This document shows, piece after piece, positions 1-64,000 of a stretch of 64,000 bases of DNA (position 1 is the stretch's first letter; each line of letters starts with the position of its first letter). Source of the DNA: Isoetes taiwanensis. Taxonomy: Eukaryota; Streptophyta; Lycopodiopsida; Isoetales; Isoetaceae. Position numbers and translations under genes: made by a program. The stretch lies in assembly GCA_021234155.1 (NCBI GenBank), contig JAJEKV010000005.1, forward strand, positions 9,976,572 to 10,040,571. The letters run 5' to 3'. The notes under the pieces are model-generated. The model was given only the letters and a program-made list of their open reading frames with translations. It was not told where the DNA came from and made no database searches.

Positions 1-365
1 ACATGACAATTGCTTAATGACATGCCAATTGCAAAATGTTACACAAAAATGATGGTTTCAATTATAGCTAAGTAAGATCTGCACCTAAATTGATCACATC
101 AAATTATCGTAAACTAAATCTAAATTGATATTTAATACTCATTAATTCTGTCAAACTGAACAAATAAATGGATATGGTTCACACTTGAACAGTTTGGACC
201 TTAAGGCGACATTCCCTTGCCATCATAAATTCACTTCTTGCTTTGAACTTGACTTTAGGGTCTTCTCATGTACGTCATGTAGAGTGCTTGCTTGTATATA
301 TGTGGATATTATTAGCTAAGCGCCATAATTAGACAGTAACCAGTAAACCAGCCACAGTAATCTGT
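1..365. other. AT-rich intergenic sequence
   Basis: No coding signal was seen on either strand. The right part contains one copy of the 18-bp sequence ATTATTAGCTAAGCGCCA (308-325), which recurs at 2004-2021. Confidence 0.5.
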
Positions 366-988
366 AAACCAACTTTTACTGGTCTAGACTAGTCTTTTGA
401 CAGACTAGCTAGTTTTTGTCCCACTGCCAACGAGCAGCCAAAGTGGAGGACATGTATAGGCTTTTAAGTTCTACCACGTCGGGGATCATGGCCGTATAAC
501 CCCAGTAACCAACTCCCAAATATAAACATACACTGGCCGGATTTGAACCCCCGACCAAGTGCACATTTATTTTGGCATTACTAGGCCTATACCAACTCAC
601 CACACATCCGTTGGGCAAAACTTTGGCCATACATGCACACTTTGTAGGCAGGATTAAATCCCACCTTGAGGAAGTTTTCGGATCCTAGGGGCAACTCTAG
701 GGGCATCGCCGAACCTAGCGTCACCAGCCTAGTGCCGCCAATGCCACGATGACTTTTGGGCATCCTAGGACCGAGGGCTTTAGACAAGAACCAAGAAACC
801 AGCCACGAATCAGAAACCAACTTTTACTGGTCTAGACTAGTCTTTTGACAGACTAGCTAGTTTTTGTCCCACTGCCAACGAGCAGCCAAAGTGGAGGACA
901 TGTATAGGCATTTAAGTTCTACCACGTCGGGGATCATGGCCGTATAACCCCAGTAACCAACTCCCAAATATAAACATACACTGGCCGG
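366..988. repeat. Pair of 175-bp direct repeats
   Basis: The block 366-540 is repeated at 814-988 with very few differences, from AAACCAACTTTTACTGG to CACTGGCCGG. Each copy holds overlapping short palindromes around GACTAGTC and GACTAGCTAG. Weaker similarity extends about 25 bp upstream of each copy. Reverse-strand frames across both copies encode the same peptide only because the DNA is duplicated; there is no independent sign of coding. Confidence 0.8.
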
Positions 989-1146
989 GGGTTTCTCATT
1001 CATCTCAGCAGATTTTCTACAATGGTGGACAGTGGATAGCCGCACACATGCGAACTACCCATTAAAAAATAAAGGGAAAATCCAATTATATCATTTGGAC
1101 CCCAAAACAAATACAAGTGGCTGATGTACCTGCCGAAAGCTTATCA

Positions 1147-1193
1147 CCGGGATTAAAAAACCCCGCCCTTTCGGGTTTTCGAGGAAAAACCCT
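1147..1193 (-). repeat. C-rich dispersed repeat, copy 1
   Basis: The stretch from CCGGGATTAAAAAACCCC to GAGGAAAAACCCT matches the reverse complement of 41822-41869 (TTTTTCCATCGAAAACCC through TTTTTTAATCCGGG). Both contain runs of A, C and G that can pair with each other. It is a dispersed repeat present in opposite orientations; its family is unknown. Confidence 0.55.
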
Positions 1194-1441
1194 AGTGACA
1201 AGCCTTCGGCAAGGGGCTTAGACAAACGTAAGGCATAGAATCGCTCCCAAAAACCCGCGCATGGAGAAATCAAAACGGATGGCGCCAAAACCCGTACGCA
1301 CATCACCAACAACAAACGAAAAACATACCAAAGAATAGCATCACCCGGTGGGTGGAAAAAAGCATCACCCAATCGGGTGGAAAAACATGATAAACGTAAC
1401 TTGTACAAAATATAATAAACAAAGAAGGGGGAGGGTGGGTT

Positions 1442-2006
1442 CAAAGAGAATAAGGTATCACGAGAGAAGAGGAAGCGCCGATGAAACGTCGATGAAGAAC
1501 TCTGCAATAAGTAGCAAACACCCAACCTGATGAACGGCCCAAAACGCATGCGATGCATGCATGCGACGCATGCAATGCATGCATGCTCGTCTTGAGCAAG
1601 AATGCCGATTCGCTACGCGAATCGACGACATTCTTGCACTGCGACTCGCATGAAACCAACAAAGCGCCCGAATACCAAAGGACTTCCTTAACAAACTAAG
1701 ATCGAGGACGAAGGTCACAGGATGAAGGCTAAAGGCCGGAAAGGACAGCAGGAAAGCAACGCCAAATTGGCCAAACCAGGCAGGAAGAAGCCCCTCCCCT
1801 GCCTGGAAACAAATCAAAGAGAATAAGGTACTGCTGAGAGAAGAGGAAGCGCCGATGAAATGTCGATGAAGAACTCTGCAATAAGTAGCAAACACCCAAC
1901 CTGATGAACGGCCCAAAACGCATGCGATGCATGCATGCGACGCATGCAATGCATGCATGCTCGTCTTGAGCAAGAATGCCGATTCGCTACGCGAATCAAC
2001 GACATT
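1442..2006. repeat. Pair of ~191-bp direct repeats with GCATGC palindromes
   Basis: The block 1442-1632 recurs at 1815-2006 with few changes. Each copy contains a cluster of nested GCATGC/ATGCAT palindromes (1546-1586 and 1920-1960), followed by a perfect 7-bp hairpin GATTCGC-TAC-GCGAATC. Between the copies lies another perfect 9-bp stem, CCAGGCAGG...CCTGCCTGG (about 1776-1806). Open frames across this interval are by-products of the repeats. Confidence 0.75.
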
Positions 2007-2344
2007 ATTAGCTAAGCGCCAACCACCACATCAAATAGTTGAGTCTCATTTTAATTTGACAATGGGGCAATCATAAGTTTGATGGGTAAAAGATAGCTAG
2101 ATCGATGCCATGCTTCAAAGTGGGCTTTCCCATGGAGTTGATGTAAATTATTCAACACATAATACAGACACTCGCACGCAACACACACAATCTTCTTCCT
2201 TTTATCTTAATAAATGTTTAATCTCTTTCTTCTGCCCACTCTAGCTTCATCAAATAATTCCAACAAACAAAAATATATATAGGGCCAAACGTAATAATGT
2301 TTTGCCAACTCTGCAACCGGTCCAAGTAATTCCTCAAGCCTGCA

Positions 2345-3450
2345 TTGCTGAGACTAGAAGCAACAAACCTAAGCTATGGAGAGGAGCGACAACTGCGCAC
2401 TACCAATTCGCAATCCCAGGTAGACATGCAAACCCAAAACGCGATCCGCAACTCTCCAACTTCACTAACGCACGATGCTCTTTCATTGTGCAGTAAAAAA
2501 AACAATGGCCGTACCAAATCAGGCACACAAACGTAAGGCACCATCCTCGACGAGATGTCAATGCTCATGTTCACTAACCTCAACATGATAGTCAGGAAAA
2601 TAGAAGAAGTGACGAAGCAACCACCAAGCAAGTTCCTGCGAACATGGGCGATAATCCTCGTCGGCAACCACGCCCAGCTCCCTCCCATATGCAAGCACAA
2701 AAAGAGGGACGCCAATAACGTGTGCAAGATGTGCACCCTCGCCAACAGCCCCTACTTCGTGCAAGCAAAGAAGAACCACTTGACACAATCCATCAGGCAC
2801 TCCTCCGACCCAGAGTACGTGACCTTCCTCAACGCCATAAGAGAAAGGCCGCCGACCTAGAGTGAGCTCACGTAAATACTGGGAGCCCACATCATCGACA
2901 AAGAAGAAGCGCTCGACAAGATTGACAGTAACACTACGGTGCTGTGCACCCACCACGAGGACATCCGACATTACAACGCGATGGCCATGATCAAGATGTT
3001 CCCCAGCGATCGTGTCCATGAGATACGAGTACACACTAACGCAACAACATAAGATAGAATGAGCAGCTAGACCAAGAACCCAGCATTCCACCAGATACCT
3101 TACGTCCATGTAGGATGCAAAGCCATAATCGTTACCAACATAGATATACCGGGAAGAATGACAGGAACAGTCACATATATAGAGACCAACAAGCAAACAG
3201 GAGACGCGAAAGGCATCACGGTCCACATCGACAACTTCCTCCACCACATGCATGTCATGCGAATGCTGGTCGAGTTACAAAGAGCCAGAGCTCCACGATA
3301 GAAGGCAACACAATCATAGTCGTGAGGATGGCATTCATGCCTGGGATACTGTATGTGATGCTATCGCGAACAAAGGACAGGAAACAACTGTCGATCGTGT
3401 TGTTAATCAAGACAGCGGACTTCCAGCTGAACAAAATGCTGCTATTGTAG
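2345..3450 (+). pseudogene. PIF1-family helicase pseudogene (possibly Helitron-derived)
   Basis: The second plus frame reads through most of the C-terminal half of a PIF1-type 5'-to-3' DNA helicase. Visible motifs in order are ILDEMSML (Walker B-like, near 2545), VGNHAQLPPI (normally VGD..QLPPV, near 2670), VLCTHHEDIRHYNA (near 2940) and AIIVTNIDIPGRMTGT (near 3125). After a frameshift near 3255 comes KSQSSTIEG, then LYVMLSRTKDR (motif VI). In-frame stops lie at about 2534, 2858, 3049 and 3067. The Walker A loop is not recognisable. PIF1 helicases are cellular genes and are also the helicase half of Helitron proteins. The missing Rep domain means the Helitron origin is inference. It is clearly nonfunctional. 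Confidence 0.75.
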
Positions 3451-3540
3451 CTTCTTCAAAACCTGTGGTAATCCCCACTTTGTCGTACAAGGGGTTTTCG
3501 TACATTTTCCAAATGCCATCGGGTTAAGGATTCTTTCTAT

Positions 3541-4416
3541 CAAGGTCCAATGTAACACATATATTAATACATATTCTCTTCGCATGCCACCAACTACAAT
3601 TAAATCCAACTCAAATCTATCTATCTAGCCTTGTTCCCAACCCTGCAGTTCTGCTAGTTTCTTTTAGGTAACTTCAGGTTTATGGGCTTCTGGTGGCGCC
3701 GCTTACAACGCCGCCATAACTTCCCTTGCAGCGGCAGCTGGCCATTTTTGTGGAAACACCATTCCCACCATAGACGCCAGCCAGAGCTTCTCTTGCAGCA
3801 GCAACGGTAGCTTCCTTCGTGCAGCGGCCGGATTGAGCGGCCGGAACAAGGGCGTCTGCTTTTAACAGGGAATGGGCTGAATCTTTGTCTCTGCACAAAC
3901 AAGGAATGTTTGAAATTTCTTTGATTCTTCAGGTAGCAGCCGACGAACAAACAAGGAATGGGCTGAGGTAAGCTTGAAGAATGGGCATAAACAAGGAATG
4001 TTTCGCATAAATAGGGAATGGACTGAAGCTTACATTATGGTAAGCTTGAAGAGCGGGATGTAAGAATGTAAGCATGTAGGCTACCATTCACGTGAAATTA
4101 TTATTACTTCTTGTTTTAACAGAAATCATCTACGCCATCAGAGTTCATCCATCACCAGGAGCTGTGATTTTTCATCAACGGGGTAGCCCTAAGTCTAGCG
4201 CTGTTAAGAAAACCTTGCATATGCATGTGAATATAAGCTTGAGAACCTTGCTTGAAAAATGTAAGCTACAACCGCTGCTAGAAATGGCATGCAAAATCCC
4301 TCTCTGCTTCGCTTGCGAAATCCCTCTGTGCTTCGCTTCCAAGAGTCAACGGCGAAAAACAAGACCGAAATTTCCATCAAAGGCCGGTTTATGTTTGGTA
4401 GCCGGCCGAATTTTGG
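3541..4416. other. Noncoding sequence with short repeats
   Basis: The stretch holds scattered near-copies of AAACAAGGAATG and GGAATGGRCTGA (about 3865-4030) and a small inverted pair around GAAGCTTAC...GTAAGCTTG. Open frames on both strands lack recognisable domains. No gene is called. Confidence 0.4.
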
Positions 4417-4492
4417 GGTTTCCGACCGGTAAACCGGCAGGTGGCGCCGCCGCTTGTGGCAGCGCTGCCTGCCGGTTTACCGACCGGAAACC
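4417..4492. repeat. Inverted repeat, 25-bp arms
   Basis: The left arm 4417-4441 (GGTTTCCGACCGGTAAACCG...) pairs with 4468-4492 (...CGGTTTACCGACCGGAAACC) with a two-base mismatch. A GC-rich spacer of 26 bp separates the arms. It could be a small foldback element or the end of a retroelement. No target duplication was found. Confidence 0.65.
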
Positions 4493-4723
4493 CTTCAATC
4501 CGGTCGATTACCTAGCACTTATACTCCTCCCTTTTCCTATTGCCCTCTTATGCATGTCAGGTTTTGCGCCTTTTTGAGGACAATGTGTCTATGTTTTCCT
4601 ACATTGGGGTTCTTAAACCTTCAATCGGGCTGGTTACCTAGCACTTATACTCCTCCCTTTTCCCCTTGCCCTTGCATCTTCTTGAGGACAATGTGCCTAG
4701 GCTTCTCTACATTGGGGTTCTTT
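4493..4723 (+). repeat. Tandem duplication of a ~115-bp unit
   Basis: Two consecutive units (4493-4614 and 4619-4723) share ACCTAGCACTTATACTCCTC and TTGAGGACAATGTG, ending ACATTGGGGTTCTT. A TTGAGGACAATGTG motif followed by a G-rich tract resembles sequence just after pol in some plant gypsy elements, so a retroelement origin is possible but unproven. Confidence 0.6.
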
Positions 4724-5340
4724 GTGACAATCAGAGCTCACTCTTCCAGCCATAACTCTCTTATTCAGACGAGTTATGGGAGGTGCCGCCACAATTCAGA
4801 AACTAGACTTCGAGACGGTTCCAGTGAACTAAATATCGCCTCAATCGGAGCACTGTTGTGGAGATATAGCTAATTGAAGTTCAGATTCTATTTATAGAAG
4901 TCTCTGCGACTTTAGCCTTCTTTGGCCTTGTCTTTGCCTTTGCGTTTGCGTTTGCCTTTGCCGTTTGTTCCCAACCATGATATATACTAGCTCTATATGA
5001 TTTCGCCCAATGCATAATCATATTGGCCACTCCCACGAGCTCATTGTTAGATATTAACCTTATATCAGTTAAGTTCTTAGATTGCAGGTTAGCCTCTGGC
5101 ATGCATCTAGGCTTTGTAGACGGTTGCAAACAATGGGCATAGTTTGTTCCTAGGTAGTACCTGCTGTCTAATGGTCATGCTAGTAATTGCGTGCTTTAGC
5201 TCAGATTAGAGTGCAGACTACAGCTTCCTAAGTTTTGTGCCTTGTTTGGTAGACATATGATGGCATGTCTGTTGTTCCTACCTAAAAAATGAGGGCTTGT
5301 AGGCCTGCTACCGTTTAACTGTGTGCTGGATTATAGGAGA
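4724..5340. other. Noncoding sequence
   Basis: It contains a short run of TTTGCC/TTTGCG repeats (about 4925-4965). No coding signal or known element was recognised. Confidence 0.4.
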
Positions 5341-5635
5341 TTGGATTATAGGAGATTGGTGCACTCTTATTTTTTGGAATAAAGCCTATTCTATTATTTA
5401 TTGGAATATAGCCTATTCTATTTAGGGTGCACGACCAAACTACCCCTATGAGTTTATGTAATTACCAAAATGCCCTTATGAGTCTTAAATTTACCAAAAT
5501 GCCCCTACACACCTACAATACACAAGGGCATTTTGGTAATTTTGAAACTCATAAGGGTATTTTGGTAATTACACAAACTCATAGGGGTATTTTGGTAGTT
5601 TTCCCTTCTATTTATTGGATTATAGGAGATTGGTG
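5341..5635. mobile_element. Foldback MITE-like insertion with 21-bp flanking duplication
   Basis: TTGGATTATAGGAGATTGGTG occurs at 5341-5361 and 5615-5635, enclosing 253 bp. Inside are two ~66-bp arms in inverted orientation (5441-5506 and 5525-5590), built of repeats such as CCAAAATGCCCTTATGAG. A smaller GTGCAC...GTGCAC inverted pair lies at the left. The fold-back structure is directly visible. The 21-bp flank may be a long target duplication or part of a local tandem, because the left copy is itself preceded by a partial second copy. Confidence 0.65.
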
Positions 5636-5639
5636 ACCC

Positions 5640-6444
5640 TAAAAGAGTATCAACTCCTAGCAATATCAAGAGCAGTATCTCATAATGCTCATCTTGCTAC
5701 CTTGTTGAGAAATGTTACCAAATCAAAAGATCATGCCATAAGAATGGTAAGGACAGAATTTGAACAGGGTAAATTTCATGATGAAGATGGGATAACTCAG
5801 AAGTGCTTTATGCTGGAAAATACAAAAAGAACAAAGATAAAAAGAAAATAGGGCCATGTTTTAATTGTGATGGTTATGGACATCTTAAGGCAGACTATCC
5901 AAACGCTGGGAAAGAAATAGTGTGCTATAATTGTAAAGGCAAGGATCACATGGCTGCAAGCTGTCCAAGTCCTAAGTGTCCTAGAGGGAAAGGGAAGGAT
6001 AAACCTACGGCAACCAAGAAAGGACATGAAATTAGGAGGAGAGCTGCAAGAAGGAATCCTACAGTAAACCTAACTGAAGAAAATCGTGCTGAAGCAGATG
6101 AACACGATGGAGATGCAGAGGTAAGAATTTCTGAAATGAACTCCTTAATTAGGAATAGAATTGACCATAATGCATTGATACTAGATTCTGGAGCTGTAAA
6201 GACAGTAGCTGCCAGTTCCAACATCCTTAAAAGCTGCAAAGGAAGAAAGGGAGGACATGTCCAATTAGGAAATGGGGAGCTTCAGGAGATAGAAGACGTA
6301 GGTGTATTAGAATTGTTTGATTTATAAGGGAAAAAGATACAATTAGAGAATGTGCTTTGTGTGCCAGGCCTAGTAAGAAATTTGATATCTGTTTCTCAAC
6401 TAGTGGACCTAGGTTATAAGGTCCTGTTTGAAAAATTGCAATAA
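5640..6444 (+). pseudogene. Ty1/copia retrotransposon fragment: gag C-terminus and protease
   Basis: This is the 3' end of copia gag and the start of pol. After a frameshift near 5800 the frame carries two CCHC zinc knuckles: CFNCDGYGHLKADY, whose last Cys is Tyr, and CYNCKGKDHMAASC, intact. A basic stretch follows, then the aspartic protease centre LILDSGA (about 6175) and the typical LENVLCVPGLVRNLISVSQL segment. An in-frame TAA lies at 6325-6327, and the reading frame ends at 6442-6444 where copia homology stops. Integrase, reverse transcriptase and LTRs are absent, so it is a truncated remnant. In intact elements gag packages RNA and the protease matures the polyprotein. Confidence 0.85.
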
Positions 6445-6795
6445 CCACGATTCCATTATTTTGAAATTATTCCATCATTTTGAAATTTACAAATAGTGAC
6501 AACCCCAATTTCAACAATGTGGAATTGCATGTAAATATTTTTTATTATCAACCTTAATTCGAACAGGCCTCAAATTACAAGTTAACACTTATTACAAGCC
6601 AGTATTCCACATTCAAGTAGATGTAACTCAAGTAGATAATCACAAGCCAGTATTTCACATTCAAGTAGAGTAAGATACTCATATACTGAAAGTAAGATTA
6701 CAATGAAAACACGAAGACAATGAGAAAATGCACTGAAAGTAGGATTACAACAAAAGTAAGATTCACGTCATAAGATACTCATGAACTCTCGTACT
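6445..6795. other. AT-rich sequence with short direct repeats
   Basis: CACAAGCCAGTATTYCACAT and AAGTAAGATTACAA recur two or three times. No coding content was seen. Confidence 0.4.
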
Positions 6796-7490
6796 TTATT
6801 TTGCTTGTTCGGCTATCTTCTCTAGTGACTTCAGAACTTTATCCTTCACAGAGATTGGAATCTTCATGCACACCTTTCTCGGATCCACCTTGCCCTTTCT
6901 GGGGTTCCATGACATCAACACAGATTTTATTTCCACCCATTGGGCCGGATCACTTGCATCATACTTCCATTGCTTATTAAAACAATCTTTGTAGCGCTTT
7001 TTTTCAGTAATGACTCCTTTTCCACTTACTGGACACCACCACTCACGCACCTTCTTTCTGTTAGGGTTATTAGCTTCCCTACAAACACTCGAGATGGTAT
7101 ACCCTAACCAAATAGGATAAGTATCTTCATCTGATGGCCTGACGATCAAATATTAGCCATCCTTCAAATCCATCTTAGGATCATATGGAGCAAGTCCATA
7201 ATACTTGGGATGCTCTTTTCTAGGTCCAACATAGTGCTCTTCATCCTCTTCCACCTCCTCTTCAGACTCCTCTGTCATCAAGTGGATCGACTGCTGATCA
7301 GGTTGGAATTGACCATGGTCGAGCCTCCATCGACTTTGAGGTAGCCAACCCTCTCGAAGGACGCTACTACTTGTGTCCAAACTCCCTAAAAGAATATGAA
7401 CTTCATTCCAATAATTTATAAGTGCTTCATTGCACGCTCTTCTCTCTGGTGCTATGTGTTTATCTGCTAAGGATTTCTCCCAGTACTTTA
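6796..7490 (-). pseudogene. Unrecognised protein C-terminus with acidic stretch and WLG motif
   Basis: One reverse-strand frame runs from about 7490 to the stop at 6796, broken only by a TAA at about 7153. In order it shows KYWEKSLADK and RRACNEALINYWNEV, then GWLPQSRWRLDHG, an acidic run EESEEEVEEDEE, YYGLAPYDPKMDLKDG, the stop, then YLIVRPSDEDTYPIWLG, and a conserved-looking tail ending SLEKIAEQAK. The VRP...P.WLG pattern resembles the small beta-barrel modules at the ends of several plant transposase-like proteins. No family can be named. The upstream end abuts a dispersed repeat (7494-7650), suggesting truncation by it. Confidence 0.5.
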
Positions 7491-7493
7491 TAT

Positions 7494-7650
7494 CCCGGGG
7501 GCTTCACCCCTTTATATAGAGCATATGGCATGTGCATGCAAGGGGTCGACTGAAACCCCCCTGTATACGGCTTTTTGCGGGCGAAACCCCCCAACCATAC
7601 GTACATATAAATTTTAATTTTTGGCCCCTTATTCGTACATGTACTCCAGT
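7494..7650 (+). repeat. CCCGGGGG/GTATACG dispersed repeat, copy A
   Basis: It runs from CCCGGGGGCTTCACCCC through GCAAGGGGTCGACTGAAACC and CTGTATACGGCTTTTT. The same order of blocks occurs at 42121-42290 and, on the other strand, at 54715-54820. The three copies define a family rich in short palindromes. Its coding capacity and classification are unknown. Confidence 0.65.
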
Positions 7651-7972
7651 CCCACCTAGCAATCCATATACCCTTTCCCATACATATACTGGACACCATA
7701 AGAAAAGTCCTAGCCCTTGTAGCACATATGGTAACACATCATTTTTTGAATATCTTTTTAGTCATTACAAGAGCTAGCTAAGCTAGTTTGTTGTAGGGGT
7801 TTGGAGTTTGATTATTCAAATAGAAGCCCATATTAAATGCAAGGTTTAAAGGGGGATTAACATCATAATGCAAGGTTAACAGGGGGATCTAAGTTGATTA
7901 GGGAGTTGAATTATCAATTGCCCTACAAAGTTTATAAGGCAAGATCAACAAGATCAAATAGCTTCACAATTA
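7651..7972. other. Noncoding flank of the CACATC element
   Basis: It contains two loose copies of AAGGGGGATTAACATCATAATGC-like sequence, similar in style to the repeats after 15668 on the far side of the element. That is consistent with insertion into a pre-existing repeat tract. No gene was seen. Confidence 0.4.
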
Positions 7973-7989
7973 TTACACATCAAAAATGA

Positions 7990-8530
7990 TGCCCATATCC
8001 TCCTTAAAATCCCCCATAAAAAACCCCTTAAAATCCCCCTTTTCGTGGAATGAACATGATTTTCAGAAATGGGGTATTTGGCCACAATCCCCCGTTGTGA
8101 TTTTGTAGATTAATATCCCCTTATTTGAATTTTCTTTATATCCCCCATTGCCATATGCAATGGTCATACCCCTTTTCTCACAAATAATGTTTATACCCCT
8201 TTCTAGGAACAATCCCCCTTTGTGATTTTGTAGTTTAATATACCCTTATTCCGTTCATACCCCTTATTCCGTTCATACCCCTCTTCTCAACCATCCTCCT
8301 TTTATGTTTAATATCCCCTTATTCCGTTCATACCCCTTTTATGTTTATACTCCTTTTCCATTCATACTCCTTTTATGTTTCATATCCCCTTATTCCGTTC
8401 ATACCCCTCTTCTCAACCATCCCCCTTTTGTGACCTTGTAATTTAATATCCCATACTCTTAATACCCTTCTTGTATTTAATATCCCGTACTTAGTTAATA
8501 CCCTTTTCTCAGCAATCTCCCCTTTTTATT
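7990..8530 (+). repeat. C-rich subterminal array (left)
   Basis: Degenerate units built on ATCCCCTTATTCCGTTCATA and CCCCTTTT are repeated roughly a dozen times, for example near 8230, 8260, 8320 and 8390. They are interspersed with TTTGTGATTTTGTAGTTTAA. The position just inside the left terminus fits a subterminal transposase-binding array. Confidence 0.7.
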
Positions 8531-8776
8531 TTGTAGTTTACTTAGATCAGATAATAAAGCATATGAAGATGTAGATTTGAATGCAGATAGGACGAAATTG
8601 GATGTGGATTCTATAAAACAAATTATGTTCCATACAAAAAAAAAAAAGAAAGAGAGACTGAAAATTATATGCAATTTCTTAATACCAAGACCATGAATAT
8701 AGAAAGAACAAGTCAGTAAATCAGTCTATTAAGAGATCAAAGATCAGTACATTAGTCATTCCTTATAGCCTGCCAA

Positions 8777-9329
8777 CTATGCGCTGACATCGAAAAACAA
8801 ATCAGATACACAAAACCCCACTTGGTGAGCATTTTTTTTTGCAGCCAACTCAGAATTTTGCTCTAGTAAGTGCTTTACTACTAGATCTAGCTTCTCTAAT
8901 TGACTGAGGTTTCGAATACCTTTAAAAGTCCTTTGTCTAAACATGTTTTGTTCTGCCATAAATTTTGGAATTTGAGTGTACATCTCATTGACAGTTGAGA
9001 TCTTCATTAGAAACATACAAACAGCTTTTTCTTCGACACTGAAAAATGAAAATGTCAATACATGTTAAAATATCAATATAATGTATGCATGTTACCTTAA
9101 GTCCAACGTGTTAACAAGGACTGCATGTCTTTCCTGAGAAGATACAACGTCCTCTTCTTGCTCTGGATTTATAAATCCTGATTAGTAACTTGCATATAAT
9201 ACAAGTTTTTGTTTCTTTCACCGGCGCCTGTTCAAATTCAATATGATTTACAGACATAAGATTAGATCTCATCATAACTTTTGTAAGGCTATAAGAGTCA
9301 AGATCATACCATTTTACAGATGCTGGCAT
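8777..9329 (-). CDS. Two small reverse-strand open frames, unrecognised
   Basis: Frames at 9111-9329 (72 codons) and 8777-9058 (93 codons) could be exon pieces of a captured gene. The second includes the amphipathic stretch SQLEKLDLVVKHLLEQNSEL, predicted helical by eye. No domain, signal peptide or convincing start context was seen. They sit in the cargo of the CACATC element. They may equally be chance open frames. Confidence 0.2.
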
Positions 9330-9333
9330 CCAT

Positions 9334-10860
9334 AGCCATCAGCTCTTCATTTCTGTGATCTAAACATGCCGGATCTGAAGACTCTGTTTTATAGGGAAAC
9401 TGACCATGCAAATCGACCATGCAAAGTGTCGGAATGGAAACATCTTTGTAGATTTGGGCAGAGGATTCCATTTGATCACCTGTATAACAGAAGGGATGCG
9501 TCAGAGTTCTACTTTCAAGGATTAATAGAAGGGTCCCTCCTTGCGTGGGTATAACCGGATTCCATCGCCATCAGCTCTAGTTCTCTGGGGATAAACCTTG
9601 CCGGATTTGAAGACTCTGATTTATAGGGGAAACTGGCCATGCAGCAAAAATGATATCTTTTAGTTAAGCTACAAAAGCCCTATTGATCAGACTCTACCAA
9701 AATAAACAATAGTTGGCTTCCGTATTACATTCAGATTCATAATTCAGTAGACAACTGACAGTCAAATCCAACCACTAGAAATGAATACACAATGTATAAC
9801 TTATAATAGAACTAAGAGTCTTGATTAAAAACCCAAAATTTGAAGCCAGCAACAGGGTAGTGTCATAAAGAAAAAACCTCACCTGCTTTCCTGAGTTCCA
9901 CGAAATGCGATAACAATAGCTTCCAAATCTTGTGCATATCCAACAAAGCCCTGTCATTTTGGGATATAGATTCGTAGATAAGGAGTTAGGCTTCCAAATT
10001 GTGAAACAATATAATATTACTGTAACCAAAATACCTGAAGACAATGTGGTGTATCCCTAACAACCTCAATAACTTTAAATCGCTGCAAGCACAGCACGAT
10101 ATAAGGAGCAGCCCATACAAGAAACGTAAAATAGCCAATCATAGAGAGAAACGAACCTCTGTCAAGCCATGGCATCTAGAACAGTTCCATGCAAGTAAAG
10201 AGGCCGTGTCATCAACACACCTGTCAAAGTAGCACCATATTAGTTTGATTTGTTATTTGTCACAGGTGATTGAGTGAATAGCTCAACTTACTGCCGAAGC
10301 ATACTCTACTAGAATAAGGGCAAGGCTGTGGTTATATATACGGGGCCGTGAAAGACCTGAAGTTTAAGGATTATGCAATGTTAACAGAAGCTGCAGGTCT
10401 CAATTCATCCAATCATAAATACTAAAGTAGACAACAAAGCTTCTAATGGATATGCAAAGCTCAATCGCATGCAGTTGCATGGGGAGGATTATCAGTCGGT
10501 CTTAGCGCCATAGCTGATCCCTCAAGCATTTCAGTGCCGGAATGGAAATGGTCGCCATGGCCAAGTCCTCTCTGCTAAGGCAAAATCAAAAAGCAAGGTC
10601 ACAGGCTCGAGTGTTGCCCGGACGGTCGGAATGGGACAGTCGCCAGTTGCCAGAATCTGTAATGATTTTTTCGTATGGGAAGAGGTAGGTGGGGATACAG
10701 TCTGTCAATCCTCCCATTGGCCCACGTGGCTGCTAAGCCTCAAATTGAACGTTAATGCCCTCTGCCCTCCCGAGTTTATGGTGATAACATTTTAAAAATG
10801 TAAGGTTTCCTCTATGATTCAAGGTTAGGTTTCCATTGAGTTCTCTTTTGCCTGTGGGGG
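9334..10860. other. Cargo region with a ~75-bp direct repeat
   Basis: The block 9334-9420 (CCATCAGCTCT...GCCGGATYTGAAGACTCTG...) recurs at 9567-9642. The rest shows no convincing coding. Short GT/AG-like boundaries suggest captured genic DNA but cannot be assembled into a protein. Confidence 0.35.
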
Positions 10861-10883
10861 TTGATGTTATGTAATTCTCTGGC

Positions 10884-11637
10884 CATGGTGGAGGTACGAG
10901 TCCCCCGGCGTTTTTTCCAAAGTTCCCTTGGTTAGATTTCCTTTATAAATAAGGTTAGGTTTCCACGTAAACTTGCTTATTTGACCCTAGGGGCTGGCCA
11001 AGGTGGAGGTACTAGCCGCTTTCTTCTATTTATTCCTCTAGTGGCTTGTGTTTTTTACTTTTCCCCCTTGCCTTAATGGGCTAAGGGGGCTAGATCCAAA
11101 GTTTAGGGGCCTCAGGTGGTGGGTTCGATTCTTTGGAGGTGGTGATGTGTTATAATTGTATGGTCTGGATGCCGCTTTATTCATGATGGAGGTACGAGTC
11201 CCCTCATGAATATCTTGGCTACCAGTATATTGTTCTTTGTTGCTCTTTATCTTGTTGCCTAGCCCTTGTGGTTATGGTGCTTAGCCAAGGGGCATTCCCC
11301 AAAGCTAGGGATCATGGGTTCAACACCTAAGTATGTATAATACACTTGGTGGAGGTATGAGTCCTCCCAAGTGCTATGGTTATTTTTGGATATGTTTGCA
11401 GGTTTTGTGGGAGTTCTCTTTCCCTTCAAGATTCTTGCCTGGTTTTTATTGTTTCAGTTGGCCCATCCTTCTTGGTTGTGGTGTGTGGCTGAGAGGCAAG
11501 CTCTTTAGCTAGTGGTCAAGGGGTCAATCCCTTGCCATGTATCTCACGGTTGGCGGTGAGCTCATCCCCCCATGGTTAGTGCTTTTATTTTTGCTCTATT
11601 TTATTTTCATGGTGGAGGTACGAGTCCCCCCCATGAA
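10884..11637 (+). repeat. Cluster of tRNA-like (SINE-like) units, each followed by a conserved-loop hairpin
   Basis: Five copies of a TGGAGGTACGAGTCCCC-like block occur at about 10888, 11001, 11187, 11350 and 11613. In the last three the block is the loop of a perfect stem of different sequence: ATTCATGA/TCATGAAT, CACTTGG/CCAAGTG and TTCATGG/CCATGAA. Each of these three is preceded by tRNA promoter-like boxes. These are TGGGCTAAGGGGG (11077) with GGGTTCGATTC (11121), TTAGCCAAGGGG (11281) with GGGTTCAACACC (11316), and TGGCTGAGAGG (about 11486) with GGGGTCAATCCC (11520). This arrangement suggests a tRNA-derived SINE or tandem Pol III units. No poly(A) tail or target duplication was seen. Confidence 0.5.
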
Positions 11638-11797
11638 TATTTTGGCTCCCTAGGGTTGGTCCGGAGATAAATCCCTTCATTTGTATCACTCACCCCAAGT
11701 TGTGGTTCTGTTTGTTCTTTTGCAGGTACAGGTTGTCTTCTCGAGGGAGCTTTGTTCGGATCCTAGTGCATCACAAGAGTTAAGTGAGGAAAACCAT

Positions 11798-11906
<109 letters not shown>

Positions 11907-12000
11907 ATTGTAACGTAACGCCACTAGGCAGCATCCAACTGGACATGTGACCACACACCACACTACATTGCTCGGTTGGGCCCAAGGGTAATATATCAAC
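11907..12000 (-). repeat. Retroposon 3' end with microsatellite tail, copy 1
   Basis: AACGTAACGCCACTAGGCAG and CTGGACATGTGAC directly follow the GATA run. Closely similar sequence follows a GAA run at 30405. Read on the minus strand, both end in a different microsatellite, (TATC)n here and (TTC)n there. This is how SINE or LINE 3' tails often look, so a reverse-strand retroposon end is inferred. Confidence 0.5.
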
Positions 12001-12001
12001 A

Positions 12002-12238
12002 ATCTTTGTTCATGAATCTGTTGGAGAGCTAAAGAGTTACTACAAGGCAAACTACTTCTATCGAGGTAACAAAGATCCATTTACAGAGGCATGGATCCTT
12101 TCCTTAGATATAGCCTTTGGGAAGACCAGGTTTATTAACTCTCTAGTTCAAAAGTTCATCCCTATGCCATATGATGATACAAAGATTCTAGAGTATGAGC
12201 TAATTCAACCACTTACGGACCAACATGTAATATTTTGA
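12002..12238 (+). pseudogene. Unrecognised coding fragment
   Basis: A 78-codon open stretch lacking a start codon ends at TGA 12236-12238. It has protein-like composition: VHESVGELKSYYKANYFYRG, then NKDPFTEAWILSLDIAFGKT, RFINSLVQKFIPMPYDD and EYELIQPLTDQHV. It does not match a family I recognise. It lies directly beyond the retroposon tail and is probably a captured or transposon-derived exon. Confidence 0.4.
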
Positions 12239-12817
12239 CTAGTATAATAAGTATTAATAAGATTACTGCAAAGGTTTAAATGTTATTAGTTATATTAGTG
12301 GTGTTCTCAAATTGGCAACCTAAAGCAACACCCACTACTGAAATATTAACTTAAATATAATCCTCATCCTCCCTTTCCTTCATTCCCTTTTCATGTGAAT
12401 CCCCATTTCTCCTCATCCCCATTCTCCTCATCCTCCCATTCTAAATTGCAATTCCCCCATTAGGCCCTCATTACCCGTACTAATCTTATCCCCCATTCTA
12501 AATTGCAATTCCCCATTGTAAATTGCAATCCTCCATTGCTCTCTCATTACCCCTACTAGCCCTGGCTACCCCATTTCTCGTCATCAACAAGGTGACGGTG
12601 CAAACGCACTAATGACCTGTGGTGCAATTGCAGATTCCTTTTTCAAAAACACATAAATTCGACAGTTTTGACCATTTAAAAAAAAAACAACTACCAAAAA
12701 ATAAAGTCGCATTCCAAATATGGCCAATTTTAAAAGCGGGTGACAGATTTTGTGTTAAGACACACTAAGAAGATGCACTTTCTTACGGCACAAAAATACA
12801 AAGGAAAGGAAGAATGT

Positions 12818-14803
12818 CTATGCGCGCATAGACAACAAAGTTATATTCAATAATTCAGTACAATAATATAGGCACTTAAAAAAAATGTTCTTTTTTAGCA
12901 CACATTAAATATCAAGAGGAGGTAGGTGTTTACTTCAACAAACGCAAATATGAATTCCTTGCTTTGCTTGTAAGTTTTAATTGGTGTACAAGCATTACCA
13001 AGTTGAATTTGCCACATCTTTGCAAATAAAAGTATTTTCCAAATTCATAAACTATTAAACAAAGGAAGAATAAGAAACCAAAGCATAAAAGCTCATAGAG
13101 TAGTCATAGAGTAGACACAGACATGCCTATGCGTGCATAGAAACAATGAAGAAGCCTATGCGTGCATAGAAACAATGAAGAAAACTAGATACCTGTCTAT
13201 GCGTGCATGGCCAGGAGTTTCTAAAGAGTACGTCCAGTCTATGAGCACATGGGCAAGCACCTACTTTTATAAAACGTCTATCCTATGTGTTCATAGGCTA
13301 GAGGTTTAAAGTATATCATTTGCCTATGCGCGCATAGACAAGCAACAAATGTTGAAAGCTCTTGCCTATGCACGCATAGATAAGCAACAAAATTTAAACA
13401 GCAGTTAAATTCTTAGCAACAAATTTTAAAAGCTTTCATTTATGCGTAAGTAGACAATAGATAATCTATTTATGCGTAAATAGACAATAGATAATCTTTT
13501 AATTCCGACGGAATGGTACAGATTTAAAATAGCTACTACAGAAGAAAAATCTTTGAGAGACATGACAAAGTTTTAAAAAGCCCTCGTGGTCTTTCAAAAC
13601 TTCAAGAAATAATTGAAGTCTTGAGATCCTTCTAAATTGTAACAACATCATAACAACCTGTCTTGAGCATGGATGGAATCTACCAAAATAGAAGAAAATG
13701 CATCCAATCTTGATTAGTTCTCAGCAACAAAGGGTTTTAACTGCAATTTCTTAAAACCAGAATCATAATAACGAACAAAGGATGTGGAAAACGACCTTAA
13801 ATCACTTGCAGAATTATCATAACTTAGTTGCAGAATTGAACAAAAACATTGGCCTATTTTCATAAAAACCTGTGTTGTGGCCTAAAACACTTCGATTCAA
13901 GAAAAACAATTGCAGCCTGCAACTGAGATAATAGAGTAAACAGCTGAAAGTAGCAAATAAGCTTAGTGAACCTGCCAAAAAATTATCTTACCTACTGGAA
14001 ATAGACGCTTCCATATTAGCACAGCCATTAACCTGCTTAAAATTTTTCTGTATCAAACCAGAAGAAAAAGAGAAGGCCAAAACTAGAGCAGACATGAAAC
14101 AAATTTGGGCTTCCAGTTCACGACCTGACAAAGAAGCTTACCTGGTGAGAAGTCGACCTTATGAAATAGGGTTTGATGAGACGATCCGGCCTGATGGCTG
14201 CAATCCGGCATGGCGCCCGATGATTCTGGCTGTGGTTTGGTGAGACGATCCGGCCTGATGGCTGCAATCCGGCATGGCGCTGAAGATCAAGCCGATTTCT
14301 AGAACAATAAAAAAAAATACCAAACAAAAAAAGTATCTTCCTATGGGCGCATAGCATAGCACTACCTACCAAGTTATTTTTCTACCTGCCTATTTTTTTC
14401 ACAACCTACTGGTTTTGGTTTTGTTTCCGACCTGTCCATGTCCATATGTGGCACTACCTACTAGGTTCCTTTCCTACCCGCCCATTTTTTTCCACAACCT
14501 ACTGGTTTTGGTTCCGACCTTGTACTTGTCCATACATGAACTTTTCTTGAACCCGTGATATGTTATGATTGGTATGACGTCTTGCTATTTACCTTTGTAT
14601 CTATTTTGCATCAATAAAAAAATTGTCATGCCATGCGCGCATAGCTTGAGAACCTTTTTTCTTCTAGGTGGCTATATGCACATAACATGCTCTGCTTGCA
14701 TGCTCAATAACATTTGTGTTACTCAGCTATGGATATATATGCACAATGCAAATTTTGTTTTAGTTGTGTGTTATAATTTTGTAGCTTGCATATGCGCGCA
14801 TAG
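12818..14803. repeat. Repeated palindrome CTATGCGCGCATAG inside the nested transposon
   Basis: Perfect or near-perfect copies begin at 12818, 13127, 13156, 13197, 13239, 13283, 13324, 13366, 14341, 14631 and 14790. Weaker ones are near 13438-13480. Two copies lie in a 29-bp tandem (CTATGCGTGCATAGAAACAA). All found copies lie between the TIRs. Repeated palindromes inside a TIR element suggest binding sites for a dimeric protein such as its transposase; that function is inference. Confidence 0.8.
14150..14540 (+). repeat. Two tandem duplications in the nested transposon
   Basis: GAGACGATCCGGCCTGATGG plus its following 20 bp occurs twice (about 14175 and 14240). A ~90-bp unit with CACAACCTACTGGTTTTGGT occurs twice (about 14360-14450 and 14451-14540). 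Confidence 0.7.
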
Positions 14804-15667
14804 CATGTTGTTGTTCTCCTTGAGCAATATGAAATGCATACGGCTTTATTTCCACGTTTCAGTCTTCATTATTCGTCAACATTCTGATGGTTCTTTCATT
14901 TTCCCACTTTCCATGTGTGTCCCAAAACCACCTAAATTAGATTTTTATTTTATACTTAAATTAGGGATGTCAAATTAACAGGACGCCAAATTTTTTGTAA
15001 TTTTGGCCCCTAAAATGGCACATGCAATTGTAAATTTAGGGTCATTTTTTTAAGTGACCCCCCAAAAGTGGCAGAATTTAAGGGTATCTTAGGGAATCTT
15101 TGAAAGATTCCTTTTTGTGGTGCAAACGCAGGTCATTAGTGCGTTTGCACCGTCACCTTGTTCATCCCCCATTCTTCATTTTTTTAGTAGAAATCCTCAT
15201 ATTCTAAATTGCAATCCTCCTATTACTCCTTCATTACCCCCAGTAGCCCTGACTACCCCATTTCTCTGCATCCCCCATTCTTCATCTCTTACAGAAAATC
15301 CCCACGTTCTAAATTGCAATCCCCCATTACTCCCTCATTACCCCTACTAACCCTAACTACCCCGTTTCTCCTCATCCCCCATTCTTCATTTTTTTTTAAG
15401 GAATCCCCATGTTCTAAATTGCAATCCCTTATTACTCCATCATTACCCCTAGTACCCCTGACTACCCCATTTCTCCTCATCCTCCATTCTTCATTTTTTA
15501 TAGAAAATCCCCATGTTATAAATTGCAATCCCCCTATTACTCCCTCAGTACCCCTAACATAGAACTAAAATCCTCTTCTCCTCAAAAAATTATCCGTTGC
15601 TCGTCAATCCCCCATTTCCAAAAGGGGGTATTTTAAGGAGGATGTGGGCATCATTTTTGATGTGTTA

Positions 15668-16095
15668 GCCAATGTTGGCCAATGTTTTATAATGCTGAAA
15701 TGTTGGCCAATGGTTTATAATGTTGGCATATGGAATGTTGAAATGTTGGCCAATGGTTTTCATGGTTTGTAATGTCCTAATCCTTATGGTAGTTATGGTC
15801 CTAACCCTTATGGTAACACTTATGGCAAATAAAAGGGAGGTTAACATCATAACCTATGGCAAATGTGGTTGGGGAGGTGTGTTAACATCATAACCTATGT
15901 CACCTCAAAAGGGAGGTTAACATCATAACCTATGGCAAATAAAATCATAACCTATAACATTATAACCTATAACATCATAATCTATGGCAAATAACCTATG
16001 TCCTTGCAATGTACAAATTGTGTCAATGCCATATATTGAATTGCCCGAATTGCCATCAGATTGCCATATTGGCATCAAATTGGCATATTCGGCCT
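15668..16095 (+). repeat. Degenerate short tandem repeats
   Basis: Repeats of TTGGCCAATGTTTTATAATG (15668-15770) are followed by GGGAGGTTAACATCATAACC and CCTATGGCAAAT repeats (15830-16000). No coding was seen. This is the right flank of the CACATC element. Confidence 0.65.
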
Positions 16096-16103
16096 TGATT
16101 TGG

Positions 16104-16112
16104 CTTTATAAG
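16104..16112 (+). promoter_or_regulatory. Possible TATA box
   Basis: CTTTATAAG lies about 90 bp upstream of the ATG at 16200, with a pyrimidine-rich leader between. Spacing is plausible for a plant core promoter. Functional status is unknown. Confidence 0.35.
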
Positions 16113-16199
16113 TAGTGGGCGTTTCTTCTTTATCACCCATCCTATTCCTTCCTTCCTCTCGCAGTCCCCTAGTCGGCTTCGATTCATCCCTGCTTTGGA

Positions 16200-16484
16200 A
16201 TGGCCCGGATCAAGGTGACTGCCCGAAAGCAGCCTGCAGAATCATCCTCTTCCAGCCATCCAGGCATGGAGATGATGTTCGTGGCAATGTTTACCTGTTT
16301 GGAGGTGAACTGATTGAAAGAACAAGGAGCAAATGTGTCTGAGAAGGTGCAAAACTGGCTTGATCGGGTTAATCCTACTGACGAACATCTTCTACAGATG
16401 AGCATTGAGGCAACTGGCATTTACCTTCGAGTGCTGCTTCAGATGCCCCCTCCAGGCTATCTCATGCAAGGGATGCAAAGATAA
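16200..16484 (+). pseudogene. Small unrecognised gene with one internal stop
   Basis: One frame of 95 codons begins MARIKVTARKQPAESSSSS, is interrupted by TGA at 16311-16313, and continues LKEQGANVSEKVQNWLD and LLQMSIEATGIYLRVLLQMP to a TAA at 16482-16484. Both halves have protein-like composition in the same frame, and a TATA-like box lies upstream, so it reads as a short gene with a nonsense change. The basic start resembles a histone H3 tail (ARTKQTARK) only superficially. No domain is recognised. Confidence 0.4.
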
Positions 16485-16489
16485 TCGGC

Positions 16490-17128
16490 TCTATAATCGG
16501 CTCTATCTAATCTGTTTTGATCTTTCTGTAAAAACCAGGGGTGAAAACAATGCATGCATGAGTTTTTTTTGTAAAAACAGTCTTCAATATTCTATAATAT
16601 GGTATCTTCAGGTATTACAGGGGTAAAAACGTGCAAGGCTTCTGCATGCACGAGTTTTTTTATAAAAAAAATCTTCAATATAATATAATATGGTATCTTT
16701 TTCTGTAAACTGTACTTGCATTTGTCTGATTCGGCCATAACTGAAATAAGGAACTGAAACTGAAACTATGGTTCTATTTACTTCAAATATGAAACTGAAA
16801 CTGAAAATATGAAGCACATCCAAACAAAATCGTTGCAGGTCTGTTGCAGGTCATAACTGAAACTGAAACTATGATTTTATTTACTTCCAAAATTTGAAGC
16901 ACATCTTGCACTTGCCTCTTCAAAGAGATTCAGGCCAAACAGAAACTATTGCAGGTCTGTTGGTGGCAACTTTAAACTTCCAAACTCTACCTAAACTGCA
17001 AGTAAGACACATAACAATATTAAGTATTACAAAATAGACATTCAAAACATTCTTTCTACATCTATATCTTTCTATATCTGCAATCCAAAAGAATTAGGGA
17101 GACCATACGACCTTCAATGACCTCGGCC
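16490..17128. other. Noncoding sequence with an ~87-bp imperfect tandem duplication
   Basis: GCATGAGTTTTTTTT...ATAATATGGTATCTT near 16558-16611 recurs near 16645-16700. The stretch also has repeats of GAAACTGAAACTATG (16750-16870). No gene is called. Confidence 0.45.
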
Positions 17129-18945
17129 TTAACTATACATCTTCAATACATCTTCTGCTTCCCTTTCCCACCATCTGGAAAATTCAAAGACCACTAAATA
17201 TATCAGACTCATAATCATTGCAAAACAACCTGCAATTGTGAGCAGATAAGATACAAGTTTACAGTAACCTTTAGATTGCTCGGCAACAAATTTCTCAAAT
17301 TGCAATCTATCATGCTCATGAAGTAGATATATTCCAGGTTCTGGCTTGTAAGTTAGACAAGCCAAAGCTATGACAGAATCTAATGATATCACTATGTCGT
17401 CTAACAAGTCAAATGTGTACCAACGGGTGAAAGCATGCTAGGGTGTACCATCTAAAGTACTTTTTAGGGAGTGCGAAACTACCCAAAAAAGTACCCAACA
17501 CTGGGTACTGGGAACTTGCATAAATGCCACAATAAATAATAAGTTTGAGAGTTAATTCATTTATTTTAGTCTCTAATAGTATTGTTATCCTCTAGTACTA
17601 TAGATTGGCATGTTACTGACCTTCAATTCAAAAAATTTCGATCGATTTTAATGGAAAGAAAAAACAGAAAGTACCAGTTTTAAAAGTACCCAGTGTAGGT
17701 ACTTTTGAGGGTTCCAAAAGTGGTACACCGTAGCATGCTTTTACCCCAACATTTTCTTCTAGACTTATGCTCATTATACCATGCCAAGTTAAGTTCTACC
17801 AAATAGGATGGTCTGGAACTTAGATCAATTGCTTCCCTACTTTCCTTCCAGCCCCTACCAACTTTCCTTCGAATACTCAGAATCCTTCCCAAATACCAAG
17901 TTCTCTTTAATAATTTCTGCTTTGCACTAACTATCCGCCTTTTGTTGCTCGGGCCTACCTCAAAGAACACTCGCACAATCGATCCAATGACAAGAGCAAA
18001 GGGTGGGTGCATTGATCCGCTTTGTTCTTTTCGGGTCCAATAGAATATGAGTTTTAACTTTGGTCAGTCTATCCTTCGAGAGCCAAGGATTCCCATTAAG
18101 TTGACTAACTAAAGTGGCCTTGTAGACTTCTTTATTGTCTATCTTCACAAGTCTTTCAACTTTCATTTGGTTTGGGTGCTCTGCCTCATCCACCATGGCA
18201 TCAAGTGTATGTCTTAACTCCATCACTGCTGCTATCTCCTCAATGTTTTTTGCAGCCAAGCCTTCAGCACCCTCATTTTCAATCTCCACTTCAACTCGAT
18301 CAGACTCATCTTCAAACTCGATTGTATCTAATTGCTGGAGGTAGTTCTTGTTAAATAGTCTTCATGCTTCCAAGGACAATTCCACCATATGTCAGCTCCT
18401 GTCTTTTCACAACAAATGCCAACTCTCAAACATATCCCCTGTGCTTCTTTCATCCCTTCCTTTAAAGCATGCACAATTTTATCTACATTGTCTACCATGC
18501 TGTAATCTCCTAGATCACAAATGATTTCCTTACCATCAAGTCCAACCTTCTTTTCTAAAACTTGCCATATGTTTTCCTGCTTCAAATGGGTAGCAGGGAA
18601 CAACAATTTCCCAAGAGCCTGAAACTCTGCCACTCTATTCAAAGCACTTGTTGTTTCAAGCAAGTCTGCACCTGTATATGACCTTTCATTTTGGATCATG
18701 CCGCCCACTTTACTAAAAAAAATTTCACAAGCATCTGAACCCGTGCAACTCAAGGGAAGAGAAATGTCATTGCATTTTTCACTGAAATAATTTATCAACA
18801 TCACAGCAAAATGACATGATAACTGTATGTCAAGAAAAGTCTCACGGCTTATAAAGTTCATCTTCAAAGTGTGTGTTGGATGCCTAATTATCCACAGCCT
18901 CCACAACCTTTGAGATTGCAACAAACCAAACAAAAATCTTAGCAA
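17129..18945 (-). pseudogene. Transposase-like protein pseudogene, split by a MITE
   Basis: Reading right to left, the frames give RHPTHTLKMNFISRETFLDI, LPLSCTGSDACEIFFSKVGG, ERSYTGADLLETTSALNRVA, then DLGDYSMVDNVDKIVHALKE and ICLRVGICCEKTGADIWWNC. After a frameshift near 18345 comes an acidic linker and MDEAEHPNQ-like sequence. A second shift near 18010 leads to TWYLGRILSIRRKVGRGWKE and PSYLVELNLAWYNE. The frame then meets the 322-bp MITE at 17746. Beyond it the same frame resumes with WYTFDLLDDIVISLDSV and ends at 17129 after a hydrophobic segment. The TGSDACE...FFSKVGG block recalls large uncharacterised plant and animal transposon proteins, but no superfamily is assigned. The start is not identified. 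Confidence 0.55.
17425..17746 (-). mobile_element. 322-bp MITE of the GGGTAAAAGCATGC family, copy 1
   Basis: Its ends are GGGTGAAAGCATGCTAGGGT and the inverted GGGTAAAAGCATGCTACGGT. CAAC lies on both sides (17421-17424 and 17747-17750). Removing the MITE and one CAAC restores an open frame in the host pseudogene (SRRKC|WYTFDLLDD), which proves the insertion. The interior holds several GTAC-core motifs (AAAGTACTTTTT, GGGTACTGGG, AAAGTACC). It shares termini with the 9.7-kb element at 44154. Confidence 0.9.
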
Positions 18946-19595
18946 TAAGCCAATGAGACCATATGAGCAATAAGCAACATGACCACAATGAGCAAATTAC
19001 ATGAAGAAGAATGAGACTGTAGATGCTGCCTTAATACGAGACCATAGGCCCATATGGGGTGATAGGAATATGTCAATATATAAGGCCACAACTGAACAAT
19101 AGGTTTCAGTTCCAAGAGTCCGCATTGGAGGAGAAGTAGATGGATCTTGTAGTTTATGTAGACAAGACTGAACCTTCCGTGAAGCAATCCGTTAGAAAAT
19201 CAAGAACACAAAAACTAGCTAAACCCTTTCTAGGAGTTCATGTCATGCTTCACACAAAAAATACACAAAAATGTATCAGCTCCCATTCTTGTGAGTTATG
19301 CTCTAGAAAACTCAAGGGGGTCAAGTACCAAAAGCTTCATGTTCACACAAAGTAAAACTGTCTTAATAAAAAGATTTTTTTTTATTTTTTTGGTTATAAT
19401 GTTATTTTTCTACACGAGATATAGAGCAATCCAAACATGACAGGGTAAAAACTGTCCTCTACCTTTTGAGAACCAATACTGGTTCCCAGAAAGCAGTTGT
19501 GATATAAATACAACAACTTTCAGAAGGAGATCAATTTTGAGTTCAAATTTGGCATATAAGTAGCTCACGAGGTCCTCCATCCTAGAAAAATGTTT
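18946..19595. other. Noncoding sequence
   Basis: Short open frames without domains lie on both strands. No element is recognised. Confidence 0.4.
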
Positions 19596-20145
19596 CATTA
19601 GGGTTTTTTTGAGATTAAAAAAGGCCTTCAAAACATGCCAACTAAGCCAAATGAAGATAAATGAACTACCAATCAGAAATCAGAGCCTGACGGGTCCAGT
19701 CAGCAAAAACTGTTATAACTAACTCACTGAATCACATTTTCTAGCATAACTATTGATAGAAAAGTCCAAATGAGCTCTCGTTTAGTGCAATAGATAGATC
19801 TCGTTGAGATCTTTCCAATCTTAGGTGCTTTGCACATATTTTAACCACTTATGATTGTTAAAACTCCAAAAAATATGGTTTTTACCATTTTTTACTATCC
19901 TATGGGGCTAAAAGATATGCAAACCACCCAAAGTTGGAAAGATCTCAATGAGATCTATCTATTATACCAAACAAGAGCTCATTTGGACTTTTCTATCAAC
20001 ATTTATGCTAGAAAATGTGATCCAGTGAGTTAGTTATAACTGTTTTGCTGACTGAATTACCAGTTCTGTTTTCTGATTGGTAGTTCATATAGCTTAGTCA
20101 GCAGTTCTTAGAAGGCCCTTTTATGATCTCAAAAAATTCCTAATG
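19596..20145. repeat. Long inverted repeat, ~240-bp arms
   Basis: The arms 19596-19838 and 19915-20145 are inverted copies at roughly 80 percent identity by eye, from CATTAGG at one end to CCTAATG at the other. Matched blocks include GAACTACCAATCAGAAA, CAGTTATAACTAACTCACTG, ACATTTTCTAGCATAA and GATAGAAAAGTCCAAATGAG. The loop is about 75 bp. The structure would make a long hairpin RNA if transcribed. It may be a foldback transposon, but a target duplication is not clear. Confidence 0.85.
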
Positions 20146-21835
20146 GTTGAGTTTGAATTTGATGTTTTGACTTTTACTTCTATTTTCAATTTTAGGGAAA
20201 TTATACAAATGGATAGCATTGCTATATATGAGTCTTGGTTGTCCTCCAAAAAATCACATTATGAAAATTTATAAGGATGTGAAACCAATACAAAAACAAG
20301 CTCGTGGAAAGAGCAAAAGACATGGTAAAAAAAAATCAAAAAACGATATCTGTACCTGCCCATTACTGGTCCATAGTTCATTTAAAAATTGATAATATCC
20401 TTATGTTAGTCCATTTCAAGTTGAGATTTGGGACATGAGTAGCTCTTGAATCACTTTATTCACAAAAAATATTTGTTGTTCATTATCTTAAGGGTTATAC
20501 TAGAATAGGTAGCATCAGTTATATTATATCTTCTATGTTTATTCTACATTTGTGCCCTACGATGTGACTTTCCGAAATTACATACTCAAAATATCTCATT
20601 TCAAGAAACCAATGCAAAAGGAACCAAGAAAAAATATGAAAAACTTTTACTATAAAAAACCAAGATAGACTGCTATCTATAGTCCAGTTGCAGACCATCA
20701 TTGGTCCAAATGACTGAAAGTTTAAAAATTATTACTGGTGCCACCTTAATCAATTTTGGTCTCAACTTTCGCATATAGTTTACTTGTATGATTCTCTATG
20801 GGGAAAAATTGATTGATTAGGTTAGCTTGCATAATTTAAGGGTGAGGTTGAAGCACAAAAAATTGAGAATTTATGGGGTACTTATGACTAATTAAACCTA
20901 CATGGGCTTTCACTTACACCTTTCAAAACTCATGTGATCGAAGCTAAAAAGCCATAATACATTCTATGAGGCAAAATGAATAGAATAGATACTCTATACA
21001 ATTGGTCTCGTGGACCATAAATGGTGAGGCGTGCTTATATAAATTAAAACCTTAGAAATAACATGTTACTTTGACATACAACTAGAGATTTCTATTGCCA
21101 ATAAAGGTTTGTATCCATAAAAAAATATAATATACATGAAAGATAACCTACGTGTAATATTATTCTACTTGGATTACAATGGTTTATAGCAGTAACACAG
21201 ATATGAAATTTATGTTAGTAAGAAATAAGCAGATTTCATGGTATTTCTTTCAATAAGATCATACAACCTATATAAAAGATCTCTATATATGTCATTTCTC
21301 ACATTTTGAGCTATTTTAAAGGCATATTTGGGGAAATTTAGTATGTCTTTCTATGAAACCAAAGAAACGTATATGAAATGTTATGTGGTCTATTTATATA
21401 TTCATGGCTAAACTTCACCACATTCACTTGAATTCATCAATAAACATCATTAACTATAATCATTGTGGAGTTTTGGACCTATAATTGTGGAGTTGACCCA
21501 ACTTTTTATGCTATAATGTATTAATTCGACTGTTGTACATCATGTTTGAATTCCAAAAATTGCATGGTTACACCCTAGTTATACTATATGTAAGTTGATA
21601 AGAATTATATTCTATGTAGATATAAATAGAACGCATCATTTATTACCCGCATAGCATTATAAATGGTTATTATTGAAGCATTTTAACATATACTTTTGTC
21701 CAGAATTCTATATAGTAGATTCCTTTAGAAAATATTGAGGTTAACATGACTTATAAACACTCCAAAAAATCATGAAACTATAGCTCGTATAGTTAGCAAC
21801 TCATTGCCACAAGAATTAAGTCGAAACTGGTTATA
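20146..21835. other. AT-rich sequence without recognised features
   Basis: No open frame, repeat or transposon end could be supported here. Composition is strongly AT-rich throughout. Confidence 0.45.
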
Positions 21836-24800
21836 ATGAGAGAGAAATCTACTTACTTAAATTGTGTTGGGGGGTGTGTCCTCCTTTTTCCGGCCGCCTG
21901 TGTACATCGAAATCCGGCGAAAAAGCGAAATTTTGGAATCCGAAAATGTAAATCCGCATGTAAAATTTTTAGAGCAAGGTTTACGTTCTTTTTTTTTCTG
22001 TTTTTTCCCTGTGCATTTCATTATGCCCGCGTTTAATTATGGGTTATGCGTTAGGAGCGTTATGTGAAAGGCCTCCTCCATTTCCATGTTTCTGTTGGCA
22101 TTGCTTGCAGATTTGGGCTCTGTTGCTAGCGCCCAGATAGCAGGACTAGCGAAATTTGGGCCGGTATCTTGGCCGTAAATTTCTTGCTTTTGCTTTTCCT
22201 TACTCCAGCAGTCACTCTTTTATCTTAACCGCTTTCTTTTTCTTGAGGCTCAGGCAACGGGAGTTTGAGTCACATGCATGTCCTTTGCTAGCAGAAGATT
22301 TTGGCTGGACGGTAACATTTTGCAGAGCCAGTGGCATGTTTTCCCCTGCTCGAAGAATGGCTATTGTCAGATGGTTAAGGATCTAATTCTGAAGCTTTTT
22401 GCAGGTATATTTTTTGTAAGGGGGCTTCCGTCAACGCGGTTTTTCCAGCTTCTTATTATATGGTAATGCGTTTCATCATCAGCTCTTCCACTCAGCCGGA
22501 TTCATTCATTTTGCCATTCCTTAAAATCCTCTTCGAGCATCCAAAAACCCTACTGTGGAGCGGATTCTCGGATTCTGGCGCCCAGCTAAGCTGCTTGAGG
22601 TAAAAAATTTCGGTCCATTCTTTAACTGTTCTTTCCTTTGCAAGCAAAGGTGCAGACTCTTACAGGGATGGATTTTTTCAGACACAGAAGCCGGTATTGG
22701 CTCTAACGGCTCTGCTGTTGCTGTGATGATAGCAGCGGAAGGCGGTGGCTTAGGGCATTCTTTAGGGTTTGTGGGGATAGATAAGAAAGGAAGCAAGATA
22801 ATCTAACAGGGAAACTGCAGCAGGCAAGCTCATTTTCAAGGTTGCAAGGAGACTTGGTTGCGGGGAATATCAGAAGAAGAAAAAAATCGAGGTACAAGCA
22901 AATCACTGATTGCCTTCGGTTTTCGCCCCTTCAAATCCGGGAAGGTTTTCCTCTACTTCCCTGTAATTTTTAGCTCCTAGAAATATCTCTACTCTGCGCC
23001 TCTGGCTTGAGGTAAAAACTTCTGAATTATTGCCAAGGCAATGCTTCTATGCTTATGTGTTGAACGTTTTTTGGTGCAGGCTTTTTGCAGGAAAAGCGTT
23101 CAGGCTGTTGGTTGCATCAGGTAAACTTTCATTCTGTAAGCATCTTATGGTTATTTGCCTTGGTCTGTAGATGAATTGTAAATCGTAGGGCACATCGGTG
23201 GTTATTTTCTCATCTTGGCATCTTTCTTGACATGCCAGACATAAAGGGATGGTAATCTCTCTTTAATATAATGTTCGTTCTTTTATTTTATGTGTTTCTG
23301 CCTGGTACGGAGTTGGAGATGGTAAACGGCCATAGCAAATGCATGGAAGTTTGTTTTGCAATGTTTGTTGCATTTTACATCATTTTTAAATGGCTGTGAT
23401 TTTCAAGGTACAGGTTGCAATCTGAGCAAGGTTTGTACCCTGGAACTGCAAGCACATAACCGAAGCTGATTCCCTAGCCATTGCAAGAATAGACCTTTCA
23501 GCTTTTTATAGATTTAAAGCATTTAAAGCATAAAACCTGTATAGATATGCTTCACATTTAACTGTCCTGCCGAAACTGCTTTATTGAGCATCAGGGGAAT
23601 AACCTACTAGCCAAGGCATCTGTAGAGATACCGATTTTATTTCTATCACCTGATCATGATACAAATCACTAGCAAGCAGTTTGAGCTTCTAGCCGGAAAG
23701 TACCTCCACAAAATTCAGAAAAACTGTATGAGCAAGACTTGTACTTAAAATGGCAAGGTATAGGTTGCAGTCTGAGCAAGGTTTTTTTATCTTGGCGTTT
23801 CAGAATTCCTTTCAACATATTTTGAGTTTGCTCCATGTCCTTTGCTGCAAGGAGTTATTTTTAATGTAGTGCTCACAGTGCTTCAATACAGGTACCTACC
23901 AAGACAAAATTTCAAGAAGTCTCTAACGTGAAACACATGATCTGCTATTACCCCTTTGAAGCACAACAATCTATATCGTTAATTAAGTGTAAGGCCTTCT
24001 ATAATTTTTGCATTAGCTATAGAAAGTTTCAGAATGCTATACACCTTGGGTCTTCATTTTCAGCAATGGCAGATTGTGATCATCTCAGGTTGATGTATTC
24101 TTTTGCACTGGTTTATTATTAAAGTCTCCAATTCTATCTAATAAGGTTGTTTTATGGCACATATATCTATAGAAAAACATCTCAGGCACTGGCTATTCGA
24201 CCATGTGTCTTTGTGATTCAACAAGTCGGCCTCCTTTATTCTATATTTTTGTAGTTTGCTGGTGGTTTTGCTGCTTTTCTTTATGGGCAGAAAATAATGC
24301 AGTCCAAAAGGACATTCAAAGTTTAAAATTTTGCATTATTGGGCAAGATGGAATTGCTTATTGGATTATCCTTAAAAGATGGGGAAATATGAATGCCACT
24401 GATTTCTATTTGCTCTTAGTTAAAAATTAGTCCAAGGATTACATTATGAAAAGCTAATGTTAGAAGCTTTTTAATTTCTGTCAGTTAAAAATCAGCTCTC
24501 TATAAATTTCGGAGATTGCAGCATTATGCATAAAGATTTGATTTTCCTTTTCCGATTAAGGGGAATCAATTCCTATCTTCTACGTTGGTATGACAAACAT
24601 TGAAGCAGAATATTTTTCGGAGTTCTGGCAGCTTCGCAATTGCCGAGAGTTCTGGCATTCTTACTACATAGGTGATTTATTGCAAAGATGATCTTATTGC
24701 TCTCTGCTAAAATGGTAATTGCCTTCATGTATCATGCTTAATCTTTTCTAAAATGTTGAAGATCATTCAATGATGGTTCAATCAATTAGTCATTTTGGGG

Positions 24801-25890
24801 ACCGTGTTGTAATGCTGCATGTGGCACCAAAATCTTTACCTAATGATGATTAATTGTCGAACATTTGTAACATCTCAACATTTGCCAACCCTAAACCTGA
24901 CTGACTTTTAGTAAGTTCTATTAAGCCCGTTAATTCTAGAGTTAAAATTAAGACAATCATAATTTGCCCCAAAATTCATTGTTCAGATCTTAGTAGATGG
25001 TTTTAGAGGCTGAAGTGCTTTTATGGGCTAAAGGTTCAACAACTTGCAAACCTAGCAAATTTAATGGCCTTTATGCTTACAAGCAAATGCACAATCAACA
25101 CATAGTGTTGATACGCAATAAAAATAACGCCGTTCCTTTTTACTAGGTTGATTGTGCTGCCACGTCCACAAGCAGAATAGAGTCGATCTGTATCGCATGA
25201 TCGGGAGTGGAGGACCAACCTCCATTCCCTTATACAACTCCTTTTTACTCAACATCAATTAAAATATTGGTGGGTACATTTAGTCTCTATCTTCATTGTT
25301 GGGTAGCAACTTTGAGTGATCAGTCTATATCAAATGCTCATATAAACACATCCTTCACTTATGTGCGACAACACCAGGCACAAATTTACTAATGTTACAG
25401 AATTGACTTATGTGTGCATTTGTGATATTTTGTGAAGATGGAACAAGAGGCTACAATTTGTTGTGTTGAATCAACACACCATTTGAAAAGACATGTTGCA
25501 GGGTATTATGGACTGTAAAGGAGATGATGCACGTGCTATTGGCAAAAAAGTTGTGTTACCATCCTCGCATGTGGGAGATCCAAGATACATGACCCAATGA
25601 TATCAGGATGCCATGTTTATTGTTCGAGGTGATATTTTGAGCATGAGTTTTGGATCTGTCTTTCCAAATTTTCGTCTTTCGAGGTAGATTTAATTGCTCT
25701 CCACAACATTGTTTTCTCTACTAAAATCTATAAATGCAAAGCTAATACATGGATAATATTGTCGTTATACAATTTCAATAATAAAAATAATTACGAAAGT
25801 AAATAATGCCCATTTTTGCCAATATCAACATGCATTGTTGTCGAAGTTGCACATATAGACGTTAGAGACCAAGTAAAAAATGCACCTCAG
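21836..25890. other. Noncoding, possibly transcribed sequence
   Basis: Base composition and splice-like boundaries (many TTTGCAG and AGGTAAAA) suggest untranslated or intronic gene sequence. No protein could be assembled. A repeated block CARGGTAYAGGTTGCARTCT GAGCAAGG occurs near 23407 and 23754. A motif resembling a decayed Helitron 3' end (CCAGGCACAAATTTACTAA) is near 25376. Confidence 0.35.
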
Positions 25891-25928
25891 GACATTAGCC
25901 CAGCAACGCCGGGCACACATTTACTAGT
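25891..25928 (+). mobile_element. Helitron-like 3' terminus
   Basis: GCCCAGCAACGCCGGGC (25898-25914) folds into a hairpin of six pairs with one mismatch. It is followed after nine bases by CTAG (25924-25927) and then T. A short GC hairpin about 10 bases before a CTRR end abutting T is the hallmark of Helitron 3' ends. The 5' end of this element was not found, so its extent is unknown. Confidence 0.45.
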
Positions 25929-26205
25929 AATTCTTGAACCTCAAGCAGCTTTTTTGATCGAAATAGGATTTGGCGGCTTCCAACGATGTTAGATGATAGC
26001 AAGAAAACATGGGAACATAAAACTCAATGTGTTCTATGATAAACCGGCAAATACCTCCAACTTTAGCAAGGTTTAGGTCACTTTATGCTAGAAATATCGA
26101 AGAAGGCAGTTCTGGACTGGTGCAGAAACTGCCAAATTCTCCAATGTTTGAGCAATCACCACATGGCATAGGTGATCCCATTGCTCTTGAAGTTCTCAGA
26201 GGTCA

Positions 26206-26650
26206 TTAAGAAACAAGTGAAGACTCAAATGATGGTGGTGTATTATAAAATTGAAATTTCTTTCGTGAGTCACATGGGTTTAAGTGGCAGAGGTCATGTG
26301 GGTTAGTTCTGGTCCATGGATCAGGAATGGTCCCAGGGACAGGTCTCGTATTATAGCAGCGCATAGGATCCCATAGTATAAGCACACCTTCACCAACAAT
26401 TCCTCTATTGCACTGATGATACAAAATCACTTTCTCGTCCTTCCATGTTAATCTGGAAACTACCATTCTTCTTTCCTCATTAGCTCTAGCTGGATTTTTA
26501 ATATTTTCTGCATTTGCTTTAGGTGGCTGCTCATTCTTATTTGTATTAATCTCTTCCACATCCATGTAATCAGCATCATTCTTCTCTGCTCGAGGTTCTT
26601 GGTCACAGGGTTCCCCAGCAGTAGCTTCACGAGAAATCTGAAAATTAGAA
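26206..26650 (-). CDS. 3'-terminal exon of an unrecognised gene
   Basis: A reverse-strand frame follows a good splice acceptor (TTTTCAG near 26640) and reads REATAGEPCDQEPRAEKND, a hydrophilic linker, then RRMVVSRLTWKDEKVILYHQ, CNRGIVGEGVLILWDPMRCY, NTRPVPGTIPDPWTRTNPHD and a stop at 26206. The composition is protein-like: cysteine, tryptophan and proline are well placed and codons are not low-complexity. No upstream exon was assembled and no domain is recognised. It could be a transposon protein end. Confidence 0.35.
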
Positions 26651-26827
26651 GAAAGGTTGAGGAAAACATAGTATTGTATGCAATAACAATAAATAAAATA
26701 TCTATACAATACCTACACCTATAAAATATCTATAAAATATCTATGCACGATAGTGCGAGCGACAAGTGTGGACCATAATTTTGTAAAAAATATAATAAAG
26801 TTATATTAATTTACCAAATACAGATAT

Positions 26828-26844
26828 GTCGCGCTAGGCGCGAC
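26828..26844. repeat. Perfect 7-bp hairpin GTCGCGC-TAG-GCGCGAC
   Basis: A GC-rich hairpin stands out in AT-rich sequence. It could be a terminus-associated hairpin of a Helitron-type element on either strand, but no CTRR end was found at the expected distance. Confidence 0.6.
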
Positions 26845-26972
26845 TCATACAAAAGTATCCCATTTGGACACGTCACCAGATATCTCATTTCGTAGCACAT
26901 TTCCAATTTCGTATTTGCTGAATCAGTACAAATATCATTTCCCCATTTCAATCTCTGCAGTTTGTTTTCTCA

Positions 26973-27479
26973 ATGGGCTATGTAACCAGTTTGGTGCATG
27001 TCGATGCTACCAACCGTGGACGTGTGCACGTGCGAGGCTTGACGTTGAGCCTCACCAAAGCCCCCGATAGGGCACTCCAGAGAGATATCCCGGAAGCAAC
27101 ACTGTTCTGGGATTTCAACAGCATGGTGAGGAAGTTCGACCATCTCCTCCCTGTCTATGAGGAGAGAGATGGATGTGGAAGTACGGAGCCGGGAGTGGCA
27201 GGCTTAACAGAAGCCCAGTTTAATGCGGAGATTGCAGATATAGTCCTCCATGCAGCTGCAATCATTGGCATAAAATTTGTTTTGACCCATTTCCTAATCC
27301 TCAAACCTGGACAGAAAGATTTGTTAGAGAGTCTAAGGACCCACCATTCTGGAATGCTGGAGGCCAAAATGAACAGCATCCTAATGATCACAAACCTGGA
27401 TCCAGATAGACTGGATTACATTCTACACAGGACAGTAATTATTGATCCTGCACCACTGCTACCAGTCTTACCAGAATAG
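26973..27479 (+). CDS. Intact 168-residue open frame, unrecognised
   Basis: The frame begins MGYVTSLVHVDATNRGRVHV and ends ILHRTVIIDPAPLLPVLPE with TAG at 27479. In between are TLFWDFNSMVRKFDHLLPVY, a glycine-rich turn, LTEAQFNAEIADIVLHAAAI and IGIKFVLTHFLILKPGQKDL, suggesting alternating helices. There is no signal peptide. It is the longest uninterrupted host-like frame in this part of the window. The next ATG-free frame upstream is open only briefly, so this start is the simplest. Function unknown. A transposon accessory or gag-like protein is possible. Confidence 0.4.
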   Translation: MGYVTSLVHVDATNRGRVHVRGLTLSLTKAPDRALQRDIPEATLFWDFNSMVRKFDHLLPVYEERDGCGSTEPGVAGLTEAQFNAEIADIVLHAAAIIGIKFVLTHFLILKPGQKDLLESLRTHHSGMLEAKMNSILMITNLDPDRLDYILHRTVIIDPAPLLPVLPE

Positions 27480-27660
27480 CTTTCATAAAGCTCATTTGTA
27501 TATATTTTTTGGAATAAAAAACATTTTTAGTTTCACAATATAGTCCTAATTCAAGTCAATCTAAGTTGATGCCAAAATTATTTGTCACAGGCATAGTGGT
27601 ACGTAACACGCTTGTGACTTATGACCGTGCAAATTAAAAGGTATGAACGTCAACTGTAGT

Positions 27661-28960
27661 AACTTATGAAAGAGCTTGTCCCCACCAATTTCTCCAGCAC
27701 CTGCTCCATCCGGTGGACCTCCAAGTTCTTTCCACAGTCTTCCAGTGATACCACCGTTGAGTCTTTCCAGTAGTGGTAATTACATCAATGAAAGTATGTC
27801 GACTTCAAACTCTAATCCTGTATCTTGTCCCCATTAGTCATCACTCTTAGTTCTTAATCATGGTCGCCAGGTATTGGAAGCATTGAGATACATATGTCAC
27901 TTCATATAAATTTGTCTGTTTTCTATGTCCTCAAGGAACAACTTATGGAAGACATTGCACGTGAACTTGATATCAGTATCATTCAGGTTTTTATCTCAGC
28001 TTAATTGTGTCAAATATATTGTTGGATTGTTAGACAAATATGTCTCTACAGCCTAAACTAATTTTTAAGAAAGCAATCTAACTTTCAGCTCACTATTTGG
28101 AATGTGTGCCATATGACCATCTATGCATATGGTCAAGGTTTGATCAATGCTTATGACCACTTGTATTGATTGTTTGTTGTAATGGTCATAGCATTTGGAA
28201 TATTCATTTCATTTATGAGTTTTACCATTGGAATACCAAAGTTCGGCGCTTTTCCAAAGTTATATAAAATAGCCATTAGGAGTAAATCAAAGGTAATGGA
28301 ATGCCTGCTTTGTTAAGACTGGACTTATATGGTTATAAAAGAATGCTTTTTGTACATAATGAAACAAAATTAAGACCTAAAATCCTTTAAATATTTGCTA
28401 CTAATTTTTTGTTACTCCTTTACTACTACCAACGAGTTTTGCTTCCAAATTCTACAGCGAAGTCTAGCTGAGGTCCTTGACATGGGCAGCAATGTCTTTT
28501 TACGTTGGGCAATATTACCTGCAGCATCTGAGAATCGCATATTGACAAGCACAGCACAGGGTTGTGTGTGGATGGTTCTCTATTCACGAACGTAGAAGTT
28601 TTTACGATATGTCTATCTTGATATTGCAGAGTATTATTATACACTTAGAGAATCAGGAATTACATCCAGATGATAGATATGGCTTCTCTAGCTTTAGCTG
28701 GAACGTTGCAGACTGCTCATTTATGTTTTTTATGTTAAATGCTTAAACTTTATTCTATATTTTATTTTCCTACAGGTCTCAGGCATCATCGCATTGGCAT
28801 ATCGCTGGTGTTTCAGCAGTCATTGCTTCAGCTATCATAGTTGTAGCAATTGGAGCATTGGTTTTCTGGCAACTTTCCAGATTCAGAGATAAGCATTTGA
28901 ACTACCAGACAATACAGGATACTGTTGATAATGAAGGGGTACAACTACAGCAAATATAAG
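27661..28960 (+). pseudogene. Receptor-like protein ectodomain and transmembrane fragment
   Basis: Exon-like blocks on the plus strand in order are a proline-rich linker SPPISPAPAPSGGPPSSFHS (about 27665), EQLMEDIARELDISIIQ (about 27940), SLAEVLDMGSNVFLRWAILP (about 28460), IIIHLENQELHPDDRYGF (about 28625), then after an acceptor near 28775 HWHIAGVSAVIASAIIVVAI GALVFW and a stop at about 28959. The last is a clear transmembrane helix followed by basic residues. This order (Pro-rich, small alpha/beta repeats, membrane span) matches the extracellular part of some plant receptor-like kinases. A kinase fragment lies at 33.96 kb. Kinship with that family is inference. Confidence 0.4.
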
Positions 28961-30380
28961 ACAATCAGAAATATGTTGTACAGATTGATCCTCCACGTTC
29001 TGATCATTTATTATCTGGTTCTACCATCTTGTTGCTGATACTGAATTGGTATCTATACGACTTGACACAGAAGACTGAATTCGCGAAGCTATAAACTCAG
29101 GAAAGTGTTTTGTGATCTGGATATTTTTATCACTCCATTGTTTCGTGATGCAGTTACAGAAATCCTGAAATTGCTTTGCACTATGGGACAACATTGCAGG
29201 CGTCCAACCACCATAAGAGCATTGCACGGTAAGTCTATAACTTTTATTAGCTCATTTAGAGAATGAGGTTGAGACTGGTATTGTGCTAATTATATGTAAC
29301 TATCATCTGGAAATGTGAACATTAAGAAGGTACTTCTGTTCAGCTGGCACTACGCCGTTCTTCTTTTGTTTAGGATGTGCGCGGTTAAGATAGACGTTTA
29401 ATTGGCATTAGAGAAGAAGCCCGCCCCTGGCTCTGTTTTTCAATTAGAGCCCTCCAATATCCGGTATATGTTCAAAGCTGTGTCTACTGATCCCTTATTC
29501 ATTCATTTCTCTCACGTTGGTTCATTTGTTCTATAAATGGTAGAAGTTCTTGTGCACAGAAGTTGCTTTTTATACTTGCACAGTGGCATGATTGGGATTA
29601 AATCATTCTGATAATAAGGAAAACATACATTTTTTGAAGTTCTGTATGACAAATTTGCTTTTAGCATCCAGATATTACATTTTGATCTTAGATTTGTCCA
29701 TGTAATTTGTTTGCTTTTCCAGTTCCGACTTGCAGTCGACTCTAGCTCTGATCCAACAACATAATTGGATCGGTATATCCTTAATGGCAAAATTTATGTT
29801 TGAATCTCATGTTCTCAATAAGGAGGATATGGTAGCCCAGCACGAATGTATTTGATCTAGCATGTCACTGCTATCTGATTTGCTTGGGGTTCAGACAAAG
29901 TATGCTATTATAATTTCACATAGCTGCACCTAATTTCTAGCCACTCTTTTCTCCAGTTTATTTTAAGACTCGAAGTGTCTGAGAAATCGGCTCAGAGCTT
30001 ATGTACATTAAATGACTTTTCGGAAGGCTTTGTTGTTCTATAATGCCGCAGAATGAAATCTTATGGCTGAAGAGGCCAAGTTAAGTATGCATGTGCTTCT
30101 TGGATATGGGATATGTGATATCAGATTTTAATGACCACATAGAAAATCTTTGAAGAGGCCTTAGTTAAACATGCATGTCAGTCCTGTCCATGGAAGATAT
30201 GATATCAGATGTCAGTGAGAATCTCTGGCTGAAGAATAATGGTATTAACAGTGAAAAATTACCCAACTTCTTTGTTGTTGTACATTGTATTGTGCTTGGA
30301 TTTATGTTACAGGTTTTGTAAACATGATTTTTAATGGAGGCAAGGGACAACGGATTTATGTTATAAACATGATTTTTTAA
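28961..30380. other. Noncoding sequence
   Basis: No supported exon or repeat was found. Short open frames lack domains. Confidence 0.4.
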
Positions 30381-30535
30381 GAAGAAGAAGAAGAAGAAGA
30401 AGAGATTTTAACGTCACGCCATAAGGCAGCGTCCTATCGGACATGTGACACTTTACAACACACCCAGATGGGTCCTGCCCCCACCACTTTACATTGCTGA
30501 AGTGGGTCAGGAGGCAAGGGACAACAGTGACGCAA
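30381..30535 (-). repeat. Retroposon 3' end with (GAA)n tail, copy 2
   Basis: About eight GAA units (30381-30404) are followed by TTTTAACGTCACGCCATAAG, GCAGCGTCC and CGGACATGTGAC, then CACTTTACATTGCTGAAGTG. The blocks match 11907-12000 in order. Read on the reverse strand both copies end in a microsatellite. Confidence 0.55.
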
Positions 30536-32104
30536 GAGTAAATGACCTATTTTTGCTTCCTCGGGTTATTGCAGGAATGATTGGGAAAAAGCCATTGATG
30601 CACATAGGCCTATCTTTTCTGTCGGAGCTTCATATTCAGAATAAAAGTACCCATTGGGACATTGGCCTTTCTTTCAGCTGGAGCTTTATATTCATAAAGT
30701 GCGTCCTGAACAGGCAAATGCCATTCAAAAGCATATAGAAACAAATTCTATGGATATTATGGTGGAATATGTAGATGCTTGCTTGATGAACCTTTCACAA
30801 CTGTTCAATGGATTAGAAACATATTCTAGCATAAATTGCTTAATACCAAGCACCAAAAAACATGCATCTATTTTTCCAATTACTCATCATATTCGTCAAA
30901 CACATATGATATTCAATAGGAACCTTAATAACAGGTGAAAATGGCAGTAGCACTAGCTTAAAGGTGAGATATTTGGAAATCCAACTCAGAGAAGGATGCA
31001 TTTAATGGTCCTTCAATGGATTGAAAGCACAAAACAACAGGTAATTGTTTATAGAGGAGAAACATTGCACAATTAGAATGGAATTGTCTACCATTCAAGT
31101 TCACCCAAGCATTCCACAGCTACTCTCATAAAAAACTACGAAATAATAGCAATTAGAACTGTGGGCATCCCATTTCTGCAATAATCCTCATATTAAAAAT
31201 CTGGCCCTTCCATTGATCTGCATGCCCTCATATAGAAGAGCCATTGCCTGCAAGAAAGGTTCATCTCAAATAAGGATCATGAGCGGAATGTAAAGATGTG
31301 CAAAAACGTCAGAATGTGCAAAAAGACTGCTTAGATCAAGTATGGAAAATAGAAAAATAATCAATAGCATGACAAAGGAATGTTCTAAAATATGTGAGCA
31401 TCATAAAAGTTTACCTTTTCCATCTGTGATGTACATAGATCAGACCTTTCTTTGTTTGTGATCGCCACTTTGGGAAGATAAGTTGGTCTCCTATAAAGAA
31501 AAACTAAGATGGAGATGGAAGATAACATTGCAGCCTGCTCCAACTTGATTTCCTTGCCATTAGCATAAATAAAAGCAATTATAAGGGCCAAGTGGGTTCT
31601 AACGAACCTGGATCATGTTCCCCTTCTGTCCTGGGAAAGAGAGGAACCAAAAGCATCAGATTACATATGACCAAATCCGAAGCAAGACAACACCTGCAAC
31701 GTATTCTGAAATTTGATTAGAGTAGACGTCAAGTTAGAACAAAGCAATCAAAGATATCATATAAGCAAAAAATCTGGTGATTTTTATATGGAGCACACAG
31801 AAATGGAAGAAAAATGGACTGTCAAAGGTCACCTACAAAGATGAAACGTGTAACTTTTGTTTGCTTTCAAGAGCATCATAAAGATAGAACACTCAAATAA
31901 GCATGCAATTAGGATTGTAGCCAACGTTCCTTAAAATAGATGACTGTCAGTAGAACAAAAATCAACATTCGATAATATGCCACCGCATATGTTCCGCTTA
32001 TGGTTATATCCAGATGAATACGGTACCCAAAGACTTCAAAACACGTTGCATTTAAAGACTTACACGAATATGCCAACATTCACCATTGAACAGGATGTCA
32101 ATAA
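30536..32104. other. Noncoding sequence
   Basis: The frame 30445-30938 region contains a near-repeat of GGCCTWTCTTTC...GGAGCTT (about 30607 and 30663). No recognisable protein was seen. Confidence 0.35.
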
Positions 32105-32397
32105 CTGCAACAACAAAACACAGGTTTTTCTCGGACAGAGATTCTTTCTAGAGTTGAATAGAAAGAATCTCTGTCCGAGAAAAACCTGTGTTTTGTTGTT
32201 GCAGTAAAACATGATTGCTCAGCAGATTGATCTATAAATGAAGGTTCAATACAGGGTTGTATGCTACATAAATTTGTATGGCATGTAGTCTCTAGAAACT
32301 TTTCTTCAACTCTAGAAAGAATCTCTGTCCGAGAAAAACCTGTGTTTTGTTGTTGCAGTAAAACATGATTGCTCAGCAGATTGATCTATGAATGAAG
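32105..32397. repeat. Perfect 46-bp hairpin plus a third direct copy
   Basis: The arm 32105-32150 is exactly inverted at 32159-32204 with an 8-base loop GAGTTGAA. The right arm and ~38 bp after it recur in direct orientation at 32313-32397, sharing TAAAACATGATTGCTCAGC. The third copy also keeps the loop sequence inverted relative to the first. This looks like a recent template-switch rearrangement rather than a transposon, because no terminal duplication is seen. Confidence 0.9.
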
Positions 32398-33184
32398 CAT
32401 AAGGAATGTCATGTTGCAAATGACATTATTCTTGCTTGCAATGCCATTATTATCCTGTTTATACATTTTCAAGTATTCTTTTAACAGGTTCTTATGTGAT
32501 ATTTGCAAGAAAACAGTGTCCAAGATTTGTACTACGAAGAACATCCAGATTAAAAAGCAACAGCTATTTGAACAACACACTCCTAGCTGTAATCATTCTA
32601 GCATTCCTGCCGAGAGAATGAAGCAGGGAAGGATTGATGGCAGGTTGCAGGATGTCAATTGTTGTTGTAAAAACACGGTTACATCAAATACATTTAAGCA
32701 CAAGAGCCAATGGAAAAAGTGAGTTTTCAGCTCGGCGGGACAAAAGGTTGTTTCTCTGAGATTTTATGTCTGTCGTTTGCCTAAGTGAATGCATGTGCAT
32801 GCATAACCTAGGTTGACGGGCTATGGATTTCAAAATTGCTGGAAGTTTAAAACATTAGTCTAATAGATTTTTTCCTGATCAAATAGTCATCCAAGGTTTT
32901 ATATTTCTTACCTTTAGGTTTAGTGGTCTGGGTGCTTAAATGAATGCGTGCAAAATGTCTCAAATTTACTCCTTTGAAAGATGATTGGGACCAACCTCTA
33001 GCTTGATGTTGCCCAATTCAAGTTCTATCCCCTTGTATGTACAGGTATAAAGCTGTCTACAGCACTGCCATAAGAGTTACCTTGTGCATCATCTATTTCT
33101 AAAGAAAAGGACCCAAGGACCTTTTTCAAACTAACTTAAGAAATATATATTGAGGTTGTGATATTTATCCATGACTAATTTTAA

Positions 33185-33955
33185 ATTTGCAGGCCAAGTT
33201 GGTAGACAGCTGCCCACAATTTTCGTTACCAAATGATGTAAACTGCTATAAGTTAGCGCCTCCAGCTCTTGAACATGCTATCACATAGAAAGGAGAAAGC
33301 CCATCAATTGTGACCGGAATCTTGCAACAAGCAACTAAGATAATGAGGATATGTGCTGAGGAAAAAATACCTGCTGGGACTAATACCGTCACCCCTGTTG
33401 CTATGTTTGGAGAAAACACAGGAACCTGAAAAATTTATAACATTGGCAGCTTCAGATATTCTTCAACCTATGGCATTGTGGACAACAGATACCCGTGAGA
33501 ACTTAGACGAAAAGTCTACCAGAGATTGCAGCTACATGGTAAGGATGTATCAGGGGACATCTGTGATATGGACCATGAAGTGGAATGGCTTACAAAGTTC
33601 AAGTATGAATGCCTGCAAGGAGAACCCACCATTGGAGGTGCTTTTGTCAGAGGTCTAGCAAACTGCGATTGGGAAAACATTGACCTCAAATCTGAAGAGG
33701 CTTTTCTGGAATCAATACAAACTTAGATAAAAACTACACCACAGTTGCATTAGCATCATTTAAGAAGCTTGCTGATACTGAAGAAGATGGGGAAGGAGTA
33801 CATGATACTACTGCTTCAGATTATCTATCAATCTTGAAAGCATTGGGAGAGTGGATAAAACATGCAGTGCAATATAATAAAGAGGCTTGTTGGGGAAGTT
33901 TAGGCCCTCAGTATTATACAAAATTGTCCTTCCCGGACAGGCGCATCGGGTTTTG
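33185..33955 (+). pseudogene. Conserved-looking coding blocks, unidentified
   Basis: Successive plus-strand frames give CPQFSLPNDVNCYKLAPPAL, IMRICAEEKIPAGTNTVTPV, LRRKVYQRLQLHGKDVSGDI, HEVEWLTKFKYECLQGEPTI, GGAFVRGLANCDWENIDL, LDKNYTTVALASFKKLADTE and DYLSILKALGEWIKHAVQYN. Stops and frameshifts separate them (TAG near 33723, TGA near 33955). The composition strongly suggests a former protein of helical repeats, but I cannot name the family. Confidence 0.45.
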
Positions 33956-34125
33956 AAGTTATAAGTGTAAAAGTCAATATTTCTTTTGAAGCTCTTGAAC
34001 TGGAAAGTGCAGATCATCCAACTATTCACCAAGATGTGAAGTCCTCAAACACTCTGTTAACAAACACTTGCAGGGATAAGGTGGTAGACTTTGGTTTCTC
34101 AAGAATTTTCAATACAAGATATTTC
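33956..34125 (+). pseudogene. Receptor-like kinase catalytic-loop fragment
   Basis: The frame reads ELESADHPTIHQDVKSSNTL, then LTNTCRDKVVDFGFSR and a stop. It corresponds to kinase subdomains VIb and VII: HRDVKSSN with Arg replaced by Gln, and DFG. The Asp of the loop, the Asn and the DFG Asp are present. The rest of the kinase is absent. It may belong with the receptor-like ectodomain fragment 5 kb upstream on the same strand. Confidence 0.7.
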
Positions 34126-34367
34126 ATCTGAAACATTATCCACCATAGCTCTCGCCTGACGAACCAATTGGCTCAAGCTATAGGCTGCCGGTGTAATCAG
34201 AATTATCAGAGTTAAGCTACTCTTCCAAGTGCACTCTTAAATTCAAAACACAGATTGATGCAATTGGAACATGTAAAGACAGAGTGAAAACTTGTTTGGA
34301 CATGAGGAGTCTAAATGTAAAGCTTAATATCTTAGATTCTATTGCGTAACATTTGTGTGTTGCAGAT

Positions 34368-35190
34368 ATTACCTGCCTCTTGCAAAGATGCAGGAAAGAG
34401 AGAAGCTTAGATTATGGAAAGCGTTTGCACATGCATATTCTTAATAACGGGCTTGAGATTCATAGATATCTATCTTAGAACCCACATTGGTCCACATGTA
34501 TGACAAAGGTGGATCTTCTGCAGAGGCACCAGAGCAAATTAAATTAGCTTTGATTGCTAGAGTGCTGGTTGAGGATTCCACATTCATTGATATTGTACTT
34601 CAATCTCGGCGCAGGAAAGCGCGTACTGTGCAGCTATGGGAGGCTATTGCAGAGTTACAAGTAAAAGGAATGGATGAGGTTCTTTACACAACAGTTGACA
34701 TGTTTTATGTCCTCAGTGAGAAAATACCTGTCACTATACAAGCCACTAATTATTTTGCTAGTTGTGGGGTGAGTTTGCCTCTACTTGCTCTGTTTTGTAA
34801 GGTTGAATTTTCTGTTATACGTGGATCAGAACTACCTAACAAAACAGAAGCATGGTTGATGCCACTGTATTTAGCAAGTGGACTTCTAGCTGCTGAACTA
34901 TTGGGCAGCTTTTACTGGCAGGAAATAGAGTGAGTAGATGGGCAAAGCTTCTGAAAGATTTAGCAGAAAGGAAGAGTAAGCTTCACATGAATAAGCTGCT
35001 CTGGGCACAGGAATTGGTGAGGTCACTGATATGTATGAATTGTTAGATGATATTGAGCATAGCAGAGAAGATGAGCACGAATCATTAGTCATTCATACCC
35101 TATTCCTTCTACTTCCACTTGATCTTTTATCAACAATTGCCCACAATCCAGAAGAAGCTTGCAGAGTAATGATGGGGATTTCCTGTCTCG
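34368..35190 (+). pseudogene. PPR-protein fragment joined to unidentified coding sequence
   Basis: After an acceptor near 34367 (GTTGCAG), ITCLLQRCRKERSLDYGKRL is followed by HMHILNNGLEIHRYLS, a stop, then LVHMYDKGGSSAEA. This matches the opening repeats of plant PLS-type pentatricopeptide proteins, which bind organellar RNA. The frame then changes character: EQIKLALIARVLVEDSTFID, RKARTVQLWEAIAELQVKGM and DEVLYTTVDMFYVLSE. After a donor-like break comes RWAKLLKDLAERKSKLHMNK. This second part is not PPR and is unidentified. The join looks like a gene-fragment mosaic. Confidence 0.55.
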
Positions 35191-35199
35191 CGGCTTGTA

Positions 35200-36805
35200 T
35201 GGAATGAGGATTTGTGGGTAAAAGTTACAATTAGTTTAGCAAAAGAAGCAACAAAGGTCCAAAATCTTGTACATAACAAAGAAATATGTGGCCTTCCCCA
35301 ATGGTCACTAGCGCCCAAGACCAATATTTCTACGTTATGTACTTGTAACTATTTCAAGTAAAGAAGGCAGACCTACCTATATACATTTACTTACTCATGA
35401 AGTCATTTCGCTGAGCAGACCCAAGTGCATCACGAGGACGATGTGGCAGAAAGAACAGGCAATGAGTATCATCGTCTAGCATAGCATCTGCGCCGTGTTG
35501 CAATCGGCATATCATAAACCCTGCAATGCATCAGAAGCTGTAGTAAAATAAACTGCAACTGTGAATGGTTTTCCTGTCTAAATATGTGCAAAGGCACCTT
35601 AAAACATATTTTCCTCTCAAACAATTACCTTGACTGAATAGGGTTGAAAGAGGCCCTTAAACGTCTTGAATGACAGACTTAGAGAGTTCTGGAAAACCAG
35701 GAGAATGATGATTTTCAATACTTATGCTGAAAGCCTGCTGAACTTTCTCAGGTACATTATAGAGTCTCTGGTGCCTACATAGATAGTACTCCATATCTGC
35801 CCAGCCTCTAGCACAATCGGCAAAGAGCCCAAAAGGAATGAAAACAAAGAAAAACTAAAGCTCCATAATCGAAGCATTTGAATGCTTCTGCTCCATTATT
35901 GTTTACCTATTCCAGAGTTTTCCTTGCAAAGATAGATTTCCAAGCACCGGAAAAGATCACTTCAGCTATCATCTTCAATGCCGGGAAGTGCATTTCCTGT
36001 CATTTCCAATGCTAGGGAGAATGCTTCAAGGGAAAGAAAATATAAATGAAAAAGAATACTTATCTACAGCTGCCCATATGAACAAAAGCATCTCTCAAAT
36101 AGAAATAACGGTTGGCATCCTCTTTTACAAAACCAGAAAGTATGGCTTTACATCATTGCATTCACCTTGATTGCATTCACTTTTTGTGCTTGAATCGCAA
36201 AGAATTCTTCTTTAACACAAAAAAGGAACAACTTGCTACAGATTTCGCATTTTGAATTTATGGATCTTGTATCTGCATCAATAAAGTCATGACAAAGAGG
36301 AAAACAACCTAACCAGAATCCAAACATAATAAAATATTTCCTTCAATCAGAGTCGCCCATTCGTTATCAAATTTTTTCTCTCCCAATAGATCAGGCGCTC
36401 TGCAAAACCCTCATCAGAGAACCTCAGGCTTGACTCTTTCAATGCAAGGGTTCTTTAAATCGGCTCTGTGATGCAGCCACGTGCAGATAGAATTTTGGAT
36501 GATAGAATATAGAAACCACAATACTGGTATAAAGCCAAAGTCAAGTCATAATTGTCAAAGAAGCTTCACAAAGGAACAAAATCCCGATTCTTGCAAGAAC
36601 ACTATAAAAAAACCTTTGGTGAAAGACACCGCTCTGCTCGAAATTGAGATAACTCATTAGCTGTAGTAACACGACATTACCAAATTTTGCAGCAAAAAGT
36701 TCTCTGAAAGGCTATCAATTTTTCCTGTGTTGCACAATACTAAACTTTGGACAAATCTATGTACTGCTGTCTAATATGCAGTAATTTAGACCTAACCCTA
36801 ATCCT
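35200..36805. other. Noncoding sequence
   Basis: No supported exon or element was found. Two short AACCCTAA-type motifs near 36790-36830 are too few to be telomeric. Confidence 0.4.
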
Positions 36806-37366
36806 TCATTGCATAGTAGACCTAACCCTAAGCCTAAAAAAACTCACCACAAACACGTCTCTTCCATATTCAGTGGCCAAACATCCCAATGCAATATCAT
36901 CTCCAAAAGCAGCTGCTCGCCCATCAGCGTTAGAATCAATGCTAAGAAGCCCCTCCTCTGTGTATGCAGCGTGATAATATCGTATTGATCTGTAGGATTT
37001 CCTGCCGTAGACATATATTTTACCCACGACTGTCCATCCTGAACAGAAACGCATTGCTCCTTAAACACAGATTCTAAAGCCTCTTCTCTAATGAAATAGA
37101 AACAAAGCATAAATACAAAATGGTGGGAAGGAAACTCATAATAAAAAGGGGAAATACAAAAAACTTGCTCACCTCAACATTCTGACCCCTACTAACTCTT
37201 CTATTGCCAATTCTAGTGTCTCTCTGTCTTCTTTCCTCACAAGAAGCTTTACTTCTTGAACAAGCTGAACTCCCCAACCAGAACTAAGATTTGGGCTGTA
37301 GAGATTCTTAATCACAGCGTCAATACTATTCCGGTAGGAAGAATCGTTCTCATAATCTTGCAAAAT
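36806..37366 (-). pseudogene. OTU-like cysteine protease, C-terminal part (left arm copy)
   Basis: Reading right to left: LQDYENDSSYRNSIDAVIKN, LYSPNLSSGWGVQLVQEVKL, RETLELAIEELVG, an intron or spacer, EEALESVFKEQCVSVQDGQS, WVKYMSTAGNPTDQYD, then in another frame AAAFGDDIALGCLATEYGRD VFVV. The GDDIAL..LA..YGRDVFVV stretch matches the end of OTU deubiquitinase domains (G.xxxLxALAxxxxxxIxV). The catalytic Cys region is not in this copy but is in the 56.8-kb relative. Frame changes show decay. Confidence 0.55.
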
Positions 37367-37902
37367 CTATTAACCGACGATCCCTACCATGCGCCCATCC
37401 GCTTCAATATCTCCATAGTTGAAGCAGATGGAAACCGTTGATGTTTTCTCGCGCATGTTTTCAAAGAGAAACCCTTCCGAAAGGGATCGCAAGCTTAGGT
37501 TTTTGCAAGATTATGGGAACGATTCTTCTTACTGGAATAGTATTGACGCTGTGATTAAGAATCTCTACAGCCCAAATCTTAGTTCTGGTTGGGGAGTTTA
37601 GCTTATTCAGGAAGTAAAGCTTCTTGCCAGGAAAGAAGACAGAAAGACACTAGAATCGGCAATAGAAGAGTTAGCACAGGTCGGAATGTTGAGGTGAGCA
37701 AGTTATGAGTTTCCTTCCCATCATTTTATATTTATGCTTTGTTTCTATTTCATTAGAGAAGAGGCTTCAGAATCTGTGTTTAAGGAGCAATGTGTTTCTG
37801 TTCAGGATGGACAGTCATGGGTAAAATATATGTCTACGGCAGGAAATCCTACAGATCAATACGATATTATCACGCTGCATTACACAGAGGAGGGGCTTCT
37901 TA
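36942..37902. repeat. Inverted duplication of the OTU-like gene segment
   Basis: The arms 36942-37366 and 37500-37902 are inverted copies with high identity. Mirrored stretches include AATCTCTACAGCCCAAATCT, TTAAGGAGCAATGYGTTTCT and CAGATCAATACGATATTATC. The spacer is 37367-37499. The arms carry small differences, so this is not an assembly fold-back of one sequence. Confidence 0.88.
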
Positions 37903-37976
37903 GCCACTTCGTCTCTGGAAGAAAGAATGCCATCTTTGGCATGTCTCCACTATGCAAACTTGAGAGAAAAGCATAA
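37419..37976 (+). pseudogene. OTU-like cysteine protease, C-terminal part (right arm copy)
   Basis: In mirror orientation to the left arm, this copy reads RFLQDYGNDSSYWNSIDAVI, KNLYSPNLSSGWGV, a stop, then after a break FIREEASESVFKEQCVSVQD and TLHYTEEGLLSHF. It leaves the shared sequence at about 37902, before the GDDIAL segment. It is incomplete and frameshifted. Confidence 0.5.
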
Positions 37977-38233
37977 ACATGGGAAGAAGAAGCGAAACCT
38001 AAGAATTAAACCTTTAGTATTAGTATGCAAATAAGAGATTAAGAGTTTTTGCAACTTTTGTTATGGAGTGTGGTCGTTAGGTGACCACATCTCAAGGCAT
38101 AGGCATGTACATCTCCATAGAAAAAAAATGACCTAACCTATTAACTATGGAAAGAAAGGACGATCACTCTAGCTTAAAGAAAAGCAATATAAAAATAAAG
38201 ACGATGTAACTTATAACTTAAAGAAGAGACGTA

Positions 38234-39822
38234 CCTATAAGGAAAACTTAGAGGCGATAACTTGTAACTTAAAGAAGACGACGTAACTTATAACTTAAAA
38301 GAAGAGACGTGCATTTTTGGGTCACTTGTTCCACTTTGCCCTTTTTTCCAATTAGGCTATGATGTGGGTGTTTATTAGTCCCAAAATACCACTCCAATTC
38401 CGAATATACCACTATTATCCCAGGTTTTTTAACTTGGCATTAAAATTAGGACCATTAATTCAATTCAACTTGTTTCCTCTATACTTTCATGCTATTAACT
38501 TTCCTTCACCGGGACCATGTGCATCTAGATATATTGGAATACCTTATGATGCTCAGTTTTATATGATTGCGTGCTAGAAGATGCAGTGCATGTTGTGAAA
38601 CGCATTGAGCATAAGTCCCCAAGTCTTGTATGTACCAGATACAGATTATGGGAACACTAGCCTTTCATGCTGATGCATAGGGGAACGGAGATTAGGAGCA
38701 GCATTCCGCAATCTCAGAAGGGGTCCTGCGATCGGCTGTAGCCGGGAGCGGGTCTTCTAAGGTTGCGGAATGTTGCGGCCAATCTCAGTTCCCCTACAGC
38801 ATGGAAACCAGAACTTACCTGATACCTAAACTTTTTACTTGTTGAACAGAATGAGTAGGGCCGACTTCCATTCTAGGGACGGAATGAACCACCCGATTTC
38901 CATGTTGTCTACTATATGGGATGCATAGAGCCACATAGTGGGAGACGGTTGAAAAGCATACACGCATGAAGAGCCCGCATCCTATTGTGGCTACTACCAT
39001 TTGACTTGCCCATAGAGTTTGGTGTGATGGAAGTGTTGGGGAGGATGGGCCAATGGTAATTTTCCCATTCATGAATAGATAGCGGAACACTTGCAGAGTT
39101 GCTTGAGTACTTGCCTAGCAAGTACTCTTCAATCACGAGGTGCTCAAATGCCATCCATGACCAACCAAAAAGGGTTGACCTAAAACTAGATGACATTTTT
39201 ATAGTCAAAATGCGAGTTGTATACAAATTTGTTCCTGAAATTGTTATTGCTTTTGCAAAAGAAGTTATGGCCCTGACTCAATGCTGTGATTGGGCACACA
39301 TGAAGCACAATTGCAAAATTGTGAAATTGCATTGTGATATTAGATATGATAATTGAATCGAACAATTGGTGATTGGGTAAATGCCATACATTTTTCTACC
39401 AAAGAGCGCAAGCCCAAGTGTAAAGCACCCTACTTACTAGACGATAAACAACTACGATATCCTTGGTGGGAGGAAATGGTCCTTTGTAAGAAGAAGGAAG
39501 ACGATGGTGTATTGGAGAAGCTGGGTAAATGGCATTTATTCATTCGACTACATCATGCCATGCTCCTTGAACTTGTGAATGCTATGAGGCAAATGGAGTT
39601 AGTGGATTGTGTAAATCCAACCCAATGGTATTCTCAAGCATTGCATGTGGTAGAGGAGCAAAAGATCCAAATGATGCTTCATAGAGACATGGTGCACACA
39701 CAACGGCCGGATGCTAAAAATGTTGTGAATGCTTTCAAGAGAGGTGTTGAGCATCCATCTTCTGATATGATGACACGTGAAGGGCGTAGATCCTCTAGAG
39801 ATGGCAAAGATTTGTTACATGC
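38234..39822 (+). repeat. 1.6-kb duplicated unit, copy 1
   Basis: The block matches 58192-59782 in the same orientation at well over 90 percent identity by eye, from CTATAAGGA to TTTGTTACATGC. Copy 2 has small indels (for example an extra CAAGGCACAAG near 58885 and a deletion near 59370). In both places the unit lies shortly downstream of an OTU-like gene copy on the plus strand. Confidence 0.93.
38678..38797. mobile_element. 120-bp foldback element inside the duplicated unit
   Basis: TAGGGGAACGGAGATT...GCATTCCGCAATCTCAGAAG is inverted as CTTCTAAGGTTGCGGAATG...AATCTCAGTTCCCCTA. The arms are about 50 bp, around a GATCGGCTGTAGCC loop. A copy lies at the same place in the second unit (58636-58754), so it predates the duplication. 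Confidence 0.8.
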
Positions 39823-39832
39823 CCAAAGGTGA
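39099..39832 (+). pseudogene. Unrecognised coding remnant in the duplicated unit
   Basis: Two plus frames follow each other. The first gives SKYSSITRCSNAIHDQPKRV and AKEVMALTQCCDWAHMKHNC, ending 39356. The second (39353-39832) gives GDWVNAIHFSTKERKPKCKA, LRYPWWEEMVLCKKKEDDGV and AMRQMELVDCVNPTQWYSQA. In copy 2 (59072-59795) the same frames are broken differently. The reading suggests an old transposon protein, family unknown. Confidence 0.4.
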
Positions 39833-40063
39833 ACAATGCTTTAGCTTGCTAATAACAATAGCAATTTCCTTATTTTATTTGTTTCGCAATTGTAGCACAT
39901 TTGTATAACTTCTATATCAATTTTTACCTTATGTAGTAGCTCAACTTTCTTAACTTATTTAATTTGTTTGCAGGATGTCATGGCTCAATCTTTTTAACTT
40001 GTTTTAACTTGTACGTTTGCTATGGTGTATTTATAGTGTAATTGCATTATAACATACTTATAT

Positions 40064-41727
40064 CAATGCCATATACAGGCTGTATGAGAGTTGTTTTGGC
40101 AGGATGTAGCCGACGGGGCAAGCATTCACCAGTAGTATCGGGGTCCGGCAGGGCTGCTCCCTCTCACCAACACTTTTTGGCCTCTACATTGATCAGTTAG
40201 AGCCATGGCTTACTGAGCATGGGGGGGATGGCATACAACTTTTGCACCAGGTCATCCGCCAGCTCATCTATGCGGATGATGTTGGGGTAAAAGCATGCTA
40301 CGGTGTACCACTTTTGGAACCCTCAAAAGTACCTACACTGGGTACTTTTAAAACTGGTACTTTCTGTTTTTTCTTTCCATTAAAATCAATCGAAATTTTT
40401 TGAATTGAAGGTCAATAATGTTTATTGCGACATTTATGCAAGTTCCCAAGATCAGTCTTTGGGTACTTTTTCCGGTAGTTTTGCACTCCCTAAAAAGTAC
40501 TTTAGATGGTACACCCTAGCATGCTTTCACCCGCTGACCTTCCGCCCACACCCCGTGCTATGCGCCTCATCTAGATGCCCTAGACACATTTTGTCGCTAC
40601 GCACATGCGCCAAGCGAATCCGCCAAGACCGTGGTGGTCCTCGATCCTCTTCACGCCACCCCACGCCCTCCTGCACTCACATATCGGGGGATGGCCCTAT
40701 GGAGGTCACGCCACCTACAAGTACCTAGGGGTGGAGTTCCCCTCCTCGCTCTGTTGGGAGCCCATCCGCTTCTGGGTGACAGGCCGAAAGCTTTATGCCA
40801 TGCGTATCAACAAATCCACCGTGCAGAGCTCTATGATTGGGGCCATCACACATCTCTGTTTGCACCGGGTCGAGCCCGTCCTTCCAGACGGGTCGGTTTG
40901 GGGCCCTGGCCGCCTCTTTGGCGACTGGAATGACTTGGAGCAAAAGTGTGTAAGGCATTTTTGCACGGGCACGCACTGGGTGAAACCTTCACCCCTATCG
41001 ATTCTCACGGCAGAAACTGATTCTTTGCCGCTTCGCTGGCAGCCCTTGATAGACACATCTTCTATTTTCGTAAAGTGGTTAATATGGGTGATGCTCGCCC
41101 CCGCACTGGGCTTACGCCGGGCAATGGGGCCGCAGCCGCTCCGTGGCCCGCTGGAGGGTAAGAGAGATCGCTGGTTCGCCCGGATGGAACGCGTCAGGAG
41201 CACAGTACATGCAGGACATTGCACGCGCAAAGCCTGGACACAGAGGCCGATCGTGATTGATCATGGAGTACCTAGACGCTTGCTTCCTTGGCAAGATCTG
41301 GGACCCCGGCGCTCTAGAGCAGGTCAAAACGGCCCATTACAAGGAGCACATCAACCCCATGTTAGCTCGGGGCCCGCAGCTCTACCTGCGTTCCCAGCCC
41401 CCCGAAAAGCGCAAGTGCAGACTCATTGCCTCCATTCGCGACAAAGTGCCCACCATCTTCGTGATCGAGATCGGCGTGGATTGGGAGCCCCCCGCCAGAC
41501 AGCACTGGCCGCTCTTTGCCAAACGGGTGCCATTGAGGATGAGTCTCACACTTTCCCAGAGTTGCCCAAAGATTCACCAGATCCGGCCGATATTCTCCTT
41601 TAGTAATGGGCCGGACTTGCCCCTACATTTGTTGATGAACACGCCGTTAGTACGTGCTCTGTGGTCGTACATTCAGGAGGTACTGGATCTGCGAGCTCAC
41701 CTTTGCCCCCGCCTGGCTGCCCGCTGA
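40064..41727 (+). pseudogene. LINE (non-LTR retrotransposon) ORF2 fragment: reverse transcriptase to C-terminus
   Basis: The sequence starts inside the reverse transcriptase (NAIYRLYESCFGR), shows SSIGVRQGCSLSPTLFGLYI and RQLIYADDV, and is then cut by a 248-bp MITE. Beyond it, in shifted frames, are LDALDTFCRYAHAPSESAKT, YKYLGVEFPSS, MEYLDACFLGKIWDPGALEQ, HYKEHINPMLARGPQLYLRS and an EDESHTF zinc-binding-like tail. The last stop is at 41727. The catalytic YADD is present. The 5' part (endonuclease and early RT) is missing, which is typical of 5'-truncated LINE copies. Several frameshifts and stops (for example after FGRM) show it is dead. Confidence 0.8.
40285..40532 (+). mobile_element. 248-bp MITE of the GGGTAAAAGCATGC family, copy 2
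   Basis: The ends are GGGTAAAAGCATGCTACGGT and the inverted GGGTGAAAGCATGCTAGGGT. It is flanked by GTTG (40281-40284) and GCTG (40533-40536). It sits directly after the YADDV codons of the LINE. It is the reverse complement of the 17425 copy over most of its length, with about 74 bp less in the middle. In transcript orientation both copies have GTTG before the same end. Confidence 0.88.
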
Positions 41728-41821
41728 TCAGGCACTACGGGTGCGGTTCATGAGTGTATATATTTGTGTGTTTTTGCATTTCGTATATTGGAACAGTTTG
41801 TCAGCAGGCTGATTGCTGCCA

Positions 41822-41869
41822 CGGTTTTTCCATCGAAAACCCTTCGGGGCGGGGGTTTTTTAATCCGGG
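41822..41869 (+). repeat. C-rich dispersed repeat, copy 2
   Basis: It is the reverse complement of 1147-1193: TTTTTCCATCGAAAACCCTT through GGGTTTTTTAATCCGGG, placed about 95 bp after the LINE stop. It might be part of the LINE 3' region, but its lone occurrence at 1.15 kb without LINE sequence argues for a separate repeat. Confidence 0.55.
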
Positions 41870-42120
41870 TAGTAATCCGCTTGCTGCGCTTTTGTACCGA
41901 TTGGTCTCCGTGGACGATAAAAATACCTTCCTTCCTTCCTTTTAACTTCTTTAATTTATTTGGGACATGTTGTGGCTCAATATTTTTAACGTTTTAAGTT
42001 GTATGTTTGTTGAGGTGTATATATATATCTTATAGTAACGTAGACCTTACATAGACCATGCCATTGTTTGTTGCATATTGTTATGGTGGTGGTGATGATG
42101 GTGGTGGTGGTAGTGACCTT

Positions 42121-42290
42121 GTCAAACCCCGGGGGTTTCACCTAGGCATATGGGGATACCACATCTGCGTGCAAGGGGTCCAGAGAAAACCCCGGTATAC
42201 GACTTTTTCGAGGTGGAAAACCCCTACATACGTAAATAGGAAAAGCCAGTTTCCAAGCCCCTTTCCGTAGATGTACTTTCGGACTATCTT
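42121..42290 (+). repeat. CCCGGGGG/GTATACG dispersed repeat, copy B
   Basis: GTCAAACCCCGGGGGTTTCA, GCAAGGGGTCCAGAGAAAAC and CGGTATACGACTTTTT occur in the same order as in copy A. It is preceded by a GGTGGT/GATGGT-rich stretch. Confidence 0.65.
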
Positions 42291-42924
42291 ACTTTTTACA
42301 TACCCCTACCCGATCTTGTACTTGAGTTTGTGCTTGTGCACCCTACCCCTATGTACAGAATAAATAAAATTTCAAAATGTTTTTAATTGACATTTCTCGC
42401 ATCTCGGTCTCACATTTCCTTGGGGTTCTTACATGCATGCGACATGACAAGGGTAATTCTAAGGAGCCTTTGCAAATTATGAACACGTATTTAGGAGCCT
42501 TTGCGAAGACAATACCGGGATAATACGGGGATAATACATGCTAATGACAATACAGGAATACATGCTAAGGACAATACATCATGGTAAGATCAATACCTCA
42601 AATTATACATCTATAATATACTGCACCCTAATAGATGATGGTAAGAAATGAATGTTAAGAAACTATGGCTTTTGATGAGGTCCCATTTCTCATTCAATGA
42701 TTTTTTATGTTTCTGCATGTTGATGCAATACAGTGATAGTAGCTATGCATTTGGGTCTTTGCAGAACATCAGACTTTAGCTTTAACAGTTCCAAACTTGC
42801 ACTCATAACAAACAAACTGTTGGTTGGCCTAAAATTGCACATAAGTGGTGCTAAATCTTGGATAACATTGTGCACAGTAGCTAACTCGTGAAGGGAAAAA
42901 GAGTATAATGCCACATTGCAGCAC
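42291..42924. other. Noncoding sequence
   Basis: Short repeats of AGGAGCCTTTGC and CAATAC occur near 42457-42590. A reverse frame reaching down to 42705 is the intron-ward extension of the START exon, not a separate gene. Confidence 0.4.
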
Positions 42925-44025
42925 CTAAAGTAGTTCTGATTAGAATCCTGTCTCTGTAAAATAAATCCCCCAGCAATGTCGATATGAACTGTATTTGAAG
43001 ACAGCATTGGCAATTCTTGCATAGTAAACCCCAGGGCATTCTCATTGGCATCATTAAGCTCCGATGGTGCCTGCCAAGACGCACTAAATGTTGAGACTCG
43101 CAAAGCTAGACATAACAACAGCAAAACAAAACTGGTATTCCTGACTTATGTTTATTTGTTCAGAGAAATATTACTGTGCCCAAAAGAACAATAATTGTAT
43201 CATTTTCGAGGAACTCCAATTTGAATGATCTCATAAGCACCTCCCTTGTTGCAAGGGGCCATGGCACTTTTACCCTAAGAAGAGAAGAAATGAACTTAGC
43301 AGCTTTTAAACAAAAAAGAATGTAAGACATAAAAGAAATGACAAAATTTATTGGCATAAATTGCATGAAATCAATTCCATAAACAACTCCGATCTCTTGT
43401 TTCATATTTTCTGAGTGACAAGGTCTCTCCTAATATATACAAGTAACCAAGTCTCTCTTTGTTTGTCAGAGGTGATGGCGTAGAACTTATGCAGACATCA
43501 CTCTTGGCATGGAAATACTAGTTGGAAAATATTCCAAAGGAATCTCAACTACCGATTCGTGACAAATCCTCGCCAATGCTAATCCGTTTCGGCTACTGAC
43601 AGTCAAGAATCTTAAAAGTTGGCATGCTAACCTGTGGCCACCTGCAAAGAATGTGAAACAAAACTAAGACAGAAGTGCAAAACAATTAAGAAGATGGGTG
43701 GACTGATGAAAACTGCCAATGAGTATGCTAGACATCTGGGCTCTGGAGTGACAAGCATAGTTAATAATGCATACTAGTAATGAAGCGAAGTTCTTACCAC
43801 TCCTTGTATGATGGAGCTTCCCAAGCAACGCACACCGTTGAATGGAGTCACATTGATGACAAAATCAATAATTTTGTCCTAGTAAAGGTAAGCATAAAAA
43901 GGGAATGAAGAGCTACCATTGACCATTGGACCATTGACGATGCCATCAACACAATATGTGTGATAGGGTATTCCTTCAGGGCCTTCCCTGTACATGACAC
44001 GCATGACATATGTCTCTTGTTTTAA
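42925..44025 (-). pseudogene. START-domain lipid-transfer family pseudogene (five exons)
   Basis: Exons with matching splice sites on the minus strand are as follows. 44025-43917: ETYVMRVMYREGPEGIPYHT. 43878-43798: VCVAWEAPSYKEW. 43641 to about 43540: WPQVSMPTFKILDCQ, stop, PKRISIGEDLSRIGS, stop. About 43275-43173: KVPWPLATREVLMRSFKLEF and LENDTIIVLLGT. 43070-42925: SELNDANENALGF and VHIDIAGGFILQRQDSNQNY. The exon 2-3 junction codon restores EWWPQ. The YREGPEG..YHT, WWPQ...PTFKI, V.WPL..RE and D..GGF.LQ blocks belong to the plant START/polyketide-cyclase family thought to move lipids. In-frame stops in exons 2 and 3 mark a pseudogene. The 9.7-kb transposon begins 129 bp upstream, probably in an intron. 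Confidence 0.72.
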
Positions 44026-44513
44026 CTGTTACATACACATGTGTCAACGATGAATGTAAGCATAAAACATGGTAAAATCAAACTCTTTCTAAGTTCTAGA
44101 TGGCATAAGTTGAATCTAGACTTAGGTTTTTGTATGTAAAAGGACTCTCTTTTGGGTAAAAGCATGCTAGGGTGTCATACATTAGTTCTAAATTCATGTA
44201 CTATTTTGCACTAGAAACCCATTTTTTTATGTAATTTTGAATGTATGGTAGGAGGCCACGTGCTTGTCGTTATATATTTAAAAAAGGAATATATTTGATT
44301 GTTTGTCATCATGACATGAAGTGGCCGACGGTTGTTGCGAAATTTTGGGCACAATCACTGGATTCCCTCCGATCCAAGCAAATTCCCTCCAATCCATCCG
44401 AAGCAAGCAAATTCCCTCCAATTTACGGTCTAAGAATCTAAAACAAAGAAAAGAATTTTAAATTCTTGCCGGATCTTTGCATGCATATCAGTTTTCATAG
44501 TAGTAGTAGTGGC

Positions 44514-47500
44514 ATGGCACAAGAAAATCAAAGTATAACCGGTGATTCTGAAATCGACAAAGGGAAGCAGAAAATGGTTGAACAAGATACTCTAAATGAC
44601 ATGCTGAATGAAGTGACAGAGAGTGATACTGTCAACAGTGAGAATAGCAGATCATATTCCAGGTATTTCACCAAAAAAATCAGGAAAAGAGCAGAAAAGG
44701 TTGTTGAATGCTTTAGAAATGAAGCCGCCTCTATCTCCGGTGAAAGAGAGGTATTGGTTTCCGTGGATCTTGCAAGATAACAGGCTCTTGGGGTTGTTTA
44801 AACCTCGTGATTGGGCTACCTTCGTAGCGGTGGTGAAACATTCATTGTTACAAAATCTCAAAGATGGATTAGAAGAGGTTAAATCTTCTAATAGCAGTGA
44901 CAAGTTGGCAGCCAAGCACTCTGTTTTATCCATGATTGTTGGGAAAAATGGGGAATTGAAGCAAAAAGGAGTTGCTTCAAAAATGTTGAACTGCCATCCT
45001 CGAAATTTGTCATACGCTGCAGGCAGAAGAAAGAGAATGAAAATTGCAGGTCCAAGTATATGGGCATTAGCAGGCAGAAAGAGAAGATCTGATTGTTTGG
45101 ACGAAGACACAAAGCAATTAGTCATCCAATTTTGGTTAAACAACACCAAGGTTTCACCTAAATACAGGGATGTAAGAAAGAAAAGGCATCAGGCAATCCA
45201 GTTTCTTGATATACCACAGGTATTTCATTCTTTACTTTGTGAAATGCTTCTGATCCCTCATGTATATGCTCATTTTTATTGGAATTTATAGTATCTTCTT
45301 TGTTTTGATGTATGAATGCTTTCTAATGACTGATCTATTATTTATGTATTCACTTTTACTTACTTTTACATATGCAATCACCTTTATTGGTTTGCTTACA
45401 TTTATTGACCATGTATATTACACTAAATCTTCCTTTCTTATTTATGCAGTGACTCCAAAATTCTTAAGCAATGTACAGATTAGATATTTGCATAATATTG
45501 TATGTTATACATGTCTATAGAGTACATATCTTGTACTCGACTTTCGATAGTGCCTATGGACTTCAAGAATCTACTCTAGAACATTAATATGCTCTAGGGT
45601 ACAAGAATGTACCCACATCAAGCATTTTATCCTTACACACGATTTAATGTACATGTGTAATGTATATTCCGTTGTCCTTATGTATATTGTAAGTACATTC
45701 CGAACATTCGAAAGTACATTCTCGAAAGTACATATGAGTGCATATGAGTACATATGAATGCATACGAGTACATCCGAAAGTACATATTAGTACATTATGA
45801 GTACATGTTAGTACATTTTGACTCATGATGTACTCAATTGCACATACAAAATCTTTTATTAACTATGATGATTTGAATGCACAGCCGAAATGCACTTAAC
45901 TTTGTGGAGCAACACCCGTGAGGCAGACATTGGCATCGATTGTTCAATACCTCAAACCTGATTGTGTAAGGAAGCTAAAGGAAAGAAACACATGTTGTTG
46001 TGTCAAGCATGAGCAAGCAGAGAACTTCAGGAAGGCATTTAATTCTATGAGGGCTAAGCTTCACATCAATTGTAGCTGCAATTGTGAAGTTTGTGCTGCT
46101 AACAAAAATGATGGAATTTGTCAGGCTCACAAGCATACATACTGTAATGTCAGCACTCTATGGAGGAGTATGGTTTGTCCAAAACAGGATAGTGACGAGT
46201 GGCACAAATTAAATTGTATTACAAGTGATTGCAAGAACTGTGGTAAGAAGAACATTAGCTTATGTCCAAAAGAAACTGAAAATGACATTGAAAGTAAAGT
46301 CAATTGGCAAATATACTCTTATGTGGATGAGAAGTCTAAAAAAGGAGTCTCAAGAAGGCTCAGATTGGTGGAGAAGACAACAAATGCACCTGTAATGCTG
46401 GATGCCATGTTTGGTCACATGAAGACATTTATCCATCACAACTTTGCAGCTCACTGGCAAAGCAAGGAATTCAGAAGATGTGTTCAAAACCTGAGAGATG
46501 ATTCAGTGATATCAGTGGTTGATTTTGCGTAAAAATTATACATTGAAGCCTTTCAAAGAGGTTCAGTCGTAACATTGGAATGCGTACCAAGTTACTATAA
46601 TGGTACAGATTACCATGTCAAGGTAAATGGCATCTTGAAGAAGATCGCTCACTTGTATATTTCGATGACAGAAATCATGATACACATTTTGTACAACATG
46701 CATTTAAGCTTCATCTAAAATGGCTGAAAGAGAATGGTGGATCTCATGTACAAAGATCATATTGTGTGGTCCGATGGTCAGGCCGCACAATACAAGTCCG
46801 TAAGAAATTCATATTTCATTACCGTGTACTATGTTGAATATGGCATTCGCTTACAATGGAACTACTTTGGGCATGGAAAAGGTGAACATGATGGAGAGTC
46901 CGCCAAGGCCAAGGTGTACTTGCAACAACAACATTCTTGGTGAAACATGGAACGTAGATTAGAGGTGCACATGATGCTTGTGTTGTCTTGAGGAGCAAGC
47001 AATCTAATGTTGACAGAGTATACCGGGAAGTGAAGGAGTCGATATTGATAGAACCAATGCATTGATGTGCAACCTCTTCCCCGGTATTCAAATTGCATGC
47101 TATAGCTTCTATAAGTCCAACTCGACCCCACCTTAGTAATGGTGAGACCATTATCTTGCTTCTGCAATGCTTGCATTAACTTTGAATGGGATGCTTGTGA
47201 GTCCATTTCATTCTGTGGGAAGTGGCAATTAAAGAAGCTAGTACCCCGAGTAAGTACTCATTGTGAAGTAGAGAATGAGGAAACCGCTTTTTTGCAAATG
47301 AAAATGAAGAGCTAGAAGATCTAGTACAGGTAGGTGATATGTTTGCTTCTTTTGCTGCACTAGGAAATGAAGAAAATGTGCCATACTATATCCTTCTTTG
47401 CAAGAAAATAAAATTTGTTTTGCAGGAAAATGTTATTGACGATTACAAAAATTATCACCATACAGTGAAACAAATCATATCCGCCAGATTACTATCAAAA

Positions 47501-47701
47501 TTGCCCGGTTGTCACCACAAGTATAAGTTATTGGATGACAAAGAAGTTCTTGTACCGCAGAGTCTCATTATTGGAGCAAAGTTTGCAATGCCAAAAGTAA
47601 ATCATAAGGTGAAGGGTGCTTCTGCAGCTTATGCATTGTCTACTGATGTGCATGAGATGCTACTGGGAAGTCTGCCTGAAATGCTACATGATCTGGAATA
47701 G
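44514..47701 (+). pseudogene. DDE-type transposase with VVDFA / WSDG / HGKG motifs
   Basis: From MAQENQSITGDSEIDKGKQK, with a basic stretch, the frame shifts near 44720 to WFPWILQDNRLLGL and the DNA-binding-like region. There it reads HPRNLSYAAGRRKRMK, RRSDCLDEDTKQLVIQFWLN and TKVSPKYRDVRKKRHQA. A donor (CCACAGgtattt, 45219) opens an intron to about 45895. Next come YLKPDCVRKLKERNTCCCVK, a Cys-rich segment (CSCNCEVCA, CITSDCKNCG), VISVVDFA (first Asp), NYTLKPFKEVQ, DTHFVQHAFKLHLKWL, IVWSDGQAAQYKS (second Asp) and WNYFGHGKGEHDGESAKAKV (third acidic residue). The end is KLLDDKEVLVPQSLIIGAKF and LHDLE at 47701. Frameshifts occur near 45940, 46530, 46620, 46740 and 46945. The family is found widely in eukaryote transposon-like proteins but I cannot name its superfamily. 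Confidence 0.78.
45590..45840. repeat. AGTACAT motif array (left), mirrored at 51590-51800
   Basis: About a dozen copies of AGTACAT/GTACAT lie in 250 bp, inside the transposase intron. A similar cluster of TGTACT/AATGTAC motifs lies at 51590-51800, in an intron of the minus-strand gene. GTAC cores also dominate the two MITEs. A role as internal protein-binding sites is inference. Confidence 0.6.
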
Positions 47702-47854
47702 CTTGAACAGATTATATGTTGGACAGATTATATGTTGGAGAGAAATCTGAAAAGAGAAAAGTGCAGGAGTAACATGATTTATATTACATTGTAATTGAGT
47801 ACATCAACTTATTTCAAAACATGTTTCTTGTTATTGATAACTTTATAGAATATA

Positions 47855-48190
47855 TCAACTTCTTTTATGCCTAACTATTACATCCTGTGGTGGCTGAAAT
47901 CTCATAGGTATTGCATCCATTCTCCTAAGATTTCCGGAGCGCCATATAATGTTAGGACTAGCTGTGGCAGAGGCCACTGCTACTTCTCTTGCAATTGGAA
48001 GCCCACTCCAGCCCTCACGCAGCGCAGTTGACTCGTGCGCACTTGGCAACTGATTCCTTCCCCAAGGATCAGGATCATAGATCTTGTGAATTGCCCAAAG
48101 TATTGTTAGCATCTCATCCCCGGTGCTTCGCTCTTCGATCCGCTCGACTGCTCCCATAATCCGGTAGGTCGGTAAGGAATCTTGCTTCAT
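47855..48190 (-). CDS. Unassigned open frame in the transposon
   Basis: The reverse-strand frame of 111 codons reads AVERIEERSTGDEMLTILWA, IHKIYDPDPWGRNQLPSAHE and ASPNIIWRSGNLRRMDAIPM. It has protein-like composition but no domain I recognise. It follows the FCP1-like gene by about 300 bp on the same strand and could be its last exon or a separate small gene. Confidence 0.35.
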   Translation of the reverse strand: MKQDSLPTYRIMGAVERIEERSTGDEMLTILWAIHKIYDPDPWGRNQLPSAHESTALREGWSGLPIAREVAVASATASPNIIWRSGNLRRMDAIPMRFQPPQDVIVRHKRS

Positions 48191-48487
48191 ACATTAAGCC
48201 ACAAGAGAATGGTACATCCGAACATATTCCCGCCTTCAAATCCCTAAAGTAGAAGGTGGTTCATCCGTTCAACCTCTCGCTCCCATGTACATGTACAAGT
48301 TCCTTTTGTTCCGTTCAACCTCTGCCCATGTATAAATTCCTCTTCAATTTCATTTTCCTCAACTTCTAATCCAATAACAAAAGTTAAAAATTATTAGCAT
48401 TTTAAATCTAAAACTTCCTCAACCTTAAATATTAATAATAGATATAATTTAACAAGTACTCAAAAGAGTTATGAAAGCAAATCAACA

Positions 48488-49165
48488 TCAAGAAAAGTTA
48501 CAAGAAAAAGTATTCAGCTTGATCAAAGGCATTGTACATAGGGCCTTTATTCTGTTCATATCTTCGCCGTATTCATCCACTATAGTCTTGATGATAATGT
48601 CACCATATATGTCCCAAGAGTCATCCAACTTATGCTCCTTTATGTAATTGGTAAAATCTGGTGCATATTTCAACCCTACCAACCAATCAAATAAGAAGGA
48701 CAGCTGGTTGTCGCGTTCTATCAAAGGTGTCCATAGTGGCACACAAACATAACTTTCTTTGTTGAAAAGAGCTTTGTGTGCTTAGACTCAAACACACCAC
48801 AGAGTCGACCATTGTATTTAGGATATTCAATGACAATACTATCCATAGGTACTACTTGAGGAGTTACACCAACTGAATTTGTGTAAGGAAGTCCCCAACA
48901 TCTCTCTTTTCCATAAACATGTTTAAATTTTGGGATGCCATCTTCATAGAGCTTGTCCAAAATTGATGTTATGATATCTAAGGTAAGAGTTGACCATATG
49001 GCCAAATCCCAATGAAAGGAGGCATATTGAAGCATTGCTTTCATTGTTGGTCCGCAGTAGAAAACTCCATGTTCTCAGAATTATGGGCTTGTAAGAGGAA
49101 ATATTCATTCCCTGAGTTCTATAAAAGTAACCCGTAACACCTTGGATCTCAAATATTAGGAGTCC
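48488..49165 (-). pseudogene. FCP1-like HAD phosphatase domain
   Basis: Reading right to left: GLLIFEIQGVTGYFYR (position of the HAD nucleophile motif, where the DxD is not preserved), SSYKPIIL, frameshift, HGVFYCGPTMKAMLQYASFH, WDLAIWSTLTLDIITSILDK, FKHVYGKERCWGLPY, FESKHTKLFSTKKVMFVC, frameshift, PLWTPLIERDNQLSFLFDWL, YAPDFTNYIKEHKLDDSW and a stop at 48488. The order LLxxDxNG, YKxP, WDxxIWSS, xxYGxExC, YIKEH is that of plant FCP1-homology HAD proteins related to RNA polymerase II CTD phosphatases. Loss of the catalytic aspartates and two frameshifts make activity unlikely. It may be a captured host gene or a true transposon gene. Confidence 0.55.
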
Positions 49166-49323
49166 CGTAAGGAAGCAAAATATAATTAACATACAAGAGC
49201 ACTAGGATTGCAACCATTCATTGATTACATTATCAAGATTACATAAAAAGCCAAATGGCTTAGTGTTGTTTCCAATAAGAAAAAAGCCAATTGGCCTCAT
49301 TTGATAAAGAGTTATGAAAGAAG

Positions 49324-52300
49324 TTAAGCACTACCATGCTTCTCTTGCGAGGTGCTAGTAGTGCCTGTTTCATTGAGATGGCTCTTATAATTAATCATAG
49401 CCTTAATGAGCACATGTCTCCCCGGATCGCATATACTCCGTGATCAAACCAATCTGAAGAGAACTGAAAGAATGAAAACAAATAGTTTTCAGAATTAAAT
49501 ATTATATAAAAAGCAATTGTGTATATGTTATCTCACCATGCTCTTAGCTTGCACCTGGGCATCCACAAAGGCTTGCATATAAGCCATGACATAAAGACCA
49601 CAAGAAGCCAGGTCACCTTGTTGTGGAACCTCAGGTCTAATTTCTTTTCAGACCAATTCTTTACATAAATATCAATCTTACGAGAACTGGAATTAGTCAA
49701 TGCTGTAATGATATCTTTATGAAGCCTGCAATAGAAAATAACATCAGAACTATGAAGCATTACACTGAATTAATAGTGAGTGCACTTACATCATAACCAT
49801 CCTCGTGTCGACCTGCACATTCTTTAGCGAGTTCAGAATAAGGATAGCTGGAGAAGACAAAGGGGTGCTACTACAGTTCTTGGCCTTATCTAAAACAATG
49901 ATGACTAGTGCATGGTGCATAGGATCCTCAATCTGGATTGGAATCATAATATACTGGCATTTGCTCAATATGATTCCCTGAAGCCCTTTTTGAACTACAT
50001 ACCAATCCAGATCGTACCATCGGGTTGCATCGATGACGCTTTGTTAAAGGTCGCTCAGAGGGCTAAGAAATTCTCTGAAGGGAAGAAAAAAAATGCATCA
50101 CGCCATTTGTCAGGCATAATGCTAATCAGATACCTATTCACAAAGAAAGTGAGGTTAGATGTTCAGTAGTTAACCATAATGCCTTCCAAATAGTTACCTT
50201 CCAAATATATCTATATGCCTGTTGGACATGTGCCTGTCTCTGCAAAGACCTTCCACACAATATTTAGTCACTTTGATTAGAGGCTTTTGCTGGAAAGGGT
50301 AGCATGGAACTATTTTCAACAAGCTCTCCAGGTCTCTGTAAAACAGACTTGCATTATTGAGAGACAAATGAATTGCAACTACAACAGAATCTTACTTACT
50401 CTCCTGTGCTGTCATCTCCAGATCGAGCACTTTCAGATGATGTTTGGCTTCTAGTCCTGCAGAAGTCATCATAAAATTGTTCAGATATTACACTTCAAAA
50501 GCTTCAATTAACATAATAAATATTCACCTTTTTGTTGAAGTTGTATTTTGCATGCACTCCTTCCTTTTTCTTGTCTGCTTCTCCTGTTTAACAACCTTGG
50601 TCTCCTCAACCTTGGTTTCCTCTATGTCATCAACCTTAGTGGCCTCAACCTTTGTTTCCTCAACCTTTGTTTCCTCAACCCTGGTTTCCTCCACTGCCAC
50701 ATCATCCTTTTGGATCTCTTGTACCTCCACCATCTCTTCCTCTCCCTTAATATGGCTACTATCCTCTATCTTTTCAATGGTTGCCTGAACAAAGGCTGCA
50801 GAAGATTCACCAATTTCCAACACTTCTGCATAAATTAGTCACCAAAGTCAATCAGTATTGTGGATCCTAATTTTAAGTTAATGGTATACCTGTTGAATCA
50901 TCAGTCAACAGCATTTGAATTTCCTGCTGAAATGATGGCATTGGCTTAATAGGTTTCCAAATTGGTTTCTCTGGAAATTTGTATTGTGAAGAAAGCCCTG
51001 CAGACTCTGGAACTTTATAATTGAAGAAGAAAAACTTGAAGAACCTATAAAAATGGTGTTTAATAATTGCAAAGACACACAAGCAAAAAGAAGATGCAAC
51101 ATACCCGCAGATAACTACATCGCCTCGCTTTAACTTTTCAACCTCTGCTGCATAATCCACAAATGTTCGAATCGGTATGCTCGTGGCTATATGGAATTCC
51201 AAGTGACATATCAAGCTCATATGACATGAAAATTAAATTCCAGGGATTGTAAATCAATCAAATGTGATATTTACTTACATGTATCCGAGGACTTCACTGG
51301 TACCTCAAGCTCTTCCTCAAAAGACTTTACAAGGTTTACAGGTGATGCCCATGTAGAAGTATTTCCCAAATCCTCCTGACCTTCTGTCAAATCCAATACC
51401 TTGGAAGAAAGTGTTGTTGGCTTCTTGCTGTCATCTACAATAAAGAGTAGAAAAAGACTTGAGATAAGAAAAGGAATATGCATGATTAACAAGACTACAA
51501 TATCATACCCTTTTCTGGTTTCCTTATGCTACCAAAATCACCTGCATCAGTCAAACATTGAGTATATCAGATCATCAACTAAGAAATGTATTCTCAATGT
51601 ACTCTACAAGTACAGTCAATGAAAAAATTAACTGACAATGTACTCCAATGTATCCATCTGATAATGTACTCTGATTTATCATGTAAATGTATCCAATGTA
51701 CTGTTGAAATGTACTGAATGTACTCTGAAATGCATTGTTCTGAAGTACAATCAATGTAAACAAAGCTAGCTGATATTGTACTTTGCCCACTGATGAGTCA
51801 TGAAGTATTCAATAATAACTCAAAATGTAATTTTGACAGCAACAATAGCAATGTATCTGTCAATTGCTACACTATACAGTTCTCAATAACAAGTAATTAG
51901 CTACCTACATTACTGAGCTGATGAGCACATGAAATTAAAAACTCTCATCTTTAAAAATAAGTAGTCTATTTGGCAGATTATACATGACTGAACCCACATT
52001 ATCCAACTACAAAAACTATGTATCTAAATACTCAATGTAAATGCAAGCCTAAAACCTTCATGCAAAAAAGAATCTAACTATTAAAATAAGAAAAGAAATT
52101 GTAAATTAAATGTACATCTACTAACCTTTTGTTGCAAGCAGTCCAAGTGCTACAGGCAAATTGCTATTCCATGAGCAGTCAGGATCAACACATGAAATCT
52201 TTGTGCTAGCAAGATAGGATATACACAGCAGACAATAAGGGTGTCTGCAGGGTGCCAGAACCACTGGATTCACACCAAAAGATTGCTCACAATATGTACA

Positions 52301-52945
52301 TGAAGAAAAAGGCTGAACAATAATCTGATCTGCAAGAATTGTAGACTGGAGAGGAGGGGGCTGTAAAGTAAGGATCGAGGAATGTTCTAAAAATTCCCTG
52401 AGTTCCATAATTTTTTTGTCTCCTGCCTCAGCTGAGCTCATATCAACAGATGTAGCTTCAATCTTTGCATCTACATGTTTCAATTCGGTAAGATTCATGT
52501 CAATATGTTTCTGGAGCTCAGCCTGATCCTGCATTCTTGATTCCTTTTGCTCGATAGCATCCTCAACTTTCCATTTTAGGTGCTGAAATCTTATGGCACT
52601 TTCAGATGTTTGGTCCAGTTTTGATTGTTGATCCTCCAATGCTGCCATTTTTGCTTCAACATTCCTCTCTGCTTCCTGGACCAACCTGATATAAACTGCT
52701 CTCTCCCCTTCCTTGTGCTTCAATGTATCAAGGATCTCTTGCCTTCTTTCCTTTAACTCAGTTAATTTCTTGCTTAAAGATGTTTTCACAATAGATCTGC
52801 TGTCTAAGAAGTTACTGAAAACTTCTAATTGCTCCTTTGTGTAACTCTTAGCTGAAGTTCTTGGGGCTTTTGCATTTGCATTGCTAGATTTCACTGTCAC
52901 CACCTCACTAGATAGATCCGAATCCTTTTGCTTCGATCCGCCCAT
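49324..52945 (-). pseudogene. RING finger / coiled coil / Ulp1-type (C48) cysteine protease gene
   Basis: A multi-exon minus-strand gene. Exon 1 (52945 to about 52125) starts MGGSKQKDSDLSS. It continues with a long charged coiled coil, then a RING-like finger with CTYC, then CRHPYCLLC, then CVDPDC. It ends at AAAG|gttagt. Small exons with good GT/AG sites follow: GDFGSIRKPEK near 51520, DSKKPTTLSSKVLDLTEGQE near 51430, SIPIRTFVDYAAEVEKLKRG near 51180, and FPEKPIWKPIKPMP near 50960. An acidic exon at 50823-50524 repeats VEETK. The protease part is LESLLKIVPCYPF, RWYDLDWYVVQKGLQGIILS, QYIMIPIQIED, MHHALVIIVLD (catalytic His), ILILNSL (Asp position, here Asn), then after a frameshift EVPQQGDLASCGLYV (Gln and Cys). 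It ends RHVLIKAMINYKSHL near 49324. Ulp1 enzymes cut SUMO-like proteins. Stop and frameshift changes suggest this copy is inactive. Confidence 0.72.
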
Positions 52946-53002
52946 GCTTTGACATCTTCCCAAATCCCACTTCGCACCTTTCGTGATGCAATGCAAATGC
53001 CC

Positions 53003-53356
53003 TTATGGCATGAGAGGGACATAGTGATTCATAACATCTTTTCTTCCAAAAGCAAACTCATACCATTTGCAGAATTCTTCTGTCCACTTCATATCAATTC
53101 TGTCATCCTTATAGCCATACCTGCTTGGTGCTTCATCACCCCATATCTCTCTTACCATAGCATCATACCGCTTTCGTAAACATCACAAAAAATTCAGGTT
53201 AATCCGAGCTGTCTTCTGTAAAAACCCGGTATCATCGGTGGTAAAATTTCCCTTTGGCATGCGAACTTGAAGCTTTCTTATTTGTTTGGAGGCTTTCCTG
53301 GTCCTTGGAGACTTTCTTGAACCCTTGATTGGCGTCTTCTTTGGGGTCTTTGCCAT
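53003..53356 (-). pseudogene. Basic-tailed small protein upstream of the RING/Ulp1 gene
   Basis: One frame of 118 codons starts MAKTPKKTPIKGSRKSPRTR, is broken by a single TGA at about 53183-53185, and continues RKRYDAMVREIWGDEAPSRY, WTEEFCKWYEFAFGRKDVMN to a stop at 53003. The strongly basic head suggests nucleic-acid binding. The second half is aromatic and charged. It ends 58 bp before the RING/Ulp1 start on the same strand, so it may be the true first exon of that gene or a separate subterminal gene. No family is recognised. Confidence 0.45.
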
Positions 53357-53875
53357 GTTTACAGTACCTGCAAAATGAACAAAGCAACAAATTTGATTTC
53401 ATAAGATAAATTTGCCCGAAATATTTGAACATCAGACCGTAAACCAAACGCATTGTTTATATTCATGTTATACCTACATCGATTTAGCTTGAAAAATACC
53501 GCTTTTCAATTTTTAATCCATAGAACCAGTTCTGTTACTTCTTGAATTCATTTTCGGACTGAAATCACAGAAAATTAAAACTACAAAATAAAGAAAACAA
53601 AACTTACAGGGCAGATCACACGGATATGCAGTGTTCCGAGCCGATTCAAACGTTCTTAGCAGTGCCAATTTTCGGAAAACAAACCAATTCTTGCTCCACT
53701 CGGTTAGCCAAGAAACAGGGGGAACAAAATGGAGGGAATTTTTGGTACACTCGAATAATGACATTTTCTTTAATGATGGCAATCAAAAACTTGCTATAAT
53801 TAAAATACATAACGTTATATGTAATGTATTCGAATGGCCCTTTTTTTTATCACCCTAGCGTGCTTATACCCTTTT

Positions 53876-54639
53876 ATTATTCTACAGAAAATCAAAGTGA
53901 GTTCAAGTCTAGCAGGAATTTAGCATTATAGAAAATTATGACGTGTGTCTGACATCTAGTCTACAACTATTATCCTCATGGCTTGCTATCAGAATTGGTT
54001 CTTAAAATCAGAATTATTGACTACCTATTTTTTGGATGCAGGGTATAGTTTCTCTCGTCTAGTTTATGCAATGCAAAAAGCTCAAAATAATTGAGAAAAT
54101 AAGTATCTGAAACCTCTGAACTCAACTCCAAGCTAAGATCCTTATAGCAATTTTAGGAAAGCAACACTATGAGAACAAGGACCTTCCATTCTCTAGGGCA
54201 ACTTCCATGATCGTCTATAACAAGAAGCTTTGCTGTTTTTTCCCCGCATACACTTCATAAAGACTCCAGAAGTTGCCAGACCTCGAGAGAGTGATGTTCT
54301 GCAACTTCGGCAAGGTCTCTACTCCATCCTGTTGATCACAGTTTGCACCATGCCAATAAGGCTTACACAAAGCAAGAAACAGCTGAAAAACCCTCGCCTA
54401 TTGATTGAAACCCTGTGCCGGAATGCCAGAAAAGAGTAAAGCAGTTAACCAAAAGCTGCAGATAGCTCAATAGCTTTCCGATTAAACCCAAAATGCAAAG
54501 AAAGAAGTCCTTGCAAAAATATTTACCTGTTTGAGGCTTCAGCGACTCCTCTGCTTCAGCGATGCTCTTGCAATTTACCGTAAGTTTAAAGCATTCGATT
54601 CTTCAGAGCATTCGGAGTAGGAGTAGGCCCTAACGTAGC
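53876..54639. other. Right flank of the large transposon
   Basis: If the transposon split a host intron, upstream START exons should lie here on the minus strand, but none is recognisable. The plus frame 54230-54439 lacks a known domain. Confidence 0.35.
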
Positions 54640-54830
54640 ATACGGATCGGACCTTCCCGCCCAACTCCCTCTTCTCGACCACCTGCGGGAAGAATGGTGG
54701 TCGACCGTATGAAAGACCAGTCCGTATACGGACGTTTTGAATTTGAAAAAACCCCTATCCAGTCACGCACTTGGGTCATACGTGTACAAAAAGGTGAAAC
54801 CCCCGGGTGTCAAACCTTGCAGACACCTCG
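54640..54830 (-). repeat. CCCGGGGG/GTATACG dispersed repeat, copy C, with nested hairpins
   Basis: Reverse-complement copy of the family seen at 7494 and 42121: GGTTTGACACCCGGGGGTTT on the minus strand, then a perfect 14-bp palindrome GTCCGTATACGGAC. To its left CTTCCCGC...GCGGGAAG and GACCACC...GGTGGTC form overlapping hairpins (54651-54703). Confidence 0.65.
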
Positions 54831-55060
54831 ACCCTGCCACCCGGACCATTCTAAAAGGGGCAAGCGAACAGGAAGCTCCTCAAAATCTTGAGGAAGAGTT
54901 AAGGGATTATTGGGCACAGGTTTCTCCACAATATGAAAGTGCAGCATATTTGATTTTCAAATCCCTATCCCAACTCATAATGAGGATGAGGAAGCTTGAC
55001 GAATCTTCTAGCATTTATCACCTAAAGTTAGGGAACAACTTGCATGTCAGCAGAGTCTAA
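54831..55060 (+). CDS. Short unrecognised coding block
   Basis: The frame continues out of the repeat as EQEAPQNLEEELRDYWAQVS, PQYESAAYLIFKSLSQLIMR and MRKLDESSSIYHLKLGNNL, stopping at 55060. The pattern is amphipathic helical. It has no start of its own and may be an exon or a gag-like remnant. Confidence 0.3.
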
Positions 55061-55149
55061 CTCCATCGGTAATGGTGGACCCTCCTCGATATTCTTTGCA
55101 AGTATTCTCATGATGGGAATGGCCAATCATTTCCCCTTGAAGAAACTTT

Positions 55150-55180
<31 letters not shown>

Positions 55181-55800
55181 CTTCTTATTCTCATCATTGT
55201 ACCCCTCCTCATTCTACGCATGAGCTAGCACAACATAATTTCATTGTTGAGTACGTTCACTTTGGTGTTATGTCCTTGATTTGGTATGTGCAGACGTCTT
55301 TAAAAGATTTTTGATGAGGTCATTCAAGAATGCACAAGGGAGAGTGGACATTGCATCTCTATGACATAGAAATGATCAATTTAGGATACAGCATGAATAC
55401 ATCTAGGTTGCTAGCAGCATGATCTTGTGGGAACATTGTACATCATACATTGGGAAACAGATATGAACACAAACCCACCATTCGTATTGCTTATCATTGT
55501 AGCAGCCTCGTCCTTACTGACCATTTATACTATACAAACGTTCTGAGCGCAAAAAGGCTAGAAATCGATTGACCAAAACCTATAACAACGGCATTCAAAC
55601 TATGGACCGACCAGAATTTATGAGTGAATAGGTTTTTGAAGTACATCTATGCTTTATGGAAGTTATATGTCGTGATAAATGTACTTATAATATGTTGTAT
55701 ATTGCATTGTATTGTATGCATAGGAACGAAAACTAGGGGCCACGCATTGACAGACCAAGGCTATCTCTGCGACAAGTCTTACAACAGAACGTCGACATTG
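55061..55800. other. Noncoding sequence with a T22G9 homopolymer junction
   Basis: A run of about 22 T (55147-55168) passes directly into about nine G. Such a run is prone to sequencing and assembly error. No other feature is recognised. Confidence 0.5.
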
Positions 55801-55807
55801 GGCCTCG

Positions 55808-57030
55808 ATGTTGGAATCTAGAAGCAGAAGCACACTTAACCCAAATTCTATAAGTACATGTGATTGTCTAATTTATCCTGATGTATACAAAATGCTAACT
55901 GAAGCTAATAAACAGCTTTGTTTCATCGATCGTCCGATGCCAACGAAAAGTTCCTTGCCACGACATATGGCAAGAGGTCTATTCCAACACACATTTTATC
56001 CAAACAAACCATTGGACCAGTGGTTTTTTCTTTACAATCATTTTTTCTTGTGCTCTTTTGGAATTTACTCTAGGTTTACTTCCTTTTCATCTCTCACGTT
56101 TCTTAACGGGTACCTTCCTTTGAGAATATGGTTAGCTTGCAGGTCCTTCTATTGATTTTTGGCATTTTTTGGAGTTGGCATCGTTGATTCTTGGCGTGGC
56201 AGTCTCCTGACACATAGAGATCGTTCGACATATTGCTGCTGGCTATGTTATTTGTTGTTGTATGAAGTCTCCCAAGAATACACTATTACTTTCTCTAAAC
56301 TGGAATACACTTTGCTTTACTAGGATAGCAAGCTTGTATTCCCGAATACACTTTTGCACACATATTGTTCTCTTATTTTTTAATACAGAGTTTTCTTATT
56401 TTCTAACAGCCAAAAGAACGTCATTAAATGTCAAACATATTTGATGGAGCAGTTAAACGTGGAAACCTGGGACAGGTGCAAGAAGCTTTATCCTGTTGCC
56501 ACGTCTGACGAGTGCATTATACAATACGCTCCTAATTTTGAGGGCTGGGTAAGTTTGCATGTAACCTTTATCTACATTGTATTAACAGTTGCAGTATTTC
56601 TTCTTCTTACAAAGCAAGAAGGAAAACAAAGATCTTCCTGAGGGCTTCATGCAATTGGTTAGAACTGCACAGGAAGAGAGATCATTAGCAGAAAGGAGAA
56701 TCGACGATGCAGAACCTTCCGACTACGAAAGATTTTGCATGTTTGATCAAAACAACTTGTTTTTGATCATTTATGGCGATTACATGAAATTGATCGGGAC
56801 TGCATGTTTTCTGCTTTTCAAAGAGCAATGCATGTAGAAGAAACTCCTTCGGAAATTAGGGATCGTGCAGTTAATAGGTTTTTGCAAGATTATGAGAACA
56901 ATTCTTCTTACTGGAATAGTATTGACGCTGTGATTAAGAATCTCTACAGCCCAAATCTTAGTACTGGCTAGGGAGTTCAGCTTGTTCAGGAAGTAAAGCT
57001 TCTTGCCAGGAAAGAAGACAGAGAGACATT
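55808..57030 (+). pseudogene. OTU-like cysteine protease gene, N-terminal and catalytic part
   Basis: Exon-like blocks read YPDVYKMLTEANKQLCFIDR (about 55880), TWDRCKKLYPVATSDECIIQ YAPNFEGW with a donor at GG|gtaagt (about 56549), ENKDLPEGFMQLVRTAQEER SLAERRIDDAEP (about 56620), then WRLHEIDRDCMFSAFQRAMH VEETPSEIRDRAVNRFLQDY (from about 56775). DRDCMFSAF fits the D-x-x-C catalytic motif of OTU proteases, followed by the usual E..RxxxV helix. Homology with the 37-kb copies covers LQDYENNSSYWNSIDAVIKN and stops at about 57030, where GC-rich sequence begins. An in-frame stop occurs near 56970. OTU enzymes cleave ubiquitin chains. Confidence 0.58.
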
Positions 57031-57261
57031 AGACGAGTTCCGCAGCGCTAATGGTGCCGTCGCCCAACAAAACCATCGCGGCACGAGGGAATCCGGAGCG
57101 CCACCGCGCGAGTTCTCGCGCCAGAACTTGGACTCTTCGACATCGACGGAGTGCTGTGCCGTCCTCCGGTATCCCCAGGCGCTACGTGGCGAACGGGGAT
57201 TGGCCACGTACGCATCATTAATGGCCTGTCCGAATTTAATTATAAAATTAAAGGTGCTGCT

Positions 57262-58160
57262 GCTTCTGGGATCCCGGAGGACGGTATAAATCACCGGATC
57301 TAATGGCTGACAGCAAACCAGCTCGGAGTGCATCTAACGGCGGAGAATAACTCCCGCCTCCACGTCGGCGACATCCACGTCGGCGCTCTCCACCTCGGCC
57401 ACGGACGGATGATCCCGGAGGACGGGATCCACTCACCCGGACGGGTGATCCCGGAGGGGGGGATCACCACGGCGGATAGCGCCCAGAAAAAATGCCCACG
57501 CCCAAAGTATGATCCAAGTCACGGGATCCACGTCACCATATCGGGGATCCCGGAGGAGGGGATCACCACGGCGATAGCGCCCCGGCCAATTATCGCCCAC
57601 TGAGGGGGTGATCCCGAGGAGGGGATCCGCCCCGGTGCCCGGGATCCCGAGGAGGGGATCAACTCGGGGATAGAGTCCGCCATTATCAGCCACCGCACGG
57701 GATCCCGGAGGAGGGGATCACCACGACGGATAGCGCCCGGCCATCAGCCCACGGGGGTGATCCCGGAGGAGGGGATCCGCGTCCGGGGTGCCCGGGGATC
57801 CCGGAGGTGGGGATCAACTCGGCGGATAGAGTCCGCCGTTATCAGCCACGGCCGGGTGATCCCGGAGGAGGGGATCCGCGTCCGGGGTGCCGGGGATCCC
57901 GGAGGAGGGGATCACCTCGGCGGATATCGTCCGCCGGCCGACAGCCAAATGATCGTGGGGATCCCTGGAGGAGGGGATCGCGTGGATGATCCCTAAGCGG
58001 GGATCTCTCGAGGGGCGGTACCGCTTGCACCGAGGGGTTTGACTACGGGGATGGTCTCAGCGGCGTGGCGCCCCGCCATACCTCGAATCCGGGTCTCCCC
58101 AACGGACCCCGTCGAGAGAGACCCGGGATCCCGGAGGCCGGTAAATTTATCTCCGGGATC
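57262..58160. repeat. GC-rich minisatellite of GATCCCGGAGGAGGGGATC units
   Basis: About 13 copies of GATCCCGGAGG(AGGGGATC) start near 57270, 57411, 57447, 57546, 57610, 57643, 57701, 57759, 57797, 57858, 57895, 57960 and 58130. Between them are recurring blocks CGGCGGATAGAGTCCGCC and TCCGCGTCCGGGGTGCC, giving a higher-order repeat of roughly 100 bp. The unit is partly self-complementary (GATCCC...GGGATC). The stretch is much richer in GC and CpG than anything else in the window. Confidence 0.9.
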
Positions 58161-58191
58161 ACCGAATCAAGGGTAAAAGTATCCTGAGCCC

Positions 58192-59782
58192 CTATAAGGA
58201 GAACCTAAAGGCGATAACTTATAAGTTAAAGAAGACGACGTAACTTATAACTTAAAAGAAGAGACGAGCCTTTTTGGGTTACTTGTTCCACTTTGCCCCT
58301 TTTTCCATTTAGGCTATGATATGGGTGTTTATTAGTCCCAAGATACCACTCCAATTCCGAATATACCACTATTATGCCAGGTTTTTTAACTTGGCATTAA
58401 ATTTAGGACCATTAATTCAATTCAACTTGTTTCCTCTATACTTTCATGCTATTAACTTTCCTTCACTGGGACCAAGTGCATCTAGATATATTGGAATACT
58501 TTATGACGCTCAATTTTATATGATTGCATACTAGAAGATGCAGTGCATGTTGTGAAACGCATTGAGCATAAGTCCCCTAAGTCTTGTATGTACCGGATAC
58601 AGATTATGGGAACACTAGCCTTTCATGCTGATGCATAGGGGAACGGAGATTAGGAGCAGCATTCCGCAATCTCAGAAGGGGTCCTGCGATCGGCTGTAGC
58701 CGGGAGCAGGTCTTCTGAGGTTGCGGAATGTTGCAGCCAATCTCAGTTCCCCTACATCATGGAAACTATAACTTACCTGATACCTAAACGTTTTACTTGT
58801 TGAACAGAATGAGTAGGGCCGACTTCCATTCTAGGGACGGAATGAACCACCCGATTTCCATGTTGTCTACTATATGGGATGCATTTTCAAGGCACAAGTA
58901 GAGCCACATAATGGGAGACGGTTGAAAAGCATACACGCATGAAGAGCCCGCATCCTATTGTGGCTACTACCATTTGACTTGCCCATAGAGTTTGGTGTGA
59001 TGGAAGTGTTGGGGAGGATGGGCCAATGGTAATTTTTCCATTCATGAATAGATAGCGGAACACTTGCAGAGTTGCTTGAGCACTTGCCTAGTAAGTACTC
59101 TTCAATCACGAGGTGCTCAAATGCCATCCATGACCAACCAAAAAGGGTTGACCTAAAACTAGATGACATTTGTATAGTCAAAATGCGAGTTGTATACAAA
59201 TTTGTTCCTAAAATTGTTATTGCTTTTGCAAAAGAAGTTATGGCCCTGACTCAATGCTGTGATTGGGCACACATGAAGCACAATTGCAAAATTGTGAAAT
59301 TGCATTGTGATATTAGATATGTAATTGAATCAAACAATTGGTGATTGGGTAAATGCCATACATTTTTCTAAGTCCAAGTGTAAAGCACCCTACTTACTAG
59401 ACGATAAACAACTACGATATCCTTGGTGGGAGGAAATGGTCCTTTGTAAGAAGAAGGAAGACGATGGTGTATTGGAGAAGCTGGGTAAATGACATTTACT
59501 CATTCGGCTACATCATGCCATGCTCCTTGAACTTGTGAATGCTATGAGGCAAATGGAGTTAGTGGATTGTGTAAATCCAACCCAATGGTATTCTCAAGTG
59601 TTGCATGTGGTAGAGGAGCAAAAGATCCAAATGATGCTTCATAGAGACATGGTGCACACACAACGGCCGGATGCTAAAAATGTTGTGAATGCTTTCAAGA
59701 GAGGTGTTGAGCATCCATCTTCTGATATGATGACACGTGAAGGGCATAGATCCTCTAGAGATGGCAAAGGTTTGTTACATGC
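58192..59782 (+). repeat. 1.6-kb duplicated unit, copy 2
   Basis: Same orientation as 38234-39822. It includes the 120-bp foldback at 58636-58754 and the coding remnant at 59072-59795, whose frame has an extra stop (LHCDIRYVIESNNW, then a break near 59370). Both boundaries are sharp. Confidence 0.93.
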
Positions 59783-62032
59783 TGTTTCTCACTAGCCTGG
59801 ATCTTGTGAGAACACACTCGGAGAAAATGAAATTCAATGGGTTAGGACCTCCAGGCCACTAATAAGCAGGCGGCCTCTGCTATATATTCTTTTCGTACAT
59901 GCATACAGCCATAAAATCAATCCTCTTATGCTAACCAACCAAGAGCAATTCCAGACATCATGCTATCTCCATTCAGTAAATTACATAAACATGCACCAAG
60001 TCTCTTACCTTTTTTTTTTAGAATGCAACAAGCAATGTCTACATAAAATTTCGATGATGCATGCCTACCTTTGATGCATACAAACAGAATATTTCATATA
60101 ACACAATGCTCTTTATCTTTTATGATGAATTAAGAATTTTATGTTGATCAAAGGACTTAGCTGCTTAAAGATTTTGCCTAAACAAAGGGATCTAGGTGGA
60201 TATCAATGCCAAATCCCGATAATAATCGCTTAACTCAGTGCTCAACTTATGCTGCTGCTTGCCAATTAAGACATGCCCTCAAGTGTAAGACCAAGGGAAC
60301 TTTCAAAGCAAGAAAAATCAGATCACCACTTAAGGAATTGAAAACTAAATGTCGGTAAGAGTGAAAATGTAAGAGTGAAAACGTCGAATGTAAGATCTAA
60401 TCTAATAATCACAAGCACTGCTAACTTGTACATGAGCATAATTTTAGAATAGAAAGGTAAATGTACTGCTCATAACAGTTCAGAATTTATGGATAACAAA
60501 GGAAAGGAGATGCTCATAAAAGTTCAGAATTTATGGATAACAAAATAGAAGTAGATGAGATGTGATGTAATTGTCTGGACTGTCACCAAAATGCCACAAT
60601 AACAGTAACAATTCACAAGTGAATCAACCAACAAGCGAAATCAAAGTTCAGATTTTTCACAAAATACCAGGGATGTGTCATAGCCATCATAGAAGTCTTC
60701 AATCTTCAAGCAATTGCAGCACACAGGCATCTTCACCACATAAATGTAGCTTCCTCCAAGGTTTCGGTAGAGCAATATCCTCCAAAATGTGGCCTTGTGA
60801 AGGAAACCCTCTGTGCAAAGACTACCTGGATCCAATAACCAAGCAAAGACTTCTTCTCAGAGCCGATCAGATGGGGAAAATGCATGCCTCTTGTCTCTTT
60901 TGTTGCAGTCCCATATTTCCAAAAACAGCCTCCAATCATCTTGGAAACCCACTTCTGTAACAGATCCTTCTTTCTTTTTACAGAACCGACATACATGCCA
61001 TGGATTTTGGACAGATAAGGATAAGGACGTTTTCTGTAAGGGCATTTCCTAAGCAAGTGGATATCATTGAAAATCAACAAGGTAGAAAAAGGCAATGTAT
61101 TTTAGAAACAAAAAGGCTTTTGGCTACGTTGAAACATGGCCCATAAAAATATCATGCTTATTTTGGGAGACGATTGGATAAGGACATGATTGGCTTAATA
61201 TAGCTCACGTTTATCCACCATGGTCATAAAGGCAACATAAGAATGAGGCACAAGGCCATTCCTGCAATAAAAGCTTTTCTTTCTTTGTCTTTTTTTTTTT
61301 TCAAAGGTAAAAGGAAAATGAAAGCCAAAAAATAAATGCTGCACGGCAACACTTTTTTTGTCTTTTTTGAATAGCAAAGGGGGAAGCAACAAGACAACCC
61401 CTTTGTTTTTTTTTTTTGGATCTTTTTCAATAGGAAATGAAAAAAACAAATGGCAACTTTGGCAAATAAAGATGTAGGAAAAACAAGGGCAAATGGCACA
61501 GACTTATCTTCCATGGATTAGACATTGATGCTGCTCCCTTTTTTTTATTTTGCATGATTACAAGGAAAAACTCCCATAGAAATATAAGTGCAGTACATGG
61601 GCAGTAGAGCATGGGCATTAGAATGAGGGCAAGAGAAGGTCTTACAGATGCATGGCATGGAATATATGAAACAAGAATAGGAAAAGCTTTTTTAAGGCGC
61701 ATGGCATGGAATTAATGGAATAAAAGGGCAAAATATAGATAAAATCCATGGCAAACCTCCCTAAACTTGCGCAAACACCAAACTTCACCTGCCTAACTTG
61801 TATCCTCATCAAACACTTATTTCTGCAAATCCACTACCCGCATCTTCTATGATGGTATGATATCCCTTGTACTCTGCTATTATCTGACCTGAATTGCTTG
61901 ATTGATCACCTGCTAAATGCAAACTAGATGAGATAACAATTAGCACTAGATAAAAAAAAGCTAGAGACAAAATATGATGGCTACTCGCAAGAGCAAGCCA
62001 TCATTAGGCCCAAAACAACCTGGCTGGTCCCC
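59783..62032. other. Noncoding sequence downstream of the gypsy pol
   Basis: The 3' LTR of the minus-strand gypsy element should lie here, but no TG...CA pair or polypurine tract could be fixed without a second LTR for comparison. Long T runs occur near 61288 and 61404. Open frames at 60571-61095 on both strands overlap and have no domain. Confidence 0.4.
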
Positions 62033-64000
62033 TCAGCCAGTTGGCCAGTACACCTTGAGGGATGAACCATTGATTGGGTTATCAAATCGCTTCCCATCAA
62101 GGGTCTTCAGGAGATAGGTATGATTCCTTAACACCTCATCGATGACGTATGGTCCCTGCCAAATACTCTGAAATTTCTTGCGGTTATCTTCCTTGGGCTT
62201 GTACCATCGAAGGACTAATTGTCCATGCTGAAAATACTGCGTATGCTGAGACTTCTTGCTGAACATCCTTTGTTGCTGTTCTTTTCTGAATTTTTGTGCC
62301 AAATAGGCCATGTGCCTATCCTCGTCCAATTGCTCCAAAGCTAGCAACCTGTTCCTCAATTGGTCTTCTTGTGTGCCATGATGCTCTAAGGTTATCCTCA
62401 AAGACGGCAGCTCAATCTCTATAGGTAACACTGACTCCTTCCCATATACCAATTGGAAAGGTGTATATCCTGTAGCGTGTTTCTCATGAGTTCTATATGA
62501 CCATAATGCTGCTGATATATGAGAATGCCAATTTCCTTTGTGTTCTTCAATTGTCTTCCGCAATATCTGAATCATTTGTTTATTGGAGCTTTCTGCTTGC
62601 CCATTACATTGGGGATAATATGCAGCTGAAAACCTCTGCTTCAACTTTAGTTGCGAAACAAGATCTGCAACAACTTCGTTCATAAAATGGCTGCCTCTAT
62701 CGCTGACCAGTACCTGTGGAACTCCAAACCTGCACACAAGTTGGTGAAACACAAATGAACTAGTTACAAGCGATGGCGGATCCGGGTTGGCGCCTCCCAC
62801 CCACTTGGTAAAATAATCGGTAGCCATTATGACATATTGGTGACCTGCAGAAGAAGGGGGCAATGGGCCTATGAAATCTAATCCCCAAGTATGGAATGGC
62901 TCAATATGTGGGATGGTATCCAAGGGAGCAGAATTTAATCGCTTAGGGGCATACAACTGGCAAGCATGACATCGTTGGCAATAAGCATGCGCATCTCTAA
63001 AGACTGTTGGCCAATAATATCCAGCCCTAAGTATCCTCTTTGCTGTAGCATCTCCTGCAAAATGTCCCGCACAAACCCCTATGGTGACATGACTCTAATA
63101 CCCAACCCTGTTCTTCTTCATTCAAACATCGCATAAGTGGGCCTGCTACACTCTTTCTACAAAGAATATCTTCCACCATGACATAATGATGCAATTCAGA
63201 TTTAAATTTTCTAAGATCGGACTTCGTGTATATAGTAGGCAGAGGAATATCATTAAGCAAATTAATATAAGGCAACATCCAAGAATTGTGCACAGAAATA
63301 TGATGTACTAATGGAGAAACATGCATATTATCTTCTTCCTCTAATTCCTGATTATCAAATTGAAATGCATATGGCAAATAAGAGCTAGGATTACTCTGAG
63401 CAGTAAGTAACTTCACGTGAAAATCAAATTGATGCAAGAACACCATCCACCTATGCATTTTGGCTTTTTTCAAAGTTTTACTATTAATGAGACTCATCGG
63501 GTTCCTCTTGGCAACCACCTTTGTATGCTGCTGCAAAAGAAGATGCTCATGCTTTTGAAAGCAAAACACCAAGGCTGCCGCATACTTTTCTAGTAAGGGA
63601 TATCTGGCCTCTATTGCACTCCATAATTTTCCGGAATAGCTAATAACTTTAAATTCTTTGCGCTCTTGCTTTTGGCATAGAGTAACACCGCAAGCCCACT
63701 CAGTAACGGCTAAGAATACTATGAAAGGCTGATCTAAATTTGGGATGCTCAAAACTCCTCTCTTCTTCATGAAGGTAATTACTGTATCAAAAGCTTGTTG
63801 GCACTCATCAGTCCACAGTATTGGCATGATTTTGCTATGTCCTTTTGCTAATTTTCCTACCCTGGTAAGCCTAGTAATAGGGGCCATAATATGGGAAAAA
63901 TGAGGAATGTGCACTCGCAAAAATGAACAAGTGCCTATTAATTTCCTTACCTCCTTAACAGTTTTTGGAATTGGCAGCTTGGTGATGACTTCTAGCTTCT
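62033..64000 (-). pseudogene. Ty3/gypsy pol: RT end, RNase H, integrase (runs off the window)
   Basis: Reading right to left from the window edge: end of the reverse transcriptase (RVHIPHFSHIMAPITRLTR, LWTDECQQAFDTV), RNase H (FLAVTEWACGVTLCQKQ, KLWSAIEARYPLLEKYAAAL), the HHCC zinc region (frameshifted near 63030-63090), then integrase with PFHTWGLDFIGPLPPSS (Asp), VLVSDRGSHFMNEVV (Asp) and CNGQAESSNKQMIQILRK (Glu). The C-terminal domain GQLVLRWYKPKEDNRKKFQS and GPYVIDEVL has no chromodomain seen. The stop is at 62033. The DDE triad is intact; one frameshift separates RNase H from integrase. The 5' part lies beyond 64000. Confidence 0.9.

Follow-up and report, generated by a model that had tools for sequence, protein, structure and literature searches.

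Positions 44154-53871 of the window, a 64,000-nucleotide stretch of the Isoetes taiwanensis genome, constitute a single DNA transposon of ~9.7 kb, of which the genome contains many copies (Table 1). Its terminal inverted repeats (TIRs) match at 19 of 21 positions and are directly flanked by TTTT on both sides, and a search with the TIR pattern allowing up to three mismatches returned six matches in the window versus none in 100 shuffled sequences. The subterminal blocks pair as well, and the transposase pieces on the plus strand converge with the RING, Ulp1, and FCP1-like pieces on the minus strand. Thus, the preliminary description of one bounded element with matching termini, matched subterminal blocks, and convergent genes was borne out. 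We consider it somewhat probable that the element represents an autonomous-type cut-and-paste lineage, in which gene 1 would supply the DDE transposase, while gene 2, kept by selection alongside it, would encode a RING-coiled coil-Ulp1-FCP1-like nuclear accessory factor that most likely relieves silencing. Such a protein would act in the nucleus to the element's own benefit, probably by engaging the host SUMO/ubiquitin machinery.

Table 1. Features of the transposon and of related MITEs in the window.
Feature	Position	Strand	Remarks
MITE, TIRs as in transposon	17425..17746	+	duplication CAAC/CAAC; 9 GTAC sites
MITE, TIRs as in transposon	40285..40532	-	flanks GTTG/GCTG (3/4 match); within LINE-like ORF; 7 GTAC sites
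Left target-site duplication copy, TTTT	44150..44153	.	flank reading
Left TIR GGGTAAAAGCATGCTAGGGTG	44154..44174	+	inverted-repeat match, pattern count
Left subterminal block AAATTCCCTCCAATTT	44409..44424	+	94% complementary to right block; similar block in L043
Transposase exon 1	44514..45234	+	one frameshift near 44719; open 294-aa ORF in L012, L021; 63% aa identity in L043
Transposase intron, GTACAT array	45235..45880	+	11 forward, 4 reverse; mainly 45521-45816
Transposase exon 2, DDE core	45881..47698	+	DFAENY, WSDGxxAQYK, HGKGxxDGE; frameshifted; open 629-aa ORF in L026
FCP1/NIF-like domain, C-terminal exon of gene 2	48491..49160	-	acid residues replaced
Ulp1/C48 peptidase domain exons	49327..50340	-	Cys, His, Gln conserved; Asn in place of Asp
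Acidic linker exon	50527..50838	-	15-bp repeat, VEETK units
Gene 2 intron, GTACAT array on gene strand	51545..52118	-	7 forward, 1 reverse; mainly 51597-51724
Coiled-coil and RING exon, C3HC4-type	52124..53002	-	8/8 ligands; 35-40% aa identity in L043
N-terminal basic region of gene 2	53186..53398	-	65% identity over 22 residues in L043, E 0.002
Right subterminal block	53726..53741	-	partner of AAATTCCCTCCAATTT block
Right TIR	53851..53871	-	inverted-repeat match, pattern count
Right target-site duplication copy, TTTT	53872..53875	.	flank reading

Exact 4-bp duplications flank nine of the 11 family copies with both ends read, the window's copy included (TTTT, TATG, CTAA, GGAA, ATAT, CTGA, TATA, AACA, and AGGG), and pairwise identity among 12 aligned copies amounts to 90.4-96.8%. 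Nested insertions are present in several family copies. The divergent copy L043 (9,653 bp) has identical TIRs at both ends, the duplication TAAT/TAAT, and a CTCC-rich block at either end. It contains all three modules with the gene order and strands of the window element, its transposase being 53-63% identical to that of the window's subfamily. Related copies with the same content and their own 4-bp duplications, proposed as a check on a new element family, therefore exist at unrelated loci. A chance juxtaposition of separate insertions, for which the nesting in several copies could speak, is refuted by these full-length copies, which share content and ends and bear duplications of their own; together with L043, they assign the three modules to one element.

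Gene 1 is a two-exon DDE transposase on the plus strand (pieces 44514-47698). WSDGxxAQYK can be read in exon 2 along with the two other motifs of the DDE core. The AF2 model of the relative P0003 displays an RNase-H-like topology, and the two Asp and the Glu of a DDE enzyme are present on this type of fold. No Pfam family scored above cut-off for the transposase, and Foldseek with the P0003 model returned no match at E <= 0.001. In the protein database search, the transposase composite found one match, and an alignment of two sequences found seven, including that one.

In place of three genes, the minus strand probably carries one: RING, Ulp1, and FCP1-like parts are all present, most likely within a single spliced product (48491-53398), which gives the element two genes. 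RING fingers bind zinc through eight ligands. In the window copy the RING scores below the Pfam cut-off, yet all eight expected ligands are in place; two in-frame stops precede the 293-aa ORF in the RING frame. Among the 12 copies aligned, the complete ligand set occurs in four, namely the window copy, L012, L028, and L039, the others being frame-broken or changed, and not all ligands are readable in L043. A concatenate of RING, Ulp1, and FCP1 gave no match among 7,999 scored entries of the protein database.

The Ulp1 part is best recognized after splicing: the C48 match improves from E 0.0011 for the raw ORF to 9.3e-11 for the spliced composite (42.4 bits; Pfam cut-off 20.7), and SENP7 was matched at E 5.7e-4. 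Catalysis by Ulp1/C48 peptidases requires a His-Asp-Cys triad plus Gln. In the window, His, Cys, and Gln are present, while the Asp position is occupied by Asn throughout the window's subfamily (where readable) and by His in L043; the Cys is missing from the frame chosen in three of 12 aligned copies. For the FCP1-like part, the NIF match of the window copy (E 0.0062) lies under the Pfam cut-off, as it does in the window family and in L040/L041, and only the relative at a third locus exceeds it (E 3.4e-12, 46.8 bits; cut-off 21.8); other FCP1-like relatives reach E 7.9e-4 and 5.1e-3. UBLCP1 is the sole PDB match of an FCP1-like relative (E 2.2e-6). Against the PDB, neither the FCP1 profile A4 nor P0010 had a match, and L041 alone gave weak ones (E 0.22 and 0.3). 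The nucleophile motif of FCP1/NIF phosphatases is DxDx; at this position, the window's family has LLIFEIQGVL and the L043 subfamily LIIFDLQGIL. FLTGLL had at first been taken for the FCP1 start, an interpretation abandoned once TTACAG was identified as the splice acceptor. Because catalytic Asp residues are replaced, enzymatic activity of Ulp1 and FCP1 in the window's subfamily appears doubtful. Of the suggested action on host SUMO, ubiquitin, and RNA polymerase II, an enzymatic effect on SUMO or RNA polymerase II is doubtful for the same reason.

Both Ulp1 and FCP1 are under purifying selection. Between the subfamilies, dN/dS is 0.11 for Ulp1 (bootstrap 0.06-0.23, 149 codons), a value biased low as it derives from the alignable stretches (149 of 251 residues), and 0.42 for FCP1 (0.24-0.64), which is more weakly constrained. 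For the transposase, it is 0.11 (0.05-0.18) in part of exon 2 and 0.27 (0.17-0.42) in the exon 1 part. This selection argues against gene 2 being a passenger made up of genes captured from the host, which we regard as improbable even though plant transposons do capture host exons, Ulp1 included (PMC13317346, consulted in part), and acid residues of FCP1 and Ulp1 are lost. Order, strand, and position of the modules are moreover unchanged in two subfamilies despite the transposase divergence given above, and at a third, more distant locus, reading revealed a clear FCP1-like ORF that likewise adjoins a transposase.

Genome-wide co-location of the second gene with the transposase was judged from FCP1 matches. 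By coordinates among the matches listed, a convergent FCP1 lies beside at least eight of 38 divergent transposase places; the other 30 had none among the matches listed, although one of these, the third locus, did have FCP1 when read. The possibility that transposase copies lack these neighbors is thus answered in part: where read, L043 has all three modules and the third locus, read in part, has FCP1, and gene 2 is evidenced at nine of the 38 places.

Two introns, one in each gene, contain dense GTACAT arrays, with 11 and seven sites compared to 0.49 each in shuffles, none of 500 shuffles reaching these counts. GTACAT is enriched in both L043 introns as well, and the motif differs by subfamily (AGTACAT versus GTACATA). 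One direction prevails in three of the four introns of the two subfamilies; the L043 transposase intron holds a mixed array (four forward, seven reverse), which partly stems from an internal duplication. Slippage alone can spread such arrays. By analogy with VANC on VANDAL, the arrays may act in cis to recruit either the gene 2 protein or the transposase to copies of this same element. As a more specific and tentative version, an independently evolved, VANC-like anti-silencing system of one lycophyte transposon lineage can be envisaged, in which a partly pseudo-enzymatic RING-Ulp1-FCP1-like protein would be steered by intronic GTACAT, perhaps also by GTAC in MITEs, and would strip silencing from copies of the family, the motif drifting with the protein between subfamilies. 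We rate this version lower because one L043 intron array is not one-way.

The ends of the transposon lineage (GGGTAAAAGC...) are common to MITEs, three of four of which are flanked by exact 4-bp duplications. GTAC sites are enriched in all four MITEs tested, while AGTACAT was found in neither of the two window MITEs. Since MITEs need only proteins supplied in trans, the GTAC enrichment fits a role of gene 2 in transposition itself; its product would then stabilize or activate either the strand-transfer complex or the transposase, and the transposase would bind at the GTACAT sites. The equal constraint on Ulp1 and the transposase part (dN/dS 0.11 each) and the fusion of Ulp1 to the transposase in Ginger1 (PMC2836005, in the portion consulted) point the same way. 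Yet the arrays are not subterminal: measured from the nearer end, they lie at ~1.4-1.7 kb (left) and ~2.1-2.3 kb (right), and the CTCC-rich blocks close to the termini make better binding-site candidates. We therefore hold a role in transposition to be rather unlikely and prefer the nuclear accessory factor that would relieve silencing.

To our knowledge, evasion of host silencing by transposons is understood in molecular detail for few systems, VANC in Arabidopsis among them. Mutator/VANDAL elements (MULEs) produce 8-11-bp duplications, compared to 4 bp in the family described here, and no Pfam MULE match was found at E <= 1 or 0.5. According to the parts consulted of PMC5735166 and PMC13317346, VANDALs are non-TIR MULEs with VANC/KIU; the anti-silencing protein VANC binds intronic arrays, its binding and demethylation being demonstrated (PMC5735166), and some VANC genes (KIU forms) contain Ulp1 (PMC13317346). 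The window element resembles them in combining a transposase with an accessory gene, in Ulp1 (KIU forms), and in its arrays of short motifs in non-coding DNA, a likeness only. It differs by its TIRs, its 4-bp duplications, and another transposase. The same parts of these papers mention no RING or FCP1 for VANC.

Sola elements (Sola1 of Physcomitrella), which have a DDD transposase and 4-bp duplications and likewise occur in seed-free plants (PMC10741241, PMC9033089), are similar, compared by description only, in TIR and size, which fall within the reported range, and in duplication length (nine of 11 family copies, TAAT in L043, three of four MITEs); the excerpts of both papers mention no RING-Ulp1-FCP1 gene. 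Ginger1, as far as the portion consulted of PMC2836005 describes it, shares 4-bp duplications, introns, and an element-encoded Ulp1. However, its Ulp1 is fused to a Gypsy-type integrase rather than encoded by a separate convergent gene, its duplications are CCGG/CCGT-specific, and its ends are TGTNR, whereas the window's family lacks such duplications and its ends are GGG (GGGTAAAAGC). Kolobok and KolobokP, in the partial text of PMC9587614, share RR..YY ends, and KolobokP has duplications of similar size (3-5 bp) but also long terminal direct repeats and a homing endonuclease. Kolobok duplications are TTAA-specific, while only one of the 13 exact duplications read here (family copies, L043, and MITEs) is TTAA, that of a MITE in L027. 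In the literature, consulted in part, we found no element combining transposase, RING, Ulp1, and FCP1. Since Ulp1-bearing transposons are known already (Ginger1, Mutator/VANDAL), only the RING-Ulp1-FCP1 set is unusual. If our reading is correct, a second, unrelated lineage, in a lycophyte, would possess a selected Ulp1 accessory protein with intronic arrays, making convergence testable and suggesting that DNA transposons have repeatedly made use of SUMO/ubiquitin-type modules.

The intact frames anticipated in relatives were found in part: L012, L021, and L026 have open transposase ORFs, while the window transposase is itself frameshifted. Short indels concentrate at CWG/CG sites, so that Nanopore errors at methylated cytosines may account for most of the frameshifts. 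This suggests that a well-kept element can look dead through such errors at methylated sites.

The 9.7-kb element belongs to a real, conserved two-gene transposon lineage. Its termini, described as matching in the preliminary description, agree at 19 of 21 positions and are flanked by TTTT on either side. The end is shared with two MITEs (short elements with the same ends) in the window, where the end pattern has six matches compared with none in 100 shuffles. Thus, it is a genuine transposon terminus common to MITEs, with 4-bp duplications. Two MITEs nested inside fetched copies display the duplications AGGT and TTAA.

Features of the element, the window and related loci
Feature	Position	Strand	Details
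Left end	44154-44174		pairs with right end, 53851-53871
MITE	17425-17746		flanks CAAC/CAAC
MITE	40285-40532		flanks GTTG/GCTG; within a LINE-like reverse transcriptase ORF, split at YADDV (reading by eye)
Gene 2, N-terminal basic stretch		minus	
Gene 2, coiled coil and RING		minus	8/8 zinc ligands in window; complete in 4/12 aligned copies
Gene 2, repeat in acidic linker	50592-50706	minus	15-bp coding repeat encoding VEETK units
Gene 2, Ulp1 domain		minus	C48 9.3e-11 on spliced composite; SENP7 5.7e-4 in PDB
Gene 2, FCP1-like domain		minus	
Divergent transposase places with convergent FCP1	C1034:24430499, C1033:16283006, C257, C1041, C952, C1032:9031539, C1018:21186622, C1045		
Copia-like gag ORF	L045:2354-2998		past the FCP1-like gene beside C1048:5119749 (reading by eye)

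Searched against the genome (1,110 contigs; 1,658,258,908 bases), the 247-bp left end yielded at least 229 first-look candidates and the 300-bp right end at least 192; the 40 scored for each are 96-100% and 94-100% identical, respectively. Stretches of 9.3-10 kb were taken at 23 left ends, namely the 20 top-ranking matches other than the window's copy and three picked for nearby paired ends. Ten contain the right end; the remaining 13 are disrupted by insertions or deletions, or extend past the stretch. Including the window's, 11 copies have both ends. As anticipated for related copies, nine of these carry exact 4-bp duplications (TTTT, TATG, CTAA, GGAA, ATAT, CTGA, TATA, AACA, and AGGG); L009 agrees at three of four bases, and L011 has a damaged end. 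Aligned together with L020, a copy in which the right end was not found, the resulting 12 copies are 90.4-96.8% identical pairwise.

Relative to the majority, the aligned copies contain 1,251 short indels, a count in which indels common by descent recur. These lie within 3 bases of CWG in 52.9% of cases (14.4% expected; 3.7-fold enriched), near CG in 22.7% (7.0% expected; 3.2-fold), and near CSG in 12.7% (3.4% expected). Homopolymers are not enriched (6.3%; 7.5% expected), and the control motifs GWC, AWC, CTNAG, and TWA give ratios of 1.18, 0.92, 1.35, and 0.37. The pattern is as expected from, and suggests, basecalling errors at methylated plant cytosines. Since indels cluster at CWG and CG and the assembly used Nanopore reads among others (PMC8566536), many of the frameshifts are likely to be artefacts arising in a methylated family, and it would be unsafe to conclude from its "dead" look that the window copy has died.

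The same organization recurs in a divergent second subfamily. L043 is a whole element of 9,653 bp with ends GGGTAAAAGCACGTTAGGGTG at either side and TAAT/TAAT flanks, containing all modules in the gene order and strands of the window's element, which confirms that related copies combine this layout with 4-bp duplications. Identity to the window is 63% and 53% for the transposase exons (best stretches), 50-56% for Ulp1, 41% for FCP1, and 35-40% for RING/coiled coil. A hand count (rows of one place merged) gives the FCP1 gene of L043 no fewer than 60 further matching places with ≥75% identity. When 38 divergent transposase places were compared by hand with the FCP1 rows, excluding copies of the window's family, worn ones included, a convergent FCP1 was located within ~5 kb at eight, among the matches listed. 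None was among the matches listed at the other 30, an absence that is weak evidence because the transposase rows are the 70 scored of 13,348 candidates and L043's own transposase is not among these. At one of the 30 (C1048:5119749, a third locus; transposase 55%), the adjacent 3 kb hold a convergent FCP1-like ORF of 27-29% identity with matches to NIF (3.4e-12) and UBLCP1 (2.2e-6) and a LIDDE motif. Neither Ulp1 nor element ends were found within these 3 kb; Ulp1 is unseen because a Copia-like gag (reading by eye) occupies the sequence past this ORF. Transposase copies without the neighboring genes had been named as evidence against the element: the FCP1 association stands at the eight listed places and at C1048:5119749, and 29 places are left without FCP1 among the matches listed.

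Within gene 2, the Ulp1 exon terminates in the donor G|GTAGT immediately ahead of a stop codon, and TTACAG precedes the FCP1 exon start. Both signals occur in equal phase in the divergent subfamily. The donor GT is retained in 11 of the 12 aligned copies and the acceptor AG in nine, the window's own acceptor being TTACGG. The splice phase is in register in four copies, and the other five AG-bearing copies shift the exon start by +/-1 base at the CAG site. Given these splice signals, we think that RING-Ulp1-FCP1 is probably a single protein.

Active Ulp1 enzymes have Asp at the position compared here, and active FCP1-type enzymes carry a DxDx motif. Ulp1 in the window retains His, Gln, and Cys, the latter lying outside the chosen frame in 3/12 aligned copies, while the Asp position is Asn in the window's family (where readable) and His in L043. 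FCP1 reads LLIFEIQGVL or LIIFDLQGIL at the DxDx position, and VFESKHK or ITDLPFK at the site that reads IDDERYK in the third locus. The window's gene 2 protein may bind instead of cutting or dephosphorylating. Between the window's family and L043/L040, Ulp1 has a dN/dS of 0.11 (149 codons; bootstrap 0.06-0.23). The Ulp1 segments used are those that align with the frame intact, a choice that leans toward conserved parts, and in some of them synonymous change is close to saturation. The transposase gives 0.11 over part of exon 2 (228 codons; 0.05-0.18) and 0.27 over part of exon 1 (170 codons; 0.17-0.42); FCP1 gives 0.42 (203 codons; 0.24-0.64). Even allowing for segment choice and near-saturation, Ulp1 seems unlikely to be a passenger.

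GTACAT arrays occupy two introns. The transposase intron contains 11 (plus four reverse) and the intron following the RING exon seven on the gene strand (plus one reverse), each versus 0.49 expected and reached by 0/500 shuffles. Counting both strands, the two introns hold 23 and 14 sites per kb versus 0.78 elsewhere in the window, and two coding controls contain 0 and 1. Counts differ among copies (8-12 and 0-9, respectively). In L043, the transposase intron, which by eye includes an internal duplication, has four forward and seven reverse sites, and the intron after the RING exon 6 + 1. All four MITEs tested are GTAC-rich (6-10 sites; 0/500 shuffles each); AGTACAT was not found in either window MITE. 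According to PMC5735166, VANC21 binds YAGTATTAY motifs in one-direction arrays in introns and other non-coding parts of VANDAL21, these arrays alter through tandem repeat turnover, and VANC, the anti-silencing protein of VANDAL elements, has tandemly arrayed peptide motifs, as gene 2 has VEETK units. VANC genes with Ulp1 are described in some VANDAL elements (PMC13317346). The resemblance is one of plan, not descent, and array binding in the element is putative. An anti-silencing role of gene 2, unproven, would be the most interesting reading the evidence allows.

Ulp1 is already described in Ginger1 and Mutator elements (PMC2836005). Ginger1 has CCGG-type duplications and TGTNR ends; those of the element differ. 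Likewise, the family departs from the TTAA rule of Kolobok. Sola fits by duplication length and by its occurrence in moss (PMC10741241, PMC9033089), which makes it, by description, a candidate superfamily for the element. The open-access papers searched yielded no element with this gene set. Ulp1-bearing DNA transposons were thus known before, and the RING-Ulp1-FCP1 set is a new variation on them. Among protein relatives of the transposase, P0003, P0004, and P0007, which look animal-like, gave no Pfam match above cut-off; the only two named relatives found (P0002, P0006) are both from the fern Adiantum nelumboides.
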